Below, in pieces: positions 1 through 51,060 of a stretch of DNA of 51,060 nt. The position numbers were made by a program, and so were the translations under genes. The notes below the pieces were generated by a model that worked only from the letters and a program-made list of their open reading frames with translations, ran no database searches and was not told the DNA's origin. This DNA comes from Acidimicrobiaceae bacterium (GTDB lineage: Bacteria > Actinomycetota > Acidimicrobiia > Acidimicrobiales > RAAP-2). The number at the start of each line of letters is the position of its first letter. Within the stretch, counting starts at the first letter, position 1. Where the stretch lies: positions 40,474 to 91,533 of the forward strand of contig PKYQ01000027.1 of NCBI GenBank assembly GCA_003133685.1. The letters run 5' to 3'.

Positions 1-384
1 ATCGCGTTCAACGTGACCTCGCTTGACGTCATCCACAGTTTCTGGGCGTACCAGCTCGAAGTGAAGGCCGACGCCAATCCCATGGAGAACAACGTCGCGT
101 TCACCAAGACCGAGCAACTCGGGAGTTTCGAAGTTCGTTGCAGTGAGCTGTGCGGCATCTGGCACGGCGCGATGTTCAATTCGGGCAACGTGGTCTCGGA
201 ATCGGCCTTCATGGCGTGGGCGACATCGACCGAAGCCAAGAACGCCGCGAACACGAAGGACCTCCCGCCGTTCGCGTGGACCTACGTACCGGACGCGAAC
301 GGTGCCGCGGGCGGCTATTACCCCGACGGCAACGTGACCCCCTACAGCGCTGTCGAGATCTACGGATCGAAGCAACCCTCATGA
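1..384 (+). CDS. ctaC: Cytochrome c oxidase subunit II, C-terminal part (5' end outside window)
   Basis: The reading frame is open from base 1, so the N-terminal membrane hairpin lies upstream. What remains is the extracytoplasmic cupredoxin domain that takes electrons from cytochrome c into the binuclear CuA centre. All CuA ligands are visible: the His in DVIHSFW, then CSELCGIWHGAM, which supplies two Cys, the bridging Glu carbonyl, His and Met. The Glu between the two Cys is also a ligand of the Mg site shared with subunit I. Subunit I follows 55 bp downstream on the same strand. No C-terminal cytochrome c domain is fused, so an aa3-like rather than caa3 subunit II is likely. Confidence 0.93.
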   Translation: MAFNVTSLDVIHSFWAYQLEVKADANPMENNVAFTKTEQLGSFEVRCSELCGIWHGAMFNSGNVVSESAFMAWATSTEAKNAANTKDLPPFAWTYVPDANGAAGGYYPDGNVTPYSAVEIYGSKQPS

Positions 385-439
385 AGCACCGTCGTAATTT
401 AAATCTGAAGTTCGTGAGCGAAGAAACGGAGATCGCGCG

Positions 440-2401
440 ATGACCATCAGCGCTGCAGGACCGGCGGACGTTAAGGCAGTACCCCCAGCGCCCGCGGATG
501 CACCGAAAACTACGGGTAATGGGTGGTTAAGTCAACACGTCGGCACCGCAATCGTCTGTGGATTCCTGGGCTACATCTTGGGACACTGGCTCGGAAACTA
601 TCTCGGGAGCGCGTACCCCTACATCGCCAATAGTGGGCAGAACTCGCTCGCCGTTCTCCTGGCGTTGATGTTCATGGTCCTGGGTTGGCTGCTTGGGATC
701 GGCGCGCTGAACTACCCGATCCTCAAGTTGACGGGTCGAGACGCCAAGCCTGAAGTGGAGTACACCGGATGGTCGAGGTACTTCCGCTACAACCTTGACC
801 ACAAGATCGTTGGCATTCAGTACGTCGTCGCTGTGCTGATGTTCTTCTTCACGGGCGGACTTCTGGCGATGGCCATCCGCACCGAACTCCTGAGCCCGAC
901 GGTCCACGTCTTCAGTGCCGACACGTACATCAAGATCGTCAGTGAGCACGGCACGATCATGATGATGATGGCGTCGTCGATAGTCGTCGGGCCACTCGGC
1001 AACTACTTCGTACCACTGATGATCGGTGCTCGTCGCATGGCCTACCCCCGCATCGAGGCCTTCAGCCTGTGGACCTTCGTGGCGGGCTACTTCGTGATCT
1101 TCTCGGCGTTGTTCTTCGGAGGGTTCCCGACCGGCTGGACGGGCTACGCGCCGCTCCAGACCCAGGCTGGCCCGGGCATGGTGTCCTATCTCTTCGGCTT
1201 CGCCGTGATCAGCATCGGAATGATAGCGGCCGGTTTCAACTTGGCCGCAACGATCATCAACTACCGCGCGCCGGGCATGACCTGGAGTCGAGTACCGGTG
1301 TTCGTCTGGTCGATCATCGCGACCGCCGCGCTGTTGACCCTGGCCTCGCCCGTGCTGCTGGCGGCTGGCCTCTTCGGACTGCTCGACAAAACGGCGCAGA
1401 CCGCGTTCTACGTCACCGAGCACGGCGGGAGTTCGTACCTATGGGAGAACCTGTTCTGGTTCTTCGGGCACCCCGAGGTGTACATCATGGCGCTCCCAGG
1501 CTTCGGCATCGTAGGCGAGATAATCCCAGTGTTCTGCCGAAAGCCGCTCTTCGCGTACCGAATCGCCGCGGCGGGAATGATCGGCGTGGCCTTGCTGTCT
1601 TTCTTCGTGTGGCAGCACCACCTCTTCCAGAGCGGTATCAACCCGGACATGCGGCCGCTGTTCATGTTGACGACGGAGCTCATCTCGATTCCGACCGGGT
1701 TCATCTTCTTGGTGGGAATGGGCACGTTGTATAAAGCCAAGATCAGATATGAAGTGCCGATGCTCTTCTGCATGGCCGTGTACTTCAACTTCCTCATCGG
1801 TGGTATCTCGGGCGTGTTCCTTTCCGACGTACCGGTGAACGTGACGGTGCACGGTGGATTCTTCGTCCTCTCGCACTTCCACTACACGATCATGGGTGGT
1901 CTCATCTTCGCGTTCTTCGCCGGTCTGTACTTCTGGCTGCCGAAGATGACCGGTCGCACGATGAACAAGAAGCTCGGACTGTGGCACTTCTGGACGATGT
2001 TCGTCTTCTTCAACCTGACGTTCTTCCCGATGTTCGTCATCGGGCTGTTGGGCCAACCACGCCGAGTCTTCACGTACGCGAGGGACCTGCAGACCTTGAA
2101 CGACTTTTCCTCGATCGCGGCGTTCTGCCTCGGCGCGTCGTTCCTGATCTTCGTGGCCAACCTGATGTGGTCTCAGTTCATCGCCCCGCAAAAGTCTCCG
2201 GCCAATCCTTGGGACTCACTCGGCCTCGAATGGCAGACCGCGACGCCGATTCCGTCCCACAACTTCGATCGGATTCCGGTCATCATGACCGACCCGTATC
2301 ACTACAGCGAAGTCGGCGCACCAGCGCTGGTCGACTTCGGGGATGGTTCACCGGCGCACGCCAGTAGTTCCGTCGCCTCCAGTACTGACCCGGATCAATA
2401 G
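440..2401 (+). CDS. ctaD: Cytochrome c oxidase subunit I, divergent haem-copper oxidase
   Basis: This 653-residue protein is the catalytic subunit that reduces O2 and pumps protons. Haem and copper ligands are present: His170 (low-spin haem), His344 and Tyr348 in GHPEVY, His393-His394 (CuB), His479 and His481 in SHFHY. Glu346 in HPEVY marks an A-type enzyme. Several usually conserved positions differ. The D-channel Asp of GAPDMAFPR aligns with Arg199 (GARRMAYPR). The K-channel Lys of PTGIKVF aligns with Ile422 (PTGFIF). The Mg-site HD pair is HG (471-472). About 110 residues, including two likely extra helices, precede the canonical first helix (RYNLDHKIVG). It sits between subunits II and III. 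Confidence 0.95.
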   Translation: MTISAAGPADVKAVPPAPADAPKTTGNGWLSQHVGTAIVCGFLGYILGHWLGNYLGSAYPYIANSGQNSLAVLLALMFMVLGWLLGIGALNYPILKLTGRDAKPEVEYTGWSRYFRYNLDHKIVGIQYVVAVLMFFFTGGLLAMAIRTELLSPTVHVFSADTYIKIVSEHGTIMMMMASSIVVGPLGNYFVPLMIGARRMAYPRIEAFSLWTFVAGYFVIFSALFFGGFPTGWTGYAPLQTQAGPGMVSYLFGFAVISIGMIAAGFNLAATIINYRAPGMTWSRVPVFVWSIIATAALLTLASPVLLAAGLFGLLDKTAQTAFYVTEHGGSSYLWENLFWFFGHPEVYIMALPGFGIVGEIIPVFCRKPLFAYRIAAAGMIGVALLSFFVWQHHLFQSGINPDMRPLFMLTTELISIPTGFIFLVGMGTLYKAKIRYEVPMLFCMAVYFNFLIGGISGVFLSDVPVNVTVHGGFFVLSHFHYTIMGGLIFAFFAGLYFWLPKMTGRTMNKKLGLWHFWTMFVFFNLTFFPMFVIGLLGQPRRVFTYARDLQTLNDFSSIAAFCLGASFLIFVANLMWSQFIAPQKSPANPWDSLGLEWQTATPIPSHNFDRIPVIMTDPYHYSEVGAPALVDFGDGSPAHASSSVASSTDPDQ

Positions 2402-2419
2402 CGAGTAGAGAGTAACGAC

Positions 2420-3076
2420 ATGACGGACATGATCAAGAGCTCACCCAAGATGAGCGACACTCCGGAAGAGCGGGAGTTCGAACTACGTGCGCACATCGGC
2501 GCGATATGGAGCGGTGGCCGACTGTTCATCGGCATTTACACCTTCTTCCTCGCGTCGCTCGCCTTCAGTTACTTCTATCTGCGCTCGAGCAACAACGGGC
2601 TGCTGTGGCGACCGGATCACGTGACGGCGCCTACGGCCTACGGATGGACCATCTACACCTTGACCCTTCTCGCCGCCCTCATGGCCATCTTCGGTCAGTC
2701 GCGACTGCGAAAGGGAAGCGTGTCGGATTGGCAGACGGCCGTCTGGGTGGGCGTGGCGGCTTCGCTGCTCGCCTTGTTCCTGCAGATCTGGGAGTTCGTC
2801 GCGGTGCCCTTTTACCCCGGCTCGAGTGGCTACGCCTCGACGTTCATTGGCTACGCGGTCATGAACGTCATGACGATCTTCATCGTCGCGTACTGGTTGG
2901 AAACGACCGTCGCGCGTTCAATTCGATTGAATAAGGAACTGGACGGCGTCTCACCCCAACTGTCGATGCACCCTTCCGCGCAGTCATTTCGCGCGAACGT
3001 GGCGTCGATGACGTACTTCTTGGGATTCGTAGCGCTCGCCAGCACGCTGTTGTTCGCAATGTTCTACCTGCTGTAG
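2420..3076 (+). CDS. ctaE: Cytochrome c oxidase subunit III
   Basis: This 218-residue membrane protein is about the size of the short five-helix subunit III of bacterial oxidases. Hydrophobic segments lie near residues 35-55, 75-95, 105-125, 140-160 and 195-217. The family-typical stretch WEFVAVPFYPGSSGY appears before helix 4. Subunit III stabilises subunit I and helps proton uptake; it carries no redox centre. It starts 18 bp after subunit I, so the two are almost certainly co-transcribed. Confidence 0.9.
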   Translation: MTDMIKSSPKMSDTPEEREFELRAHIGAIWSGGRLFIGIYTFFLASLAFSYFYLRSSNNGLLWRPDHVTAPTAYGWTIYTLTLLAALMAIFGQSRLRKGSVSDWQTAVWVGVAASLLALFLQIWEFVAVPFYPGSSGYASTFIGYAVMNVMTIFIVAYWLETTVARSIRLNKELDGVSPQLSMHPSAQSFRANVASMTYFLGFVALASTLLFAMFYLL

Positions 3077-3146
3077 TGACGAAACGTAGGAGCCATAAAG
3101 TGTTCGAAAATGTACGAGTTGATGTTCGAGAGTTGAGGTGGTCGTG

Positions 3147-3260
3147 ATGCCAGGCGTAGACAGTTTCATCGGCCCTCAGGTCGAGACGATGGTGATTCTC
3201 TTGGGCACGCTGTTCGCCGTCGCCATCTGGGGATTCTTCCAGCGTCATCATTCGGAGTGA
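3147..3260 (+). CDS. 37-residue single-helix membrane protein in the oxidase operon
   Basis: A short frame begins at an ATG (two in-frame GTG codons lie just upstream) and encodes a soluble N-terminus, one hydrophobic helix (about residues 13-31) and a polar tail ending QRHHSE. Its TGA overlaps the GTG of the CtaG-like gene as GTGA, which indicates translational coupling. By position it resembles the very small subunit IV-type proteins that accompany some bacterial oxidases, but there is too little sequence to assign a family. A function as a structural oxidase subunit or assembly helper is inference. Confidence 0.6.
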   Translation: MPGVDSFIGPQVETMVILLGTLFAVAIWGFFQRHHSE

Positions 3261-4078
3261 GCACTGAGCCGCCTCGCCGGCCGTCCTCACCACGTCGCGT
3301 TCTCTTCCACGATCTCCTCGCCGGCACGGCTCTGGTCCTCTGGGTGCTCGTATTGACGCCTCCCGTGCTCGCGCTGAGCGGCGAGTACGAGTTCGTGCAA
3401 TCCACACAGTTCTGTCTCTTCGCGATCGTGATCCCTTCCCTGCTCGTCGTGAGCGGACCGTGGCGATGGTTCGACCTGGCCTCGCTGGACGAACCCTTCG
3501 TGGACGACGACGGTCGACCCATCAACGCGACGCCCCCTCGCCCCCTGGACCGCTGGGTGCGGGGTCGCGCGTCGCGTAAGGGCTATCGTCGCGCCGTCGC
3601 GCTCCTGCTCATCTTCATGGCCCAGACGATCCTCTGGCGCTCTGCGCCCGTCGTGGACGCGCTGATTCGCCACCCGTGGCTCTCGATCGTGGAGTCGATC
3701 ACGCTCGTGATCGGCGGCGCGTTCTTCTGGCTCGAGTTGGTCGACTCGGCGCCCTTTCATCCGACGACGGCGCGCCCGTACCGCATCGGGGTCGCCGCGA
3801 TCGCCATGTGGACGGTGTGGGTGATCGCCTATCTCATGGCCATGGCCCAGAACACGTGGTACACGGGCTTTCGCCACGTGTCGGGGCGACTCTTCTCCCT
3901 GGCGGTGGACCAACAGGTCACGACGGCGTTGATGTGGTTCCTCACGGCCTGTGCCTTCCTCCCGATCATCTTCTCGAACCTCAACCGCTGGCTGCAGTCC
4001 GAGGACGACCCCGACGAAGAGTTGTACCAACTCGTTCGACGTGACCCCTCGCGCGGGTTCTTCGGGACAAACCCCTAG
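3257..4078 (+). CDS. CtaG-like (caa3_CtaG family) oxidase assembly membrane protein
   Basis: This 273-residue protein has about six or seven hydrophobic segments. It carries landmarks of the caa3-type CtaG family: a VQSTQFCLFAIVIPSLLVVSGP segment matching the family's (Q)HxxL...PPLLVxGAP helix, an HPWLSIVESITLVIGGAFFW segment, and a late DQQVTTALMWF helix. CtaG proteins act in the membrane in cytochrome oxidase biogenesis, probably copper delivery. The family's His in the first motif (QH) is replaced (TQF), so metal handling may differ from the second copy at 7692-8633. It is the last gene of the oxidase operon. Confidence 0.75.
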   Translation: MSTEPPRRPSSPRRVLFHDLLAGTALVLWVLVLTPPVLALSGEYEFVQSTQFCLFAIVIPSLLVVSGPWRWFDLASLDEPFVDDDGRPINATPPRPLDRWVRGRASRKGYRRAVALLLIFMAQTILWRSAPVVDALIRHPWLSIVESITLVIGGAFFWLELVDSAPFHPTTARPYRIGVAAIAMWTVWVIAYLMAMAQNTWYTGFRHVSGRLFSLAVDQQVTTALMWFLTACAFLPIIFSNLNRWLQSEDDPDEELYQLVRRDPSRGFFGTNP

Positions 4079-4123
4079 GCGCGTCCTGCGTCACCCTCGC
4101 CGTGTCGAAACCGTCACGGGTCC

Positions 4124-4606
4124 TTAGGTCGGTTCTTCATCTCCGGGCAGGGTGGCGAAGCGCAAGATGAGCAGTCCGAGCAGCAAGATCACCACGACCC
4201 CGACGCCGACGCCTAGTGAGATCATGGTGTCGCGGAAGTCGACCGACGACAGGGTGCCACTCAGTGCGAGGTGGGCTGAGGAACTCAGGATGTCTCGCAC
4301 ACCCGCCAATATTCCAATGATGAGGAAGGGTCGTACCGGAAAAACCGACGCCCGCAGGTGACCGAAGACCGTGTGGGCAATGTCGAGCAGGATGATCACG
4401 ACGAGGATGCCGTCGATTGCGGACACCACGGATTGGGGGAACTCGTTCCAGTCGTCCAGGAAGTTGACGAGCGATCGAACCAGGACAATTCCCGCCACCA
4501 GCATCAGGCTGAACACGATGGCGTACTCGATGCCGATGATGAGCCAACGAATCACCGAGTTGGTGTCAATGGTGTGTGGGACGCCCTCTTGATCCGATTT
4601 CTCCAT
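4124..4606 (-). CDS. psiE: PsiE-family membrane protein
   Basis: This 160-residue protein has four hydrophobic helices (about 18-45, 60-82, 90-108, 128-152) with the DDWNEF and VFGHLRASVFPVRPFLIIGI segments typical of the phosphate-starvation-inducible E (PsiE) family. The family's biochemical role is not established. It converges on the oxidase operon, and its neighbours downstream on the same strand are not phosphate genes. An MFS transporter of the phosphate:H+ symporter type lies 40 kb away, which is not a meaningful linkage. Confidence 0.75.
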   Translation of the reverse strand: MEKSDQEGVPHTIDTNSVIRWLIIGIEYAIVFSLMLVAGIVLVRSLVNFLDDWNEFPQSVVSAIDGILVVIILLDIAHTVFGHLRASVFPVRPFLIIGILAGVRDILSSSAHLALSGTLSSVDFRDTMISLGVGVGVVVILLLGLLILRFATLPGDEEPT

Positions 4607-4669
4607 TGCAGCGAACGTTAGCGCGAATAGGGCTCTATCGGTTGGGAGCAGCGGCCGTCACGCCGCGCG

Positions 4670-5347
4670 TTAGGTCCCGCTCAGGTGCGGGAGCGACGGG
4701 ATCTTGAGCGCGTACAGTGGCCGCCCGAGCACACTGTGCGCCTGGGATACGTCGTTCAACGCCTTGATGCGCTCGCTCGCGAGTTGTTGTTCTTGAATTC
4801 CAAGGTTGCGGATCGTCTTCGCGTCGCCGGGATGGTTGAACAGATATTGGATATCGCGAATCGACGCCAAGGCGTAATCGGTGATCCAACGCTCGACGAC
4901 GCTCAGCATTCGGTCGATGTGTTTGCCCGCTTTTGTGTCGTCGACCTGGAGGTTGTTCGTGAGGTCGTAGACCGGCTCGCTCGCGAACGAGCACGCCGTC
5001 TCATCATCGTTGAGCAGTTTCGGAATCAGGGCCAAGTCCGACGGGGTCAGCTTGCCGCTGACGTCCTGGTCATAGAAGTTGAACGACTCCTTTACCGCTA
5101 ACGCGCATTTGGCGAGGTCGGCGTTGATCTCCTTGATCGAGGCATTCTGTGAGGCCGCGTCCTGGGCTTTGGTGATGGGTCGTGGCAGGTCGATCACGAC
5201 CGAAATGGCGACGATGACGACCAATGACAGCGTGGTGAGGACCCACGGTCGTCGATACCAGACGGCTTTGGTGATGCCCAACGACGAGGTCGGCATCGAC
5301 GCCGGGTCGAAGGGGACGTTTTCGAAGCCCGAGAGGTCGTCAGTCAC
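4670..5347 (-). CDS. Uncharacterised membrane-anchored protein coupled to Sco1
   Basis: This 225-residue protein has a short cytoplasmic N-terminus, one transmembrane helix at about residues 35-53 and a mostly helical, charged extracytoplasmic domain with two Cys (in AKCALAV and ETACSF). No family is recognised. Its GTG start overlaps the TGA of the Sco1 gene (GTGA), so the pair is translationally coupled and the protein probably acts with Sco1 in oxidase assembly or in a related extracytoplasmic process. That role is inferred from position alone. Confidence 0.75.
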   Translation of the reverse strand: MTDDLSGFENVPFDPASMPTSSLGITKAVWYRRPWVLTTLSLVVIVAISVVIDLPRPITKAQDAASQNASIKEINADLAKCALAVKESFNFYDQDVSGKLTPSDLALIPKLLNDDETACSFASEPVYDLTNNLQVDDTKAGKHIDRMLSVVERWITDYALASIRDIQYLFNHPGDAKTIRNLGIQEQQLASERIKALNDVSQAHSVLGRPLYALKIPSLPHLSGT

Positions 5348-6225
5348 TGGACAAGACTATCGGCGGTCTCGGCGATCGCTCGGGCGTAGGTTCTCAGGCT
5401 TGGGAGGTCGAGCGAGTACAGACCCGTCGTGCTTTCGGTGCCGAAGGGCTTCGCGTACGACACGAGATTGCCGTTGGGTCCAATGAAGTACAACACGTTG
5501 TTATGCGAGACCTCGCTCGCCTTGGCGCCGACCTCGACGCGCACCCCGTAGGCCGACCAGACGCGATTAAGGGAGTCGACAGTGCCCGACAACAACGTGA
5601 CCGAAGGGTCATTACTCAGGCCCGGCACGGTGAGCGCACGACTTTGCGCAGAGATCTTGATCGCGTTGGGATCCGTGTTGACGATCACGAAGTGGACCGT
5701 GTCACCCGTTGCTCCAAGCTCGTGGGACGCGAGGGCAATCTCTTCGCCGAGCACCGGACAGATGTCGTTGCAGATCGAGTCATAGAACGCGAGGACGATG
5801 ACCTGACCCTTGTGGGAAGCGAGTCGCCATTTGCGTCCGCGCTGGGTGCGCAGCGTGAACTTGGGGGCGTTTTCGTCACCGATGTCCTTCAGCCCGATGA
5901 ACACCTGGAGTGAGATCAAAGAGGGAAGATGGGGGTTCGTCGTCGGTGTGCCCTTGAGCACGGGGGTGGTCGTCGCGGGCGACGATGCCTTCCCGTATGT
6001 CTCGAAGAAGTGCTGGGCCACTTCACCTCCGAGGCCGAGGACCAGGACCGCGACGATGGTCCAGGCGATGAACTTGCGCGGCACCGTCACTCGCCGGGTC
6101 TGCAGAGCACCGTGTCGATCCTTCGGTGCATTCGCGGCGGCGAAGATTGCGGCGCGCTGTGCCTCGTCTAGCTCGCTGGGTTGTCGCGAGGTCTCCTCAT
6201 TGCCGTTCGTCATCTCGCTGCCCAT
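5344..6225 (-). CDS. SCO1/SenC family copper chaperone, membrane anchored
   Basis: This 293-residue protein has a cytoplasmic tail, one helix (about 53-70) and an extracytoplasmic thioredoxin-fold domain. The copper-binding CxxxC is present as ICNDIC (Cys152, Cys156), and His241 in SHNNVLYFIGP supplies the third ligand. SCO proteins deliver copper to, or reduce, the CuA site of oxidase subunit II, which is encoded at the window's left edge. An alternative ATG lies 12 bp downstream (6213). It forms a two-gene unit with the membrane protein at 4670-5347. Confidence 0.9.
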   Translation of the reverse strand: MGSEMTNGNEETSRQPSELDEAQRAAIFAAANAPKDRHGALQTRRVTVPRKFIAWTIVAVLVLGLGGEVAQHFFETYGKASSPATTTPVLKGTPTTNPHLPSLISLQVFIGLKDIGDENAPKFTLRTQRGRKWRLASHKGQVIVLAFYDSICNDICPVLGEEIALASHELGATGDTVHFVIVNTDPNAIKISAQSRALTVPGLSNDPSVTLLSGTVDSLNRVWSAYGVRVEVGAKASEVSHNNVLYFIGPNGNLVSYAKPFGTESTTGLYSLDLPSLRTYARAIAETADSLVQ

Positions 6226-6338
6226 CGCTCGACGTCATTTTTACCATAGGGAATTGCACGTGAATTGATGGTCGTTGGAACCACGCGATGTACCGCGCCG
6301 CCAGCGGCGATGGCGGTATGGCCAAGTACATTAGGTAG

Positions 6339-6749
6339 GTGAGCGACGCCGAAAAGGTGCCCGATGTGCAGCCGGCGAAGGGAGCCCAGTCCCCGTTATT
6401 GGGCGCGGCGGCGATGAAGACCCACCTCACGTTGGTGGTCGGCCTCGCGCTGTGCGTCGCCGCGTTCTGGTTCGAACTCGGCCGCGCCGAGCGAGGTAAT
6501 GAACTTAGTTGGGCCTACGTCTTTGAATGGCCGTTGCTCGCGATCTTCGCCGTATATATGTGGTGGAAATTGCTCCACCCCGGCTTCACGATCCGACCGG
6601 CACGAGAGAAGCCGACCGTCGCTCCCGAATACGAGGAGATGCTCCAGGCATGGCAGGGCGAGGTGCGCAAACTCGAGATGAACCGCAGGGCCGAAGAAGC
6701 CAGCGGGGCGCAGCACACCGGCGACGCCGCGACGCTCGACGATGAGTGA
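6339..6749 (+). CDS. Uncharacterised two-helix membrane protein
   Basis: This 136-residue protein begins at a GTG. It has a hydrophilic N-terminus, two hydrophobic helices (about 29-47 and 60-76) and a charged C-terminal coiled-coil-like tail with a PEYEEMLQAWQGEVRKLE segment. No family assignment is made. It overlaps the next gene by 8 bp (ATG inside its last codons), so both are likely expressed together. Its place between Sco1 and a CtaG gene suggests a link with respiratory assembly, but nothing in the protein proves this. Confidence 0.75.
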   Translation: MSDAEKVPDVQPAKGAQSPLLGAAAMKTHLTLVVGLALCVAAFWFELGRAERGNELSWAYVFEWPLLAIFAVYMWWKLLHPGFTIRPAREKPTVAPEYEEMLQAWQGEVRKLEMNRRAEEASGAQHTGDAATLDDE

Positions 6750-7665
6750 GTCGTCACCGGCCGAGGTCGTGCGCTCGTGGCCGTCGGGTTCGCGCGTCGC
6801 GGTAGTCACGGCGCTCGCAGCGCTCGCTTCGGTCGTGGCCAACGCTGCGCTCGTGTGGCTGGCGACGGCCTTCGACCCCTCCCTCCAGCATTACTCGCAT
6901 TTTCGTCTCGCGGACTACGGCACGCTCAGCATCGTCGGGGTGATCTGCGCCGGCGTGGCGTGGTACCTCGCCACGCGAAACCTCGCCGCACCCCGACACA
7001 CATTTTTCCGAGTGGCCGTTGCCGCGATGTTGGTCCTGTGGGTGCCCGACGTCTGGCTCCTCATCAAGCACGAACCGACGCGCGCCGTGATCTTTCTCAT
7101 CGTGATGCACCTCGCTGTCGCCCTGATCACTTACAACCTGTTGGTGTTCGCCGCGCCAGTAGGAGTGCGCGACGCGACGCTTGTCACCGCGCCCGTGTCT
7201 CGATCGCACGACGTTCTCGAAGAGGACTCGACGCCCGAACGGGTGCCGCGCGCCGTGTGGCTGGTCTTGATGATCGCGGTCGCCGTTGAGTTCTTCGCCG
7301 GACTAATCGGCATGTTGTACGTCCCGTTCAATCGACCCGACGGGTGGCTCGCCCATCGAGGTGAGGCGCTCTATCTCGTCCACGCGGTGCTCGGGGGACT
7401 ACTGGGTGTCGCGGCCGTCGTCGTCGTCCTCCACGTCTCGCGTCGAACGCAGGTTCATCGCGTGGACCGGGTCGCGGCCGTGAGTGGGCTCTGCGGCATG
7501 CTCATCGGTGCGCTCGGTGGGGCGCTGTGCGTCAGCCATCCTCTGCGACTCCTGGGGATGGCGTTGATGTTCGTCGGCGTGTCCGTGGCATTCTTCGGCT
7601 ACCTCATTCCGATGATCGACGACACGCACCCCATTACGTCCGAACCGACCTCCGCCGCGACGTAG
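6742..7665 (+). CDS. Uncharacterised polytopic membrane protein with two four-helix halves
   Basis: This 307-residue protein appears to be two membrane halves joined by a hydrophilic linker (about residues 145-170). The first half has four helices and resembles DUF6069-type small membrane proteins (N-terminal ANAALVWLATAF, then LADYGTLSIVGVI). The second half has about four helices (AVWLVLMIAVAVEFFAGLIG, HAVLGGLLGVAAVVVV, and two more). It has no obvious catalytic motif or metal site. It overlaps the preceding gene by 8 bp. The family guess for the first half is tentative. Confidence 0.7.
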   Translation: MSESSPAEVVRSWPSGSRVAVVTALAALASVVANAALVWLATAFDPSLQHYSHFRLADYGTLSIVGVICAGVAWYLATRNLAAPRHTFFRVAVAAMLVLWVPDVWLLIKHEPTRAVIFLIVMHLAVALITYNLLVFAAPVGVRDATLVTAPVSRSHDVLEEDSTPERVPRAVWLVLMIAVAVEFFAGLIGMLYVPFNRPDGWLAHRGEALYLVHAVLGGLLGVAAVVVVLHVSRRTQVHRVDRVAAVSGLCGMLIGALGGALCVSHPLRLLGMALMFVGVSVAFFGYLIPMIDDTHPITSEPTSAAT

Positions 7666-7691
7666 CAGCCGCCAGCGGCGAATGCCCGGCG

Positions 7692-8633
7692 TTAGGTGAC
7701 AGTCTCGTCGCGCGCCAGAGCTCGGAATTCGTCAACGGTCATCGATCGACGTCCCCGAAGCACTTCGTCCATATCGCTCGAATTGGTGTCGTCGTGGGTC
7801 GTGAGCCGTAGCGCCATTACCAACGCGGGGAAACACCAGAAGTCGCCGCACACCCACAGGATCGCGGCGCCGATCTGTTGGTCCGCGAAGGGATTGAGCG
7901 TGGTGTGCGTCATCGAGGACATGTTGGCCAAATGGAGCATCGAATTGCCGATGTCGTAGAGCGATCCCGAGGCGAAGAAGCTCAGCGACATGGCGATGAT
8001 GGTCATGACGAGGTTCGTGAAGAGCAGGACGCCCACGCGCGCGAACGGCGACAGCGTCGGTCGCCACGGGCGCGACGGGATGAACTGCAACCAGAACAAG
8101 AGTCCCGAGACTAAGAAGCTGGGCAGCATCAAACCGACGTGAAGTTTGGGATTACCCATGACCGGGTTGAAGACGCTCGGCAACATCCACACGACCATGA
8201 CCGCGTTGAAGGCGATGATGGCGAAGAGCGGTGAGAACACGACCGCGCCAATCCTTCGAAGCAGTGGGCGCTCGGGTCGAAGGAACACCCGCCGAAGGAG
8301 TCGTCGACGCGTCGTGACCGGCACCGCGAAGACGAGTGGGATCGCGGGCGCCCCGGCAACGTAGAGCGCGGGTGCGGCGAGCATGACCGTGACGTGCTGG
8401 ATCATGTGGACCCAGAAGTACTCCATCGACCAGTACTGCAGCGGCGAGACGACGCTGAGCGTTGCGACCGCGATTCCGGCGTAGGCGAGCCACATACGGC
8501 GCCGTCGCGACCGGGCGTGGACGCGCGTCGAGCGGGCGTTCAGGACGCGAAGGCCCCTTTCGTGCACGGCGACAACCAGGAAGGCGACTACGGCGATCTC
8601 CGGATAGCCCCAGTGGTGCGTGAGATAATTCAC
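7692..8633 (-). CDS. ctaG: CtaG, caa3-type cytochrome c oxidase assembly factor
   Basis: This 313-residue polytopic protein has the full CtaG signature. A WVHMIQHVTVMLAAPALYVAGAP helix carries the His residues thought to bind copper, HVGLMLPSFLVSGLLFW follows, and a late FADQQIGAAILWVCGDFW segment is present. It acts in the membrane in oxidase maturation, probably inserting copper into subunit I. It is the more canonical of two CtaG-like genes here. It is transcribed toward the 6742-7665 gene and ends 26 bp from it. Confidence 0.88.
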   Translation of the reverse strand: MNYLTHHWGYPEIAVVAFLVVAVHERGLRVLNARSTRVHARSRRRRMWLAYAGIAVATLSVVSPLQYWSMEYFWVHMIQHVTVMLAAPALYVAGAPAIPLVFAVPVTTRRRLLRRVFLRPERPLLRRIGAVVFSPLFAIIAFNAVMVVWMLPSVFNPVMGNPKLHVGLMLPSFLVSGLLFWLQFIPSRPWRPTLSPFARVGVLLFTNLVMTIIAMSLSFFASGSLYDIGNSMLHLANMSSMTHTTLNPFADQQIGAAILWVCGDFWCFPALVMALRLTTHDDTNSSDMDEVLRGRRSMTVDEFRALARDETVT

Positions 8634-8809
8634 GGTCGCGACGTTGCTCGGCGCTCGGGGCAGGCGAGACGCGCCGTTGCGAAACGATTCATGCTACTGA
8701 CCACCCCTCGCGCCGCTGTCTGGTCCTCACTGAAGAATACCAAGGCCGCCGCGTTCGTGACGTCGAGATAATACTGTCGTCACAGCCTCATTGGCGTTCA
8801 GCGGTCGAC

Positions 8810-9163
8810 TCACGTGCCGCGAAGACCGGGCTCGGTACACGGTCCAAAAGAGGCGTTTTCACACACGGTCGTGGCGTTGGTTCGCACGTCGAGGACCTGG
8901 GCGCCCCGGAGGTCCGCTCCTTGCAGATTGGCCCCGTCCATGTTCGCGTGGGATAAGTTCGCTCGACGGAAGTTGTCCGACGACAGGTCGAGGCCCTGGA
9001 AGTCGTGGTGGGCGAGGTCACATCCCGCGTAGTCGACGTTGGTCGCGCTTATCGTGCAATTGGTCGAGGCCACGAAGGGCGAGCTCTCGTGCGCCGTTGC
9101 TCCGCAGGCACTCAGTCCAATCGCACTCAGCGCGGTCACGAGAACGATACGAACTCTTTTCAT
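8810..9163 (-). CDS. Pentapeptide-repeat lipoprotein
   Basis: The start was placed at the ATG giving MKRVRIVLVTALSAIGLSAC, a lipoprotein signal peptide with lipobox LSAC at residues 17-20. An upstream in-frame extension is possible but lacks a sensible N-terminus. The mature 98 residues contain a run of A(N/D)LxX pentapeptides (FQGLDLSSDNFRRANLSHAN, then MDGANLQGADLRGAQ), which build a right-handed beta helix, and four Cys besides the lipidated one. Such proteins are usually binding or scaffold modules; the ligand is unknown. A purine-rich GGAAG lies directly upstream of the ATG, which is unusually close for a ribosome site. Confidence 0.75.
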   Translation of the reverse strand: MKRVRIVLVTALSAIGLSACGATAHESSPFVASTNCTISATNVDYAGCDLAHHDFQGLDLSSDNFRRANLSHANMDGANLQGADLRGAQVLDVRTNATTVCENASFGPCTEPGLRGT

Positions 9164-9443
9164 CTTCCAACGATAAACAAATGTGAGCGTTGTGAGAATA
9201 ATCACGACGCGTAACAGACTTGACGTACTCGTGACGGAGATCAGGACCGAGAAGAAACGGTAAATACGGCGTTGATCAGGTGACACTCAACAAAGGCGCG
9301 ACTAGATCGCGTGTGCAGGGGGGCGCTCTCGATCAAGAGGATTGAAGGGAGATTCTCGTCAGAACCTCCGTATGGGTCTTAGGTCCCTATTGGACCCTAT
9401 TTTTCACATGGGAGACTGCTCACAACATGAGTGGGGAGAGGTG
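9164..9443 (+). promoter_or_regulatory. Leader region between divergent lipoprotein and cytochrome b operons
   Basis: This 280-bp stretch has no convincing gene and should hold both divergent promoters. A TTGACG box lies near 9219. At 9382-9396 a GGTCC-CTATT-GGACC hairpin is followed by CTATTTTT, resembling a small terminator or attenuator. GGGTC at 9374-9378 could instead pair with GACCC at 9393-9397, so two mutually exclusive folds are possible. The 5-bp stems are weak, so this is a suggestion only. Confidence 0.3.
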
Positions 9444-9626
9444 ATGTCAAGTTTCGGATTGTTAGCCGCCATATGGCCGCTAACCACGCTTGGTCACTAC
9501 GTGCATTGGCACATCATCCAGATCAGTGTGGCCAACTTGTTGGTCATCATCTTGATGGTCGTGACGTTCATCGTTGCACTATTCGCACCGTTTCCAGGTC
9601 GACGCCGCCGGAAGGAAAAGCCATGA
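9444..9626 (+). CDS. 60-residue one-helix protein of the cytochrome b operon
   Basis: The start is the ATG at 9444 because GGGGAGAGG lies just upstream (9433-9441) and the longer frame from 9342 adds an implausible N-terminus. The protein has a short amphipathic N-terminus (GHYVHWHIIQIS), one strong transmembrane helix (about 25-46) and a basic tail (GRRRRKEK). Its TGA overlaps the ATG of the cytochrome b gene (ATGA). It is probably a small structural subunit of that complex; the family is not recognised. Confidence 0.7.
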   Translation: MSSFGLLAAIWPLTTLGHYVHWHIIQISVANLLVIILMVVTFIVALFAPFPGRRRRKEKP

Positions 9627-10249
9627 GCACCACGGAGATCGATCGCCAGTGGACAACCCGTCTGCGCCGACGCGTCGCCGGCAAACTCCCCCCGGAAAAG
9701 TTGCTGCCCGATACGCAACCGACGTACGTCGCTTCGTGGATCTACGTCTTCGGCGTCACGACGATGGCCGCCCTCGGCGTCGTCATCGTCTCGGGCTGTC
9801 TCCTGGCGCTACGCGGACCGCAATGGTGGCACACCTCTTCAGTCGGTCACTTCGTTAATTCGCTGCATCTTTGGAGCGTCGAGATCTTCTTCTTCGCCAT
9901 GGTCATTCATCTCTGGGGCAAGTACTTCATGGCCGCCTGGCGCGGGGGTCGAGCTCTCACGTGGATGACCGGCGTCTTCACATTTCTCGTTTCAATCGCG
10001 ACAGCGTTCACCGGTTACGTGAGCCAATCGAACTTCGACTCACAATGGATTTCGACCCAGGCGAAAGATGGCATCAACTCCACCGGCGCGGGTGCGTTTT
10101 GGAATGTCCTGAATACGGGACAGATGCTCATGTGGCACATCGTCTTGCTGCCCCTCGCTGCGGTCGTCTTGACGATGTTTCACGTCCTCCTCGTTCGCAT
10201 CAAGGGCGTCGTGCCGCCCTTTGAGAAGGACGCGGAGGTGGCGCAATGA
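9623..10249 (+). CDS. Cytochrome b (b6-type N-terminal domain, bis-haem)
   Basis: This 208-residue protein matches the four-helix haem-binding half of cytochrome b. The haem ligands are His82/His96 (14 apart) and His172/His187 (15 apart). The longer second spacing is characteristic of cytochrome b6 rather than mitochondrial-type cytochrome b. The GYVSQSNFDSQWI region follows the family's quinone-site loop. Function: quinol oxidation and transmembrane electron transfer. It overlaps both neighbours by ATGA junctions. No Rieske iron-sulfur protein or cytochrome c1/f gene is next to it. Confidence 0.88.
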   Translation: MSTTEIDRQWTTRLRRRVAGKLPPEKLLPDTQPTYVASWIYVFGVTTMAALGVVIVSGCLLALRGPQWWHTSSVGHFVNSLHLWSVEIFFFAMVIHLWGKYFMAAWRGGRALTWMTGVFTFLVSIATAFTGYVSQSNFDSQWISTQAKDGINSTGAGAFWNVLNTGQMLMWHIVLLPLAAVVLTMFHVLLVRIKGVVPPFEKDAEVAQ

Positions 10250-11193
10250 AGTCCAAGGCCTTTCGTCCCGACGTGGACGCTCCCGAGTGGAAGGGTGGCC
10301 ACAGCCCCTACGACATCCTCAAAGAGGGGGTAATCGCGGTCGTGCTGGTGTCGATTTTGACGGTGTTACTGTCCGTCGCCTTCGGTTCGCCCGACGATCC
10401 CTCAATTACTGTCAAGGCCTGGTCAACCAGTGACCCGATGGACTTCGCCGCGACGGCGCTGAGCGAGTTGAATAGCACCTCGGACAGTGCGCAGTACGGC
10501 GCGCCATACAACAAAGCATCGACTGGTCAGCAACTGGGACCGCTCAGCCTGGCCAAATGGATCGGCGCGCGAATCCCTGTCAACACGGTGAACGACTTCG
10601 TCGTCGATCCACTCAAGTCGCTTCCCGGACAACCCGCGTTGTCGACGGACTTATCGCAGTGGTCGAGCGCGTCGACGTCGACGCGCGCGAGCTGGGTGAA
10701 TAGCTACACGCACGCGGCGAACAAGATGAAGATCGTGAGTGGCCAACTGGTCGTCAACGCGACCAACGCCGGACCGGTGCCGCTAATGATGTCGGACCTC
10801 TTGCAAATGGCCCGTACGGGTGCACTCGATCAGGCCCTCGTCACACAAAACGGCTTCTACACCATGGACTACACGCTGCCATTGTTGTTCTTGGCCGACG
10901 GAACCTACATGGCCAACATCGCGCAAAAGCAGCATCTCACGGGTGACCAGTGGGGCATGATGAACGAGACGGGCAACTACCCGGGTCAGGCCTGGCTGTG
11001 GCTCTACACCTTCTGGTACCAAGTCTCGCCCATGAATTCGAGCGGCAACGGTGACATACTCGTCTGGGCCATCATGATGGTGCTCTCCGCGGGGCTCTTG
11101 TTCATGCCCTTCATCCCGGGGCTGCGGTCAATTCCTCGCAAGACTCGCGTCTATCGCCTGATCTGGCGAGAGCATTACCGCGACAGTCAGTAG
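10246..11193 (+). CDS. Two-helix partner subunit of the cytochrome b complex
   Basis: This 315-residue protein is coupled to cytochrome b by an ATGA overlap. Its N-terminus (GHSPYDILKEGVIAVVLVSI) looks like the start of a subunit IV/cytochrome b C-terminal partner, with a first helix at about 27-46. It then has a roughly 220-residue loop, including YGAPYNKAS and an aromatic region, and a second helix at about 270-290 before a basic tail. Ordinary b6f subunit IV is about 160 residues with three helices and no such loop. It contains no CxxCH haem site. It is probably a structural and quinone-site subunit; the exact role is unknown. Confidence 0.75.
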   Translation: MKSKAFRPDVDAPEWKGGHSPYDILKEGVIAVVLVSILTVLLSVAFGSPDDPSITVKAWSTSDPMDFAATALSELNSTSDSAQYGAPYNKASTGQQLGPLSLAKWIGARIPVNTVNDFVVDPLKSLPGQPALSTDLSQWSSASTSTRASWVNSYTHAANKMKIVSGQLVVNATNAGPVPLMMSDLLQMARTGALDQALVTQNGFYTMDYTLPLLFLADGTYMANIAQKQHLTGDQWGMMNETGNYPGQAWLWLYTFWYQVSPMNSSGNGDILVWAIMMVLSAGLLFMPFIPGLRSIPRKTRVYRLIWREHYRDSQ

Positions 11194-11254
11194 TCAATAG
11201 CAGGAACTACAAAACTGTCCTCACCCAGTCGACGAAATTCTTCGCGACTGGTTC

Positions 11255-12442
11255 TCACACGTGTACACCGGAGAGCGCGAGCAGCAGGCCGACAAATCCG
11301 GCCAGGAGCAAGCACGCAACCACGCTTCGTCGAAAGACGAAGAGTAGGACCAGAGCTCCGGCGAGAATCGGGATCTGCCACAGGTGACTGAATGATCGTC
11401 CCAGGGGAATGGCCGATCCCGCGATTGCGCCAATGACCGCCGGTCCCGCTCCACGAAAAAACGACCGGACGGACTGGTTTTGGCGAATTCCGTCGAAGTG
11501 AGGTGCTCCCGCGAGAACAAAGAGGAACGACGGACTGAACACGACGAGCGCGGCGAGGAGTCCTCCCCCGATTCCTCCCGCGACGTACCCGACCGCGGCC
11601 ACCGTTTGCACGACCGGACCGGGGGTCAGTTGGCCGAGTGCCACCGCGCTGAGGAACTGCGTTCCGCTCATCCAGTGATACGTGCTCACGACGTCGTGTT
11701 GCATGAGCGGAACAATGACGAATCCCCCGCCATAGGAGAGGGCGCCCACCTTGAGCGCGACCCATCCGATCGCGCCGATGCCGCCAAAACCTCCAACGTG
11801 ACCTAGAGCCCAGGGAAATGTGACCCGAGTCGTTCCTGAAGGCTTTATGTTCTCGCGTCGTTGCGCCACGATCTCTATCAACCCGCACGCGACGAGCGCG
11901 AGAACCAGGTACGAGCCAGCGGTGGCGGCCGCCAAAGCGCCGACCACGACGTACGTCATCCATCGAATGCGCGCCACCCGTCGTTTGGCCGCGGCCCTTC
12001 GACTCGCGGGAACGAGGGTCCACGCCGCTTTCAGGGCTACGGCCGGTACCGCCGCGCCAGCGCCAGCTGCGGTTCCGAGAACCCACGCGGGCGCGTGGCG
12101 ATCAAGAACGAGGACCGAGAGCGCGAGGATGAGAATCAGCCCGGGCACGATGAAGCACACGCCGCCGATGATGGCGCCCATCGCACCTCGTAGCCGCCAG
12201 GCACAGAAGATCGCCAACTGGGTCGACGCGGGACCCGGGAGGAGGTTCGTGGCGGCCACCCCATCTTCGAACTCTCGTTCATCCATCCATTGGCGTTGCT
12301 CGACGCAGAGTCGTCGAAGCAAGGAGATGTGCGTGGGTGGACCTCCGAATCCGATGCAGCCCAAACGCGTCCACTCGCGCGCAATAGTTGAGAGCGAGAC
12401 GTGTGGTGCGGGAGTAGTGTCGTCGTTCATCGGACCACTCAT
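11255..12442 (-). CDS. chrA: ChrA-type chromate transporter (two-domain)
   Basis: This roughly 395-residue membrane protein has the duplicated CHR layout. The first half has GCIGFGGPPTHISLLR and NLLPGPASTQLAIF, and the second half has VGALSYGGGFVIVPLMQ and ALGQLTPGPVVQTVAAVGY. Two-domain CHR proteins export chromate by a proton- or sulfate-linked mechanism, although many homologues have untested substrates. The ATG at 12442 was chosen over an upstream TTG (12457); a further ATG exists at 12430. It converges with the cytochrome b operon, leaving 61 bp. Confidence 0.88.
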   Translation of the reverse strand: MSGPMNDDTTPAPHVSLSTIAREWTRLGCIGFGGPPTHISLLRRLCVEQRQWMDEREFEDGVAATNLLPGPASTQLAIFCAWRLRGAMGAIIGGVCFIVPGLILILALSVLVLDRHAPAWVLGTAAGAGAAVPAVALKAAWTLVPASRRAAAKRRVARIRWMTYVVVGALAAATAGSYLVLALVACGLIEIVAQRRENIKPSGTTRVTFPWALGHVGGFGGIGAIGWVALKVGALSYGGGFVIVPLMQHDVVSTYHWMSGTQFLSAVALGQLTPGPVVQTVAAVGYVAGGIGGGLLAALVVFSPSFLFVLAGAPHFDGIRQNQSVRSFFRGAGPAVIGAIAGSAIPLGRSFSHLWQIPILAGALVLLFVFRRSVVACLLLAGFVGLLLALSGVHV

Positions 12443-12674
12443 ACGACACTCTTGCAATGTCGCGCCGTGACCGATTCACTACTGTCGTGCACTGCCACAA
12501 TTCGAGAAGTATCTACACGCGACTCGATCGCATCGCTCGAGAACGTGACCAAGCTCACGGCACGTAGCCTAGGAATCTCGACGAAGTGTGCGCACCAACT
12601 CGTCGAATATTTCTCAGAGACACCACGGGTGCCAATGTCGCACACCGAAACTCAAGGGCCAAGCGTTCGTGACT
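12443..12674. other. Intergenic stretch between chrA and the M24 gene
   Basis: This interval of about 230 bp separates two genes on the minus strand. Short frames exist on both strands but none has a family resemblance or ribosome site. It probably holds the chrA promoter and the end of the M24/ABC transcript. I see no strong hairpin with a U-tract. Confidence 0.3.
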
Positions 12675-14048
12675 TCAGTCGATCAATGAACTGGTGCTAC
12701 CGCCCTCGCCGCGTCCGGCCGCGGTGTTGAGGTGCGACTGTGACTCTCTTAATCCGTTCACCGGACCGCCAGCACTGAAGTAGCGCTGACCGGCGACCAG
12801 GAGCTCTTCGGCTGGGAACTTCGTGATGACCTCACAGCCCGTCGCCGTGACGACGACCTCTTCTTCGATACGCGCCGCCGACCAGCCATCTTTCGCCGGC
12901 CAGTACGTCTCCAGGGCGAAGACCATTCCCTCTTCCAAAACCTCGGGGTGTTCGAGTGAGATCATTCGGCTGAAGATCGGCCGTTCCCAGATCGACAGTC
13001 CGATGCCGTGACCGTACTGAAGACCGAACGCCGCCTCTTCGTTGGCGAAGCCGAACTCCGTCGCCTTGGGCCACAAGGCAACCACGTCGGCGGTCGTCGT
13101 GCCGGGCTTCACGATTGAAATCGCGGAATCGACCAACTCTCGGCACTTCGTGTACGCGTCGCGCTGGGCGACCGAGGCGCTGCCCACCGCGAACGTACGG
13201 TAGTAGCACGTGCGATACCCGTTGAAGCTGTGCAGGATGTCGAAGAAGGCCGGGTCGCCGGGTCGAATGAGACGGTCGCTGAAGACGTGCGGGTGCGGAG
13301 AGCACCGTTCGCCGGAAATCGCGTTGACGCCTTCGACGTGTTCGGAACCCAAGTCGTACAGCGTCTTGTTCACCAGGCCGACACACTCGTTCTCTCGAAC
13401 GCCCGGTCGCAGGAATGAATAGAGCTCCTCGTAGGCCGTGTCCACCATCGACGCGGCGTGGGCCAACAGCGAGATCTCGTCAGACGTCTTGATCCGACGG
13501 GCCTCGAGAAAGACCTGTTGACCGTCGACCAATGTCATGCCCTCTTTCGCGAACGCCGCGAGGACCGGCATCTCGATGACGTCGACGCCGATCGGTTCGT
13601 TCTGAAGACCGAACTGCGACAGCACTTCTTTGATCTTCTCGGCCACGGTGCCGGCGCGGTCGGCCCCCGGAGGAATCGCTCCGCGCAACGTGGAGATGCC
13701 GGCGCGCGCGCCCTCGTAGGGCATCTCATTTCCATCGGGTCCAATCTGAACGCCCGTCAGCCACGGATTGTAGAGCTGGTGGTGACGAGCGGCCGAGCCG
13801 AAGTCCCACACGATGGGCTTGCCACCACGGGGCAGCAACGCGAAGCGGATCAGTTTGTCCATCGCCCACGTACCGATGTGCGTCCCGGTCATGTAGCGGA
13901 TGTTGTGAAAGTCGAACGTCAGTAGAGCGCCGAGGTCACTTCGCTCTAGTTCGGCCTGCAACTTGGCGAGCCGCTCCTCGCGAAGACGGGGCATGTCAAC
14001 GCGGTTCTCCCAGTCAACGGCGTTGCTTCCGTATGTGTGAATACCCAT
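12675..14048 (-). CDS. M24-family (creatinase/prolidase/DddP-like) protein with altered metal site
   Basis: This protein has about 457 residues. The second of two adjacent ATG codons is preferred because TGGAGGA sits directly upstream. An N-terminal creatinase-type domain (about 1-180) precedes a pita-bread M24 domain. M24 enzymes hold two metals through Asp, Asp, His, Glu and Glu. Here the first Asp (GDPAFFDIL), the His (QYGHGIGLSIWERP), the first Glu (FALETYWP) and the last Glu (RIEEEVV) are present. The second Asp, expected in GYxxDxTRT, is Cys (GYRTCYYRT). It may be a one-metal lyase or hydrolase in the manner of DddP-like enzymes rather than a peptidase. It follows the ABC permease in one operon. 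Confidence 0.8.
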   Translation of the reverse strand: MGIHTYGSNAVDWENRVDMPRLREERLAKLQAELERSDLGALLTFDFHNIRYMTGTHIGTWAMDKLIRFALLPRGGKPIVWDFGSAARHHQLYNPWLTGVQIGPDGNEMPYEGARAGISTLRGAIPPGADRAGTVAEKIKEVLSQFGLQNEPIGVDVIEMPVLAAFAKEGMTLVDGQQVFLEARRIKTSDEISLLAHAASMVDTAYEELYSFLRPGVRENECVGLVNKTLYDLGSEHVEGVNAISGERCSPHPHVFSDRLIRPGDPAFFDILHSFNGYRTCYYRTFAVGSASVAQRDAYTKCRELVDSAISIVKPGTTTADVVALWPKATEFGFANEEAAFGLQYGHGIGLSIWERPIFSRMISLEHPEVLEEGMVFALETYWPAKDGWSAARIEEEVVVTATGCEVITKFPAEELLVAGQRYFSAGGPVNGLRESQSHLNTAAGRGEGGSTSSLID

Positions 14049-14074
14049 CATTCCTCCAGGTGTCTAGCGAATAT

Positions 14075-15082
14075 CTAACGTCGGCGCTTGCGCGCCCACA
14101 CGTCGATTGAAACTGCGGCCAGCAGGATCAGTCCGAGGACGATCTGCTGATACAGGGTATTGATGTTCAAGAGGTTGAAGCCGTTACCGATCAACGCAAT
14201 GAACAGCACCCCGATAGTCGTGCGCGGTACCGAACCTTCGCCACCCGCGATCGACGTGCCACCAACGACGATCCCCGCGAGCACCGTGAACGTCAGCGTG
14301 GGGCCCCCACCGGTCGCCTGCGCGCTCAGCAACCTTGAAGTGTCGATGACACCACCGAGTCCCGCCGCCAAGCCACTCAAGGCGTAGGTAATGATACGAA
14401 TTTGGTTCACACGCACACCGGCCAGACGCGCGGCCTCCGCATTTCCCCCGGAGGCAATGACGTAGCGACCAAAGGTCGTCCTCGCCAAGAGCAGAGCGAG
14501 AATCACGACGAAGACGAGGACGATCCACACCGCACTTGGTATTGACCAGAGCTGCACGTTGGCGAATTTGTAAAAGCCCGAATTCTGCGAAAGGACGATG
14601 AGATTGTTGTTCGACACTCGCAGCGCCACACCGCCAATCACGAAGGACATGGCCAACGTCGCGATGAGCGGATTGATCTTGAGGAACGCCACGATCATTC
14701 CGTTAACGAGGCCGACGCCAAGTCCCACGAGCAAGGCGACACCAATGGCGATGAACGGTGAATGATGCTCGGCGAGTTCACCGGACACGACCGCGGTGAG
14801 ACCGTAGATCGCCCCCACCGACAGGTCAAGCCCACCGGCGACGAGCACCAGTGTTCCGGCGGCGGCAATGGCGAGGAAGGCGCACTGCTGGTCAAGAATG
14901 TTGATCAAGTTCGTCGTAGAGAGGAATGGCCCACTCCACACGGACAGAACTATGAAAAGAATCAAGAAGGGTATGGCGATGCCCGCGAGCCGCCATGATC
15001 CGAGTAACCGGATGACGCCCGACCGGAAGCCGCCCTCGCTGTCTACGTCGAGGGCCTCAGGGGTCTCAACTTGTACGTTCAT
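14075..15082 (-). CDS. ABC transporter permease, ribose/RbsC type (BPD_transp_2)
   Basis: This 335-residue protein has about ten hydrophobic segments and the family motif regions AAAGTLVLVAGGLDLSVGAI and GGNAEAARLAGVRVNQIRI, the latter being the EAA-like loop that contacts the ATPase. It forms the membrane channel of a carbohydrate-type importer. Its ATG overlaps the TAA of the ATPase gene by one base (TAATG). The substrates of this transporter class include ribose, other sugars, nucleosides and autoinducer-2; the one used here cannot be read from the sequence. Confidence 0.92.
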   Translation of the reverse strand: MNVQVETPEALDVDSEGGFRSGVIRLLGSWRLAGIAIPFLILFIVLSVWSGPFLSTTNLINILDQQCAFLAIAAAGTLVLVAGGLDLSVGAIYGLTAVVSGELAEHHSPFIAIGVALLVGLGVGLVNGMIVAFLKINPLIATLAMSFVIGGVALRVSNNNLIVLSQNSGFYKFANVQLWSIPSAVWIVLVFVVILALLLARTTFGRYVIASGGNAEAARLAGVRVNQIRIITYALSGLAAGLGGVIDTSRLLSAQATGGGPTLTFTVLAGIVVGGTSIAGGEGSVPRTTIGVLFIALIGNGFNLLNINTLYQQIVLGLILLAAVSIDVWARKRRR

Positions 15083-16638
15083 TATGAATCCGTTCCTTCG
15101 CTACTCGACTCGGTGAACGCGGCAGCGAGCACGGCTTGCTCGTTCATTCGTTCGCCCGAGAGTTCGGTGATGATGCGACCGTGGCGCATCACGAGGACTC
15201 GATGCGCGAGTCCAAGTACTTCTTCCAAATCAGAGGAGATGACGACCACGCCCATACCGGACGCGGCCATCTCGGTCAAGATGTCATAGATCGCCCTCTT
15301 CGATCCGACGTCAACGCCCCGTGTCGGCTCGTCCGCGATCAAGACGCTCGGCGAGCACATCACCGAGCGAGCGAACATGAGCTTTTGCTGATTGCCGCCC
15401 GACAGCATGGACACCGGCGTTCGAATGCTGGCGGCCTTCACGGTCACCGCGTTCATCAGTTCAGTGACCTTGCGCCGTTCGCGAATTCCCGCAATCCATC
15501 CGAACCGGCTGACGAGATCGAGCCGCGACAGTGAGATGTTCTCTTTCACCGATCGTCCGACCAGAAGACCCATCTCCTTGCGCGACTCCGGGATGAAGAC
15601 CAGTCCCCGTCGAATCGAACGCGACGGGCTGTGACCTGCCAGCTCCGTGCCCTTCAATCGAACAGTTCCTCCAGAGACCTTGGAATCGCGGAATATCGCA
15701 CGAGCTAACTCAGATCTACCAGCACCGACCAGCCCGGCGATGCCGAGAATCTCACTCTCGTGAAGAACGAATGAACAGTCATTGACACCTGGCGCCTTGA
15801 GATGTTCAACCTCCAACACGATGGCTCGCTCTTCGTCCGGCGTCGCCTTCTCGGGAAAGGCCGTGAGGAGGGAGCGCCCGAGCATCCCTTCAATCAAGGA
15901 CTCTTCGTTCGCGTCCTTCGCGTCGACGGTGCGAATCAGGTGGCCGTCGCGAAGCGTGGTGATGACGTCGGCGAGCGCGAGCACTTCAGAGAGGAAGTGC
16001 GAGATCAGAACAACGGACTTGCCATCGCGCGCAAGGGACCGGATGATCTTGTGGAGAGCGGCCGTCTCGTTGCCCGAAAGTGCGGCCGTCGGTTCGTCCA
16101 TGACGACGATCGAAGTATTGCGAGACAGTGCGCGCATGATTTCGACTTTTTGCTGGTCGGCGATGGAAAGACTTCCCGCCCGACGATCCGGTGAGAGTTC
16201 AAATCCCACCGTCTTAGCCAACTCACGAAATCGACGACGAGACTCACGGCGTCGAACGAAACCAACCGTCGACGCCTCGACACCGAGGTAGACATTTTCG
16301 GCGACGCTAAGTCCCGGGACGATGGCGAGTTCTTGAGCGATCGTCACGATGCCGTGCGCCAGTGCCTCACGAGGCGATTTGAAACTGAGGTGTTCACCAC
16401 CCAGCGTCATCGTCCCCTCGTCGGGTGAGATCACGCCCGAGATGATCTTGCCGAGCGTGGACTTCCCGGCGCCATTCTCCCCGACCAGCGCGTGCACCGT
16501 GCCGGGTGTGATTGTCAGTGACACGTCACTGAGAGCGGGCACCCCGCCGTACCGCTTCGACACACCGGTGACGACTAAGTCGCCTCCCGAGGACGTTGCA
16601 GCACTGCGGGGTGCCTCTTCGATGTTCCCAGTCGACAT
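15082..16638 (-). CDS. ABC transporter double ATPase, RbsA/MglA type
   Basis: This 518-residue protein has two fused nucleotide-binding domains. The first has Walker A GENGAGKST, signature LSIADQQKVEI and Walker B IVVMDEPT. The second has a degenerate Walker A region (GLVGAGRSE), signature LSGGNQQK and Walker B VLIADEPTRGVDVG. Such asymmetry is normal in the sugar-importer RbsA family. It energises the permease at 14075-15082. The start is ATG with a weak upstream ribosome site, 57 bp after the binding-protein gene. Confidence 0.94.
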   Translation of the reverse strand: MSTGNIEEAPRSAATSSGGDLVVTGVSKRYGGVPALSDVSLTITPGTVHALVGENGAGKSTLGKIISGVISPDEGTMTLGGEHLSFKSPREALAHGIVTIAQELAIVPGLSVAENVYLGVEASTVGFVRRRESRRRFRELAKTVGFELSPDRRAGSLSIADQQKVEIMRALSRNTSIVVMDEPTAALSGNETAALHKIIRSLARDGKSVVLISHFLSEVLALADVITTLRDGHLIRTVDAKDANEESLIEGMLGRSLLTAFPEKATPDEERAIVLEVEHLKAPGVNDCSFVLHESEILGIAGLVGAGRSELARAIFRDSKVSGGTVRLKGTELAGHSPSRSIRRGLVFIPESRKEMGLLVGRSVKENISLSRLDLVSRFGWIAGIRERRKVTELMNAVTVKAASIRTPVSMLSGGNQQKLMFARSVMCSPSVLIADEPTRGVDVGSKRAIYDILTEMAASGMGVVVISSDLEEVLGLAHRVLVMRHGRIITELSGERMNEQAVLAAAFTESSSEGTDS

Positions 16639-16695
16639 GTCAGTTCAAGCTATCCATGTCAGTCTCGGATGTTCGCTCCCTCTCCTACTAACGAA

Positions 16696-17715
16696 TCAAC
16701 CCGGCCATTCGCCGTTGAACTTGCTGGCGTTTGCCTTGGTCAAGATGCCGTTGTTGGGCAACTTGGCGACGGGGTTCTGGGAACCCGAGCTCTTGCCCGT
16801 CTTCATGGCCTTGATGAGCGCGATCATGCCGAGCGTACCTTCGGTCGCCGGCAACTGCGCGACGTCCGCGAACCAGGCACCGCTCTTGATCGCGGCGATA
16901 CCGGTCGCACTCGCGCCGTAGCAAACAAGCTTCACGGACGTGTTCTTCGCAGACGTGAGAGCCGACTGAGCGCCTTCGCAGTCCTGGTCAGAACCGACGA
17001 TCACGTTCAAGGTTGGGTTGGCAACGAGCTGGTCAGCAATGAAGGTTAACGCCACTGATGGCGTGTAGAGACCGTCACCGTTGGCCACGATGCTCGCGGT
17101 TGAGTCCTTCGCGATACCGGCGTCAAACGTCGCCGTGATCTCGGCATCCGGCTCATCACCGATGTAATTATGAACCAGCGCTATTTTGCACGGGTTCGCC
17201 GTCCCACAAGCCGAAATCGTTTCCGCGGCCAGCTGTGACCCGATCTTCGCGGGGAAGAACACGACGTTACCGGAGAGACCGTGCACCTCAATCTGGTCGC
17301 TGCTGTAGTTCGTGCCGAGGATCTGGTCGATGTTGACGACCTTGATCTTCTTCTTGATCGCGAGCTCCACGCCAGGAACGAGGACCGGTCCATAAATCGG
17401 CTGCGTGATTATGCCCTGGAACTTGCCCGAACTGATCACCTGTTGCAGCTCCGACACTTGAAGGGTGTCGGTGCTTTGTGAGTCGAACACTTGCACGTTG
17501 ACGTGACCCGTGGCCGCGGCGACTGCTTTGGCGGCGGCGAGCATCGGCGCGTCGTAACTGTTCGCGACCCCGTACGACATATAGGCAACGTTGTAGGTCT
17601 TCACCTTGTGCTTCGTGGCGGCCTGCGCGCTGGTCATGACGCCAAATCCAATCGACGTCATCACCATCAATCCGGCCGTCAGAATCGTGAAAGTACGAAA
17701 TCTGTTTTTGAGCAT
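16696..17715 (-). CDS. Periplasmic sugar-type substrate-binding protein (Peripla_BP_4)
   Basis: This 339-residue protein has a signal peptide (basic start MLKNRFR, hydrophobic core, cleavage near SAQA-ATK at residue 33) and a ribose-binding-protein fold: AYMSYGVANSYDAPMLAAAK, GIITQPIYGP, KVVNIDQI, and VIVGSDQDCEGAQSAL. It captures the ligand outside the membrane for the RbsC/RbsA-type importer. A GGGGGG ribosome site precedes its ATG. As the first gene of the operon (binding protein, ATPase, permease, M24), it is the target of the promoter region at 17716-17900. Confidence 0.92.
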   Translation of the reverse strand: MLKNRFRTFTILTAGLMVMTSIGFGVMTSAQAATKHKVKTYNVAYMSYGVANSYDAPMLAAAKAVAAATGHVNVQVFDSQSTDTLQVSELQQVISSGKFQGIITQPIYGPVLVPGVELAIKKKIKVVNIDQILGTNYSSDQIEVHGLSGNVVFFPAKIGSQLAAETISACGTANPCKIALVHNYIGDEPDAEITATFDAGIAKDSTASIVANGDGLYTPSVALTFIADQLVANPTLNVIVGSDQDCEGAQSALTSAKNTSVKLVCYGASATGIAAIKSGAWFADVAQLPATEGTLGMIALIKAMKTGKSSGSQNPVAKLPNNGILTKANASKFNGEWPG

Positions 17716-17870
17716 TAATCCCCCCTAAGAAGCCGGAGGCGCTTTACCCCCGACAGATGATGCGATGTTCCTTGCGTCATGCGGCCCCCCAGTGAACTCT
17801 CAGTGAGAGGCTCAGCAAAGACCAACGTTCCGCTCAGAACGAACTGTCATAGACGACAGACAGTACACGT

Positions 17871-17889
17871 GTTTACTTAACGTGTCAAC
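17871..17889. promoter_or_regulatory. Operator-like inverted repeat GTTTAC-N7-GTCAAC upstream of the ABC operon
   Basis: About 155 bp before the binding-protein ATG lies GTTTAC, a 7-bp spacer TTAACGT, and GTCAAC. The arms are inverted repeats with five of six positions matching. The element contains ACTTAACGTG, repeated exactly at 25397-25406 in front of the 2-oxoacid dehydrogenase genes. It is a candidate binding site for the XRE-cupin regulator encoded at 21476-22270; this is inference. Confidence 0.4.
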
Positions 17890-17977
17890 CGATAGTGAAC
17901 AGTTCGCCACGGTGATTTTCAAGGAAACACGGCTGGCAAATCTCTGTGATTCGCCAGTTCGCTCTTAGACCATCATG

Positions 17978-18012
17978 CACGAGGCCGACGCCAAAAGGGC
18001 GTCGGCCTCGTG
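17978..18012. terminator. Strong hairpin downstream of the amidohydrolase gene
   Basis: A perfect 15-bp inverted repeat, CACGAGGCCGACGCC at 17978-17992 and its complement at 17998-18012, encloses the loop AAAAG. It lies between the amidohydrolase stop (18060) and the ABC operon promoter and would end the amidohydrolase transcript. No clear U-tract follows on either strand, so it may be a Rho-aided or bidirectional terminator. The rest of the 344-bp interval (17716-18059) shows no gene. Confidence 0.6.
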
Positions 18013-18059
18013 AATTGACGGACTATTGATAGACGTGAATCACGTACTTATATGGGCTC

Positions 18060-19502
18060 TTACTCATTCACGTATTTATAGGGATTCTCATTGACTTGGC
18101 GCTCGGTCAACTCGGGATTCATGCCACTGACCCACGCTTCCTCGCCGATCGTGTCGGCCAGGAACGAGACCGTCTTCTCAGTTTTCGTTCGAGCGGCGGC
18201 CAAGTCGATACCAATCAACTTGTGCTCGTGCTTGACAATATTGCCGTCAATGACGACCGTATCGACGTCGGCACGTTGAGCCTGCATCACGACATGACCG
18301 TACGGGTTGATGATCGGGAACATCGCCGGCGAGTTGTCATTCTTCACGAGCACGATGTCGGCGCGCTTGCCGACTTCAATGCTGCCGATCTTGTCCTCGA
18401 GTCCGAGGGCCTTGGCACCGCCTCGCGTGGCCCAGTGGACGACTTCCTCGCACCGTATGTCGAGGCAGACGACCTGCTCGCCCTTGAGTTGCGACTCGAA
18501 GTGCTGACGTGATCGGTCCGCTCCCGCGGTCGCTCGCATGGCGGTGAAGAAGTCCGCACTCCACCACACCGAGGTGTCCTGCGACAGGGAGATGGGAATG
18601 TCGTACTGGCGCAAAATCCACGAGGACGGATAGCCCTGGCCCGCACTCTGCTCACTCTCGGTCGACACTGAAGCTGACCCACCCGAGGCCGCGATGCGGT
18701 GATAGGAGTCTTCAGAGAGTGACGAACAGTGGACAAAGACGGTGTCGGGGGCCATGCAGTCGTTCTCGTGCATCAAGCGGATGCTTTCGTCGCCGTTGAC
18801 GCCGTAGACCCCCGCGTGTGTCGTGACCGGCACGCCCAACTCCTTGGCCGCGTCAAACGCCGGCTTCTCAGGGAATGACGGGTCACCGAGCACGTCAAAG
18901 GCCACCTGGAAACCGAGCATGTCGTTTTTTGCACCGAAACGACGACTGTAGAAATCCTTGAACTCTTTGGAGACCGACCACTCCCAAGGAGCCGCCTGAA
19001 TGTTGCCGTAGGCGAGGATGAACCGTCCCGGCACGGCTTCGAGCGCGTCCACCGCGGCGTCGGCGTGATCGGTGCTCGACAGACCGTGCGACCAGTCGAC
19101 CGAGGTCGTGACGCCTGCGTCGACCGCCTCGATCTCTGACAAGAGATTGCCGGCGTAAATATCCTCGGGTCGAAAGTCCTTACCGTGCTGCAGGTAGTAC
19201 CAGACGAAGTACTGCGAAAGACTCCAGTCCGCGCCGTAGCCCCGCATCGCGGTCTGCCACATGTGGCGGTGCGTGTCGATCATTCCGGGCATGATGATGC
19301 CGCCGCCCGCGTCAATGCTGAGGGCACCTTCAGGAGCGCTGAGATTCGGACCAATCTCCTTGATGACGCCGTCCACGACGAGAACGTCACTGTTCTTCAA
19401 GACGCGGTGCTGGTTATCCATCGTGATCACGATGCCGTTTCGAAACACAATCGGTCGTCCGTGCTCGAGCGATTCGCCCTTCGAGTTGACGTCATTGCTC
19501 AT
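18060..19502 (-). CDS. Amidohydrolase, AtzA/TrzA/guanine-deaminase-like
   Basis: This 480-residue metal-dependent hydrolase has the amidohydrolase beta barrel flanked by its composite beta sandwich. The likely metal ligands are visible: DTHRH (His78, His80), TTHA (His229), VFVHCS (His258) and SQDT (Asp309). The C-terminal IGSIEVGKRADIVLV segment is the family's closing motif. Members hydrolyse C-Cl, C-N or amidine bonds of s-triazines, purines and related rings; the substrate here is unknown. It starts at ATG after a GGGGGG ribosome site and diverges from the SDR gene. Its neighbours suggest it acts early in the pathway fed by the ABC importer. Confidence 0.88.
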   Translation of the reverse strand: MSNDVNSKGESLEHGRPIVFRNGIVITMDNQHRVLKNSDVLVVDGVIKEIGPNLSAPEGALSIDAGGGIIMPGMIDTHRHMWQTAMRGYGADWSLSQYFVWYYLQHGKDFRPEDIYAGNLLSEIEAVDAGVTTSVDWSHGLSSTDHADAAVDALEAVPGRFILAYGNIQAAPWEWSVSKEFKDFYSRRFGAKNDMLGFQVAFDVLGDPSFPEKPAFDAAKELGVPVTTHAGVYGVNGDESIRLMHENDCMAPDTVFVHCSSLSEDSYHRIAASGGSASVSTESEQSAGQGYPSSWILRQYDIPISLSQDTSVWWSADFFTAMRATAGADRSRQHFESQLKGEQVVCLDIRCEEVVHWATRGGAKALGLEDKIGSIEVGKRADIVLVKNDNSPAMFPIINPYGHVVMQAQRADVDTVVIDGNIVKHEHKLIGIDLAAARTKTEKTVSFLADTIGEEAWVSGMNPELTERQVNENPYKYVNE

Positions 19503-19524
19503 TACAAGCCCCCCACTAATTAGC

Positions 19525-19706
19525 CGTTAAGGGTTTGAGCGTAGCACCGTGTTCCTTGATGTCAATAGTGACTTCACACGACGGGGGACGAACCGAAACG
19601 GCTCATTCTCCTTACGTGGACAACGAATTGACGAACGTTCCAGAGTGAGAAAGCGCACGAGATCTCTGTTTCACTTCGCGAAATCTTGGAGTATGTTTTA
19701 CTTCAC
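19525..19706. promoter_or_regulatory. Divergent control region of amidohydrolase and SDR genes with repeated ACTTMAC elements
   Basis: The 228-bp gap between the divergent amidohydrolase and SDR genes holds CGTTAAG at 19525-19531 and ACTTCAC at 19571-19577 and 19700-19706. The last lies in TTTTACTTCACTGAAC, which resembles the element at 17871-17889. These may be sites for a shared regulator. Exact promoters were not assigned. Confidence 0.35.
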
Positions 19707-19730
19707 TGAACACTCAAAGGGGGTCGGTCC

Positions 19731-20435
19731 ATGTCAGAAAGCCGAGCAGGTCGTACCGCAGTTGTCCTGGGGGGAACTCAGGGCCTGGGCAAAGAGATCG
19801 TCAAGACACTTGCCGCCAAAGGTACGACCGTCTACCTCTCAGGTCGGACGCATGAAAGCGCCGACGCCGCTGCCAAGGAGATCGGGCAGGGCACCATTGG
19901 CCTCGCGCTCGATTTGTCGATGCCAGAGACCATCGCCGAGTCTCTGTCGAGCGTGCCGTCGGTTGACGATCTGATCATCGCCGCCATCGAGCGCGACGCG
20001 AACACCTTGGCGAATTACGACGTCGCGGCGGCAATCCGTCTCGTCACTCTCAAGTTGGTCGGTTACACCGAAGCAGTGCACGCTCTGCGCAGCCGCCTCA
20101 CTCCCCAAGCGTCCATCGTGCTCTTTGGCGGACTGGCCCTGCTGCGCGCCTACCCCGGCTCCACCACCGTGTCAACGGTCAACGGTGGCATCGTCGGCAT
20201 CGTCAATTCTCTGGCGACGGAGCTGGCACCGATTCGTGTCAACGCAATTCACCCCGGCATCATCGGAGACAGCCCCTTTTGGGAGGGCAAGGACAACAGC
20301 CCCGTGATCAACCGCACACCGCTCGGTCGTCTCGTGACGATGGCCGAAATCGTTGATTCGGTTGAGTTCTTACTGAATAACACGGGAATAAACGGAGTAA
20401 ATCTGGCGGTTGACGGTGGCTGGCTACTGAAGTAG
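19731..20435 (+). CDS. SDR-fold protein lacking the canonical catalytic residues
   Basis: This 234-residue Rossmann protein keeps the cofactor-binding GGTQGLG (residues 14-20) and the C-terminal SDR layout (LAPIRVNAIHPG, then the VNLAVDGGW end). The classical active site is absent. The NNAG motif is replaced by IIAAIERD, the catalytic Ser region reads FGGLA, and the YxxxK pair aligns with Val147 and Asn151 (TTVSTVNGG). It may use other residues, bind ligand without turnover, or act as a regulator. It is the first of four plus-strand genes in the catabolic island. Confidence 0.85.
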   Translation: MSESRAGRTAVVLGGTQGLGKEIVKTLAAKGTTVYLSGRTHESADAAAKEIGQGTIGLALDLSMPETIAESLSSVPSVDDLIIAAIERDANTLANYDVAAAIRLVTLKLVGYTEAVHALRSRLTPQASIVLFGGLALLRAYPGSTTVSTVNGGIVGIVNSLATELAPIRVNAIHPGIIGDSPFWEGKDNSPVINRTPLGRLVTMAEIVDSVEFLLNNTGINGVNLAVDGGWLLK

Positions 20436-20476
20436 CCAACGCGTTACCGGTCGTTGATTGATCGAAGGAGTTGACT

Positions 20477-21382
20477 ATGTACCACCTAACAACAATCGAT
20501 GACCAGACTGCTCGGACTCCCGAGCACTTCGCGGATAACGCGTCGGGGTACCGCCGTCAGATCCTGGTGAACCGGGCAACCGGTTCACCCCACATGACGC
20601 TGTCGGTGGATCATCTAGCCGAGGGCGGACACGTCGACGCAGTGCTGCACTCTTTCGAGACCAGTTTCTACGTACTTTCGGGAACGCTCGCCCTGACCAC
20701 GCTCGGACAGACGACGTATCTCGGACCCGACCACTGCATCGTGCTTCCCCTCGCCACGACGTACCAGCTTCGAGCCGTTGATGGACCAGTGCGCTGGCTC
20801 CAGATGCAATCGCCAGCCGAACTTGATGACGGCCGCCGACAAGACACCTTCTTCACTGGCGAAACCTTGGTGGAAACCGCACCGATGACACCCGATATGC
20901 GCGACCCTCGTAATCGCAACGTCGCTCGGTTCGACTCTGACGCCATGGACCTCAAGCGACTCGCCGGCGGGTCTAACGTCGGTGCTCCTACGGTGTCGCC
21001 CAGCATGGCGACGGCACTCCTCGCCTACAGCGGCATCGGGGTGAAGATGCTGATCGACCAGCAAGTCGGCGCGCAGCTCCACACGATGTTCATGGTCGAT
21101 TACCAGCCAACCGCGATCGCGCACCCTCACGACCATCCCTTCGAAGAGGCGTACGTTTTCGTCGAAGGCGAAGTTCACGGTCTGATCGACGGCGAATTAT
21201 TGGTCCTGCATCCCGGAGATGTTCTATGGGCCGGTGTGGGCTGCGACCACGGCTTCGAGAATCGGAGCACTGGTCTCGTTCGGTGGATCGAGGTTCAAGC
21301 GCCAGCCCCGCCGCCTCGACACTCCTATCGCTTCAGTCGAGAGTGGGAGCATCTCTCAGAACAATTGAAGGCGGACGAGTAG
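20477..21382 (+). CDS. Bicupin protein, ureidoglycine-aminohydrolase-like
   Basis: The ATG at 20477 has a GAAGGAG site six bases upstream; an in-frame TTG two codons earlier is less likely. The 301-residue protein has two cupin domains (about 45-115 and 195-290). The second has an apparently intact metal site, AHPHDHPFEEAYVFVEGE, with later CDHGFEN. This arrangement resembles (S)-ureidoglycine aminohydrolase and related bicupins that act on small nitrogenous acids. That assignment is a resemblance, not proof. It could catalyse hydrolysis or isomerisation in the pathway of its neighbours. Confidence 0.8.
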   Translation: MYHLTTIDDQTARTPEHFADNASGYRRQILVNRATGSPHMTLSVDHLAEGGHVDAVLHSFETSFYVLSGTLALTTLGQTTYLGPDHCIVLPLATTYQLRAVDGPVRWLQMQSPAELDDGRRQDTFFTGETLVETAPMTPDMRDPRNRNVARFDSDAMDLKRLAGGSNVGAPTVSPSMATALLAYSGIGVKMLIDQQVGAQLHTMFMVDYQPTAIAHPHDHPFEEAYVFVEGEVHGLIDGELLVLHPGDVLWAGVGCDHGFENRSTGLVRWIEVQAPAPPPRHSYRFSREWEHLSEQLKADE

Positions 21383-21475
21383 GTGTCCATAGAATCTGAG
21401 AACGCCATATGCGCGAGCGAACGTCAATACCGACTTAGGTTTGCGGATGACAAGTGCGGGAAGAGGGATTGACAG

Positions 21476-22270
21476 ATGGGGGTTCCCAAGAGGGTGGCCA
21501 CCGAACCAAGGGCGACAGTTTCTCCTCGGACCACGGCGAAAGGTCCCCGCAAGACAAGCGCCGTCGAGTCACCAGCGATCACCAATAACAACCGATTCGC
21601 ACCGGGCTTGGTGGGCGCACGCCTGCGCGAGCGCCGACTGGAGCGCGGAGTAACGCTTCGACAATTCGCGCGCGATATTGACGTGTCGGCATCGTTTATT
21701 TCCCAACTCGAAACGGGTAAGGCCCAGCCGTCCGTCGCGACGTTTTACTCGATCTGCGCCGCTCTCGATATCTCCATCGATGAGTTGTTCAACTACGACG
21801 AACCCGTAACACCGGCGACAGAGGAGACCACCGACGGCCGTACCGACGCTGCTCACAATCACTGGCTCAGCGTCGAGGAAAGTGCCGCACCCCCGGCGAA
21901 GGGACGTGTTCGCCTCGAGAGCGGGTCGTCGCCGGTGGTGCGAACGAACGAACGAAAGGTTCTAGTCCTCGATTCCGGCGTGACCTGGGAGTCACTAATC
22001 TCTTCGCATCGCGACAAGACGGATTTCATGTTCGTTCGTTACGAAGTCGGGGGCAGTTCCACGTTGGAGGATCGGCTCATTCGACACGCGGGAACGGAGT
22101 ATGGATTCATACTCAAGGGAACGTTGCAAATTTCCTTGGGATTCGATACCTACGAGCTCAACACCGGAGACTCCATCTGCTTTGATTCGAGTCGACCTCA
22201 TCGCCTGTACAACACTGGCGCCATCGCCGTCGAGGCGATTTGGGTAAACCTTGAATTTCGAGGGAACTAA
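21476..22270 (+). CDS. XRE-family transcriptional regulator with C-terminal cupin sensor
   Basis: This 264-residue protein has a disordered N-terminus, a helix-turn-helix at about residues 42-100 (RLRERRLERGVTLRQFARDI, VSASFISQLETGKAQPSVAT) and a cupin domain at about 185-262 (HAGTEYGFILKGTLQISLGF, LNTGDSICFDSSRPHRLYNT). Regulators of this type usually sense a small metabolite in the cupin barrel and control adjacent catabolic genes. Its position in the middle of the island makes it the probable local regulator. The cupin metal ligands look incomplete, so ligand binding may be metal-independent. Confidence 0.9.
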   Translation: MGVPKRVATEPRATVSPRTTAKGPRKTSAVESPAITNNNRFAPGLVGARLRERRLERGVTLRQFARDIDVSASFISQLETGKAQPSVATFYSICAALDISIDELFNYDEPVTPATEETTDGRTDAAHNHWLSVEESAAPPAKGRVRLESGSSPVVRTNERKVLVLDSGVTWESLISSHRDKTDFMFVRYEVGGSSTLEDRLIRHAGTEYGFILKGTLQISLGFDTYELNTGDSICFDSSRPHRLYNTGAIAVEAIWVNLEFRGN

Positions 22271-22388
22271 GGGATTCCTCGTCGTTGCGGCCACCGAGAC
22301 GGCATCGTCTCGGAACGTCATCTCCGCTACCTCGTTAAGGAGTCGAAGAGTCCGTTGATTGTCCATCACCTTAGAGAAAGGAACCTCA

Positions 22389-23309
22389 ATGGCACACGCT
22401 GAGGATCGACGAACTATCGCGGTGCTGGGTATGGGCAAGATGGGCCAGGCACTCGCCGGACGCTTGCTCGACCAAGGATGGGGCGTTGTCATTTGGAACC
22501 GCTCTCCCAGGGACTTCTCGGATCTCGAATCTCGAGGTGCGTTTCTCCTCAATTCCCTCGACGATCTGTGGGACCGCGCCTCTATCGTGATCACGTTCCT
22601 CGCCAATGACGACGCCTTGGCGAGTGTCTGTTTCGAGGACGGGGGCGTCCTGCAATCTGGAGCGAGTGATCGTGTCTTGATCGACATGTCAACCGTGTCG
22701 CCACGTATCTCCTCGGCGATTTCCGCAAGAGCCGAGGCCGTCGGCGTCGATTACCTCCGGTCACCCGTCAGCGGTAATCCGGCTGTTCTCTCGGCGGGCA
22801 ACATCACGCTGATTGTCTCTGGTCCGCGCGACACGTTCGAACGCGTCGAAGAGTTGATGAATTCGATCGGGCCGACGGTTTTGTACGTCGGCGACGCCGA
22901 GCACTCGCGGACCCTCAAGCTCGCGATCAACGCCGGACTGGCCGTGACCGCTCAGATCATGGCCGAACTCATCGTCTTCGGTGAGAACAACGGCATCGAC
23001 CGATCAATACTCCTGCACGCGTTAGGCGAATCAGTGATGGGTTCGCCGTTCGTTCGTTACAAGACGCCGGGCCTCATTGCCCACGACTACTCCACCACCT
23101 TCACGACGAACCTCTTGATCAAGGACCTTGAACTCGCGCTCGACGTCGCGCACGGTGCCGACCTGTCACTGCCGGTTATCGAGTTGGTCAACTCATTGAC
23201 CCACCTCGCCTCGACGAACGGCTACGGCGAAATCGATTTCGCGTCATTGTTGCCGAGTCTGCAACTCGTGTTGGGCCAGTCCCCCGACATCGAACCGTCG
23301 TCCTCGTAA
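22389..23309 (+). CDS. 3-hydroxyisobutyrate-dehydrogenase-family NAD(P) oxidoreductase
   Basis: The ATG at 22389 follows AAAGGA by a good spacing and was preferred to a TTG 30 bp upstream. The 306-residue protein has the Rossmann motif VLGMGKMGQALAGRLL, a substrate-binding region ending YLRSPVSGNPAVLSAGNITL, and the catalytic Lys in RTLKLAINAG. The C-terminal all-helical domain completes the beta-hydroxyacid dehydrogenase fold. Members oxidise 3-hydroxyisobutyrate, tartronate semialdehyde or similar acids. It converges with the E1 beta gene. Confidence 0.9.
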   Translation: MAHAEDRRTIAVLGMGKMGQALAGRLLDQGWGVVIWNRSPRDFSDLESRGAFLLNSLDDLWDRASIVITFLANDDALASVCFEDGGVLQSGASDRVLIDMSTVSPRISSAISARAEAVGVDYLRSPVSGNPAVLSAGNITLIVSGPRDTFERVEELMNSIGPTVLYVGDAEHSRTLKLAINAGLAVTAQIMAELIVFGENNGIDRSILLHALGESVMGSPFVRYKTPGLIAHDYSTTFTTNLLIKDLELALDVAHGADLSLPVIELVNSLTHLASTNGYGEIDFASLLPSLQLVLGQSPDIEPSSS

Positions 23310-23331
23310 ATCAATAGCGCGAGGCGACGTT

Positions 23332-24309
23332 CTACGAATTCATTGACTTGGTGACCGTGCTGACGATTCGTTCGACCGAAGGTATCGCCATGTCCTCGAG
23401 CGCGTCGGCGGCGGGAAGTGGGATGTGCGGCGTCGTAATTCGAACGATCGGTCCGTCGAGGTCGTAGAAAGCCTCTTCACTAACGATTGACGCCAGCTCG
23501 CCGCCCCAACCGCACAGCCGAGGATTCTCTTCAACCGTGAACAGTCGACCGGTCGCCGACACTTCGCGAAGGATCGTCGTCGTGTCGAGCGGCACCAACG
23601 ACCGTACGTCCACGACGGTGCACTCGATCCCGGCGTTCGCCAGTTCCTCCGCCGCCGCGAGAGCTTTGGGGACCATTGCGCCGAGCGCCACGACGGTCGC
23701 GTCCGTTCCATTGCGCAGGACCTTCGCCGAGCCCAGCGTGTCGACGATCTCACCATCGGGCACGTCCATCTTGGACGCGTAGAGGGCCTTCGCTTCGAGG
23801 AAGATCACCGGGTCATCGTCGCGAATCGAGGCCGCCATAAGGCCGATGACGTCAGTGGCGTTGCTGGGTACGACAACCTTCAGACCCGGGATCATCATCG
23901 CCCAGTTCTCAACGCTTTGGGAGTGTTGCGCACCGAAACGCAGGCCGCCGCCGTTACCGGAGCGAATCACGAGCGGGAACGTCACTTGACCGTTCGTCAT
24001 GTATCGACTCTTCGCAATTTCGTTGGCGACGATGTCCCAGCAGACCGCGAAGAAGTCGGCGAACATAATCTCGGCGATGGGCCTCAGACCAGTCATCGCC
24101 GCACCCATCGCTGCACCCAGAATCGCCTGTTCTGAGATCGGGGTGTCGCGCACCCGCACCGGTCCGAACTCCTCGAACAATCCGACCGTTCCCTTGAACA
24201 CGCCGCCGGCCGCACCGACGTCTTCTCCGAGGAAGACCACGGATTCGTCGCGACGCATCTCTTGGGCGACGCCGCGCGCAATGGCCTCTCGAAACGTCAA
24301 TTGCGCCAT
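23332..24309 (-). CDS. 2-oxoacid dehydrogenase E1 beta subunit
   Basis: This 325-residue protein is a typical E1 beta: MAQLTFREAIARGVAQEMRR, VVFLGEDVGAAGGVFKGT, DTPISEQAILGAAMGAA with the conserved TPP-activating Glu, and a transketolase C-terminal domain (VVDVRSLVPLD, FTVEENP). With E1 alpha it decarboxylates a 2-oxoacid and transfers the acyl group to lipoyl-E2. It overlaps the E1 alpha gene by 13 bp. Pyruvate, acetoin-type and branched-chain enzymes cannot be separated reliably by eye; the sequence is nearest to the pyruvate/acetoin group. Confidence 0.92.
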   Translation of the reverse strand: MAQLTFREAIARGVAQEMRRDESVVFLGEDVGAAGGVFKGTVGLFEEFGPVRVRDTPISEQAILGAAMGAAMTGLRPIAEIMFADFFAVCWDIVANEIAKSRYMTNGQVTFPLVIRSGNGGGLRFGAQHSQSVENWAMMIPGLKVVVPSNATDVIGLMAASIRDDDPVIFLEAKALYASKMDVPDGEIVDTLGSAKVLRNGTDATVVALGAMVPKALAAAEELANAGIECTVVDVRSLVPLDTTTILREVSATGRLFTVEENPRLCGWGGELASIVSEEAFYDLDGPIVRITTPHIPLPAADALEDMAIPSVERIVSTVTKSMNS

Positions 24310-25304
24310 GATCCACTCCCGTCAGCCCACACGTCTTTCATCAACAGATCCTCGCCAGGAATTCCACCGGCCTTGGCCTCTTCGGTCGCGCGGTCCACCT
24401 CCGCAATGACGTCGTTTTCTATTGCGATCAACTCGTCTTCGCTCACGCCAAGTTCAAGTAGTCGGAGCCGGTACCGGGGAACAGGGTCCTTCGCCATCCA
24501 CTCGGCGACCTCCGCGTCGGGGCGATACTTGCCGGGATCGGCTCTCGAGTGACCACCGTGACGATAGGTCAGCGCCTCGATCAGGCTCGGGCCGTCACCG
24601 GCGCGGGCGCGCGCGATAGCGCTAGTCGCGACATCAAAGACCGCGTCGGCGTCGTTGCCGTCAATCAGTATCGACTCCAGTCCATAGGCGCTGGCCCGGT
24701 CGGCGGCGGGGTGCGCCACGGCCGTCACTTCACTCGTGCGGGTGTATTCCATCCAGAGGTTGTTCTCGCACACGAAGACAACGGGCAGCTTCCAAACGGC
24801 CGCGAAGTTAAGGGCTTCATGAAAGGCGCCGATATTCACTGAGCCGTCGCCGAAGAAGCAGACCGCGACTTGATCGGTCTTGCGATACTGCGCGCTCCAG
24901 GCGGCGCCGCAGGCGATCGGCAAGTGGGCACCGATGATCGCGTAACTACCCATGACACCGTGATCCACGCTCGTCAGATGCATGGACCCGCCCTTGCCGG
25001 CCATCAGTCCGTTGGTGCGGCCCATCAATTCGGCGAAGACGGGCGTCATCGGTACCCCTCGGGCGAGGGTGTGGGCGTGTCCGCGGTAGGTGGCGAAAGT
25101 CCAGTCGGTGGGCCGCATCGCCGCGGCGAAGCCGGCGGCGATCGCCTCTTGACCGATGGACAGATGACTCGTGCCTTTGACGAAGTTCTCCAAGAACAGG
25201 TCGTAGGCGCGCTCTTCGAACTTGCGAAGTTCGAGTTGACACCGATAGAGGCTGATCTGATCGGTCAAGTCAACGACCGGCGACGCAACTTTGGTGCCGG
25301 ACAT
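24297..25304 (-). CDS. 2-oxoacid dehydrogenase E1 alpha subunit
   Basis: This 335-residue TPP-dependent subunit starts at an ATG after AAAGGAGAG. The TPP motif GDGSVNIGAFHEALN ends in CENN, and the conserved HLSIGQEA, YRGHAHTLARG and YRHGGHSRADPGKYRP regions are present. HGGHS contains the phosphorylation-loop Ser of the family. It forms a heterotetramer with E1 beta, whose start lies inside its end. Acetoin-dehydrogenase E1 alpha is similar in length, so the substrate may be pyruvate, acetoin or another small 2-oxo compound produced by the island. Confidence 0.92.
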   Translation of the reverse strand: MSGTKVASPVVDLTDQISLYRCQLELRKFEERAYDLFLENFVKGTSHLSIGQEAIAAGFAAAMRPTDWTFATYRGHAHTLARGVPMTPVFAELMGRTNGLMAGKGGSMHLTSVDHGVMGSYAIIGAHLPIACGAAWSAQYRKTDQVAVCFFGDGSVNIGAFHEALNFAAVWKLPVVFVCENNLWMEYTRTSEVTAVAHPAADRASAYGLESILIDGNDADAVFDVATSAIARARAGDGPSLIEALTYRHGGHSRADPGKYRPDAEVAEWMAKDPVPRYRLRLLELGVSEDELIAIENDVIAEVDRATEEAKAGGIPGEDLLMKDVWADGSGSWRN

Positions 25305-25527
25305 CTCGAACTCTCCTTTTACTCGTGAACGGCTGAAAACGTTTCATATGATGCAGCGAGGAGACCGCGCAAGACCTCGCACCATCGTTTAGTGTGACTT
25401 AACGTGCAGTAGCCTATAACTTCACCGTAGGGCATTCAAGCGCAGAATGATGCCTCGCGGCGCCGTGTAGTTCCACCTCGAGTTCGCGCTCGCCGCCCGT
25501 CGCAACAGACAACGAAGGACCGATCCA
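25305..25527. promoter_or_regulatory. Divergent promoter region of E1 and E2 genes with ACTTAACGTG element
   Basis: This 223-bp gap separates the E1 genes (minus strand) from E2 (plus strand). ACTTAACGTG occurs at 25397-25406, identical to the core of the element before the ABC operon at 17875-17884. The E1 ribosome site AAAGGAGAG is at the left end. No gene is seen. Confidence 0.45.
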
Positions 25528-26892
25528 ATGGCCAATGTCACGATGCCGCAACTAGGTGAGACGGTCGCCGACGGCACGGTCACGAAGTGGTTTAAGAAAG
25601 TCGGCGACACCGTGGTGAAGGGTGAGCCCCTCTTCGAGGTGTCGACCGACAAAGTGGACACCGAGATACCATCGCCGATCAACGGCGTGCTCACCGCCAT
25701 TCTCGTTGACGAGGGCGTGACCGTCGACGTCGGTACCGTACTCGCCGTCATCGGCGACGGCTCCGCCGAGCCAGCCTCTTCGGCGCCGGACCACGTCGTC
25801 TCGGCACCTCGTGAGAAGGCGAGTAGCGCGAAAGTGGTCGACGCGCACGCAAAGAAATCGACATCCGATCAGTCGCAACTCTCTCCCGTCGTGCGACGTC
25901 TCCTCGAGGAGAATGACCTCGACGTCGCCGATGTCACCGGTTCCGGACCGAATGGCCGCGTGACTCGTCAAGACGTTCTGGCGCGTGTCGACAAGATGAA
26001 GACGACGTCGAATCAAGACTCTGCAGTAGCGCCGTCACCGATTGTCCGTCGATTGATGAGTGAGAACAACATCGACCCGAAGAGCGTCGTCGGCTCCGGA
26101 CCCAACGGCACCATCACGCGCCATGACGTTGACGCATTGATCAGCGCAGCGCCCACCGCGTCGGCCGCGGGCGTGACTCGTGACGAGGTAATTCCCTTTA
26201 CCAAGATTCGTCGACTCACTGCCGAGCACATGGTCCGATCGAAAGCAACGTCGGCCCACACGCTCATGGTAAAAGAGGTCGACTACGAACAGGTGGAGTC
26301 CGTTCGCGCTCGCGGCGGCGGCGCGTTCAAAGAAAGTGAAGGCTTCAGTCTTAGTTACTTGCCCTTCAACGCCATTGCAGCGATCGAAGCGCTGCGCGAT
26401 TTTCCGCGACTCAATGCATCAGTTGGCGACGATGAACTCATTGTTCACCTCGACGTCAACCTCGGGATTGCGGTCGACATCGACAACGAAGGACTCGTCG
26501 TCCCCGTCATTCGGAGCGCCGAACTCCTAAACCTGAAACAGATCGCCAGCGCGGTTCGTGACGTCGCGGAGAGGGCGCGATCGAAGCGTCTGGGGCCCGA
26601 TGAACTCGCCGGAGGAACGTTCACCATCTCGAACCCCGGACCGTTCGGCACCCTGCTCACCGGCGCGGTCATTAATCAGCCGCAGGTCGCGATCCTTTCG
26701 ACCGACTCCGTCGTGCGAAAACCCGTCGTCATCACGGCCGCAGACGGCACCGAGTCGGTCGGTATCCACTCGGTCGGCATGTTGGCGCTCACCTTCGACC
26801 ATCGGGCGGTCGACGGCGCCTACGCGGCGAGATTCTTGATTCGAATGGCCGAAGTCTTGGCCACGCGTGATTGGAACAGCGAACTCGTTTAG
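25528..26892 (+). CDS. Dihydrolipoamide acyltransferase (E2) with two tandem subunit-binding domains
   Basis: This 454-residue protein has, in order, one lipoyl domain (1-78, lipoylated Lys42 in STDKVDTE), two peripheral-subunit-binding domains (about 118-153, SPVVRRLLEENDLD..GSGPNGRVT; and 168-205, SPIVRRLMSENNID..GSGPNGTIT) and the CoA-acyltransferase core (about 220-454) ending with the catalytic FDHRAVDG. E2 carries the acyl group from E1 to CoA and binds E1 and E3. E2 proteins normally have a single binding domain. No E3 (lipoamide dehydrogenase) lies in the window. It diverges from its E1 partners. Confidence 0.93.
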   Translation: MANVTMPQLGETVADGTVTKWFKKVGDTVVKGEPLFEVSTDKVDTEIPSPINGVLTAILVDEGVTVDVGTVLAVIGDGSAEPASSAPDHVVSAPREKASSAKVVDAHAKKSTSDQSQLSPVVRRLLEENDLDVADVTGSGPNGRVTRQDVLARVDKMKTTSNQDSAVAPSPIVRRLMSENNIDPKSVVGSGPNGTITRHDVDALISAAPTASAAGVTRDEVIPFTKIRRLTAEHMVRSKATSAHTLMVKEVDYEQVESVRARGGGAFKESEGFSLSYLPFNAIAAIEALRDFPRLNASVGDDELIVHLDVNLGIAVDIDNEGLVVPVIRSAELLNLKQIASAVRDVAERARSKRLGPDELAGGTFTISNPGPFGTLLTGAVINQPQVAILSTDSVVRKPVVITAADGTESVGIHSVGMLALTFDHRAVDGAYAARFLIRMAEVLATRDWNSELV

Positions 26893-26994
26893 TCGAGCGT
26901 CGGGACCGACTTCTCAATGTCGCACCGCCTAGTAACTTGATTCCTCGGACACAATGCGGTGCTCTCCTCATTCTTGAGGGCCACTGAGTCTGTC

Positions 26995-27093
26995 ATGAGT
27001 ACACAGTCAAGGGGGACGACACTCGTGTTCACGTTGGGGATCACTTCAGGAGCCGTCGAGGTTGTTGCGCGTCTCGACGAGGGTGCGCCGTGA
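26995..27093 (+). CDS. Possible 32-residue leader peptide before the ABC exporter
   Basis: A short ATG frame of 32 codons ends in a TGA that overlaps the GTG of the ABC ATPase gene (GTGA). The overlap would couple translation and is the reason to record it. There is no strong ribosome site, no hydrophobic helix and no family resemblance, so it may be chance. Confidence 0.25.
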   Translation: MSTQSRGTTLVFTLGITSGAVEVVARLDEGAP

Positions 27094-28019
27094 GCGAAAC
27101 CCACGTCCTCGAGGCCCATCAATTGGTGAAGCGCTTCGGCGACTTCGAGGCCGTTAAAGGTATCGACGTCGTCATCGACCGGGGCGAGAGCTTCGGATTC
27201 CTCGGTCCCAACGGTGCGGGCAAGACCAGCACAATGCGGATGATCTCAGCGATATCGCAACCGTCCGGCGGGACGATCTCCATCTTCGGCCTCGACCCAC
27301 GAACCAAAGGTCCGGAGATCCGCAGTCGACTCGGCGTCGTTCCGCAAGAAGACTCGCTCGAACTGGAACTTTCGGTTCGACACAACTTGGAGATGTTCGG
27401 TCGCTACTTCGATTTGTCTCGTCGGGTTGTTCGTGAACGCGCCACAGAACTCCTTGAGTTCACCCAACTCACCGAGCGTGCCAATGACAAGGTCGACAAC
27501 TTGTCCGGAGGAATGAAGCGACGGCTGACCATTGCGCGCGGATTGATGAATCGACCCGAGATTCTCATTCTCGACGAACCGACGACGGGCCTCGACCCGC
27601 AGGCCCGCCATCTGCTTTGGGATCGTCTCTATCGACTCAAGCGAGAGGGCGTCACTCTCATCATCACGACGCACTACATGGATGAAGCCGAGCAACTCTG
27701 CGACCGACTCGTCGTGATGGACCAGGGATCGATCGTGGCCGAAGGCGCACCGCGCGCGCTCATCGAGCAATACTCCACGCGCGAAGTGGTGGAGTTGCGC
27801 TTCATGACCGACGACCATGAGGAATACCTCGATCGGCTCTCGCCGTTCGCCGAACGCGTCGAAGTCCTGCCGGACCGAGTGTTGCTCTACGTCAACAACG
27901 GAGACGAAACACTGCGCGACGTGCACGCCGCGCACATCACGCCTTCGAGCGCACTCGTTCGACGTAGTTCACTCGAAGACGTCTTCTTGCACCTCACCGG
28001 TCGATCGCTGACGGAGTAA
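27090..28019 (+). CDS. ABC exporter ATPase (NodI/DrrA type)
   Basis: This 309-residue nucleotide-binding protein has Walker A GPNGAGKTS, signature LSGGMKRRLTIARGL, Walker B LILDEPTTGLDPQ and the H-loop His in ITTHYMDEAEQL. A C-terminal extension (about 225-309) is typical of the DrrA/NodI group that exports drugs or lipid-linked glycans. It starts at GTG. Two ABC-2 permeases follow with near-zero spacing, giving a complete heterodimeric exporter. Substrate unknown. Confidence 0.92.
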   Translation: MSETHVLEAHQLVKRFGDFEAVKGIDVVIDRGESFGFLGPNGAGKTSTMRMISAISQPSGGTISIFGLDPRTKGPEIRSRLGVVPQEDSLELELSVRHNLEMFGRYFDLSRRVVRERATELLEFTQLTERANDKVDNLSGGMKRRLTIARGLMNRPEILILDEPTTGLDPQARHLLWDRLYRLKREGVTLIITTHYMDEAEQLCDRLVVMDQGSIVAEGAPRALIEQYSTREVVELRFMTDDHEEYLDRLSPFAERVEVLPDRVLLYVNNGDETLRDVHAAHITPSSALVRRSSLEDVFLHLTGRSLTE

Positions 28020-28021
28020 TC

Positions 28022-28819
28022 GTGATCGGATCCACCAACACCGACGTTGGCCGCTCGAGGTGGCTTCGAAGTTGGGGCTACCACGCGGAGTACTACGCCC
28101 AGACGTGGCGGGGGTCCGTCGCGAGTTCCGTCCTCTTCCCCATTCTTTATCTCGCGGCACTCGGCGTCGGCGTTGGTCATTTGGTTTCTCACCACAGCGG
28201 TCTCGTCGACGGCCAGACCTATCTGCACTTCATCGCCCCGAGTCTGCTCGCGACGACGACGATGCAGTTAGGTGAGGGCGAGTCCCTGTGGCCGGTCCTC
28301 GCCTGTGTGAAGTGGATTCGCACCTATCACGCGGCAGCCACCACGCCACTGGAACCGGACGACATTCTCTTCGGCAAACTCGCCTGGGTCGCAACGAGAG
28401 CTTTCCTCACCGCGGTGCTCTACACCATCATCATCGCTTGCTTCGGTGCCATTCAATCCTGGTGGTGCCTGACGTTGCCGTTCATCGGGACGCTGGTGAC
28501 GCTGGCCTTCTCCGCACCCTTGGTCGCCTACGCCGCGCGGTCGCAGTCTGACGCTTCGTTCACCACGCTCTACCGCTTCGCGTTCGTGCCGATGTTTCTT
28601 TTCTCGGCGACGTTCTATCCACTATCGGCGTACCCCGGCTACTTGCGACCCGTCGTGCAGTTCTTCCCGCTGTACCACGGCGTCGCGCTGGCGCGAGCGG
28701 CGGCGTTCGGACAAGGTTCGATCGTCCCGGAACTAGGACACATCGCGGTTCTCGTCACGATGGCCATTGTCGGAATTATGTGGGGACGTCGCACGATGCG
28801 ACGTCGGTTGACCGACTGA
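28022..28819 (+). CDS. ABC-2 type exporter permease (first subunit)
   Basis: This 265-residue protein has six hydrophobic helices and the ABC-2 (NodJ-like) features: an N-terminal amphipathic stretch, YLAALGVGVGHLV, and the C-terminal FMFLFSATFYPLSAYPGYL-like region before the final helix. It begins 2 bp after the ATPase stop, and its TGA overlaps the next ATG by one base. It probably pairs with the next protein to form the membrane channel. Confidence 0.88.
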   Translation: MIGSTNTDVGRSRWLRSWGYHAEYYAQTWRGSVASSVLFPILYLAALGVGVGHLVSHHSGLVDGQTYLHFIAPSLLATTTMQLGEGESLWPVLACVKWIRTYHAAATTPLEPDDILFGKLAWVATRAFLTAVLYTIIIACFGAIQSWWCLTLPFIGTLVTLAFSAPLVAYAARSQSDASFTTLYRFAFVPMFLFSATFYPLSAYPGYLRPVVQFFPLYHGVALARAAAFGQGSIVPELGHIAVLVTMAIVGIMWGRRTMRRRLTD

Positions 28820-29607
28820 TGTTGACGCGCTCGTTCCCGATGATCGGCTCTCGCCGATCGCTGCGCGTGCTCGAACGCAACGCGATGATCTATCGCGCGC
28901 AGTGGGTAATGCTCGTCTCGGGCTTCTTCGAGCCTTTGTTTTACCTACTCTCGATCGGCATCGGACTCAACAAACTCGTCGGGCCTCTGCCTGAGCACGG
29001 CCGAATAATCAGCTATGCATTATTCGTCGCACCGGGGATGCTCGCGACCTCAGCGATGAACGGCGCCATGATCGATTCGATCTTCAACACGTTCTTCCGT
29101 TTGAAGATCTCTCATTCGTACGACGCGCTGCTCGCCACGCCGCTCGAGGTCACGGACATCGCGCTCGGCGAGGTCCTCTGGGCTCTGTCGCGGGCCACCG
29201 TGTACTCGGCGTCCTTCATTATCTGCATGGCGGCGCTGGGTGACGCGGGCAGTGCGTGGGTGATCCTGTGTTGGCCCGGCGCCATCCTCACGAGCCTGAC
29301 CTTCAGTTGCATAGGCCTCGCGGCGTGTACGTACATGCGAACGTGGCAAGACTTCGATCTCGTGACGTTGGTCCAGTTGCCGCTCTTCTTGTTCTCGGGG
29401 ACATTTTTCCCTATCAGCTCGTACCCGCATTGGCTCGGCGCGATCGTCTCGTTCTCCCCCTTGTACCAATCGGCCGCCCTGTTGCGCGGATTTTCGTTGG
29501 ACCAGTTCGGCTTGATCATGTTCATGCGTATCGGTTACCTACTCGCGATCGCCGTCCTCGGTCTCTACATCGCCTCACGACGCTTCCAGAAGATCCTCGC
29601 GCCTTAG
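28819..29607 (+). CDS. ABC-2 type exporter permease (second subunit)
   Basis: The start is the ATG at 28819, which overlaps the previous stop (TGATG); a longer in-frame extension to 28780 would overlap the upstream gene. The 262-residue protein has six helices, FVAPGMLATSAMNGAM (the NodJ-type motif) and LFLFSGTFFPISSYPHWL near the C-terminus. It is similar in layout to the 28022-28819 permease, consistent with a heterodimer driven by the ATPase at 27090. Confidence 0.88.
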   Translation: MLTRSFPMIGSRRSLRVLERNAMIYRAQWVMLVSGFFEPLFYLLSIGIGLNKLVGPLPEHGRIISYALFVAPGMLATSAMNGAMIDSIFNTFFRLKISHSYDALLATPLEVTDIALGEVLWALSRATVYSASFIICMAALGDAGSAWVILCWPGAILTSLTFSCIGLAACTYMRTWQDFDLVTLVQLPLFLFSGTFFPISSYPHWLGAIVSFSPLYQSAALLRGFSLDQFGLIMFMRIGYLLAIAVLGLYIASRRFQKILAP

Positions 29608-29633
29608 GCATCGTTCATTGCTAACGTCCGGCG

Positions 29634-30359
29634 ATGGCTAACCACGAAATCATCGAACACCGGGTCAAGGCAGGTGATTTGACCTTCAACGTGGCCGAGG
29701 TCGGCGCGGGAAACCCGGTCATCTTGCTGCACGGGTGGCCCGACTCGTGGCATCTATGGCGCGACCAGATGGAAGCGCTGGCGAACAGTGGTCATCGCGT
29801 GATTGCACCCGATCTTCGAGGTTTTGGTGAGAGCGACTGTCCTGAAGTGGTCGAAGCGTACTCACTGGGCAATCTCATCGGTGACGTCGGCGCACTATTG
29901 GACGAATTCCAGATTGATCGCGCAGCGGTCGTGGGTCACGACTGGGGAGCTGCTGTGGCGTGGCTCTTCGCCACGTTTTTACCCGAGCGCGTCGAGCGCT
30001 TGGCGGCGGTCTCCGTGGGCCATCCCCGCGCCTTCTCCGGTGCTGGATTTGTCCAGAAACAGCTCTCGTGGTACATGCTGTGGTTTCAATTTCCGGGAGT
30101 CGCCGAAATTGGACTGGCCGCGAATGATTGGGAGATGTTCCGCGACTGGGCCCACGGCGGCGCGGCGCGTGGCAGTGACGACTACTTGGAGCGACAGATC
30201 GCCGACCTCACAAGACCGGGGAGACTCAGTGCCGGATTCAACTGGTATCGAGCGAACATCTCGCCCGATACGTTTGCCGGCGACGGTCGAGGGATCGATC
30301 TACCGCCAGTCACGGTCCTCTTGAAGGAATGGACCGATCTTCGCAGGCAAACTCCCTGA
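29634..30359 (+). pseudogene. C-terminally truncated alpha/beta hydrolase (epoxide-hydrolase-like)
   Basis: The 241-residue frame matches the alpha/beta hydrolase fold of the epoxide hydrolase/dehalogenase group: oxyanion motif LLHGWPDSW, PDLRGFGESD, and the nucleophile elbow VVGHDWGAAV with Asp as nucleophile. After PPVTVLL the frame runs into KEWTDLRRQTP and a stop. The usual last 50-60 residues, with the acid-bearing strand and the catalytic His, are missing. The next bases do not restore them in another frame that I can see. It is probably an inactive remnant, or an assembly error at about 30320. Confidence 0.65.
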
Positions 30360-30392
30360 TTGACTTCTCTTTCCGAGATTCGAAAGTATCCG

Positions 30393-30425
30393 TTGACAAA
30401 CGTCCTATAACGATATATCGTTATA
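30393..30425 (+). promoter_or_regulatory. padR promoter with perfect 20-bp palindromic operator
   Basis: A consensus -35 TTGACA (30393-30398) is followed by the perfect palindrome TATAACGATATATCGTTATA (30406-30425), which covers the expected -10 position (around 30416-30421). A dimeric regulator bound here would block RNA polymerase. The palindrome lies 28 bp before the PadR-family start codon, so autorepression is the simplest reading. Confidence 0.75.
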
Positions 30426-30452
30426 GTCAGATTTACAACAAAGGAGAAACTA

Positions 30453-31070
30453 ATGAATCACGAATTTCACGAGCACAACCACGGAGAGCGCTCCGAGCGC
30501 GAACGTGGTCCTCGGGGAGACGGCCGCGGACGCGGTCGCAGCCCAGGTGGACACCGCGGAGGACCGTTTGGTCGAGGCGACGACATGTTCCGAGGCGGAT
30601 TTCCTCCTCGGGGCCGTCAGCGACTTCGTCGCGGCGACGTTCGAGCGGCCGTCTTGGTCTTGCTCGATGAAGTACCGCGCAACGGCTACCAGATCATCCA
30701 AGAGTTGAGCGAGCGCTCCAACGGAGCGTGGCGTCCCAGCCCCGGATCGGTCTACCCGATTCTTCAACAGCTTGAGGACGAGGGTCTCGTCGAGATCTCC
30801 TCGACGGTGTCCGGCAAGACGTACAACCTGACCGCCACGGGCAAGGCCTTGGTGGAAAAGGATCGCGCGACGCTCGGCAAGCCGTGGGAGACCGCGGCCG
30901 CCGGCGTCAGCGACGTCACGTCGGACCTGTTCGCGACCCTTCGACAGGTCGTCCACTCGGTTCGCCAAGTAGCGATGGCCGGTTCCGACGCGCAGACCCA
31001 AAAGGCGACGTCCATCCTGGCCGACGCTCGAAGATCGATCTACCGCTTATTGGCAGAAGACGAGTCGTAA
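30453..31070 (+). CDS. PadR-family transcriptional regulator with Arg/Gly-rich N-terminal tail
   Basis: This 205-residue protein starts at an ATG six bases after AAGGAG. Residues 1-55 are a low-complexity His/Arg/Gly tail with RGG-like repeats. Residues 58-140 are the PadR winged helix (VLVLLDEVPRNGYQIIQEL, SPGSVYPILQQLEDEGLVEI, TYNLTATGKALVE). A C-terminal helical region (145-205) should form the dimer. PadR proteins repress detoxification or efflux genes and often their own. A TTGACA promoter with a palindromic operator precedes it and a terminator follows, so it is monocistronic; its other targets are not evident. Confidence 0.92.
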   Translation: MNHEFHEHNHGERSERERGPRGDGRGRGRSPGGHRGGPFGRGDDMFRGGFPPRGRQRLRRGDVRAAVLVLLDEVPRNGYQIIQELSERSNGAWRPSPGSVYPILQQLEDEGLVEISSTVSGKTYNLTATGKALVEKDRATLGKPWETAAAGVSDVTSDLFATLRQVVHSVRQVAMAGSDAQTQKATSILADARRSIYRLLAEDES

Positions 31071-31079
31071 ACCTCTCGA

Positions 31080-31117
31080 CCCGCGCCCTCGAGTTTCAAC
31101 TCGGGGGCGCGGGTTTT
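31080..31117 (+). terminator. Rho-independent terminator of the PadR gene
   Basis: A 14-bp stem (CCCGCGCCCTCGAG at 31080-31093 with 31100-31113, one G-U pair) and a 6-base loop are followed by TTTT. It lies 10 bp after the PadR stop. Confidence 0.88.
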
Positions 31118-31183
31118 GTCATTTACGAGAGTCCCTCGCTGCGGCTTGAGCGACGCGACGAGGTCTTCCGCAATACTTGATTA

Positions 31184-32302
31184 ATGGCCGAATCAAAAAA
31201 GTGGCACGCCGAGACGCTCGCGATCGTTGCCGGACGTGCGCCGTCACCCGGCGGTCCCTTCAACGTTCCCCCGACGTTCGCTTCTACGTACCGTGACGGG
31301 GGCGACCTGGGCTACGGCCGGTGGGGCAACCCGACGTGGAGCGCTTTCGAAGAGACGCTCGGTGAGCTCGAAGGCGGCTACTGCGTGTCCTTCGCCTCAG
31401 GACTGGCCGCGGTCTCCGCGCTGGTCGCGTCGGTGCCCCTCGGCACGACCGTCGTATTCCCGAGCAACGGCTACAACGGCACGCGAGGTCTCCTGGAACG
31501 TTTGGAGAAAGAGGGGCGACTGAGTACGCGCGCCGTCGACGTTGTCGATACCCAAGAAGTTCTGAACGCAATGGACGGCGCCGACCTGTTGTGGCTCGAG
31601 TCGCCGACCAACCCGTTGCTCGGCATCGCTGACCTGCCAGCGATCCTGCGGGCGGCCCGCGACGTCGGCGTCACCGCCGTCGTCGACAACACGTTCGCAA
31701 CGCCGATGCTGCAACAACCGCTCGCGCTGGGCGCGACTGCGGTCGTGCACTCGGCGACGAAGTACATCGGCGGACACTCCGACCTCTTGATGGGCGCGGT
31801 AATCGTCGCAGAGGAGAGCCGACGCGATGAACTCGTCGAATGGCGTACGACCCAAGGCGCGATCCCTGGCGTCATGGAGGCGTACCTGGCGCTTCGCGGA
31901 CTTCGTACACTGCCGGTTCGCTTCGCTCGACAACAGCGCACCGCGGCCGAGCTCGCGGAACGACTCGATGACCATCGACACGTCCTACGAGTTCGCTATC
32001 CCGGACTCGCCTCGGATCCCGGATTCGAACGCGCCAGTGCCCAGATGGGGGGCTTCGGCGCGATGCTGTCCTTTGAAGTACGCGACGCCGAGAGTGCGGA
32101 CCGAGTCATCGAGTCACTACGACTCGTCGTCGGTGGCACCAGTCTCGGTGGCGTCGAATCGACGATTGATCGAAGGGCCCGATGGAAGGGCGAGGAGCAG
32201 TTGCCGGGAGGACTGCTTCGACTCAGTGTGGGACTCGAACACCCCGTGGACCTTTGGGCCGATCTCGACGAAGCACTGAACGCGGTCTTCGCGAATTCCT
32301 AA
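31184..32302 (+). CDS. PLP-dependent Cys/Met metabolism enzyme (cystathionine synthase/lyase type)
   Basis: This 372-residue protein belongs to the trans-sulfuration fold type I family. YGRWGNPTW corresponds to the YxRxGNPT phosphate-binding motif, LWLESPTNPLL to the substrate region, VVDNTFATP carries the Asp that contacts the pyridine nitrogen, and HSATKYIGGHSD has the PLP Lys. The C-terminal LLRLSVGLEHPVDL carries the substrate-carboxylate Arg. Cystathionine gamma-synthase, gamma-lyase and methionine gamma-lyase share these features and cannot be told apart here. It is flanked by terminators and appears monocistronic. Confidence 0.9.
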   Translation: MAESKKWHAETLAIVAGRAPSPGGPFNVPPTFASTYRDGGDLGYGRWGNPTWSAFEETLGELEGGYCVSFASGLAAVSALVASVPLGTTVVFPSNGYNGTRGLLERLEKEGRLSTRAVDVVDTQEVLNAMDGADLLWLESPTNPLLGIADLPAILRAARDVGVTAVVDNTFATPMLQQPLALGATAVVHSATKYIGGHSDLLMGAVIVAEESRRDELVEWRTTQGAIPGVMEAYLALRGLRTLPVRFARQQRTAAELAERLDDHRHVLRVRYPGLASDPGFERASAQMGGFGAMLSFEVRDAESADRVIESLRLVVGGTSLGGVESTIDRRARWKGEEQLPGGLLRLSVGLEHPVDLWADLDEALNAVFANS

Positions 32303-32309
32303 GTAACGC

Positions 32310-32347
32310 AAAAAGTTCACGACGCTCCTTGTGGGAGCGTCGTGAAC
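32310..32347 (-). terminator. Rho-independent terminator of the DoxX gene
   Basis: The 14-bp perfect stem GTTCACGACGCTCC (32315-32328) and its complement (32334-32347) with loop TTGTG is flanked on its left by AAAAA, which reads as a U-tract on the minus strand. It therefore ends the gene at 32366-32965 and may also stop the converging PLP-enzyme transcript. Confidence 0.85.
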
Positions 32348-32365
32348 TCAGCGATTCAGAGTTAA

Positions 32366-32965
32366 CTAGCCAACCGAAACGAGTTCCGGGACCGGCGTGG
32401 CGACGGGCGCCGCCTCGACAGGTGCGACGGGTACGGCGTGGTGACGACGCTGCTGGAAACCCTTGATAATCCCATCGACGCCGATCCACGTCGACGTACG
32501 CCACGTAGCGAGCACGATGATCGCGCACAGTGCGTAGAACGCGCAGACACTGGCAGTGCCCGACATCACGTACGTGAAGAGCAGTGCCAAGCTGGCGATC
32601 GCCGCGATACGCGTAAGGAAACCGAAGGCGAGTCCGAGGCCGATGGCGAGTTCACCGAAGGCGACGATGACCGCGATCCAACCGGCGTTGGGAACGACGA
32701 AACTGTGCATGAAACTTGCCCACCAGCTGTACGCGGCAACGCCGTGACTGGCGAATCCGGCGACACCGGCTCCGTTGTGGTGAAGAAACGATGGATTCTC
32801 GGCGCCCCAAACCTTGGACACACCGGCTTGAATCCACATGATTCCGACCCACACACGAACGGCCAACCACGCGACGGAGGCGACCTTGGATTCGCGCAGC
32901 CACGCCACAAAACCGGGAGTGGTGCGCTCAGCGGGATCACCGAAAATAGCGATGACTTTGTTCAT
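32366..32965 (-). CDS. DoxX/DoxD-family membrane protein
   Basis: The start is the ATG giving MNKVIAIFGDP, with AAAGAGAG upstream; an N-terminal extension to 33022 is poorly supported. The 199-residue protein has four helices. LRESKVASVAWLAVRVWVG and GIMWIQAGVSKVWG match the DoxX start, and a WIAVIVAFGELAIGLGLAFG segment follows. The C-terminal tail is proline/valine rich. DoxD-type relatives are part of thiosulfate:quinone oxidoreductase, while DoxX homologues in mycobacteria belong to a membrane redox complex. Function here is open. Confidence 0.85.
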   Translation of the reverse strand: MNKVIAIFGDPAERTTPGFVAWLRESKVASVAWLAVRVWVGIMWIQAGVSKVWGAENPSFLHHNGAGVAGFASHGVAAYSWWASFMHSFVVPNAGWIAVIVAFGELAIGLGLAFGFLTRIAAIASLALLFTYVMSGTASVCAFYALCAIIVLATWRTSTWIGVDGIIKGFQQRRHHAVPVAPVEAAPVATPVPELVSVG

Positions 32966-33166
32966 CAGAAGACTCTCTTTCGTATTCGTTCGGTTCAACC
33001 GATCTCGAGACTGTTGGTACATCTCACTCGAGGGCCGATTGAATGACCTTCAATATTCAACATAAGAGAGATGACCGCTCGATTTTGCGTAAATTCCCAG
33101 GTCTAAAGTCACAAACGCACTTCAGCAATGCGCTAAGAAACAGACAATTCGTGAGAGTTTCATCAC

Positions 33167-34165
33167 CTAATCGCGTAGCGACGAGATGCAGTCGGCCAAC
33201 GCCGCGGACTCAGACGTCGGGTGAAAATAATTCGGGACGCCGTGAGCGAATTCGTCGGTGTACGTCGGGTGCGTGACGAGCGCGATCTCCTCATTCGACG
33301 CTGCGGTGACGATCGCTGCGCGACTTCGACGCCATACGAGCGTTTGTGGATTGCCCTGGTCGATCATTGTGCGCCACTCCAACTCGGGATGATGTCGATC
33401 GAGCAGCATCACAACTCGCCACACGTCACCGTGCCACGGTCGTCCTTCGAGCCCCGCCTCGTCGCGCGCCCGGTACGACGCCTCTTGATCGGGGATCGCG
33501 GAGTACTCGTCAATCGGGACCGTGTCGTCAATCAAGATCACCCCGGAACGCAAATGCGAGAAGGTATTGATCACATCGCGGTACGTCTGTTCGAAGGTGT
33601 GCAGACCGTCGATGAACGCAACGTCGAAGCGTTTCGATGCACGTAACGTCGAAAAGAACGCGTCACTCGTCATCACGGCGAACGTCGAACCGCGCGGCAA
33701 GAGCACCGCGTCGAATAGGGGACTCGGATCCACGCCGTAGCGCCGCCGAGCTTTCACGTTGGCGAATGTCTCACCTTCAAATACGCCGATTTCGAGGTAC
33801 GAACGCAGGTGAAGTTCGCGAATGAGGATGTTAAGGCGACGAGGCGACCAGAGTTCATCGGGCATGGGATCGGGGTCGGGTCGATACGTCAGCAATGGCA
33901 AGAGTCCGGCGATCGAGCGCAGACCGTTGATCCCCTCAGTGCGGTCCGCGCGAAAGAGTCCCCACCGATCAAGGAACGGACGCGCGAAACCGTTGTCAAT
34001 CACCCTCCAGAGGTGGCGCTGACGAACCCTGATCCCTTCGTCAATGACACGTCGAGGGATATTGCGAGCTCGACGCAACGGATTATTGAGTGAAGACGCC
34101 ACTGCAGCCGAGGTTACCGCCGCGCCCACGAACCGTCGCTGCGAGGACGAGACGCTATCTTCCAA
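33167..34165 (-). CDS. Class I SAM-dependent methyltransferase (Methyltransf_24-like)
   Basis: This roughly 332-residue protein has a 110-residue N-terminal region rich in Arg followed by a Rossmann methyltransferase domain: YLEIGVFEGETFANV (SAM motif I), YGVDPSP (motif II) and FDVAFIDGLHTFEQTYRDV (post-I Asp and His). Such proteins are often encoded with glycan or surface-polymer genes and may modify sugars. The start is uncertain: the longest frame uses TTG at 34165, and later GTG codons are possible. It diverges from the DUF429 gene, leaving about 50 bp. Confidence 0.8.
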   Translation of the reverse strand: MEDSVSSSQRRFVGAAVTSAAVASSLNNPLRRARNIPRRVIDEGIRVRQRHLWRVIDNGFARPFLDRWGLFRADRTEGINGLRSIAGLLPLLTYRPDPDPMPDELWSPRRLNILIRELHLRSYLEIGVFEGETFANVKARRRYGVDPSPLFDAVLLPRGSTFAVMTSDAFFSTLRASKRFDVAFIDGLHTFEQTYRDVINTFSHLRSGVILIDDTVPIDEYSAIPDQEASYRARDEAGLEGRPWHGDVWRVVMLLDRHHPELEWRTMIDQGNPQTLVWRRSRAAIVTAASNEEIALVTHPTYTDEFAHGVPNYFHPTSESAALADCISSLRD

Positions 34166-34215
34166 TCGCTCTAACGCTCTTCACCGATTCGTCTCGAAGG
34201 TATAGCCTGCCCAGG

Positions 34216-35034
34216 ATGACGAGCATCCTGGCCCTCGATCCGGCGTGGACGACAAGAGAACCGAGTGGTGTCGCACTGCTTCAGCAGGTGAAGGACCGTT
34301 GGAAGTGCGTCGGGCTCGCTCCGAGCTACGGCCAGTTCATAGAACTCGCGAACGGCACACCGGTCGACTGGTCTAGGGCTCCCGTTCCCAGTCGTCCGGA
34401 CGTCGACGCGTTGTTGCGTGCGGCACGCGCGTTGCTCGACGGCGCGAGAGTCGACCTCGTGACGATCGACATGCCAGTCGCGCTGACCGCGATTCGAAAG
34501 CGTCGAGAGGCCGACAGCGCGGTGTCCCAGAAGTTCGGCTCCAGGGGTTGCAGCACCCACTCACCCAGCGAAGTCCGGCCCGGCGAATTGGGAAGTCAGC
34601 TGACCACTCGCTTCAGGGAACTGGGCTACGCCGTCGCCACCGTCGAAACCCCCGTGGGCAGCACCTACGTGTTGGCCGAGGTCTATCCCCACCCCGCCCT
34701 CTTGCACCTTCTGGGCAAAGACTTTCGCTTCAAATACAAGATTGGCCGAGCAAGTGAGTACTGGCCCGAGAAAACCCCCAGTGATCGTCGACGAAGAATC
34801 GTCAAGAATTGGCGCAAGATCATCGAGCAACTGTCCCTGACCATCAACAAGATCGAACTGCCACTGCCCGCCAAGACCGACCTCGAGAACTTCCCTTCGA
34901 CCTCGCTGAAGCGATTCGAGGACGCCATCGACGCTCTCGTCGTAGGATGGGTCGGTATCAAATATCTCGAAGGAGATTGCGCCGCCTACGGCGACGAATC
35001 GGCCGCGATCTGGATCCCTCCAAGATTGTCATAG
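34216..35034 (+). CDS. DUF429-family protein (predicted RNase H-like nuclease)
   Basis: The ATG at 34216 was chosen because the N-terminal MTSILALDPAWTTREPSGVA is the first strand of the RNase H-like fold, with the metal-binding Asp; the longer frame back to 34090 would cover the divergent methyltransferase. Further acidic positions occur in LVTIDMPVAL, VLAEVYPHPALLHLLG and RFEDAIDALVVGWVG. DUF429 proteins are predicted nucleases with no established biological role. Length is 272 residues, normal for the group. Confidence 0.8.
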   Translation: MTSILALDPAWTTREPSGVALLQQVKDRWKCVGLAPSYGQFIELANGTPVDWSRAPVPSRPDVDALLRAARALLDGARVDLVTIDMPVALTAIRKRREADSAVSQKFGSRGCSTHSPSEVRPGELGSQLTTRFRELGYAVATVETPVGSTYVLAEVYPHPALLHLLGKDFRFKYKIGRASEYWPEKTPSDRRRRIVKNWRKIIEQLSLTINKIELPLPAKTDLENFPSTSLKRFEDAIDALVVGWVGIKYLEGDCAAYGDESAAIWIPPRLS

Positions 35035-35062
35035 TGACCACTTCTGGTCCCTCGCACTTTCT

Positions 35063-35120
35063 CACTCCACCGGAGAAGTTGCAGTACTTTCACTGAAATT
35101 CGTCCGTCTCCGGCGGAGTG
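35063..35120. repeat. Inverted repeat in the DUF429-IDH intergenic region
   Basis: CACTCCACCGGAG (35063-35075) and CTCCGGCGGAGTG (35108-35120) form 13-base inverted arms with a single mismatch, separated by 32 bases that could fold a further small hairpin (CAGT..ACTG). It ends 31 bp before the next start codon. It may be a transcript-end structure for DUF429 or a leader structure; no U-tract follows. Confidence 0.45.
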
Positions 35121-35151
35121 TTCCGAACTGTCGGATCAGTAACGTGAAGTG

Positions 35152-36222
35152 ATGAAAACAAACACGATTGTCGTCTGTGAAGGCGACCAGACCGGCCAAG
35201 AACTGCTGACCGAGGCCCTACGCGTCCTCGAACCAAATGTGTTGGGATTCGACGTCGATCTCGTTCGCTTCGACCTGTCATTGGAGAAGCGTCGAGCGAC
35301 CAGCAACCAAGTCGTGCGTGACGCCGCCGCAGCGATAATTGAGACTGGTCTGGGCCTGAAGGCCGCCACGATCACGCCCACCGAGATCGGGAGCGTGGGA
35401 TCACCGAATCGAATTCTGCGCGAGGGCATTGGCGGCAAGGTGATCGTGCGAACCGGTCGCCGAATTCCTGGCGTCGCCCCGGTGGTTTCACTTTCGCACC
35501 CCGTCGTAGTCGTTCGGATGGCCGTTGGCGACGCCTACGGCGCGGCCGAGGGCCGCAACGGCGAGCCGGGTTCGCGCGACGAATCGGCCTGGCGAACCGA
35601 ACGCATCGACCGGAGTGTGTGCCAATCGGTCGCCGAATTCTCGTTCGCGACCGCGGCGTCCATGAACGGTCTCGTTTACGGCGGACCGAAATGGACCGTT
35701 TCGGCGGTCTACGAAGGAATGCTCAAGGAGGAGATGGACCGTGCCGCGAGTCGACACCCCGACGTCGCCTACCATCCGATGCTCATCGACGCGGCCTACG
35801 CCGGTCTGATGACCGAACAGTGGGATTGCAGCGTGGTCATTCCCACGCTGAATCGAGACGGCGACTGTCTGAGTGACCTCGTGCTCGCAATGTTCGGCTC
35901 AATCGCGGGCGCCGAGTCTGTCCTCTTGGCGTTGGACGATCAGTTGCATCCAACAACCGCGATGGCCGAGGCTCCGCACGGCACGGCGCCTTCGCTCGAG
36001 GGCAAGAACGTGGCCAATCCCATGGCGATGCTGCTCGCGTGCGCTGCCGTGCTCGAACACGCCGGGATCCAGGGTGACCAGCGCGCCGCAGAGGCCTCAC
36101 GAGCACTCCGCACGGCCACGCTCGCTACGGCGATGGACGGCATTCGCAGCTTCGACCTTGGTGGCTCAGCCTCCACCTCCGAAGTCGTCGACGAGGTCGT
36201 GGCTCGGATGCGTGATCGCTGA
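35152..36222 (+). CDS. Isocitrate/isopropylmalate dehydrogenase family protein
   Basis: This 356-residue metal-dependent beta-decarboxylating dehydrogenase begins at ATG 35152 (a GTG one codon upstream is possible). The metal/substrate region reads TLNRDGDCLSDL in place of the usual NxNGDYLSDL, followed by AEAPHGTAPSLEGKNVANPMAM, which carries the cofactor-binding HGTAP and the conserved AN(P). VICD-like SVNIG elements of isopropylmalate enzymes are not clear, so substrate (isocitrate, isopropylmalate, tartrate or another malate derivative) is unassigned. It precedes the proline-catabolic putA gene by 146 bp. Confidence 0.85.
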   Translation: MKTNTIVVCEGDQTGQELLTEALRVLEPNVLGFDVDLVRFDLSLEKRRATSNQVVRDAAAAIIETGLGLKAATITPTEIGSVGSPNRILREGIGGKVIVRTGRRIPGVAPVVSLSHPVVVVRMAVGDAYGAAEGRNGEPGSRDESAWRTERIDRSVCQSVAEFSFATAASMNGLVYGGPKWTVSAVYEGMLKEEMDRAASRHPDVAYHPMLIDAAYAGLMTEQWDCSVVIPTLNRDGDCLSDLVLAMFGSIAGAESVLLALDDQLHPTTAMAEAPHGTAPSLEGKNVANPMAMLLACAAVLEHAGIQGDQRAAEASRALRTATLATAMDGIRSFDLGGSASTSEVVDEVVARMRDR

Positions 36223-36368
36223 GTGATTCGTGACGGTGAGTTATCGCCCGGTCCCCGGCGAGAACGCCCACGAATCGGCGTCTACGGTGGAAACATAAGA
36301 ACTGTTGTGATGCGTGGGGCTGGAATGGTGGAGTGGGACTGGGTTCCCCTCGAGACGGTGCGGTATCA

Positions 36369-39300
36369 ATGGCGATAATTCCCACCGACCCCTCGATTGA
36401 TTCGCTCGCCGACTCCGCGGTCGAGAACGCCCGCACCCTTATTCGCGACGCTGAGCGATTACGCAGCCACTCGGAGAAAGCCAATCGTCGACGATTCTCG
36501 CGACTGTTTCGCGACCCTCGCGCTCTCGAGGTCACAATTTCGTTGACCGACGAAGTCATGCGAATCCACTCGGTCAAGAGTTCGATCAACATCTTTCGCC
36601 GGACGGCGGCCAAGGCGTCCGTCGAAGGTTTTGGCGCCTTCCACGCCACCGGTCTTAGGTTGCTCGCCGCCGGTTCCCGACTGGCACCGGCGCCGGTTAT
36701 CAATGTCGTCGCCCAACAGATTCGTCGCCTGTCGAAGGACCTGATCCTCCCCTACGAAGATGCGCCGCTGAAGAAGCACCTCGAGCGACGTCGGCGCGAC
36801 GACATTGCGTTGAACATCAACGTTCTGGGCGAAGCCGTCCTGGGCGAAGGTGAGGCCGACGAACGATTCGAGCGAGTGCTCGAAATGATTCGTCGACCCG
36901 AGATCAACTACGTGTCCGTAAAGCTGTCTTCCGTCGTGAGCCAAATCATCACGATCGACCGCGTCGGTTCACTGGAACGCGTCACCGCCAAGATGCGACT
37001 TCTTTACCGCGAGGCCGAATCACACGGGACCTTCGTCAATCTCGACATGGAGGAGTACCGTGACCTCGAACTCACGGTGACGGCGTTCAAACGGGTCCTC
37101 GCCGAGGCGGAGTTCTCGAACATCGCAGCCGGCATCGTGCTCCAGGCCTACCTACCCGAATCGCACGCCGCCTTCGCCGATCTGGTCGAGTGGTCCACGT
37201 CGCGTTATAAACGTTTCGGCGGCGCAATCAAAGTCCGATTGGTGAAGGGCGCCAACTTGGCGATGGAGACGACCGAGGCCGAACTCCACGGTTGGAGCGC
37301 CGCGCCCTACCGATCCAAGGCCGACGTCGACGCGAGCTACGCCCGACTCATCGATGCGGCGCTGCGTCGCGAACACGCCGGCGCCGTTCGGATCGGCATC
37401 GCGAGTCACAATCTCTTTCACCTGTCTTGGGCCCTCGAAGTGGCCCGATCACGAGGCGTCGAACAACAGGTTGACGTCGAAATGCTCGAAGGGATGGCGA
37501 ACTCCGAATCGCTCGCGATCGCGAGGACCGGCCAGCGCGTTCTGCTGTACGCGCCGGTTACCCGGCGCGATGATTTCGCCTCGGCGGTCGCCTACCTCGT
37601 ACGGCGTCTTGACGAGAACACGTCGGACGAGAACTACCTGAAGGCGGCCTTCGATATCGGCACTGACGAGGAGCGATTCGAGGAACAACGCGAACGATTC
37701 ACGGCCTCGGTTCGTGAGCGCCACGAGATCTCGAGCGCGTCTCTTCGACACGTGCCGTCGAGTCATTCTGATTTGACGGGCTTCGCCAACGTCGCGAACT
37801 TTGATCCAACGTCAACGAAAGCCTTCGACGAGATAACGAGTGCCTTTGCGAATATCCGTGCCTTTCCGGATCGACAAATCCCGTTGGTCATCGGCGGAGA
37901 GGACATCGTCACGGAGGAGTGCCAAGTCGGACGTGATCCGAGCGCCAACGCCGAGTCGTGGTATCGATACTCCGTCGCCGACGTCGAACGCGTCGACGAC
38001 GCCGTCCGGTGCGCGGCTCGAGCCCAGGGAGCATGGGCCAACCGTTCGATTGAAGAGCGTCGACAGATTCTCTTCGCGAGCGCGGCCGTAATGGAAGACG
38101 AAAGAATCGAGACCACCGCCGTGATGGCGCGAGACGCCGGCAAAACCGAAGCCGAGGCCGATCCCGAAGTGAGCGAAGGAATCGACTTCGCACGGTTCTA
38201 CGCGGCGTCGGCCTCGGATTTCGGTGACTCAACGCCAATGGGGACGGTTCTCGTCGTGGCGCCGTGGAACTTTCCGTACGCGATACCGGCGGGGGGCGTC
38301 TGTGCCGCCTTGGCGGCCGGCAACGCCGTCATCTTGAAGCCGGCCCCGGAGGCCGTAGCCACCGCGTGGCAGTTAGTGCGACAACTCTGGGCCGGTGGGG
38401 TTCCGCGCGACGTCCTTCAGTTCGTGCCGACCAGAGACGACGACACTGGTCGCCGTCTCGTCACTCACGAACTTGTGGACGCGGTGATTTTGACCGGTTC
38501 ATTTGATACTGCACTCATGTTCACCACGTGGCGACCCGATATCAACCTCCTCGCTGAAACCAGTGGCAAGAACGCGATACTGATCAGCGCGTGCGCGGAC
38601 ATCGACGTCGCGGTGAAGGACTTGGTGCAGTCGGCCTTCGGTCACGCCGGCCAAAAGTGCAGCGCCGCGAGCCTCGCCATCGTGGTGCGCGACGTCTACG
38701 AAGATCCCGCCTTCCTGCGCCAATTGGCCGACTCCGTTCGAAGCCTTCGCGTCGGACCCAGTTGGGAGCTCTCAACCTCGGTCGGACCGATTATCCGCAG
38801 CGCCGAACCAGCGCTCGAACGCGCGCTCCATCACCTCGACCCTGGCGAGAGTTGGCTGCTCGAACCCCGTCAGCTCGACACCGTGGGGTTGCAGTGGAGC
38901 CCGGGCGTGAAACTCGGTGTGCGTTCCGGTTCGTGGAGTCATCAACACGAGTGGTTCGGTCCGGTGCTCGGCGTCATGGTCGCCCCGGATTTCACCACCG
39001 CGATCAAGTGGCAGAATCGAACCGACTTCGGTCTCACCGCCGGTCTCCAATCGCTCGACGAGGCCGAGTGCGAGCGATGGATGGACCAGATCCAGGCCGG
39101 CAATCTCTACGTCAACCGCGGGACGACGGGCGCGATCGTGAACCGTCAGCCCTTCGGTGGATGGCGTCGCAGCAGTGTCGGTCCGACCGCGAAAGCCGGC
39201 GGCCACCACTACGTCAACTCACTTCGACGTTGGACGCCGTTGACGAACGCCGCGACGTCACTCGAGATGGCTCACGAGTGGTGGCGTACCACCGGCTCTC

Positions 39301-39761
39301 AGGCAATCGATCGAAGCGGGCTCGGCGTCGAGAAGAACTTCCAACGATATCGTCATCACGCGAAGCCAATCGCCGTTCGCGTCGACGCCACGTTCGATGA
39401 AATGCAGCGAACATTCATTGACGCACTCGCGCGCGAGGCTGGAGTCGACGTCACCTTCAGCGCGCCCGGAGCGGTCACCACCGTTCCTGAAGCGGTGATC
39501 GAATCGTCGTGCGCGCTGGTCGCGCGCACGGGGGGAATCGACCGGGTGCGATGGCTCTCGAATGAAACTGCACCGACCGTGGAGTTATTGCAGCGCGGGA
39601 TAAGCATCGATCCTCGCGCGCTCGCCCAACGCGGTGACGTCGAGGCGGCGCGTTGGCTCCTGGAACAGAGCGTCTCTATCACCCACCATCGATACGGCAA
39701 CGTGAACGCCGGACCGAAGCCCCGGTGCGAGGGGCTCGGACCCTCAGTGTTCGAGGGCTAA
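36369..39761 (+). CDS. putA: Bifunctional proline dehydrogenase / P5C dehydrogenase
   Basis: This protein of about 1130 residues oxidises proline to glutamate in two steps. The FAD-dependent proline dehydrogenase barrel (about 60-450) includes VKLSS, NLDMEEYRDLE and RLVKGANLAMETTEAEL. The aldehyde dehydrogenase domain (about 490-980) has VLVVAPWNFPYAIP, the catalytic Cys in HAGQKCSAAS and the Glu of AETSGKNA. A C-terminal region of about 150 residues follows. No N-terminal DNA-binding domain is present, so it is not an autoregulatory PutA. The start is ATG 36369 or GTG 36333. Its end overlaps the convergent GH130 gene by 18 bp. Confidence 0.94.
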   Translation: MAIIPTDPSIDSLADSAVENARTLIRDAERLRSHSEKANRRRFSRLFRDPRALEVTISLTDEVMRIHSVKSSINIFRRTAAKASVEGFGAFHATGLRLLAAGSRLAPAPVINVVAQQIRRLSKDLILPYEDAPLKKHLERRRRDDIALNINVLGEAVLGEGEADERFERVLEMIRRPEINYVSVKLSSVVSQIITIDRVGSLERVTAKMRLLYREAESHGTFVNLDMEEYRDLELTVTAFKRVLAEAEFSNIAAGIVLQAYLPESHAAFADLVEWSTSRYKRFGGAIKVRLVKGANLAMETTEAELHGWSAAPYRSKADVDASYARLIDAALRREHAGAVRIGIASHNLFHLSWALEVARSRGVEQQVDVEMLEGMANSESLAIARTGQRVLLYAPVTRRDDFASAVAYLVRRLDENTSDENYLKAAFDIGTDEERFEEQRERFTASVRERHEISSASLRHVPSSHSDLTGFANVANFDPTSTKAFDEITSAFANIRAFPDRQIPLVIGGEDIVTEECQVGRDPSANAESWYRYSVADVERVDDAVRCAARAQGAWANRSIEERRQILFASAAVMEDERIETTAVMARDAGKTEAEADPEVSEGIDFARFYAASASDFGDSTPMGTVLVVAPWNFPYAIPAGGVCAALAAGNAVILKPAPEAVATAWQLVRQLWAGGVPRDVLQFVPTRDDDTGRRLVTHELVDAVILTGSFDTALMFTTWRPDINLLAETSGKNAILISACADIDVAVKDLVQSAFGHAGQKCSAASLAIVVRDVYEDPAFLRQLADSVRSLRVGPSWELSTSVGPIIRSAEPALERALHHLDPGESWLLEPRQLDTVGLQWSPGVKLGVRSGSWSHQHEWFGPVLGVMVAPDFTTAIKWQNRTDFGLTAGLQSLDEAECERWMDQIQAGNLYVNRGTTGAIVNRQPFGGWRRSSVGPTAKAGGHHYVNSLRRWTPLTNAATSLEMAHEWWRTTGSQAIDRSGLGVEKNFQRYRHHAKPIAVRVDATFDEMQRTFIDALAREAGVDVTFSAPGAVTTVPEAVIESSCALVARTGGIDRVRWLSNETAPTVELLQRGISIDPRALAQRGDVEAARWLLEQSVSITHHRYGNVNAGPKPRCEGLGPSVFEG

Positions 39762-41279
39762 GTCCTCGATACGACGGTGTCGAACCTTGGCCACGATGGT
39801 CGGGTGCTCGGTCGTCTTCATGGCCTTCAGGAGTGCAGAAATGCTGGCGGTGGCGAAGTTGATCCGATGATCGGCAACGCCGTAGGGGATGACGAGAATG
39901 TCACCGTGCGCCATCGCCCCGCAGGTGTAGACGACGTTCGGTACGTAGCCGTCTTGCTCTTCGGCCGAGGCGGTGAGGAGCGGCTCTTTCAGCGCGGCGA
40001 TCATCTTGGCGGGATCGTCGAGGTCGAGCAGGACCGCACCGATGCTGTAGGTGCGCATCGGCCCGACGGCGTGCGTGAGAACCAGCCACCCGGCTTCCGT
40101 TTCGATCGGCGATCCGCAATTGCCGAGCTGAATGACCTCCCAGTCCCATTCCGGCAACTGAAAGGTCTCGGCTCGACCCCAGTGACCGAGCGTGTCCGAA
40201 AAACAGACCGCGTTCGTCTCACTGTCGTAGCGGGTGAGCGCGGCGTACTTCCCGTTGATGCGACGCGGGAAGATCGCGAGTCCCTTGCTCGGCGCCGCGG
40301 CACCGACGACGGGTGAGGCGTCGAAGGAGATGAAGTCGTCGGTTCGCAGGAGTTGCTGAGAGATGTGCACGCCGTCGAACGCTGTGTAGGTGGCGAGGTA
40401 CGTGGTCGTGCCGTCGGTCTCGGTGAAGAGGACGAAACGGGCGTCTTCCATGCCGTGCGCCTCGGCCGACATGACCGGCCAGAGGACCCGCTCCGAGATG
40501 TCGACGTCCTCGTCGAAGTGCACGCCGTAACTGCACGCCGCGATCGATCGGTGTTGACGGGCAATGGTGTGTGCGTCTTGGCGCGTGTCGAACTCCGAGA
40601 TCAGAATCTCCAAGCGCGCTTCGAGCTCCTCGATGGAGAACACGACGGGCAACTCGTCGAGGACGTAGGCGGCGCTCTCACCGTCTTGGCCCATCGCCTT
40701 CAGGCGCGCGTGAAAGACGTCGCGGTGAAACAGGCCGTCACGCGCCGAGCCGATAATCGGATACGGCTGGCGCGCGTCGAGGGTGATCTCCCCGTCGGCG
40801 CCGACGAGACCGGTGCGAAAACCGATGCTCGAACGATGTCCCTCACCGACGCCGCGATAACTCATCACGAATCGCACGGCGCCTTCGGGTACGTCCGACT
40901 GATCCGGGTGCACGACGATGCTGGGGTTGCATACCGCGGCGGCTTCGAGCGAATACTCGTGCGTGAAGGAGGCACCGAGGAGGAGCCAGCGCTCTTCACT
41001 GAGGTCCTCTTTCGGGTCGAGACGGTTACTCACGCGCTCGGCGTGTTGACTGAAGATGGCCACGATGTCGCGGTGTCGTCTCGCGAATCGATGGATGACG
41101 TCCTTCAAACGACGCCGCACGTCGGCTTCGGGCAACGTCACGATTCGCTTGACCACACTCGACGCGCGAGATTCGGCGCCGCCGAGTTCTTGACCGGCCA
41201 CGAAGAGCAACGCCACGACTCGTGACGAGTCCGGGACGATATGGACATCGGTGCGTGACGCGAGGGGGTTTTCTTTCAT
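39744..41279 (-). CDS. GH130-like glycoside phosphorylase/hydrolase with N-terminal extension
   Basis: The start is the ATG giving MKENPLASRT, which overlaps the preceding gene's stop (ATGA). The 511-residue protein has an N-terminal region of about 115 residues and then a five-bladed propeller resembling GH130: YSLEAAAVCNPSIVVHPDQ, VMSYRGVGEGHRSSIGFRTG, EDARFVLFTETDG, GNCGSPIETEAGWLVLTHAVG and IPYGVADHRINFATASI. GH130 enzymes phosphorolyse or hydrolyse beta-mannosides. No signal peptide is present, so it acts in the cytoplasm. It ends the GT4/toroid/GH130 operon. Confidence 0.78.
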   Translation of the reverse strand: MKENPLASRTDVHIVPDSSRVVALLFVAGQELGGAESRASSVVKRIVTLPEADVRRRLKDVIHRFARRHRDIVAIFSQHAERVSNRLDPKEDLSEERWLLLGASFTHEYSLEAAAVCNPSIVVHPDQSDVPEGAVRFVMSYRGVGEGHRSSIGFRTGLVGADGEITLDARQPYPIIGSARDGLFHRDVFHARLKAMGQDGESAAYVLDELPVVFSIEELEARLEILISEFDTRQDAHTIARQHRSIAACSYGVHFDEDVDISERVLWPVMSAEAHGMEDARFVLFTETDGTTTYLATYTAFDGVHISQQLLRTDDFISFDASPVVGAAAPSKGLAIFPRRINGKYAALTRYDSETNAVCFSDTLGHWGRAETFQLPEWDWEVIQLGNCGSPIETEAGWLVLTHAVGPMRTYSIGAVLLDLDDPAKMIAALKEPLLTASAEEQDGYVPNVVYTCGAMAHGDILVIPYGVADHRINFATASISALLKAMKTTEHPTIVAKVRHRRIEDLALEH

Positions 41280-42286
41280 GTAGAGATAGTTTGGTGCGCG
41301 AAGGCCTGCTGACGGGTTGATACCAGCGCCAAAGTTGATTCCGCCCCCTGGTTCTGATTGGCGACCTCGGCGTGAAGTCCATCGAAGCCCCCGCCCGTCT
41401 CGGGATCCCACATCATGACTTTGGCGTCATTATCTCCGTCGAACCACGCGTTCGCCATCGAAATGGCCTCGAGCCACTTCGGCGAATCGTCAACACTCAG
41501 CGCTCGGGCGCAAGCGTCGGCCATCGTCGAGACCTCGATGGGCTGCTGATCAAAGCCGGGACCGACGTCACCCGGTCCCGAACCCTGCGCCGGCGTGACC
41601 GAAAGATGTCCATCACGCGTCTCACGCGCCAGAAGCCATCTGAGCAAGTCGAGCCCCCTCGTCACCAAATCCGGTCGCTCGAGGGCGACGCCCACCGCAA
41701 TCATCGCGTCGGGCAGCAGCGCGTTGGCGTAGTAAAGGCGAATTTCGGGCCACGGCCACGCCGGGTCATCGCGCGGGGCCAACAGGTTGTCCGCGACGTC
41801 TGCGAGCAACGAACGAGCGGCGCCGTTCGTCGGATGGGTCCCAAGAACGGCCGCGGCACCCAGGGCGGCAAAGGCCATGGCGCGCGGGTACTGGGAGCGC
41901 TGCTCAGCGCCGCGTTCGAAGAGCGAAAGCGCGGGACTGGCGATCGAGAACTGCGTGCTGGCCGCCGCGGTTCCGAGTCCCCAGAGGCTTCGTCCCCAAC
42001 AGTCCTCAGTTGAACCTTCGCTGGTCCACGTTCCGTCGGCCGAGCGACGGTTTCGACAGTGGCCGTGCGCTCCCATCGCGTCACCGACGAACGCGAGAGA
42101 ACCCTGGGCCAGAGACCGGACCGAGGCATTCGGCCGCGGTTCGCGCGCACTCACGACGAGTACTCGCGCGACGTCATCGACGCAGTAACCATGCTCGCGA
42201 CGAGGTACGGCGTGCTTGGCGTGCTCGAACGTGCCGAATCGATCAGTCAGCCGGACCAAATGGTCAAACCGCGGGCCTTCGCTCAT
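41276..42286 (-). CDS. Alpha/alpha-toroid protein, glycosidase- or epimerase-like
   Basis: This 336-residue protein is almost entirely helical with repeated hairpins and many Trp/His motifs (HGYCVDDVARVLV, EDCWGRSLWGLG, YPRAMAFAALGAAAVLG, WPWPEIRLYYANALLPDAMI). This looks like an (alpha/alpha)6 toroid as in six-hairpin glycosidases and N-acylglucosamine epimerases. Similar frames are often found beside or fused to glycosyltransferases. It overlaps the GT4 stop and the GH130 start by 4 bp each, so the three proteins are made together. A specific reaction cannot be assigned. Confidence 0.75.
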   Translation of the reverse strand: MSEGPRFDHLVRLTDRFGTFEHAKHAVPRREHGYCVDDVARVLVVSAREPRPNASVRSLAQGSLAFVGDAMGAHGHCRNRRSADGTWTSEGSTEDCWGRSLWGLGTAAASTQFSIASPALSLFERGAEQRSQYPRAMAFAALGAAAVLGTHPTNGAARSLLADVADNLLAPRDDPAWPWPEIRLYYANALLPDAMIAVGVALERPDLVTRGLDLLRWLLARETRDGHLSVTPAQGSGPGDVGPGFDQQPIEVSTMADACARALSVDDSPKWLEAISMANAWFDGDNDAKVMMWDPETGGGFDGLHAEVANQNQGAESTLALVSTRQQAFAHQTIST

Positions 42287-43419
42287 CGATTGGCCGACAG
42301 TGGTGCTCGATTGTCAAGTAACTCTTCGCCGAGGGCGGCGTAGCGAGAGGCGATGTAGGGCCACGCCAACTCCGGCGCGAGGCGTCGGGCCTCGCTCGCC
42401 ATCGCGTTGAGCATGCCCGGTGTCGTCAACACGTTACGAATGGCCTCGGCGAGTGCCTCGGGGTCGCGTCGCGGCACCACGATACCGGCACCACTCGAGA
42501 GCAGTTCAACCGCGTGTGGGAACGCCGTCGCGATGACGGGACGACCGGCGGCGATCGCGTCGACCAACACGCCGGAGGTCACTTGATCGGGAGAGTCGTA
42601 GGGCAAGATCACCATCGTCGACTCGCTGATCAGTTGCGCCAGCGACGCCAGAGTTCGGTATTCGGGATCGAAGACCACGTCGACGCGGCGCTCTTTGGCG
42701 CGCTGCATCAACATGTCACGGTAGACGTCGCCTTGGTACTCCTGAACCTTGGGATGAGTATGGCCCGCGACTACGTAAACCGGCTTCGGTCGAAGGTCAT
42801 CGACCATTGCGAGCGCGTCGATGGCCCACTCGATGCCCTTGCCCGGCCCGAGCAGTCCCCACGTGAGCAACCTCGGACGCTCCCTGGAGTCTTCGAGACG
42901 AACCGCGCTCGACACGGCCGCCCCGTGTGGGATCACCGAGATCTTGCGCGCGTCCACGTCGAAACTGGAGCAGAGTCGAACGCGTCCGGCTTCGGTCATC
43001 ACCACGACGGCGTCGGCCGCGCGGACGACGGCTTCGAGAACCGATCGTTGGTGGGGAGTCGGATGCTCCAACACCGTGTGGGCCACGACGATCGTCGGTC
43101 GTTCAATTCCTTCTAGGACCTCGACAATCGAATCGCCGTCGAGTCCGTCGTAGATCCCGTACTCGTGCTGGACGATGACGACGTCGGCTCGATTGAGCGC
43201 ATCCATGGCGTCGATCATCTCAAGTCCGTCACGGTTGTTCAACTCGGCAATCACGATCTTGGCCGGCGCTTCACCGGCGCCTCCGACGCGGACAATTCCC
43301 ACGTCGTCGCCGTACTCGTATAGCCCGCCCGAGAGCGCCGCGGCGAACGTCGCGATTCCGCACTGCGTCGGTGGGTAGGTCGAGACCATCGCGTACGTGC
43401 GCGTCTGGTGATCGTTCAT
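42283..43419 (-). CDS. GT4-family glycosyltransferase
   Basis: The ATG at 43419 follows GAAGAG at good spacing and was preferred to a start at 43443. The 378-residue GT-B protein has an N-terminal YPPTQCGIATFAAALSGGL motif, VVIVQHEYGIYDG, and the C-terminal donor site DSPDQVTSGVLVDAIAAGRPVIAT with the GIVVPRRDPEALAEAI end. The first motif is like that of GT4 enzymes acting on mannose or related nucleotide sugars. It is the first gene of the three-gene glycan operon. Confidence 0.9.
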   Translation of the reverse strand: MNDHQTRTYAMVSTYPPTQCGIATFAAALSGGLYEYGDDVGIVRVGGAGEAPAKIVIAELNNRDGLEMIDAMDALNRADVVIVQHEYGIYDGLDGDSIVEVLEGIERPTIVVAHTVLEHPTPHQRSVLEAVVRAADAVVVMTEAGRVRLCSSFDVDARKISVIPHGAAVSSAVRLEDSRERPRLLTWGLLGPGKGIEWAIDALAMVDDLRPKPVYVVAGHTHPKVQEYQGDVYRDMLMQRAKERRVDVVFDPEYRTLASLAQLISESTMVILPYDSPDQVTSGVLVDAIAAGRPVIATAFPHAVELLSSGAGIVVPRRDPEALAEAIRNVLTTPGMLNAMASEARRLAPELAWPYIASRYAALGEELLDNRAPLSANR

Positions 43420-43526
43420 GGGTTTCTCTTCAAACACGCGCAACTCCTTGGCTCAAATGAATGTCAACGTCCTGTCGGTCATCCGAAATACTTGGCAAAT
43501 ATCGGAATCGTGTCACTGGTCTCCTC

Positions 43527-43805
43527 TCATCTACGCATCGGTTGCACGATCGTCAACTCACCTGCGGCAATGCACTTCACGCCTTCGCCGAAGTAAGAAC
43601 CGCGAGAGGCGATCAACTGCCGGAGGCGACGAATCAGGTCGGCGATTCGAACGATCGTCGAACCCGGAATCGGCGCCTCTGATGAGCTGGCAACCTGTTT
43701 GACTTCTGAACCCAACCTACCCGTATTGAGAGATTTCTGGTCCAAGAACCGAGCGCGCTTGTGAACACTCGGTTTCAGTTCGCGCTGTTCTAGCTCAAAC
43801 ATCAT
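43527..43805 (-). CDS. Possible 92-residue protein in an otherwise empty 460-bp gap
   Basis: The interval 43420-43880 lies between the divergent GT4 gene and the small plus-strand gene. The only frame with protein-like composition is this one; it has a helical, basic middle (STIVRIADLIRRLRQLIAS) and ends ELTIVQPMRR. No family resemblance and no clear ribosome site are seen, so it may be spurious. The promoter of the glycan operon should lie at 43420-43526. Confidence 0.3.
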   Translation of the reverse strand: MMFELEQRELKPSVHKRARFLDQKSLNTGRLGSEVKQVASSSEAPIPGSTIVRIADLIRRLRQLIASRGSYFGEGVKCIAAGELTIVQPMRR

Positions 43806-43880
43806 CCAGCCATGTAGTCACTTTGTCAGTCCGATACGCTCGGACTGGCGCCGGAAACGTTAACGCCATAGGGGGTATCG

Positions 43881-44078
43881 ATGACCAAGGTTGCAGAGTT
43901 TCACACCACCGGCATCGAGGACGGGGACGAACTCGTCTTTCACAACCAGTCCGAATGTCCCATCGGCCAAGAGATCCAGAAAAAGGGAACCGCGGCGCCG
44001 GGCCAGGGATACTTCCGAACCCTCTGCATCAAGTGCAAGGGCATCGAAGACGGCTGGGAAGCCGATCGGCCACTCTAG
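43881..44078 (+). CDS. Small Cys-containing protein of unknown function
   Basis: This 65-residue protein follows AGGGGG at about 10 bases. It has one Cys in NQSECPIGQEI and two in RTLCIKCKGIEDGW, a CxxC that could bind zinc together with the first Cys and His18-20 region residues. The acidic start and GYFRTL segment suggest a compact beta fold. No family is recognised. It stands alone, with no close neighbour on its strand. Confidence 0.6.
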   Translation: MTKVAEFHTTGIEDGDELVFHNQSECPIGQEIQKKGTAAPGQGYFRTLCIKCKGIEDGWEADRPL

Positions 44079-44212
44079 CGACGGCGAGGTGACGCCATCG
44101 GGTGCCACGTACGCTGACTCGAAGTGACAACTCGTAAGAATTCCTAGATCATGCGTACGGCGAATCGGCTGCACGGTATCGTGACGTCACTCACCACCAG
44201 AGAGCTCTCGTC

Positions 44213-44575
44213 TTGGAAGTGGCGGCCCTTTCACTGTTGACGTATTCGTTAACTCCGCCCAGCGCGTGGGCCAACGGTACGACGTCGGTCGTCACCCCCG
44301 CATCCAGTCAGCTGTATTTCAAACCCAGTTGCGGTCTTCGCCCACGGCAAGTACCTCGGGGTCGCCGATAACGGAGGGCGGCGCACAGCACCATGGAGCG
44401 ATCTACCGGCAAGGTCACGAAGATCAACTCGCCTACTTATTCAAAGCTAGGCACCTCGTTATCTCTCTTCCAGATCACTTCAGAAGGCAAGAACGTGTGG
44501 GTGACTCTCGGGTGCGAAAAGATCGTAAACGCCATCATCAAAGCCTGCGGAACCGTCCAAAAAACCTCTTCGTAG
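44213..44575 (+). pseudogene. Decayed small secreted protein
   Basis: A frame beginning near TTG 44213 reads as a signal peptide (VAALSLLTYSLTPPSAWA) followed by NGTTSVVTPASS, and is then interrupted by a TAA about 50 codons in. The same frame resumes at ATG 44393 with a well-behaved sequence (GKVTKINSPTYSKLGTSLSL, CEKIVNAIIKACG) to the stop at 44573-44575. The middle section looks protein-like only in other frames, as if two small indels had occurred. It is a likely remnant. The rest of 44079-44586 holds nothing I can support. Confidence 0.4.
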
Positions 44576-44586
44576 GCGTCGAAGAA

Positions 44587-46077
44587 CTAAGAAACTTGCT
44601 CCGCAGTGGTTTCCGGTGTTGGTAGGTCGCTCTCACCAGAGATCTCTTCGAGTGATCGCCCCGTCGTCTCGGGGAGGACGTTGGTGAGCAAAAAGCCCAG
44701 TACTGCGGCACCTCCGGCGACGTAGAGCAGTCCTCTAAGTCCAATGTGGTCCGCGAGCTGCGGTACCAGGAATACCCCCGCGAAGGCCCCGAGTTTTCCA
44801 ACTCCAGCGGCCACGCCGTGTCCCGTCGTCCGCATATTGACCGGGAACACCTCCGAAGGAAGTACGAAAGTCGTCATGTTGGGTCCAAACTCCGTGAACA
44901 GGTAGCTGACGCCAAAGATCGCGATGAAGGGTGCGACGGTCGTGGTGAGTGACGGCACGGCGCCGAGGAGGACGAAGCATCCCGCCATGACGCCAAAGCC
45001 GATGAACTGCAACCGACGGTGACCGATCTTGTCCATCTTCCATACCGCTAACGCGTAGCCCGGCAACGCGAAGATGACGAAGAGCGCCAGCGTCAGAAAG
45101 AGTTTCATCTCGATGCTCGCGGTCGGCGAGACTTCAGTGAGGATGCTCGGAAGCGACAGCGTGTTACCGTAGTACGCGTAATCGAACAGGAACCAGCAGC
45201 CCGCGGTCCCCACGAGCATCAGAAGCATCCGCGGATTGGCCAGGAACTGGCGAAGCCCCATGAGATGCTTGCCGTCATCGGACACCGTGGTCGCGTCGAG
45301 CGCTCCGTCTGCGAATTGGTGTAGTTCCTTCGCCGCCTGATCAGCTCGGCCCTGAACGAGCGCCGTGAACCGGGGTGATTCGGGCATCTTGGCCCGGAAA
45401 TAGATGACCGCCGCGGCCGGTAGAGCACCGAGACCGAGCAGTATCCTCCACGCCAACGGGTCACTCACGCCCGATGAGAGCAACACGATCCCGACGAGCG
45501 GGCCGACGACGAGGCCGACAGCCTGCATCGAGAACACCAACCCCACGAGTCGCCCGCGATCGGCGCGATTGGAGTACTCACTCATCAACACGGCTGATAC
45601 CGGGTAATCGCCGCCAATGCCCAGACCGAGTATCAGGCGCGCGAATACCAGGAAGAGGAAGTTCGGAGCGAGCGCCGACGCGATGGCGCCGAAGATCATG
45701 ATGGCGGCCACCGTGGTGTACACGACCTTGCGACCAAAGACGTCCGCGATCCTGCCGAATACGAAGGCTCCGACGAAGGCTCCGAGAATGGCCGTGCCGG
45801 TGACCCAACTGGTCTGAGTGGTGGAGAGATTCCATTGGGCCTTGACGAGGGCGGCGACGGTCCCGATAACGAACAGGTCGTAGGCGTCAGTGAAGAATCC
45901 CATTCCCGAGATGAATACCGTGCGGTGGTGGAATCGGCTGGTCGGCGCGTCGTCGAGTAACTGGCTCACCGTTCGAGGCACGACGACCGACTCAGCCAAT
46001 GAAGAAGAGATACCGGGATTCCCCGTGTCGAGGCGCGTCACGACCTCAGAGGACCCAACCGCCTTTAAATCAGTCAT
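44587..46077 (-). CDS. MFS transporter, phosphate:H+ symporter (PHS)-like
   Basis: The ATG at 46077 follows GAAGGA by six bases and is preferred to 46122. The 496-residue protein has a 70-residue cytoplasmic N-terminus and twelve helices. SGMGFFTDAYDLFVIG in helix 1 and GLGIGGDYPVSAVLMSEYS in helix 4 match the PHS/Pho84 group; FGRIADVFGRKVVY is the MFS loop 2-3 signature. PHS members import phosphate, while close relatives carry organic acids or sugars. It diverges from the secreted repeat protein gene. Confidence 0.88.
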   Translation of the reverse strand: MTDLKAVGSSEVVTRLDTGNPGISSSLAESVVVPRTVSQLLDDAPTSRFHHRTVFISGMGFFTDAYDLFVIGTVAALVKAQWNLSTTQTSWVTGTAILGAFVGAFVFGRIADVFGRKVVYTTVAAIMIFGAIASALAPNFLFLVFARLILGLGIGGDYPVSAVLMSEYSNRADRGRLVGLVFSMQAVGLVVGPLVGIVLLSSGVSDPLAWRILLGLGALPAAAVIYFRAKMPESPRFTALVQGRADQAAKELHQFADGALDATTVSDDGKHLMGLRQFLANPRMLLMLVGTAGCWFLFDYAYYGNTLSLPSILTEVSPTASIEMKLFLTLALFVIFALPGYALAVWKMDKIGHRRLQFIGFGVMAGCFVLLGAVPSLTTTVAPFIAIFGVSYLFTEFGPNMTTFVLPSEVFPVNMRTTGHGVAAGVGKLGAFAGVFLVPQLADHIGLRGLLYVAGGAAVLGFLLTNVLPETTGRSLEEISGESDLPTPETTAEQVS

Positions 46078-46359
46078 TCGCGTCCTTCTCGACATCGTTC
46101 TCTTCGCTCTCCATCCTTCCAAACCAGATTGAACGCGCCACCAAGCCAGGGTTATCTGAAGGTGAAGTTTCGGTGAACGTCTGGTGCGAGTCCACTTGTT
46201 ACGGAACCATCGATGGTCCCATAAGAATTGGCGCGTACGGCCGGTCTCTTCAATCAGCGTCTATTTATACTGAACTCAACTCGTGGTCGAACCCCGCGGT
46301 GTTCGGGTCACCTTCCCGAATCGCGACTCGGCCAGGACCTAGACAGTGGAGTCCCAACC

Positions 46360-47814
46360 GTGAAGTTCAGACGCACCGCACTCCTAGTCGCGCCCCTCAG
46401 CCTTTTCCTTCTTTCGCTTCCAGCCGGGGCGACGCCGACCTCCCCCCAGTGGCACAGTGCAAAAGTCGTCGGCCTGCCCTCGGGCGCGACGGGACTTCCT
46501 GACGGATTCTTGCCCGCCCTTTCGTGTCCTTCGGCGGGGAATTGCAGCGCCGGAGGCTCCTACAGCGAAGGATCGGGAAACGTCCAGGGTCTGATACTGA
46601 GTGAAGTGGAGGGAGTCTGGAAAACCCCGACGAGGTTGCTCCCCCCGTCACACGCCGACGCCGATCCCTCACTCACCATCAACTCGCTGTCGTGCGCGAC
46701 GGCCGGGAACTGTGCCGCGGTCGGCAGTTTCGAAGACACCCACAGGAGCGGACAGAGTTTCGTGGCCAATGAGGTTCACGGGCGATGGAAGAGGGCCCGA
46801 GAAGTGACGCTGCCCTCGGGGGCTGGATCGAGCGTCCAGAACAGCGAACTTCATTCGGTCGACTGTTGGTCGCCCGGTAACTGCAGCGCAATCGGCAGTT
46901 ATGTCGACAACACTTCGCCGGCCGGCTACGCGCAAGGTCTCGAAATCAATGAAGTACGTGGCGTGTGGAGACGGGCACGAAAAACCGTCATTCCCACCGA
47001 TGCCAACGTGGACCCCTACGTCGACATCAATCAAGTGGCCTGCACCCACGCCGGCAATTGCGTTGCCGTCGGCTCGTACATCAGCAAGGACAACGCCACC
47101 GAGGGCCTGATCATCACTGAATCCGCCGGCACGTGGCAGGACGCCACCGCCGCCGTCCTGCCGGGCAACGCCAGCGCGTACCCGAGCGCCATCTTGAGCG
47201 AAGTGACGTGTGTCTCGACGAACAACTGCACTGCCGTTGGCACCTACACCGACGTCGCCGGCGACATCGAGGGAATGACCGAGAACGAGACTCACGCCGT
47301 ATGGGCGAGAGCACTCGCCATGGTGATGCCGAGTGGTGCCGCGGCGAATCCGCACGCGTTCTTTTACGGTTACGGCGGATTGACGTGCCCGTCGATCGGC
47401 AACTGCAGTGCCGGTGGTCAGTACCTGGTTGGCACGAGCAGCTACGAAGGATTCTTCGTCAACGAAGTGAAGGGCACCTGGGAGCCCGCGACGGAGATGG
47501 CGTTGCCCGCGGGAGCGCAGATGGCCGGCAAGAACGGGGGTGTCGTCGCGGTTTCGTGTCGCTCCGCGGGCAATTGCAGCGCCGGCGCCGCGTACCTGGA
47601 CACCGCGAGCGAGTATCAGGCGCTAATCGTCAATGAAGTCCGAGGTCGATGGGAAACCGGCCAAAAGATCACGCTGCCGACCGGCAACAACACGGTCGGG
47701 GTCGACGGCGGCGTCTACGGTCTGATCTGCCACGCGAAGGGACCGTGCACCGCGACCGGGAGTTACTTGAAGACACCCACCAACTACGAAGGATTCACCG
47801 TCACTACGAGTTGA
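46360..47814 (+). CDS. Secreted protein of eight Cys-paired repeats
   Basis: The GTG start at 46360 gives a signal peptide (MKFRRTALLVAPLSLFLLSL, cleavage near AGA-TPT), and GTGGAG lies upstream; the longer frame from 46228 has no sensible start. The 484-residue protein contains seven full repeats of about 57 residues and an eighth partial one. Each has the pattern (V/L)xCxSxGNCxAxGSY, then GxxxNEVxGxW, then LPxGA. Each repeat carries two Cys six positions apart, suggesting one disulfide per unit. The spacing and beta-rich pattern suggest a propeller. Role unknown; surface binding or structural function is plausible. Confidence 0.85.
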   Translation: MKFRRTALLVAPLSLFLLSLPAGATPTSPQWHSAKVVGLPSGATGLPDGFLPALSCPSAGNCSAGGSYSEGSGNVQGLILSEVEGVWKTPTRLLPPSHADADPSLTINSLSCATAGNCAAVGSFEDTHRSGQSFVANEVHGRWKRAREVTLPSGAGSSVQNSELHSVDCWSPGNCSAIGSYVDNTSPAGYAQGLEINEVRGVWRRARKTVIPTDANVDPYVDINQVACTHAGNCVAVGSYISKDNATEGLIITESAGTWQDATAAVLPGNASAYPSAILSEVTCVSTNNCTAVGTYTDVAGDIEGMTENETHAVWARALAMVMPSGAAANPHAFFYGYGGLTCPSIGNCSAGGQYLVGTSSYEGFFVNEVKGTWEPATEMALPAGAQMAGKNGGVVAVSCRSAGNCSAGAAYLDTASEYQALIVNEVRGRWETGQKITLPTGNNTVGVDGGVYGLICHAKGPCTATGSYLKTPTNYEGFTVTTS

Positions 47815-48735
47815 TCACCGTCGAAACGGGTACGGGTTCGACGCCAACTTCGGCACTCTCATTCGAGCAATCACGCTGCCCGGCGACGGATGACAGTACT
47901 GCGCGATACCGAGGTCACCCGCGACCGAAAGGAACATGAAGGCGTCTTCGCGCGAGAAGCCCCACTCGTCGACCAACAACTTGGACGCTTCTTCACAGGC
48001 GTGCTGAAGGGCTTCGTCCAGGTCGCCGATCGACGTCCCGTGCGTGTAGAACGCATCGGCCGTCTCGGTGATCGGCCAGCCACCGCTTTTTCCTTTGATG
48101 ACGTCGACTTTGATGACGCCAAACCCACCGATCTCAACGCCGGTACCGGAGATCTCGCCGTCACCCATCGAGGCGTGCATGTCACCGATTGCGAGCTGAG
48201 CGCCGCTCTGGAACACCGGCAGGTGGATTGTCGCGCCGATCGCGTTCACGTGGTCGTCCATGTTGCCTCCGTGTCGATCGGCGAAGAACGTCGAGACGTC
48301 GCCCGACTCCGGTGAGACGCCGATGACCCCGAACATCGGGCGAGCCGGGAACGACACTTTGTCGTTCATCGTGACGGTGCCGTCGACGACTTTGAAGATT
48401 CGCGTCGTCGGTGATTGCACGGTATCGATCAACTGTCCCCATTCGGGGATACACATGGCCGCACCCTGTTCGTTCGGTCGGATGTCGAGCAGCGTCACTG
48501 ACAGCGTGTCCCCCGGTTCGGCACCGCGTACGGCAATCGGTCCTGTTGCGCTGTTCACGCGAGCGAGATCGAGTTTCTCGAGCGTGTCCTCTTCGCTCTG
48601 CACCTGTCCGGTGAAGCAGTCCCACGTCTCGATTTCAATGATCGCGCCCGGATCGACCGTCACGACGGGTTGGCGTTCGGCGTCGAAGGACCAGACGTGC
48701 TCGTCACGACCGATTTTCACTGAGGCGCTCTGCAT
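47815..48735 (-). CDS. fmdA: Acetamidase/formamidase family protein
   Basis: The ATG at 48735 lies six bases after CGGAG; a second ATG two codons upstream is possible. The 306-residue protein matches the FmdA_AmdA family: VTVDPGAIIEIETWDCFTGQ, GPIAVRGAEPGDTLSVTLLD, FGVIGVSPESG, HGGNMDDHVNAIGATIHLPV and LAIGDMHASMGDGEISGTGVE. It hydrolyses short amides such as formamide to the acid and ammonia. Its stop abuts the convergent repeat-protein stop. No amide transporter is adjacent. Confidence 0.9.
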   Translation of the reverse strand: MQSASVKIGRDEHVWSFDAERQPVVTVDPGAIIEIETWDCFTGQVQSEEDTLEKLDLARVNSATGPIAVRGAEPGDTLSVTLLDIRPNEQGAAMCIPEWGQLIDTVQSPTTRIFKVVDGTVTMNDKVSFPARPMFGVIGVSPESGDVSTFFADRHGGNMDDHVNAIGATIHLPVFQSGAQLAIGDMHASMGDGEISGTGVEIGGFGVIKVDVIKGKSGGWPITETADAFYTHGTSIGDLDEALQHACEEASKLLVDEWGFSREDAFMFLSVAGDLGIAQYCHPSPGSVIARMRVPKLASNPYPFRR

Positions 48736-48936
48736 CGTCATCTCCGTCCGTTGATCGTTTCTAGAGTAAATCACTGCGAATCACCCGACGAGCGACATTC
48801 GGCGAGGGCCGTCGAAAATGTTTCATCCGTTTAACACCTCGTGATAGCGCGCGCTTCACCATGCGGTAACCCAACCTACATACGTTGAAGGACGTGGCAC
48901 GTCGGCGATCTCCAAATCCCCCTTTGATATCGAGTC

Positions 48937-49671
48937 GTGCCGCCACTCGCCATCAAGCGCTCGGAGTTCGACGTGATCGTGACTGACACCGAAAGCCGAA
49001 ATGTGATTCTCGTCGTCGAGGACGAGGAGAGTTATCAGGACGCCCTGAACATCGGACTCACGGTCGAAGGCTTCGTGGTCGTCGGCGCGACGAATATCGC
49101 CCAAGCGCGTCAGCTCATGGTCTCGGCCAAGCCGGATCTCGTGTTGTTGGACATCATGCTGCCCGACGGTTCAGGCATCGACTACTGCCGCGAGCTCTAC
49201 GATTCGACACGCACACCGGTCATTATGGTGACGGCTCGCTCCAGTGAAGTCGACGTCGTGCTCGGCCTCGAGATTGGCGCCGCTGACTACGTCACCAAGC
49301 CCTTTCGCCTGCGCGAACTCATCGCGCGTATTCGCGCGGTGTTGCGCCGACCACTCACGAACGCCGAAGACGAGATCGTGTCCTTCGGCGATCTTCGCAT
49401 CGACTTCGTTCGACGAACCGTTATCCGTCGCGGCGAAGAGATCGAACTGAGTCGCAAGGAGTTTGACCTGTTGGCTCTGTTTGCGTCGCGACTGGGACAG
49501 GTCGTGACGCGCGAGGTGTGTCTCGACACGTTGTGGTGGGGGCTCGAACTCTCGGACACCCGCACCCTGGACACGCACGTCAAGCGACTTCGCCAGAAGA
49601 TCGAGAACGACCCCGCCAATCCCCGTCACCTCATCACCATCCGTGGAGTGGGTTTCCGGCTCGACCCCTAA
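48937..49671 (+). CDS. OmpR-family response regulator, orphan
   Basis: This protein of up to 244 residues starts at GTG (later GTG codons at 48973 and 48979 are possible). The receiver domain (about 22-135) has the acidic pair in VVEDEE, phospho-acceptor Asp72 in LLDIMLPDG, a Thr in MVTARS and Lys in YVTKPF. The winged-helix DNA-binding domain (about 145-242) ends VKRLRQKIENDPANPRHLIT then RGVGFRL. No histidine kinase gene is adjacent, so the partner is encoded elsewhere. It resembles RegX3/PhoP-type actinobacterial regulators. It precedes the peroxiredoxin gene by 10 bp. Confidence 0.92.
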   Translation: MPPLAIKRSEFDVIVTDTESRNVILVVEDEESYQDALNIGLTVEGFVVVGATNIAQARQLMVSAKPDLVLLDIMLPDGSGIDYCRELYDSTRTPVIMVTARSSEVDVVLGLEIGAADYVTKPFRLRELIARIRAVLRRPLTNAEDEIVSFGDLRIDFVRRTVIRRGEEIELSRKEFDLLALFASRLGQVVTREVCLDTLWWGLELSDTRTLDTHVKRLRQKIENDPANPRHLITIRGVGFRLDP

Positions 49672-49681
49672 CCTTGCCTTC

Positions 49682-50137
49682 ATGCAAAAAGGTGATCGAG
49701 CCCCCGACTTCAAACTGAAAGACCAAAGCGGGGACGAGCGAACACTTTCGACGATGTTGTTGAACGGTCCGGTGGTTCTTTTCTTTTACCCCGCCGCCAT
49801 GACCAAGGGCTGCACCAAAGAGTCATGTCACTTCCGCGACCTGGCTTCGGAGTTCGCGGCGTTGGGCGCTCAGCGACTCGGCATCTCCATGGACAGTGTT
49901 GAGAAGCAAGCGGAATTCACCACGAACAATCATCTCGACTACCCGTTGCTCGCCGACGTCAACGGCGACGTCGCCAAACTCTACGGCGTGAAGCGTTCGC
50001 TCGACGTGTTGAAGGTGAAGCGCACGACATTCGTCATTGGCCAAGACCGCCGCATCGCCGAGATCATCAACAGTGAGTTGAGCATGAACACGCACGCCGA
50101 TAAATCGCTTGATGCGCTGCGCGTGCTGAAGGCCTAG
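49682..50137 (+). CDS. bcp: Peroxiredoxin, BCP/PrxQ type
   Basis: This 151-residue thiol peroxidase has FFYPAAMTKGCTKESCHFRD with peroxidatic Cys44 and a second Cys49 five residues later, the PrxQ intramolecular disulfide pattern. It reduces hydrogen peroxide and organic hydroperoxides in the cytoplasm. In typical members the motif is P-A-x-T-P-G-C-T; here Lys replaces the Pro before Gly-Cys. It lies 10 bp after the response regulator, suggesting co-transcription, and its TAG overlaps the convergent E2 stop in CTAG. Confidence 0.92.
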   Translation: MQKGDRAPDFKLKDQSGDERTLSTMLLNGPVVLFFYPAAMTKGCTKESCHFRDLASEFAALGAQRLGISMDSVEKQAEFTTNNHLDYPLLADVNGDVAKLYGVKRSLDVLKVKRTTFVIGQDRRIAEIINSELSMNTHADKSLDALRVLKA

Positions 50138-51060
50138 CCCGCGATTATTGCCGCGGCCGGGTCGTGCAAGAAGCGACCGATGTGAGCGAGCACCGCAGAG
50201 GCCATCGCGCCATCGACCTGACGGTGATCGAAGGCCATCGCCAACTCGACAACTTGGCGAACCACGACCTCGTCGTCGACAACCCATGGCGCCTTGGCGA
50301 TCTGACCTACAGCGAGAATCGCTCCGGTACCGGGCGGCAGAATCGGAATGGCGGCGTCGACGCCGAAAGGGCCGACGTTGGTGATGCTCAACGTCGTGCC
50401 AATCATCTCATTCGGCGTGGTCGTCCCCTGGCGGGCCTTGTCGACGAGCACCGTCATCGCCGAGGCCATTCCCACGAGATCGAGCTGATCGGCGCCCTTG
50501 ATGTTGGGCACAATCAGTCCTCGCGGTGTGTCGGCCGCAATTCCAAGATTGACACTGCGCCGAACGATCACCTCGTTCGCGGCGGCGTCGAAGCTGGAGT
50601 TGAGGCCTGGGAAGTGTCGAGCCGCGTCGCACACCGCGAGTGCGATGATCGTGAGTGGCGAGAGACGAACACCGGCCAGGTTCGGCTGTTGCTTGAGCGA
50701 GGCCACGAGCTCCATCGTGCGCGTGGCGTCGACGCGTACCCACACCGCGGCGCGGGGCTGCGTGAACGCACTCTGCACCATCGCCTCGGCCATTGAGCGA
50801 AGCACACCCTTGACGGGAATGTGCTCTTCCTTGGGACCGGTCGACCATGACTCAAGTTCGCGACCGACGAAGCGTGACGTCGTGTTCGGTCCGGTGATTG
50901 GCGCACTCACGCGAGGGGTCGCCGTACCCGGTGCGCCGCTGAGCGCCTGCTCGATGTCGTCGCGCGTAATGAGTCCGTCGCGTCCGGTGCCGGCGAGCGA
51001 CGAGATGTCGACGCCGTGTTGTTTCGCGTAAAGGCGAACGGGGGGCGTGGAACGCGGGGC
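50134..51060 (-). CDS. Dihydrolipoamide acyltransferase (E2), C-terminal part (5' end outside window)
   Basis: The minus-strand frame is open to the window's end. The visible 308 residues begin in a peripheral-subunit-binding domain (PPVRLYAKQHGVDISSLAGT, then GRDGLITRDDIEQAL), pass through a linker and enter the CoA-acyltransferase core, ending with the catalytic FDHRQVDG and a short tail. The lipoyl domain must lie beyond 51060. It is clearly different from the E2 at 25528-26892 and has only one binding domain in view. It is the acyl-transfer core of a second 2-oxoacid dehydrogenase complex. Confidence 0.92.
   Translation of the reverse strand, partial: APRSTPPVRLYAKQHGVDISSLAGTGRDGLITRDDIEQALSGAPGTATPRVSAPITGPNTTSRFVGRELESWSTGPKEEHIPVKGVLRSMAEAMVQSAFTQPRAAVWVRVDATRTMELVASLKQQPNLAGVRLSPLTIIALAVCDAARHFPGLNSSFDAAANEVIVRRSVNLGIAADTPRGLIVPNIKGADQLDLVGMASAMTVLVDKARQGTTTPNEMIGTTLSITNVGPFGVDAAIPILPPGTGAILAVGQIAKAPWVVDDEVVVRQVVELAMAFDHRQVDGAMASAVLAHIGRFLHDPAAAIIAG

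What the first reader, a model, noticed from the sequence alone, without database searches (positions are those of the whole stretch)
440..2401. Oxidase subunit I lacks the usual D-channel and K-channel residues
The catalytic haem, CuB and HPEVY residues are all present. However, the D-channel Asp position is Arg199, the adjacent Asn position is Glu, the K-channel Lys position is Ile422 and the Mg-site Asp is Gly472. Similar losses are reported for some archaeal Fox-type oxidases of acidophiles. This enzyme may use other proton paths or pump poorly. It also has a two-helix N-terminal extension.
Basis: partly seen in the sequence, partly recalled or inferred. Interest (0 to 1): 0.6.

Follow-up and report, generated by a model that had tools for sequence, protein, structure and literature searches.

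The report
Oxygen-reducing enzyme with rewired proton channels
A second cytochrome c oxidase, found in many relatives of acid-loving iron-oxidising actinobacteria, keeps its oxygen-reducing centre but has had both of its usual proton entry routes rewritten in a conserved way, so it can test how far those routes are needed.

Summary
The 653-aa protein at 440-2401 is a haem-copper oxidase subunit I with its metal ligands, HPEVY and a CuA-bearing subunit II, but the D-channel Asp is Arg199, the D-channel Asn is Glu206, the K-channel Lys is Ile422 and the Mg-site Asp is Gly472. These are fixed in its clade: in 90 aligned rows the only Lys and Mg-Asp belong to one likely assembly chimera. "Lacks channels" is too simple. 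Among 100 sequences, nearly all actinobacterial, all 27 without the Lys (25 different) carry a Glu and a Ser higher on the same helix (Glu413, Ser416 here) and none of 73 with it does; the trees need two changes. The D-channel change is one event: Asp/Asn became Arg or Lys/Glu, moving the carboxylate inward. An N-terminal extension is known in other oxidases and is shared with relatives whose D-channel is normal. Kinship with archaeal Fox was not testable; the enzyme nests among actinobacterial oxidases, with a homologue in a genome that matches Acidimicrobium ferrooxidans in length. Most likely it is active, with remodelled proton input and altered, probably reduced, pumping. Pumping itself cannot be tested here.

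The parts
1..384 (+). 3' part of the subunit II gene (coxB). The window begins just after a two-N scaffold gap inside the gene; its 5' part lies outside the window
   Evidence: COX2 PF00116; CuA ligands present; gap in L033
34..36 (+). first CuA histidine (VIHSFW)
   Evidence: sequence; H 87/87 rows (own protein counted twice)
139..174 (+). CuA loop CSELCGIWHGAM, including the Mg-site Glu
   Evidence: C, E, C, H, M each 87/87 rows
440..2401 (+). subunit I gene (cox1), 653 aa, the finding
539..700 (+). two extra N-terminal helices, residues 34-56 and 69-87
   Evidence: predicted model; an extension of similar length in the D-normal sister group
1034..1036 (+). Arg199, in place of the D-channel Asp (Rs D132, Ms D115)
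   Evidence: R 84, K 5, Q 1 of 90 rows
1055..1057 (+). Glu206, in place of the D-channel Asn (Rs N139)
   Evidence: E 90/90 rows; 3/3 in L129-L131
1220..1222 (+). Met261, in place of upper D-channel Ser (Rs S201)
   Evidence: M 90/90 rows
1475..1477 (+). Glu346, D-channel terminal Glu (Rs E286), kept
   Evidence: E 90/90 rows
1613..1615 (+). Gln392 beside the CuB histidines, Ala in relatives
   Evidence: Q 89/89 rows and 3/3 in L129-L131; A in the other 32 rows of that table
1676..1678 (+). Glu413 on helix VIII (Rs M353)
   Evidence: E 89/89 rows; in 27 of 27 sequences without the K-channel Lys and 0 of 73 with it
1685..1687 (+). Ser416 on helix VIII (Rs A356)
   Evidence: same distribution as Glu413
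1703..1705 (+). Ile422, in place of the K-channel Lys (Rs K362, Ms K340)
   Evidence: I 83, L 4, V 2, K 1 (chimera) of 90 rows
1853..1855 (+). Gly472, in place of the Mg-site Asp (Rs D412)
   Evidence: G 89 of 90 rows, D in the chimera
2420..3076 (+). subunit III-like membrane protein next to cox1
   Evidence: position and conservation; its only family hit is TatC, below that family's cut-off, so the name is inferred
3257..4078 (+). CtaG-like copper assembly factor
   Evidence: PF09678, E 3e-20; found downstream of cox1 in most loci printed
5344..6225 (-). SCO1-like assembly protein
   Evidence: PF02630, E 2e-12; found downstream in most loci printed
7692..8633 (-). second CtaG-like protein
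   Evidence: PF09678, E 1.5e-36

Best explanation
It is the catalytic subunit of a working CuA-type cytochrome oxidase, the second subunit I of its genome, whose two proton inlets were remodelled in steps. Step 1 (shared with wider relatives): the K-channel Lys was replaced by another residue, mostly hydrophobic, together with gain of a Glu and a Ser higher on helix VIII, which I infer take over part of its proton delivery. Step 2 (shared with the sister group): Mg-site Asp to Gly. Step 3 (this clade only): the D-channel mouth was recharged, Asp to Arg or Lys and Asn to Glu, with Met above, moving the acid group inward. O2 reduction is kept. I infer that protons still reach Glu346 through a D-like path led by Glu206, and that pumping is altered and probably lower than in the canonical oxidase. 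Shown: sequence, conservation, order of changes on the trees, gene neighbourhood. Inferred: activity, proton routes and pumping.
For: CuB and haem ligands, Tyr288 and Glu286 columns are invariant in 90 rows and the CuA ligands of subunit II in 87 of 87 rows. Low dN/dS argues for function. Heme A synthase homologues are in the genome. Exceptionless swap in the sample: 27 of 27 rows without Lys (25 different) have Glu and Ser, 0 of 73 with Lys do (duplicates seen); a minimum of 2 changes each for Lys loss, Glu gain and Ser gain on both trees. The K-channel Glu of subunit II is also mostly gone: Q 74, E 11, V 2 of 87 rows in this clade and 0 of 6 in the sister group, against 4 of 4 in canonical ones. 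The D-channel change and the Mg Asp-to-Gly change are one event each on both trees. E286, N207 and S142 of the D-path are kept in 90 of 90 rows, N121 in 87.
Against: No structure, activity or H+/e- value exists. The window's own subunit II keeps the K-channel Glu. Met261 and Ile257 may block the upper D-path. Only 2 independent pairs support the Lys/Glu-Ser swap, too few for a test (sign test p 0.5), and only Actinobacteriota plus one R. sphaeroides sequence were sampled. By ideal helix geometry Glu413 points about 180 degrees away from the Lys position and lies 13.5 A along the helix from it, so it is not a simple positional substitute.
Confidence: 0.6

Rival explanations
1. Non-pumping oxidase (overlaps with the best explanation in its claim of lower pumping): both inlets are closed to pumped protons and the enzyme only consumes chemical protons. 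This would be an adaptation to a large inward proton force and, in iron oxidisers, to a small redox span.
For: D-channel mouth is positive and the upper part hydrophobic. Titles of named relatives include palsa, bog and fen samples; the family is described as typical of acidic, metal-laden places (PMC4714123, passages); one homologue is in a genome matching the acidophile Acidimicrobium ferrooxidans in length. A decoupling D-path mutant structure (3ehb) is among the fold matches, seen as a title.
Against: The sister group in the same family keeps the D-channel Asp and Asn. No rusticyanin match in this genome, and a paper on mine-drainage genomes marks eight of its nine Acidimicrobiales genomes 'No' and one 'NA' for Fe(II) oxidation (PMC8357290, table passage), so an iron role is not shown. 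The redox-span argument is from general knowledge.
Confidence: 0.35
2. Some chemical protons come from the outer (acidic) side, by way of Glu413 and the subunit I/II interface, in the manner of cytochrome c-dependent nitric oxide reductase.
For: Glu413 lies near the middle of predicted helix 402-430, 13.5 A from the Lys position along the helix, on the outer side of it by the recalled direction of helix VIII. The Mg-site Asp is lost. PMC3084760 (passages) records that no channel from the cytoplasm was seen in that reductase and that it is non-electrogenic.
Against: Glu/Ser variants also occur in relatives with a normal D-channel and Mg-site Asp. No water path was modelled; that helix VIII contacts subunit II is recalled. 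The enzyme would save less energy.
Confidence: 0.15
3. A decaying or misassembled gene whose channel residues drifted.
For: One relative (L039) is a likely chimera, so assembly errors occur in such data.
Against: Glu206, Glu413 and Ser416 in 89 of 89 rows without the chimera, low dN/dS, conserved gene order, intact frame.
Confidence: 0.01
4. A bacterial member of the archaeal Fox oxidase group.
Against: Nested inside actinobacterial oxidases; but no archaeal sequences were in the trees, so not excluded by direct test.
Confidence: 0.04

Closest known systems
aa3-type cytochrome c oxidase subunit I of Actinobacteria (M. smegmatis 6ADQ, 8OVC)
   Same: Fold, haem and CuB ligands, HPEVY, CuA subunit II; among the best sequence and fold matches, 40% identity in the fold alignment
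   Different: Asp115->Arg, Asn122->Glu, Lys340->Ile, Asp390->Gly; two extra N-terminal helices; Glu413 and Ser416
Sister group (L035, L036, L040-L043, L136, L137 of the same family; L157 of another class)
   Same: Lys loss with Glu and Ser, Mg Asp->Gly; N-terminal extension in the first eight; a similar upstream cupredoxin-like gene in the six with flanks
   Different: D-channel Asp and Asn intact; 40-44% identity
COX1 with two extra N-terminal helices ('2TM') described in PMC8239418
   Same: Extra helices; reported in lineages that include iron oxidisers
   Different: Their K and D residues were not available to me; that paper's Supplementary Figure 7 classes K-channel variants and was not seen
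Laboratory channel mutants (R. sphaeroides D132A 3omi, K362M 3om3; P. denitrificans decoupled D-path mutant 3ehb), seen as titles
   Same: 3omi and 3om3 alter the same positions; 3ehb is, from recall, the Asn position
   Different: Here changed together, in nature, with partner changes. I recall that an Asn-to-Asp change at N139 decouples and that adding D132N restores pumping; no call shows this
Archaeal FoxA
   Different: Not compared; no sequence available, and the main paper on it was not held

Membership tests
COX1 / haem-copper oxidase superfamily (PF00115) | Profile match over cut-off with haem, CuB and tyrosine ligands | tested here: met
   420.8 bits against cut-off 34.8; ligands invariant
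Type A1 oxidase in the residue-based sense of PMC3084760 | D-channel residues (Pd Asp124, Asn199, Asn113, Asn131, Tyr35, Ser134, Ser193, Glu278) | tested here: not met
   Asp124, Asn131 and Ser193 replaced; Asn113, Asn199, Ser134 and Glu278 kept; Tyr35 not examined (P. denitrificans numbers matched to R. sphaeroides by the recalled offset of 8)
Type A1 oxidase in the residue-based sense of PMC3084760 | K-channel residues (Pd Lys354, Thr351, Ser291, Tyr280) | tested here: not met
   Lys and Ser replaced; Thr and Tyr kept
Type A oxidases by descent | Groups with type A subunits I in a tree | tested here: inconclusive
   Nested among sequences with type A features, with supported forks (98-100% bootstrap at the three forks above the clade); no type B or C sequence was in the trees
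CtaD equivalog TIGR02891 | Score over 670.75 bits | tested here: not met
   547 bits; the genome's canonical copy also falls just short, 655.2, so this says little
CuA cytochrome c oxidase | CuA ligands in subunit II | tested here: met
   H, C, E, C, H, M 87/87 rows
Archaeal Fox-type oxidase | Clusters with FoxA in a tree; fox gene cluster | not testable with these tools
   No archaeal sequences available to me
Proton-pumping oxidase | Pumped protons per electron above zero | not testable with these tools
   Needs purified enzyme or cells

The most novel reading that the evidence does not exclude
A natural oxidase class in which both inside proton inlets were rebuilt: the K-path by a helix-VIII Glu/Ser system that arose twice with loss of the Lys, and the D-path by swapping an acidic mouth for a basic one and placing the acid seven residues inward. 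Proton entry then follows rules not seen in any studied oxidase, possibly drawing on the acidic outside.
Probability: 0.3. Interest if true: 0.78.

Novelty: new variant of a known kind. Interest (0 to 1): 0.6.

Why it matters
The D- and K-channels are the textbook proton inlets of respiratory oxygen reduction. A conserved, natural enzyme with both rewritten, beside relatives at intermediate steps and a canonical copy in the same genome, lets the need for each residue be tested in evolution rather than only by mutants. A homologue lies in a genome whose length equals that of the cultivable Acidimicrobium ferrooxidans, so the question can be put to cells.

Tried and rejected
Gene decay: rejected by conservation, dN/dS and gene order.

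Misalignment: rejected; no gaps across the channel residues and agreement with the named channel residues of M. smegmatis.

A true reversion in one relative (L039, with Lys and Asp): set aside as a likely chimera that switches source at GHPEVY. It stays in the counts and is left out.

Rusticyanin-based iron oxidation in this genome: no match. Cyc2-type or other iron-oxidation genes were not searched.

Plasmid-borne close relatives: none; 974 records, all under 60% identity.

Independent-contrast test of the Lys versus Glu/Ser swap: only 2 pairs, no power.

Paper searches (open-licence papers only, so 'not in print' is not claimed): FoxA with heme-copper, 3 papers; heme-copper with D-channel, K-channel and acidophil, 1; HCO with channel terms, 20; N139D with D132N, 0; Acidithiobacillus with channel terms, 38, of which 15 listed; Acidimicrobi with oxidase, iron oxidation and heme-copper, 1; D-channel with decoupled and residue names, 0; Acidimicrobi with terminal oxidase and ferrous iron, 5; K-channel with helix VIII and glutamate, 3. 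PMC8079940 and PMC6431628 were searched for residue or channel terms without a useful passage. In PMC8239418 the one match to 'Acidimicrob' that I was shown is in its table of heme A synthases. Supplements could not be read.

Full report
What is there. The ORF at 440-2401 encodes a 653-aa COX1 (PF00115, E 8e-126). Upstream is the end of a CuA subunit II gene; the window begins just after a two-N gap within it. Downstream lie a subunit III-like protein, CtaG- and SCO1-like assembly proteins and a second CtaG. The genome (2.5 Mb, 33 contigs) has a second COX1 with canonical Asp, Asn and Lys (L001), a cytochrome b with c-haem domains beside it on contig 20, which I take for a bc-type complex, one cytochrome bd and heme A synthase homologues. 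Named relatives (the best 80 of 167 listed) are mostly Acidimicrobiaceae or other actinobacterial MAGs; titles include palsa, bog and fen; other bin series I take, from recall, to be mine-drainage samples; a few records carry other phylum names. The family is described as typical of acidic, metal-laden places (PMC4714123, passages).

The observation. The Asp and Lys columns are the ones called Asp115 and Lys340 in M. smegmatis (PMC11189923, passages). More of both channels is changed: Ser201 to Met, Ser200 to Gly, Ser197 to Ile (D), Ser299 to Gly and Ser365 to Val (K; R. sphaeroides numbering; K-channel members as listed in PMC9687966, passages). M. smegmatis itself has Gly, Gly and Thr at 197, 200 and 201, so those three alone need not close the path. 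Kept are Asn121, Asn207, Ser142, Glu286, Thr359, Tyr288, His411 and both arginines.

Spread. In the same family, 163 of 172 genomes match the protein at E <= 0.001; by my count of the listing, 84 places in 83 genomes are 64-100% identical (the chimera G081 at 64% among them), and every further match listed is at 45% or less (the listing was cut at its weak end). In an even sample of 296 genomes of the phylum, 148 match at E <= 1e-100; outside the family the listing shows three over 50%: G251 of the same order (59%), and G378 (55%) and G373 (54%) of other classes. In L129, L130, L131 (G251, G378, G373) the Asp column is K, R, R, the Asn column E in all, the Lys column L, T, V and the Mg Asp column G in all.

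Conservation. In 90 rows (the window protein counted twice) the Asp column is R 84, K 5, Q 1; the Asn column E 90; the Lys column I 83, L 4, V 2, K 1; the Mg Asp column G 89, D 1. The single Lys and Asp are in L039, a likely chimera. Without it, Glu413, Ser416, Glu206 and Gln392 are each 89 of 89.

A coordinated swap. I gathered 100 sequences: 5 of this clade from the first set, 3 distant members, the sister group, canonical and other copies, the two references, and one sequence from each of 55 further fetched places, most of them taken down the phylum listing in order of score (60 fetched loci gave a match; 5 were dropped as repeats). Two pairs of rows in the sister group are identical. All 27 rows without the K-channel Lys (25 different) have Glu at the column of Rs M353 and Ser at A356; all 73 with the Lys have neither. 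On both trees, Lys loss, Glu gain and Ser gain each need at least two changes; the Mg Asp-to-Gly change and the D-channel change need one each (the trait columns were left out of the trees). Only two independent pairs exist, so this is a strong pattern without a significance test. The K-channel Glu of subunit II is Q 74, E 11, V 2 of 87 rows in this clade, absent in 6 of 6 of the sister group, present in 4 of 4 canonical ones; the window's own copy has Glu.

Order of events. Canonical; then Lys lost with Glu and Ser gained; then Mg Asp to Gly, seen in this clade and its sister group; then in this clade Asp/Asn to Arg or Lys/Glu, with Met at Ser201. The sister group keeps the D-channel Asp and Asn and has an extension of similar length.

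The extension. Two long helices precede the core (model). PMC8239418 (sections 11 and 12 read, first part of section 9, passages) reports COX1 with two extra N-terminal helices in various lineages, including iron oxidisers. It maps variants of the K- and D-channels on archaeal COX1 and counts seven losses of the K-channel under an archaeal-origin hypothesis that it rejects. The extension therefore does not explain the channel changes. An older survey found only 4 of 1216 sequences without the channel residues of their type, all grouped with type B (PMC3084760, section 12).

How it may work. Catalysis and electron entry are intact by sequence. For the proton side I infer, not show, that Glu206 serves as an inner acid group of a D-like path whose outer mouth is now basic. 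From recall, N139D in R. sphaeroides decouples pumping and adding D132N restores it; the library search found no paper on this, but a decoupled D-path mutant structure is in the fold list by title (3ehb). Glu413 lies on helix VIII nine residues before Ile422, about 180 degrees round and 13.5 A along by ideal helix geometry, towards the outer side by the recalled direction of that helix. It is thus not a direct stand-in for the Lys, which leaves room for a path along another face.

Iron. Whole cells of A. ferrooxidans reduced with iron at pH 1.5 show a-type cytochromes (PMC5143472, passages). The genome taken to be that species also has a canonical subunit I (L200); which of the two gives that signal is unknown. 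The window's genome has no rusticyanin match, and a study of mine-drainage genomes marks eight of nine Acidimicrobiales genomes 'No' and one 'NA' for Fe(II) oxidation (PMC8357290, table passage). A link to iron is open.

Against my reading. No structure or pumping data; the upper D-path is more hydrophobic; only two origins of the swap; archaeal oxidases and all but one proteobacterial oxidase were left uncompared; the variant may already be classed in the unseen Supplementary Figure 7 of PMC8239418.

Noticed in passing
L033:8772-9449 + (G000:C12:39245-39922, just upstream of the window): A 225-aa membrane-anchored, cupredoxin-like protein lies upstream of cox1 in 78 of 78 loci of this clade with at least 2.6 kb upstream (some genomes appear as two loci; L039 left out), and in 6 of 6 sister-group loci, but not in the 5 canonical loci or the 2 other Glu/Ser loci looked at. 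In 81 rows it has invariant His, C-x3-C and Met, a little like a CuA loop but with no conserved second His, and no significant Pfam, NCBIfam or PDB match. It may be the dedicated electron donor or a copper chaperone.
   Followed up: partly
L033:6689-8425 +: A 578-aa protein with a long membrane part fused to a C-terminal SCO1 domain, found upstream of the cluster in many of the loci printed.
   Followed up: no
L039 (G081:C127): Subunit I switches from about 90% identity with this clade to an R. sphaeroides-like sequence at the GHPEVY motif: a likely assembly chimera that would mislead a residue survey.
   Followed up: yes
window 9431-10249 +: A 272-aa cytochrome b-like protein (PF13631, E 2.4e-12) 7 kb downstream of the oxidase, apart from the cytochrome b on contig 20.
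   Followed up: no
window 1613-1615 (Gln392): Gln replaces the Ala just before the two CuB histidines in 89 of 89 rows of this clade and in L129-L131, and in none of the 32 other rows of that table; it may tune CuB or hold a water there.
   Followed up: no
L132, L133, L135: Relatives in which the Glu of HPEVY is Ala (A2-like) also carry the Lys-to-Glu/Ser swap, so the swap is not tied to one type of D-channel end.
   Followed up: no
window 6339-7665 +: Two overlapping small, probably membrane, proteins (136 and 307 aa), conserved near the cluster in close relatives; the larger has a sub-threshold DUF6069 match.
   Followed up: no
window 11255-12457 -: Two-domain chromate transporter (PF02417, E 1.5e-72).
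   Followed up: no
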